From the NCBI GenBank assembly GCA_029859485.1, contig JAOUDB010000192.1, positions 1 to 5,591 of the forward strand: a DNA stretch of 5,591 nucleotides, given 5' to 3'. Position 1 is the stretch's first letter; each line of letters opens with the position of its first letter. Below the pieces are notes generated by a model. That model was not told the DNA's origin. It did no database searches and saw only the letters and a list, made by a program, of their open reading frames with translations. The translations under genes and the position numbers were made by a program. This document shows positions 1 through 5,591 of the stretch, in pieces. The DNA comes from Desulfuromonadales bacterium. GTDB lineage: Bacteria > Desulfobacterota > Desulfuromonadia > Desulfuromonadales > BM103.

Positions 1-91
1 TTTCAATCCACCCTTCAGCGTATTCCTAAATGTTGTCCCACCATATTATATAGGCGACTTTTTCAAGCATGAAAGAGGGTTTCCAGCAACT

Positions 92-242
92 CCTGATAAA
101 TAGTAAATGGCCACTCGGAATCGATCTAGGTGGCCATAGTTTTTGTTTATTAAAGAGCTTACTGAATGTCTATCAAGAAGAAGCAGTTTTTCTTCTCGTA
201 AGTCGTGACTTGTAAGAAAGGCCACCCGTGTCCATGTGGCCA
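92..242 (-). repeat. Interspersed repeat copy R1 (complete, both end hairpins)
   Basis: This is one of five related intergenic repeats in the window. The left hairpin pairs TGGCCAC (108-114) with GTGGCCA (130-136). The right hairpin pairs GGCCAC (220-225) with GTGGCC (236-241). The core between them has the family blocks GCTTACTGAAT and TATCAAGAAGAAG, then GTCGTGAC. The left flank CCTGATAAATA (92-102) is also shared with R4, so the unit extends beyond the hairpin. Compared with R2, the core lacks 2 nt between the CTGAAT and CTATC blocks. On the minus strand the right hairpin is followed by TTTCTTAC and lies 45 nt past the OB-fold gene stop, so it could end that transcript. Strand is given as the sense of the neighbouring genes. 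A 65-codon minus-strand reading frame crosses this copy, but I regard it as incidental. Confidence 0.85.
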
Positions 243-286
243 TATTATTGCGAGTTCAGTTTTTCTGTAATAGTGCCGTCACCAGC

Positions 287-745
287 TTATTTAATAGATT
301 TGATCCATCCTTCCAGAGTTTTAGACCAGTCCCCCAAGGGTTTCGTCCCTTCCTCTACTAGTAATGCAGTCTCTGGTAAAATTTCCACTTCCCGTATGCG
401 GAAGCCAATTGACTCTCCCCCTATGATTGCGGCATTGCTCCCAATTCCTATAATCGCAATTTTTGAACCGAGTTTAGGAGTGTCCAGATTAGTTATAACT
501 TTCACTTGCCCAGTCCCATCGTCTAAGACATAACTCCGTGAGCCAACAAGGGGGATGCTCAGTGTATCAACAACTTTTCCCTTAATTTTAACTCGCTTTC
601 CTTCATATACGTTTGGAGTTTCATTAAGCTGGGCAATCTCGGTAAAACCGAAAGGCAAATAATCTTTTGTCAGATAACCGATAATAACGAGCAAAACGAA
701 TATAATCAGTAGCAAAAATGTTTTTACAAAGCCCTTGTTTCCCAT
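287..745 (-). CDS. Membrane-anchored OB-fold protein, function unknown
   Basis: The product is 152 residues. Residues about 7-25 (FVKTFLLLIIFVLLVIIGY) form one hydrophobic segment, read as an N-terminal anchor or uncleaved signal, so the rest is probably periplasmic or extracytoplasmic. Residues about 47-121 look like an OB-fold beta-barrel: YEGKRVKIKGKV, then SYVLDDGTGQVKVIT with the turn DDGTGQ typical of tRNA_anti-like domains, then KLGSKIAIIGI and GFRIREVE. The C-terminus (LGDWSKTLEGWIKSIK) is probably helical. I chose ATG at 745 because GGAG sits 5 nt upstream; a TTG at 763 would add six residues but has no clear ribosome site. Related small OB-fold proteins bind nucleic acid or ligands, but no substrate can be inferred here. 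It is a stand-alone gene with R2 upstream and R1 just downstream. The fold call is by sequence pattern only. Confidence 0.8.
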   Translation of the reverse strand: MGNKGFVKTFLLLIIFVLLVIIGYLTKDYLPFGFTEIAQLNETPNVYEGKRVKIKGKVVDTLSIPLVGSRSYVLDDGTGQVKVITNLDTPKLGSKIAIIGIGSNAAIIGGESIGFRIREVEILPETALLVEEGTKPLGDWSKTLEGWIKSIK

Positions 746-903
746 AAAATCTCCAAATTCCAAACAATCGAGTTTCAGCGGTGAAATAACATGATTAAAC
801 GAAGATCCATAATCTTTCTATAAACAAGCCCTATGTTTGCACTGTTCTTAAAGCCTGTCCATTTTTTTCAAGCTCTTTACTTAATTCCCTGCGGCATGAG
901 AAA

Positions 904-1032
904 AGCCACCCGTTTCCAGGTGACCTTCATTACGTGTATTAAAGCGCTTACTGAATACCTCTATCAATAAGAAGCCGGTTTTATTCTCAGAAGTCGTGAC
1001 AAATAAGAACGGTCACCCTTTTCCAGGGGGCC
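904..1032 (-). repeat. Interspersed repeat copy R2 (complete)
   Basis: This copy lies in the spacer between the OB-fold gene and the DUF3012-like gene. The left hairpin pairs CCACC (906-910) with GGTGA/G-type bases at 919-924. The right hairpin pairs GGTCACCC (1011-1018) with GGGGGCC (1026-1032), including a T-G pair and one mismatch. Its core is the best preserved with R4: by hand about 61 of 76 positions agree, including GTGTATTAAA, GCTTACTGAA, ACCTCTATCA and TAAGAAG. The loop of its left hairpin (CCGTTTCCAG) resembles the right-hand hairpins of R1 and R2 rather than the left hairpins of other copies, suggesting exchange between ends. On the minus strand the element begins 28 nt after the DUF3012 gene stop. 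Confidence 0.85.
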
Positions 1033-1060
1033 GAAATTTCCAAAAGTTAGCCGGGGGCTC

Positions 1061-1267
1061 TTACCTAATGATACAATGCTTTACGTAATCAGACGCTTCA
1101 CTTGCCGTCCAATCACCTTTCGGCTTCTCTTTCATATCCTCTAACCATTTGTCACTGCCGACTTCTGGTGAAGATCCAATTACTATTGCAATCAAACAAA
1201 AAAAACACAGGCTGAACCCTTTGAATAAATTCATCGTTCTATCTCTCTGAACTCTCCTAAAGGTCAT
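1061..1267 (-). CDS. Small exported DUF3012-like protein lacking the lipobox cysteine
   Basis: The product is 68 residues, or 57 if the internal ATG at 1234 is used. After a basic N-terminus and a hydrophobic stretch (residues about 18-31) comes PEVGSDKW (34-41), then EDMKEKPKGDWTA (43-55) and the ending YVKHCIIR. From memory this matches the DUF3012 family of tiny Gram-negative lipoproteins, in which a lipobox Cys directly precedes SPEVGS and another Cys follows the Trp. Here those positions are Ser32 (TCT) and Leu42 (TTA), so it should not be lipidated and may be secreted or membrane-anchored. The GTG/ATG choice is unsettled: GGAG lies 7 nt before the 1267 ATG, while AGAGAGA precedes the 1234 ATG. 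The family's role is unknown. R2 follows it, and ilvB lies upstream on the same strand, 213 nt away. Confidence 0.8.
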   Translation of the reverse strand: MTFRRVQRDRTMNLFKGFSLCFFCLIAIVIGSSPEVGSDKWLEDMKEKPKGDWTASEASDYVKHCIIR

Positions 1268-1403
1268 TGTGATACTCCATTAAATATTCTGATGTCACTT
1301 ATACTCACACTGGAGTTGGGGTCAAAGTCGATTGGCGCCATATTTATACCCCTGCATTGCTTGCGGGTGTGAGGTTGGCTGAAATGCGAAACTCTTGCTG
1401 ACC

Positions 1404-1424
1404 CTATAAAAGGCCTAAGCCTCC
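1404..1424 (-). terminator. Weak possible terminator after ilvB
   Basis: On the minus strand, GGAGGC (1424-1419) can pair with GCCTTT (1414-1409) across the loop TTAG, followed by TTTA-type bases. Only four pairs are Watson-Crick and two are G-T, so this is a weak candidate. It lies about 57 nt past the ilvB stop. I see no better hairpin with a T-tract in the 213-nt spacer between ilvB and the DUF3012-like gene, so read-through between the two is possible. Confidence 0.2.
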
Positions 1425-1480
1425 CCCTGAAAACCAGAGACACTATACCTTGCCCGTTTGATTAAACTGGACCATGAAGT

Positions 1481-3355
1481 TTAAATATTATGACCCTGTT
1501 TATCCCTGGAAAGTTTCAGCAGGTCCTCATCGTTCATAATGATATCGCGATAGGTGCCTCCGGCGGGAATCATCGGATAAATGTTTTCCTCGGCTTTAAC
1601 GATAATATCGAGCAGGTAGGGCTCGTCAGCATCTTCCAGCATCCGCGCAAAAGCGGCCGGCAGTTCCTCCTTGCTCGTTACCCTCTCAGCCTTAACACGG
1701 TAACCTTCTGCAATGGTGATAAAGTCTGGGTAGATATCCTGTCCATCCGAAGTTTTTTTCTTACGGCGGGGATCGGACAGGTCGGTACCTGACCGATGAC
1801 CGTCGTAGATCATGTCCTGCCACTGACGCACCATGCCTAACCATTGGTTGTTGATGACAACCACCTTAACTCCTATGCTGTAGCGGTGGCAGGCGGCCAG
1901 TTCGTGAATGGTCATATTCAAGGAGCCGTCACCATCGATATCGATCACCAACCTTTTGGGGCAGCCCACCTTGGCCCCCATGGCGGCCGGAAGCCCGTAC
2001 CCCATTGTGCCGAAGCCTGAACTGCTGAGAAACGAACGGACCTGCCGGCTTCGGTAGTGTTGCATTGCCCACATCTGGTGCTGGCCAACACCCAGGCTCA
2101 CAATTGCATCGCCGTTTGTAAACTTACTTAACTGGGAGATGGCATATTGCGGGGTAATGACCTCGCTCTCGGGAACCTGAAAAGGGAACTGTTCACGCAG
2201 TCCAGCGAGGTAGACCAGCCATTCACTGCAATTTGTGTCTTTGGAAATATCTATCAGTTGACACAAGGCGGGCCTGAGATCGGCACAGACCGGCAAGGTG
2301 ACCGGTTTGTTTTTATTCAGTTCGTCTCGATCGATATCAATATGAATGATTTTGCCGTGCTTGATAAACTCGCTGATGTTTCCCGTAACTCGATCATCGA
2401 AACGCACGCCTAGGGCCAGGACCAGGTCGGCTTCGTTGATCGCCACGTTGGCATATTTACTGCCATGCATACCGAGGATGTCCAGAGCCAAAGGATGCCC
2501 GGGGGGGAAGGCGCCATGACCCATCAGGGTGGTGGTCACCGGGCAGGAGAGTCGTTCCGCCAGTTCCAGAAGTTCATTGTGGCTGTTTGAACTGACAATG
2601 CCACCCCCGGCGTAGATGACCGGACGCTTCGCTTCGGAAATCAGACGCCGGCATTCCTCAAGTTGGGTTTCACTGATCCCCACAATAACAGCTTCAGGAG
2701 GCTCAATGACGGCCGGCATCCGTGGTGGGGTGTAATTGCCCTCCGGATCGCGTGGATAATGCTGCTGGATATCCTTGGGGATATCGATCAACACAGGCCC
2801 TGGTCGGTTACCATCTGCTAGGGCAAAGGCTTCACGGACAATCTCCGGAACGTCAGTGACCTTTTTGACCAGATAGCTTTTCTTGGTCACAGGCCTGGTG
2901 ATGCTGACAATGTCGACCTCCTGAAAGGCGTTTTTCCCCAGCAGGTGAGATGGGACATTGCCGGTAATCGCAACAATGGGAATGGAGTCACTGTATGCAT
3001 CAGCAATTCCGGTCACCATGTTGGTCGCCCCGGGGCCTGAAGTGGCGAGGCAGACACCGATCTTCCCAGTCGCCCGCGCATAACCCTGAGCGGCATGAAC
3101 CGCTCCCTGTTCGTGTTCAGTGCGAATGCAGCGAATATTAAATTCTCTCAAAACATCGAAAATTTCCAGATTGGCTCCGCCAGGGTAACCGAAGAGGGTG
3201 TCCACATTCTCCAATTGTAGGCATTTGGCAAGAATCTGGGCGCCACGGAGTGCTACACCACGCTGTTCAGGACGGATATCTTTGAGTTGCCCGCCTGTTA
3301 CAGTGCCAATGTTCTGGTAGGTCACGTTATCTTGCTGGTTGGTTGTCTTGCTCAT
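1481..3355 (-). CDS. ilvB: Acetolactate (acetohydroxyacid) synthase large subunit
   Basis: This 624-residue thiamine-diphosphate enzyme condenses pyruvate with pyruvate or 2-oxobutyrate, the first common step of valine, leucine and isoleucine synthesis, in the cytoplasm. The N-terminal TPP domain has FGYPGG (55-60) and RTEHEQGA (78-85) with the catalytic Glu82, then FQE (144-146) and RPGPVLIDIPKD (184-195). The central domain has GVRFDDRVTG (316-325), typical of FAD-containing anabolic enzymes rather than the FAD-free catabolic AlsS. The C-terminal domain has GDGSLN (475-480) with INN (501-503), the Mg/TPP motif, then QWLGMVRQWQ (504-513). A Lys/Asp-rich insert of about 15 residues (roughly 525-541) precedes YPDF. 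I chose ATG at 3355, with GGGAG 10 nt upstream; a GTG at 3418 adds 21 unconserved residues with no ribosome site. No ilvN or ilvC is adjacent, and no leader peptide rich in branched-chain codons is evident upstream. Confidence 0.97.
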   Translation of the reverse strand: MSKTTNQQDNVTYQNIGTVTGGQLKDIRPEQRGVALRGAQILAKCLQLENVDTLFGYPGGANLEIFDVLREFNIRCIRTEHEQGAVHAAQGYARATGKIGVCLATSGPGATNMVTGIADAYSDSIPIVAITGNVPSHLLGKNAFQEVDIVSITRPVTKKSYLVKKVTDVPEIVREAFALADGNRPGPVLIDIPKDIQQHYPRDPEGNYTPPRMPAVIEPPEAVIVGISETQLEECRRLISEAKRPVIYAGGGIVSSNSHNELLELAERLSCPVTTTLMGHGAFPPGHPLALDILGMHGSKYANVAINEADLVLALGVRFDDRVTGNISEFIKHGKIIHIDIDRDELNKNKPVTLPVCADLRPALCQLIDISKDTNCSEWLVYLAGLREQFPFQVPESEVITPQYAISQLSKFTNGDAIVSLGVGQHQMWAMQHYRSRQVRSFLSSSGFGTMGYGLPAAMGAKVGCPKRLVIDIDGDGSLNMTIHELAACHRYSIGVKVVVINNQWLGMVRQWQDMIYDGHRSGTDLSDPRRKKKTSDGQDIYPDFITIAEGYRVKAERVTSKEELPAAFARMLEDADEPYLLDIIVKAEENIYPMIPAGGTYRDIIMNDEDLLKLSRDKQGHNI

Positions 3356-3503
3356 CTGAACACAACTCCCATCTACGCGTATTTTAAAATCATCCGATCT
3401 TACTATCGCGTATTCCACGTCAATTAGTCCAGTGATTCCGTCGGTAAAACCCCAATTTGGAAGGGTCTTGCCAAAGACTCACAAGTCCTAAATCGCAAGA
3501 AAA

Positions 3504-3625
3504 TGGCCACTCGGAATTGATCCAGGTGGCCATCATTTTATCGTCCTAAATTGCGCTATCAATAACACGCCGAATTTCGTCTCGGCAGTAGTGAATTTTG
3601 AGAAAAAAAGCCATTTCACATTTTA
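3504..3625 (-). repeat. Interspersed repeat copy R3 (degenerate)
   Basis: The left hairpin is intact: TGGCCAC (3504-3510) pairs with GTGGCCA (3526-3532), and its interior (TCGGAATTGATCCAG) is nearly that of R1. The core is decayed: CCTAAAT and GCTATCAATAA remain recognisable, the latter matching the family block CTCTATCAATAA, and the right-hand hairpin survives only as AAAAGCCA. This is the one copy that sits upstream of ilvB rather than 3' of a minus-strand gene; it lies between ilvB and the divergent small plus-strand ORF. On the minus strand the left hairpin is followed by ATTTTCTTGC. The right boundary is approximate. Confidence 0.7.
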
Positions 3626-3660
3626 TTCACAATTTTTCAACATCCCTATCACACTTCATC

Positions 3661-3714
3661 GTTTAAAGTACGCTCAACAATTAAGAACTAACCAATCGTG
3701 TTGAGTATTTAAAC
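3661..3714. repeat. Imperfect inverted repeat, 19/16-nt arms
   Basis: GTTTAAAGTACGCTCAACA (3661-3679) is complementary to TGTTGAGTATTTAAAC (3699-3714), apart from a three-base length difference near the middle of the arm; the two ends pair as GTTTAAA/TTTAAAC and CTCAACA/TGTTGAG. The 19-nt loop has no recognisable content. There is no T-tract on either side, so it is not a typical terminator. It could be an operator, a small mobile-element remnant, or the edge of a larger element. Confidence 0.5.
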
Positions 3715-3774
3715 CTCCTGAAAAACTTTTTCCTTTGCCTCCGAGGTCTTTTAATCAGAAGAGTGGGTCTAATT

Positions 3775-3843
3775 CCCCGCAGTTTGCTGCGTGATCTTGC
3801 AAAGGTTACAGGCTGTTGATACCTCGTAGCTTGCTGCGAGGTA
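3775..3843. repeat. Pair of REP-like hairpins
   Basis: Two related hairpins share the apex sequence (G)CAG/TAG-YTTG-CTGCG. The first (3775-3793) pairs CGCAG with CTGCG around TTTG, with a partly mismatched base below. The second (3820-3843) pairs TACCTCGTAG with CTGCGAGGTA around CTTG, ten pairs including one G-T, and is followed by GTTCATTT; GTAG lies across the foot of the stem. They are 26 nt apart in direct orientation. The form resembles extragenic palindromic (REP) elements that are mobilised by REP-associated tyrosine transposases. No such transposase is in the window. They end 79 nt before the small ORF's ATG, so they may lie in its 5' region. Confidence 0.6.
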
Positions 3844-3922
3844 GTTCATTTAAGTCAAGAAAAGTGTGGTAAGTTTGGCTTGTTTAATGCTTAGAAAGTT
3901 ACGAAGAAAAGGAGTTAAGACA

Positions 3923-4093
3923 ATGAAACAAGATTTGTTGGGAGACATAGCAATGCAACGTTCCATTGCTGGTTGGGACATTAGCGAAATTGATGATGAA
4001 CAACAATATTTGTTGAGCAAAGATCACGATCAAATTTGTGAATTTTTCTTGGGCTTTATAAGCACACGTCACGCACAAAGAACATGGCAATAA
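3923..4093 (+). CDS. Small hypothetical protein, 56 residues
   Basis: I do not recognise this protein. It is the only plus-strand gene candidate. ATG at 3923 has GGAG (3911-3914) 8 nt upstream in an AAAAGGAGTTAAGACA context, the best ribosome site in the spacer; an in-frame start at 3866 would add 19 residues with no such site. The product is soluble-looking and acidic in the middle (DISEIDDEQQYLLSKDHDQ), followed by a short hydrophobic stretch (EFFLGFIS) and a basic end (TRHAQRTWQ). There is no signal peptide, membrane segment or known motif. It is flanked by REP-like hairpins upstream and a non-coding spacer downstream and is not linked to another gene. Conservation of the reading frame in relatives would be needed to prove it is real. 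Confidence 0.5.
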   Translation: MKQDLLGDIAMQRSIAGWDISEIDDEQQYLLSKDHDQICEFFLGFISTRHAQRTWQ

Positions 4094-4256
4094 CTTCAAA
4101 TATGAAAACGGAGTAACAGTGAACCAAGGAAAAGGGTACGCCTGCGTTGGGAGCATGGGTGCGCTGGTTTGAACCCAGTTATACATACCAATGACGTGTA
4201 TTATCAGTTGTCTAGAGTTTTAAGAAAGAATTTCAAGCAGGTAGGAGCATGACTCT
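4094..4256. other. Spacer with no supported gene
   Basis: Beyond the small ORF there is a 163-nt stretch without a convincing gene. It holds a 17-codon GTG-started frame (4119-4172) behind GGAG, and a hairpin-like TGGGT...ACCCA that also looks like a tRNA T-arm followed by CCA (4163-4190); both are discussed among the rejected items. The whole gene-free region 4094-4718 otherwise contains the MITE-like element, repeat R4 and an unassigned 172-nt stretch (4547-4718). Confidence 0.6.
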
Positions 4257-4371
4257 TGCGAGAGGATTTTTATTATTTATCTGTAGTAGTTCAGACTTAA
4301 TCTGACAGTTGCCGGTTTTGCGGAGGTGTCTGTCAGGTCAAGTCGCGACTACTACAATTTATCCTCTCGCA
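4257..4371. mobile_element. MITE-like nested inverted-repeat element
   Basis: The outer arms TGCGAGAGGAT (4257-4267) and ATCCTCTCGCA (4361-4371) are a perfect 11-bp inverted repeat. Inside, a 27-nt arm (4282-4308), beginning TGTAGTAGT and ending CTGACAG, matches the reverse complement of 4330-4356 at 22 of 27 positions. The inner loop is 21 nt. The two arms are offset, with 14 nt between outer and inner arms on the left and 4 nt on the right. The form fits two insertion-sequence ends brought together without a transposase, or a small non-autonomous transposable element. No target-site duplication was found beyond the outer repeat. It encodes nothing. Confidence 0.6.
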
Positions 4372-4417
4372 TTGTTTTGAAGGCTCCAGATTCGCCAAAA
4401 CACCAAATTATTACTGA

Positions 4418-4546
4418 CCCTGATAAATAAAAACGGCCACCAAGGATCGTCCCCTTGTGGCCATAGTTTTGTGTATTAAACAGCTTACTGAAAACCTCTA
4501 TCAGTAAGAAGTTGTTTTTCCTCTCACGAATCGTAACCAATAAGGA
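4418..4546 (-). repeat. Interspersed repeat copy R4 (right hairpin lost)
   Basis: The left hairpin is the strongest of the family: GGCCAC plus AAGG (4435-4445) pairs with CCTT plus GTGGCC (4453-4462), with one bulged base, ten pairs in all. The core keeps GTGTATTAAA, GCTTACTGAA, ACCTCTATCA and TAAGAAG, and ends in CAATAAGGATTC where R1 and R2 continue into a second hairpin. The flank CCTGATAAATA is shared with R1. It lies 172 nt past the DUF1059-like gene stop. A 95-codon minus-strand frame runs through it (4352-4639), starting outside the repeat; I do not count it as a gene. Confidence 0.85.
4422..4462 (-). terminator. Intrinsic-terminator-like hairpin in R4
   Basis: Read on the minus strand, the ten-pair GGCCAC hairpin with a seven-nucleotide loop is followed directly by GTTTTTATTTATC. 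Stem, loop and T-tract fit a factor-independent terminator for minus-strand transcripts. It lies about 256 nt beyond the DUF1059-like gene stop, so it would end a transcript with a long 3' untranslated region. Confidence 0.5.
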
Positions 4547-4718
4547 TTCTTTTAGATTAAAGGTCCTATCAAACTCAACCGAAAGTCCGTTTTCATGCCT
4601 TAACCAGCGGTCTTTAAAAGGGCTATTATCCGTAAACATTCAACCGTCTCAAAAAAAACATTGCACATTCTGCTTTCAAAAAGAAGGGTATGTAAACTTA
4701 ACGGATTAGCTTTATCCA

Positions 4719-4919
4719 TTAGGTTAGGTCTAGTGGCAACCCTTCCTTGATGTCTTTACGAATCAATTCCCTGAACTCTTTTGTGTCATTATCCCCGTGT
4801 ACCCTAATATTATGTTTTACCACTTCCTCAATAAGCTCTTCTTCAGTATCAGCAGACAAAATCATTGAGCATTTAGGGCCTTCCGGATAACTACGGCAAT
4901 CAAAATATTTTCTTCCCAT
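4719..4919 (-). CDS. DUF1059-like small Cys/His protein
   Basis: The product is 66 residues. It opens with KYFDCRS and has Cys8, Cys17, His36 and His41 in the arrangement FDC...C...VVKHNIRVHG; from memory this is the pattern of the DUF1059 family, small cytoplasmic proteins with paired Cys and His that could bind a metal. The middle (SADTEEELIEEVVKH) is an acidic amphipathic helix and the end (RKDIKEGLPLDLT) is charged. No function is established for the family. I chose ATG at 4919, with AGAGGA five nt upstream; the alternative TTG at 4964 would add 15 residues unlike the family and has no better ribosome site. A strong hairpin lies about 40 nt upstream of this start, in the likely leader. 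Confidence 0.85.
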   Translation of the reverse strand: MGRKYFDCRSYPEGPKCSMILSADTEEELIEEVVKHNIRVHGDNDTKEFRELIRKDIKEGLPLDLT

Positions 4920-4957
4920 AATTTCCTCTTTACCAGAATTATTTACCAAAAGATAGA

Positions 4958-4983
4958 GGCCCAAAGAGATTTCTCTGTGGGCC
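4958..4983 (-). promoter_or_regulatory. Strong hairpin in the leader of the DUF1059-like gene
   Basis: GGCCCA (4958-4963) pairs with TGGGCC (4978-4983), and AGAG (4965-4968) with CTCT (4973-4976), with one A/G mismatch and an ATTT tetraloop: ten pairs in all. On the minus strand it is followed by TCTATCTTTT, an imperfect T-tract, 39 nt before the gene's ATG. It could terminate transcripts arriving from the radical SAM side, or act as an attenuator in the 5' leader. There is no sign of a sensing aptamer. Confidence 0.45.
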
Positions 4984-5012
4984 CCATTGCCTAACGAGTT
5001 GAAAAAACCAAC

Positions 5013-5042
5013 TTACTTTTCTTCACATTCTATGAAGAAGTA
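5013..5042. promoter_or_regulatory. Inverted repeat upstream of the DUF1059-like gene
   Basis: TTCTTCA (5019-5025) pairs with TGAAGAA (5033-5039) around a seven-nt gap, and TAC/GTA extends it past a two-base bulge. It lies about 100 nt upstream of the DUF1059-like start, in the region where its promoter should be. The seven-base half-sites with a seven-base gap could be an operator for a dimeric regulator or simply a hairpin. Confidence 0.3.
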
Positions 5043-5092
5043 TGTTTTGGTGAATAGATTACTCTTTTGGTAAGATATGTCAACAGGTAAAT

Positions 5093-5132
5093 GAAAATAA
5101 AAAAGGGCACCAAGGATCGAACCCTGGTGACC
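5093..5132 (-). terminator. Intrinsic-terminator-like hairpin in R5
   Basis: On the minus strand, GGTCACCAGG pairs with CCTTGGTGCCC across the loop GTTCGAT, with one bulge and one mismatch, and runs straight into TTTTTTATTTTC. This is the most terminator-like end of the repeat family here. It is 186 nt past the radical SAM gene stop and would end that transcript before the DUF1059-like gene. Confidence 0.55.
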
Positions 5133-5212
5133 ATAGTTTTAGCTACCTAAATGTCTCTATCAACAATAGGCTGTTTTCCTCTCATATGTTGTGACATTTA
5201 AGAAACCAGCCA
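5093..5212 (-). repeat. Interspersed repeat copy R5 (right hairpin decayed)
   Basis: The left hairpin (5105-5132) has the same interior as R4 (CACCAAGGATCG) and is followed by CCATAGTTTT, shared with R1 and R4. The core is shorter: CCTAAATGTCTCTATCAA replaces the longer block and the GCTTACTGAA motif is missing, as in R3. TGTTTTCCTCTC and GTGACATTTAAGAAACCA match the family's right half. The second hairpin is reduced to CCAGCCA. R3 and R5 therefore look like one subfamily, and R1, R2 and R4 another. Confidence 0.8.
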
Positions 5213-5317
5213 TCCTGATATTTGTAAGTAACGACCTTCTAGGGGGACTCTTTTTTTACCTACGGTGCTGTTACGGTCCGAAGATCATGTTATGCAAGAA
5301 ATTAATGTGCGCCAACC

Positions 5318-5590
5318 TCAATCGAGGCGATGCAAGCCATGCTTTTTGGCCTGAACCTTGGCCATCTGGAATTCACTTCGACTCAGCCTACGATCCAGGG
5401 GTTGGAATTCACTGGCCCGGTAACAGGGCCGGTATTGATCCATAAGATTGAGGTAGGTATTAGGGGAGATTTCCCGAGCAATGAACGCGAGAATCTGGTC
5501 GGTACCGGCTGAATTTTCAGGAAGCACCAAGTGGCGGATCAGCATCCCACGCTGGGCAATGCCTTGCTCATCCAAAACCAGTTCGTTCAC
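5318..5590 (-). CDS. Radical SAM protein, PflX-like (COG1313), C-terminal part
   Basis: The window holds only the last 90 codons; the gene continues beyond the right edge, so the apparent first codon (GTG at 5590) is not necessarily the start. Recognisable family segments are RGMLIRHLVLP (14-24), ISPNTYLNLMDQYRP (41-55), LDRRLS (65-70) and the ending GLHRLD. From memory these match the C-terminus of putative pyruvate-formate-lyase-activating-enzyme homologues of COG1313, which carry an N-terminal CxxxCxxC iron-sulfur cluster site. That site would lie outside the window, so catalysis cannot be checked here. The substrate of this family is not established, and I would not call it a true PFL activase. 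Repeat R5 lies 106 nt beyond its stop. Confidence 0.88.
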   Translation of the reverse strand: MNELVLDEQGIAQRGMLIRHLVLPENSAGTDQILAFIAREISPNTYLNLMDQYRPCYRASEFQPLDRRLSRSEFQMAKVQAKKHGLHRLD

Positions 5591-5591
5591 T

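What the first reader, a model, noticed from the sequence alone, without database searches (positions are those of the whole stretch)
92..5212. Dense family of intergenic hairpin-ended repeats (R1-R5)
Five copies lie within 5.2 kb: 92-242, 904-1032, 3504-3625, 4418-4546 and 5093-5212. All have the same orientation, a GGCCAC-type left hairpin and a shared core (ATTAAA, GCTTACTGAA, CTCTATCA, TAAGAAG, TTCTC, GTCGTGAC). Divergence between copies (about 80% identity for R2/R4 cores, lower for R3 and R5) suggests an old, repeatedly spread family. A density near one copy per kb implies very many copies in the genome. I do not recognise it as a named repeat.
Basis: seen in the sequence. Interest (0 to 1): 0.8.

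Follow-up and report, generated by a model that had tools for sequence, protein, structure and literature searches.

The report
Integron-like cassette array, serine recombinase
These repeats mark the borders of small gene units that lie one after another, nearly all facing one way, in arrays in a group of Desulfuromonadales-type bacteria and that turn up in a different order in related species; the repeats are likely the crossover sites of a small serine recombinase encoded right beside some of them, which would make this an integron-like gene-shuffling system built from unrelated parts.

Summary
The five repeats are real and belong to a family of perhaps 100-200 copies in this genome (my estimate). 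They are not scattered evenly: they sit in AT-rich arrays, about one per 1.2 kb, with one polarity (adjacent pairs 209 same, 5 opposite). Gene segments shared between contigs, within and between species, end in the repeats (55 of 89 ends, 15.0 expected), and 0 of 38 comparable neighbours are conserved: cassette shuffling. The right end of the repeat is a 26-bp dyad, TTCTCagAAGTC-GT-GACTtaTaAGAA, the layout of a Hin-type crossover site with a non-palindromic central GT. A 190-aa small serine recombinase lies directly upstream of a repeat in six loci, the window's own genome included (four reach the dyad). In 18 other genera a dyad match follows the gene in 15 of 20 loci. One chromosomal site is empty in four relatives and holds an array in G001 and, as far as its contigs show, in the own genome. 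No integron integrase passes the cut-off in the own genome; attC cores are lacking. My reading: an integron-like array with a serine recombinase. Shuffling is well supported; the serine mechanism is inferred, with scattered left breakpoints and one repeat-rich isolate with a relic gene against it.

The parts
70..221 (+). Repeat R1 (hairpin, core, dyad)
   Evidence: profile match, 135 bits
109..135 (+). R1 left hairpin GGCCAC..GTGGCC
   Evidence: sequence; hairpin covariation over 22 copies
193..218 (+). R1 26-bp dyad, predicted crossover site, central GT at 205-206
   Evidence: PWM score 38.4; dyad symmetry
287..763 (-). cassette gene, 158 aa, no Pfam family
   Evidence: ORF, Pfam scan
878..1014 (+). 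Repeat R2
   Evidence: profile match, 107 bits
984..1009 (+). R2 dyad, central GT 996-997
   Evidence: PWM score 39.5
1061..1267 (-). cassette gene, DUF3012
   Evidence: PF11216, 60 bits
1481..3418 (-). cassette gene: thiamine-pyrophosphate enzyme, acetolactate synthase-like (name of the enzyme is my reading of the Pfam set)
   Evidence: PF02776, PF00205, PF02775
3477..3610 (+). Repeat R3, divergent, lacks a stretch of about 12 nt
   Evidence: profile match, 75 bits; alignment
3579..3604 (+). R3 dyad, central GT 3591-3592
   Evidence: PWM score 26.9
4201..4226 (+). degenerate dyad before the left-end module of R4
   Evidence: PWM score 7.7; weak. Two other weak scores (11.3 at 3476, 10.7 at 81) lie in the left parts of R3 and R1
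4383..4550 (+). Repeat R4
   Evidence: profile match, 132 bits
4521..4546 (+). R4 dyad, central GT 4533-4534
   Evidence: PWM score 14.7
4719..4964 (-). cassette gene, DUF1059
   Evidence: PF06348, 40.5 bits
5095..5213 (+). Repeat R5, lacks a stretch of about 12 nt
   Evidence: profile match, 82 bits; alignment
5179..5204 (+). R5 dyad, central GT 5191-5192
   Evidence: PWM score 30.4

Best explanation
The repeats are the border elements of gene cassettes that follow one another in one-way arrays, and they likely carry the crossover site of a small serine recombinase that would cut and rejoin the cassettes at a 26-bp dyad with a central GT. Shown: one polarity, shuffling of cassettes between contigs and species with breaks in the repeat, a conserved dyad at the sharp end, and a 190-aa Hin/resolvase-type recombinase gene directly upstream of a repeat copy, on the same strand. 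Inferred: the recombinase dimer binds the two 12-bp half-sites, a tetramer joins two sites, and exchange at GT between direct sites excises or inserts a circle of one cassette. Because GT is not its own complement, sites can join in one direction only, which would keep the array polarised. The covarying hairpin follows the stop codon of the recombinase gene and would serve as its terminator. The ordinary repeat may be what remains when the recombinase gene is lost from such a unit: its left end is recognisable upstream of the gene in one copy, weakly by profile, and its right end lies downstream of the gene.
For: Polarity: 209 adjacent pairs same, 5 opposite; 43 of 47 pieces with three or more copies uniform (116 pieces, 1.03 Mb of four genomes, partly chosen for holding repeats). 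Shuffling: 55 of 89 ends of shared segments lie at a repeat, 15.0 expected, maximum 27 in 1000 draws; 33 homologous cassette pairs (24 between genomes), 32 in the same orientation to the repeat, 0 of 38 neighbours homologous, while a repeat-free 12.6-kb stretch is colinear between G000 and G001. Crossover: 9 of 16 right-attached breaks fall in model columns 139-156, and 0 of 18 left-attached homologies pass column 153; the dyad centre is 145/146. Central G and T are 98% and 97% conserved (189 copies). Gene and repeat joined: the repeat match starts within 2 nt of the end of the recombinase gene or overlaps it by a few nt in 6 loci of 4 genomes; it runs on through the dyad in 4 of them. Across the order, 18 of 24 loci (15 of 20 outside the genus) have a dyad match in the 300 nt 3' of the gene at p<=0.05 by shuffles. 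Catalytic serine and arginine motifs align with Gin and gamma-delta resolvase. Dyad counts: 102 in the own genome and 84 in G001, with 0 for the reversed pattern (a near-palindrome, so some sites count twice). Array locus: empty in G003, G004, G005 and G009; array with repeats beyond both flanks in G001; in G000 repeats beyond the right flank.
Against: No recombination was observed; everything is comparative. Left-attached breaks are scattered (columns 11-153), so homologous recombination or gene conversion in the repeat body is likely as well. The dyad symmetry passes the 95% but not the 99% null (4.36 against 4.14 and 4.59). In the own genome the contig ends before the dyad beside the gene, and in G003 only the hairpin part follows the gene and no dyad is found. 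In G005, which seems an isolate, with 61 copies in the 241 kb taken, the gene is only a 68-residue relic without an adjacent repeat. In 6 of 24 loci no dyad was found after the gene, and in three of the 18 (G026, G122, G033) the best match lies at an odd place (positions 9, 6 and 268), so may not be the same site. Another recombinase could be the catalyst, as phage-type integrases occur in several of these genomes. Five polarity reversals exist. About 27-30% of neighbouring ORFs of 100 aa or more run the other way (47 of 176 and 50 of 169). Many of the genomes are fragmented drafts.
Confidence: 0.62

Rival explanations
1. Cassette-like shuffling by ordinary homologous recombination between about 150-nt direct repeats. 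The repeats spread as passive elements, and RecA-type exchange between them moves the intervening genes; the serine recombinase only spread the repeats in the past.
For: Left-attached breakpoints are scattered along the repeat body; linkage between repeat columns is low throughout; G005 has many repeats but only a relic of the gene.
Against: Right-attached breaks cluster at the dyad (9 of 16); the central G and T are among the most conserved columns of the right end; exchange by homology does not by itself impose 209 to 5 polarity.
Confidence: 0.18
2. MITE-like non-autonomous elements of a serine-recombinase element that insert singly between genes, with an orientation bias set by replication; the array pattern is secondary.
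For: The ordinary repeat looks like a gene-carrying unit with the gene removed; 5 of 227 copies lie inside ORFs of 100 aa or more, so the family is mostly intergenic.
Against: No single-copy empty site in the DNA fetched: both flanks adjacent elsewhere for 2 of 203 copies, and there with the repeat; 0 of 38 conserved neighbours; strong clustering with a sharp array edge.
Confidence: 0.12
3. A divergent classical integron array without integrase (CALIN): the repeats are unusual attC sites moved by an IntI tyrosine recombinase elsewhere.
For: Array layout and polarity are those of chromosomal integrons; IntI genes occur in the genus in G003, G006 and G008, and as a partial match in G009.
Against: GTTRRRY and RYYYAAC occur at any one column in at most 3 of 223 copies (motif recalled); the IntI loci fetched carry no repeat match, and their own sites look classical by eye; no match over the IntI cut-off in G000, G001, G005 or G007.
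Confidence: 0.04
4. Transcription terminators or regulatory 3' elements kept downstream of genes.
For: Most neighbouring ORFs are antisense to the repeat, with the stop a median 64 nt away; the hairpin covaries.
Against: Polarity is uniform although a quarter or more of the neighbouring ORFs run the other way; core and dyad are conserved as well as the hairpin; it explains neither breakpoints nor the recombinase link.
Confidence: 0.04

Closest known systems
Integron (chromosomal, with cassette array; passages read in PMC8618304)
   Same: Polarised array of gene cassettes with a shared recombination site, same cassettes in different order in related species, recombinase in the system.
   Different: Recombinase would be a small serine enzyme, not a tyrosine integrase; the site is a double-strand dyad without attC core motifs; the recombinase gene itself lies in the arrays like a cassette, in several copies in G001; most cargo genes read away from the repeat body.
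Hin/Gin/Cin DNA invertases and their 26-bp sites (passages read in PMC4817059; other site details recalled)
   Same: Protein family, length, catalytic motifs, 26-bp site; half-sites of 12 bp and a 2-bp core (recalled).
   Different: Sites are direct repeats by the dozen and border gene cassettes; no inverted pair around a switch was seen.
Tn3/gamma-delta resolvases
   Same: Protein family; act on directly repeated sites (recalled).
   Different: I did not notice a Tn3-type transposase beside the gene in the loci read, but did not search for one; accessory res-like dyads were not detected above the null.
MITEs and other small intergenic repeats such as REP elements
   Same: Small, mostly intergenic, multi-copy, hairpin-containing, perhaps derived from a gene-carrying unit.
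   Different: Clustered, polarised, and bordering shuffled cassettes; no single-copy empty sites found.
Staphylococcal SCC elements and XerCD dif-modules (recalled, nothing read)
   Same: Gene units bordered by site-specific recombination sites that can stand in tandem.
   Different: SCC uses large serine recombinases and few units; dif-modules use XerC/XerD. Neither was compared here by sequence.

Membership tests
Integron | IntI tyrosine recombinase in the genome | tested here: not met
   TIGR02249 over the cut-off in 3 of 11 genus genomes (G003, G006, G008), not in G000, G001, G005 or G007. G000 is 91.6% complete, so absence there is not proof.
Integron | attC core boxes (RYYYAAC, GTTRRRY; recalled) | tested here: not met
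   at most 3 of 223 copies at any column
Integron | polarised tandem array of gene cassettes with shared end site | tested here: met
Integron | attI site beside the integrase gene | not tested
   no IntI over the cut-off in the repeat-rich genomes to look beside
Small serine recombinase (protein) | Resolvase domain with catalytic Ser and Arg motifs plus C-terminal HTH | tested here: met
   PF00239 130-131 bits, HTH below its cut-off; aligned with Gin and gamma-delta
Hin-type crossover site | 26-bp dyad of two 12-bp half-sites around 2 bp | tested here: met
   columns 133-158; score 4.36, null 95% 4.14, 99% 4.59: met at the 5% level only
Hin-type crossover site | recombined by the recombinase | not testable with these tools
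   needs an assay
MITE | empty and filled orthologous sites of single copies | tested here: not met
   0 empty among 203 copies, fetched DNA only
MITE | related gene-carrying parent element | tested here: inconclusive
   repeat right part abuts the recombinase gene; left part upstream in L225 by weak profile match (E 0.007) and by eye
REP of RAYT / IS200-IS605 type | Y1 transposase linked to the repeat | tested here: inconclusive
   2 Y1_Tnp genes in the genome, one with an in-frame stop on C93, a contig that holds repeats; no systematic linkage looked for
XerCD dif-modules | dif-like sites | not tested
   the genome's dif was not determined

The most novel reading that the evidence does not exclude
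A second, independently built integron: chromosomal super-arrays of gene cassettes captured, stored and reshuffled by a Hin-like serine recombinase that travels as a cassette in its own arrays, with polarity fixed by a non-palindromic two-base core.
Probability: 0.48. Interest if true: 0.93.

Novelty: categorically new. Interest (0 to 1): 0.85.

Why it matters
Integrons are the textbook case of a bacterial gene-capture array, and by definition rest on a tyrosine integrase (PMC8618304, passages). A cassette system of the same layout with a serine recombinase and an ordinary double-strand site would show that the cassette-array principle arose more than once, would give a simple one-protein, 26-bp test system, and would mean that integron surveys by IntI and attC miss a class of arrays. 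It also makes an open question testable: how a gene acquires its cassette site. Here what may be the parent unit, with its gene still in place, can be read beside the derived repeats.

Tried and rejected
Rfam: only a weak hit at 4261-4309 (25 bits, gathering 65), in a palindrome inside the left end of R4, not in the repeat family. Plasmids: one 26-base chance-level match. Viral contigs: 0. IS200/IS605 or RAYT origin: two Y1 genes, no systematic link to the repeats looked for. Classical integron: rejected on IntI and on attC motifs. A fixed crossover from column linkage alone: no clear minimum at one point; the cassette-pair method was used instead, with a clear right-side cluster but scattered left-side breaks. 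Accessory recombinase sites inside the repeat: the next best dyads outside the hairpin and the main dyad (columns 95-124 and others) are below the null. Empty site for the single recombinase cassette in G001:C2: the flank occurs in one other genome of the 11, where a repeat also adjoins it. The T-arm-like loop TTCGATC of one hairpin type (by eye) was considered as a tRNA origin and dropped, because other hairpin types have another loop. Papers: searches listed no serine-recombinase cassette array that I could recognise; listings and abstract starts only were seen, plus passages of PMC8618304 and PMC4817059. The library lacks most subscription papers and all bioRxiv preprints.
Full report
THE OBSERVATION. 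The window is contig C444 of a 3.45-Mb draft genome in 637 contigs (G000). Across 61 of 67 copies that could be anchored the right edge is sharp; the left edge is soft. The left hairpin covaries. A blastn search with R1 in the own genome lists 40 matches, the limit of the listing, from 144 first-look candidates. The dyad pattern, up to two mismatches, has 102 matches in the own genome and none for the reversed control; the pattern is nearly palindromic, so some sites count on both strands. Unselected contigs C1-C34 hold 10 copies in 191 kb. From these two I estimate roughly 100-200 copies.

POLARITY AND CLUSTERING. Copies are not spread evenly. In C1-C34 only 4 of 34 contigs hold any. DNA within 1.5 kb of a copy has 44.8% G+C, the rest of the fetched DNA 49.9%. 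In 116 pieces (1.03 Mb, partly chosen because they hold copies) of G000 and three relatives of the genus (G001, G005, G007) there are 293 copies of at least 30 bits. Adjacent copies point the same way 209 times and opposite ways 5 times; 43 of 47 pieces with three or more copies are uniform. Median spacing is 1.18 kb. Mechanical ORFs of at least 100 aa within 600 nt of a copy are antisense to it in 129 of 176 cases on its right and 119 of 169 on its left; the gap on the right is a median 64 nt for antisense ORFs (G000, G001, G005). In G001 one array edge is sharp: on contig C3, G+C falls from about 0.53 to 0.43 where the copies begin.

CASSETTES ARE SHUFFLED. Segments of at least 88% identity shared between repeat-bearing pieces, of the same or different genomes, end at a repeat in 55 of 89 cases, against 15.0 expected for random ends (maximum 27 in 1000 draws). 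Cutting 171 units from crossover to crossover gives 33 homologous pairs between pieces, 24 of them between genomes; 32 of 33 keep their orientation to the repeat, and 0 of 38 testable neighbours are homologous. By contrast a repeat-free 12.6-kb stretch of G000 is colinear with G001. For 203 copies with full flanks, both flanks lie together elsewhere in only 2 cases, the same locus seen from both sides, with the repeat present (only fetched DNA was searched).

WHERE THE EXCHANGE HAPPENS. A change-point analysis of the repeats at the ends of shared cassettes gave 34 breaks, some from related comparisons. Of 16 on the right-attached side, 9 fall in columns 139-156 of the model; of 18 on the left-attached side none passes column 153, but they scatter from 11 to 153. 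The common boundary is the centre of a 26-bp dyad at columns 133-158: TTCTCagAAGTC-GT-GACTtaTaAGAA. Its symmetry scores 4.36, above the 95% null (4.14) and below the 99% null (4.59). The central G and T are 98% and 97% conserved, among the best columns of the right end (189 copies). The five window copies all keep the central GT; their scores are 39.5 to 14.7. The scatter on the left side suggests that homologous exchange within the repeat body also occurs.

THE RECOMBINASE. Small serine recombinases were searched in the 11 genomes of the genus. One subfamily of about 190 aa ends where a repeat match begins, on the same strand, in six loci of four genomes. In four (G009:C63, G001:C13, G001:C2, and G001:C11, a copy with in-frame stops) the repeat runs on to its right end. 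In the own genome (G000:C568, an open gene) the contig ends before the dyad. In G003:C70 only the hairpin part follows, and no dyad is found. The protein has a Resolvase domain, is closest in the PDB to Gin and gamma-delta resolvase, and has the serine, arginine and DRxxR positions aligned. In one copy the left part of the repeat lies upstream of the gene, as a weak profile match (E 0.007) that reads well by eye, so the ordinary repeat resembles this unit with the gene removed. In the order, 43 of 136 genomes have a match at E 1e-30 or better. I looked at 26 of the 30 loci listed there. In the 300 nt after the gene, 18 of 24 loci with enough sequence have a dyad match at p<=0.05 by shuffling (about one expected by chance): 3 of 4 in the genus and 15 of 20 in 18 other genera. 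In G026, G122 and G033 the match lies at an odd place. The other matches include loci where the rest of the repeat is not recognised. In the large protein set 7216 of 8000 scored candidates match at 1e-20; several carry the name Pin-like DNA invertase. Against the link: G005 has 61 copies in the pieces taken but only a relic of the gene, and G002, with 14 dyad matches against 4 in the control, has no match at 1e-30.

EMPTY AND FILLED LOCUS. One array edge in G001 follows an AMP-ligase-like gene (my reading of its sequence). The same gene was found in 10 genomes; a repeat follows it by profile only in G001. In G005, G003 and G009 the next chromosomal gene follows after 214, 104 and 68 nt, and in G004 the same DNA follows. 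In G002, G006 and G010 other genes follow, and in G008 the contig ends. In G001 the next gene lies on C4 with four repeat copies beyond it. In G000 one flank lies on C620, which shares about 175 nt more with the G001 edge and then ends without a profile match; the other flank lies on C485, one gene further in than in G001, and a repeat begins 16 nt after it. The copies at the two G001 edges, and those on C485, keep one polarity when turned the same way. That contigs C11-C15 of G001 belong to the same array is likely but not shown.

COMPARISON. It is laid out like a chromosomal integron (definition from passages of PMC8618304), but two defining features were tested and not met: no IntI over the cut-off in G000, G001, G005 or G007, and no attC core boxes (motif recalled). 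IntI genes do exist in the genus (G003, G006, G008, partly G009) and no repeat match lies in those loci. The site matches the Hin type in length and layout; the 26-bp length of hix is from PMC4817059, half-sites, core and the likeness of TTCT..AGAA ends to other invertase sites are recalled. I therefore do not call it an integron; I say it works like one. I rate it categorically new because no known kind that I tested fits and nine paper searches listed no such system; that is absence from these listings, not proof.

NAMES. Repeat-bearing records with names are Desulfuromonadales bacterium MAG-BB-04-B, Deltaproteobacteria bacterium IMCC39146 (not labelled MAG, so seemingly an isolate), and other MAGs; G007 and G005 are these two by equal contig lengths.

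LIMITS. The evidence is comparative. Several of the genomes are fragmented, arrays break assemblies, and fetched pieces were partly chosen because they hold repeats; the statistics describe arrays, not whole genomes. Shared-segment counts hold related comparisons more than once. 

Noticed in passing
window 4280-4358: An 80-nt palindrome (arms 4282-4308 and 4330-4356) sits inside the left-end hairpin of R4, with ATTTATC on both sides like a target duplication; weak match to RF02349 psRNA2 (25 bits, below gathering). A partial second copy lies at L062:2850-2911.
   Followed up: partly
window 4215-4390 and left ends of other copies: A left-end module TTTACTATTTATCCTCTCGCATTG precedes 76 of 230 repeats tested, with up to 4 mismatches in its core; together with GCGAGAGGAT it can form a second hairpin, seen by eye.
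   Followed up: partly
repeat model columns about 19-44 and 96-122: The repeat holds an internal direct repeat (TTACTGA..CC..ATmAATAArAA), perhaps a doubled binding site; seen by eye only.
   Followed up: no
window 1481-3418: A 645-aa acetolactate synthase-like gene, a large metabolic gene, lies between two repeats.
   Followed up: no
window 3850-4263 and L049:2265-2678: A 94% identical second copy of this stretch lies on contig C19 of the same genome and ends at the left-end hairpin.
   Followed up: partly
L135, L136, L137, L138: Integron integrase genes (partial in L138) in G003, G006, G008 and G009 of the same genus; the next cassettes in L135, L136 and L138 have classical-looking attC sites by eye.
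   Followed up: partly
L270:2477-2636: An unrelated dispersed repeat of about 150 nt (CGCAAAGACGC..GCGTTGAATAC) at the empty locus of G005; many copies on both strands in G000, G001 and G007.
   Followed up: no
G001:C11 about 29.6-40.9 kb (L117, L193): Polarity flips near 30 kb, and by the dyad pattern flips back near 40 kb; a 952-bp stretch occurs there twice at 99.7% identity: a recent rearrangement or an assembly fault.
   Followed up: no
L150, L171, L157, L163, L165: Repeat copies in MAGs labelled Shewanella, Flavobacteriales and Desulfofustis; mixed bins or transfer. L150 holds two copies in opposite orientation.
   Followed up: no
L071, L072: Two Y1 transposase genes in the own genome, one with an in-frame stop on contig C93, which also holds repeats.
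   Followed up: no
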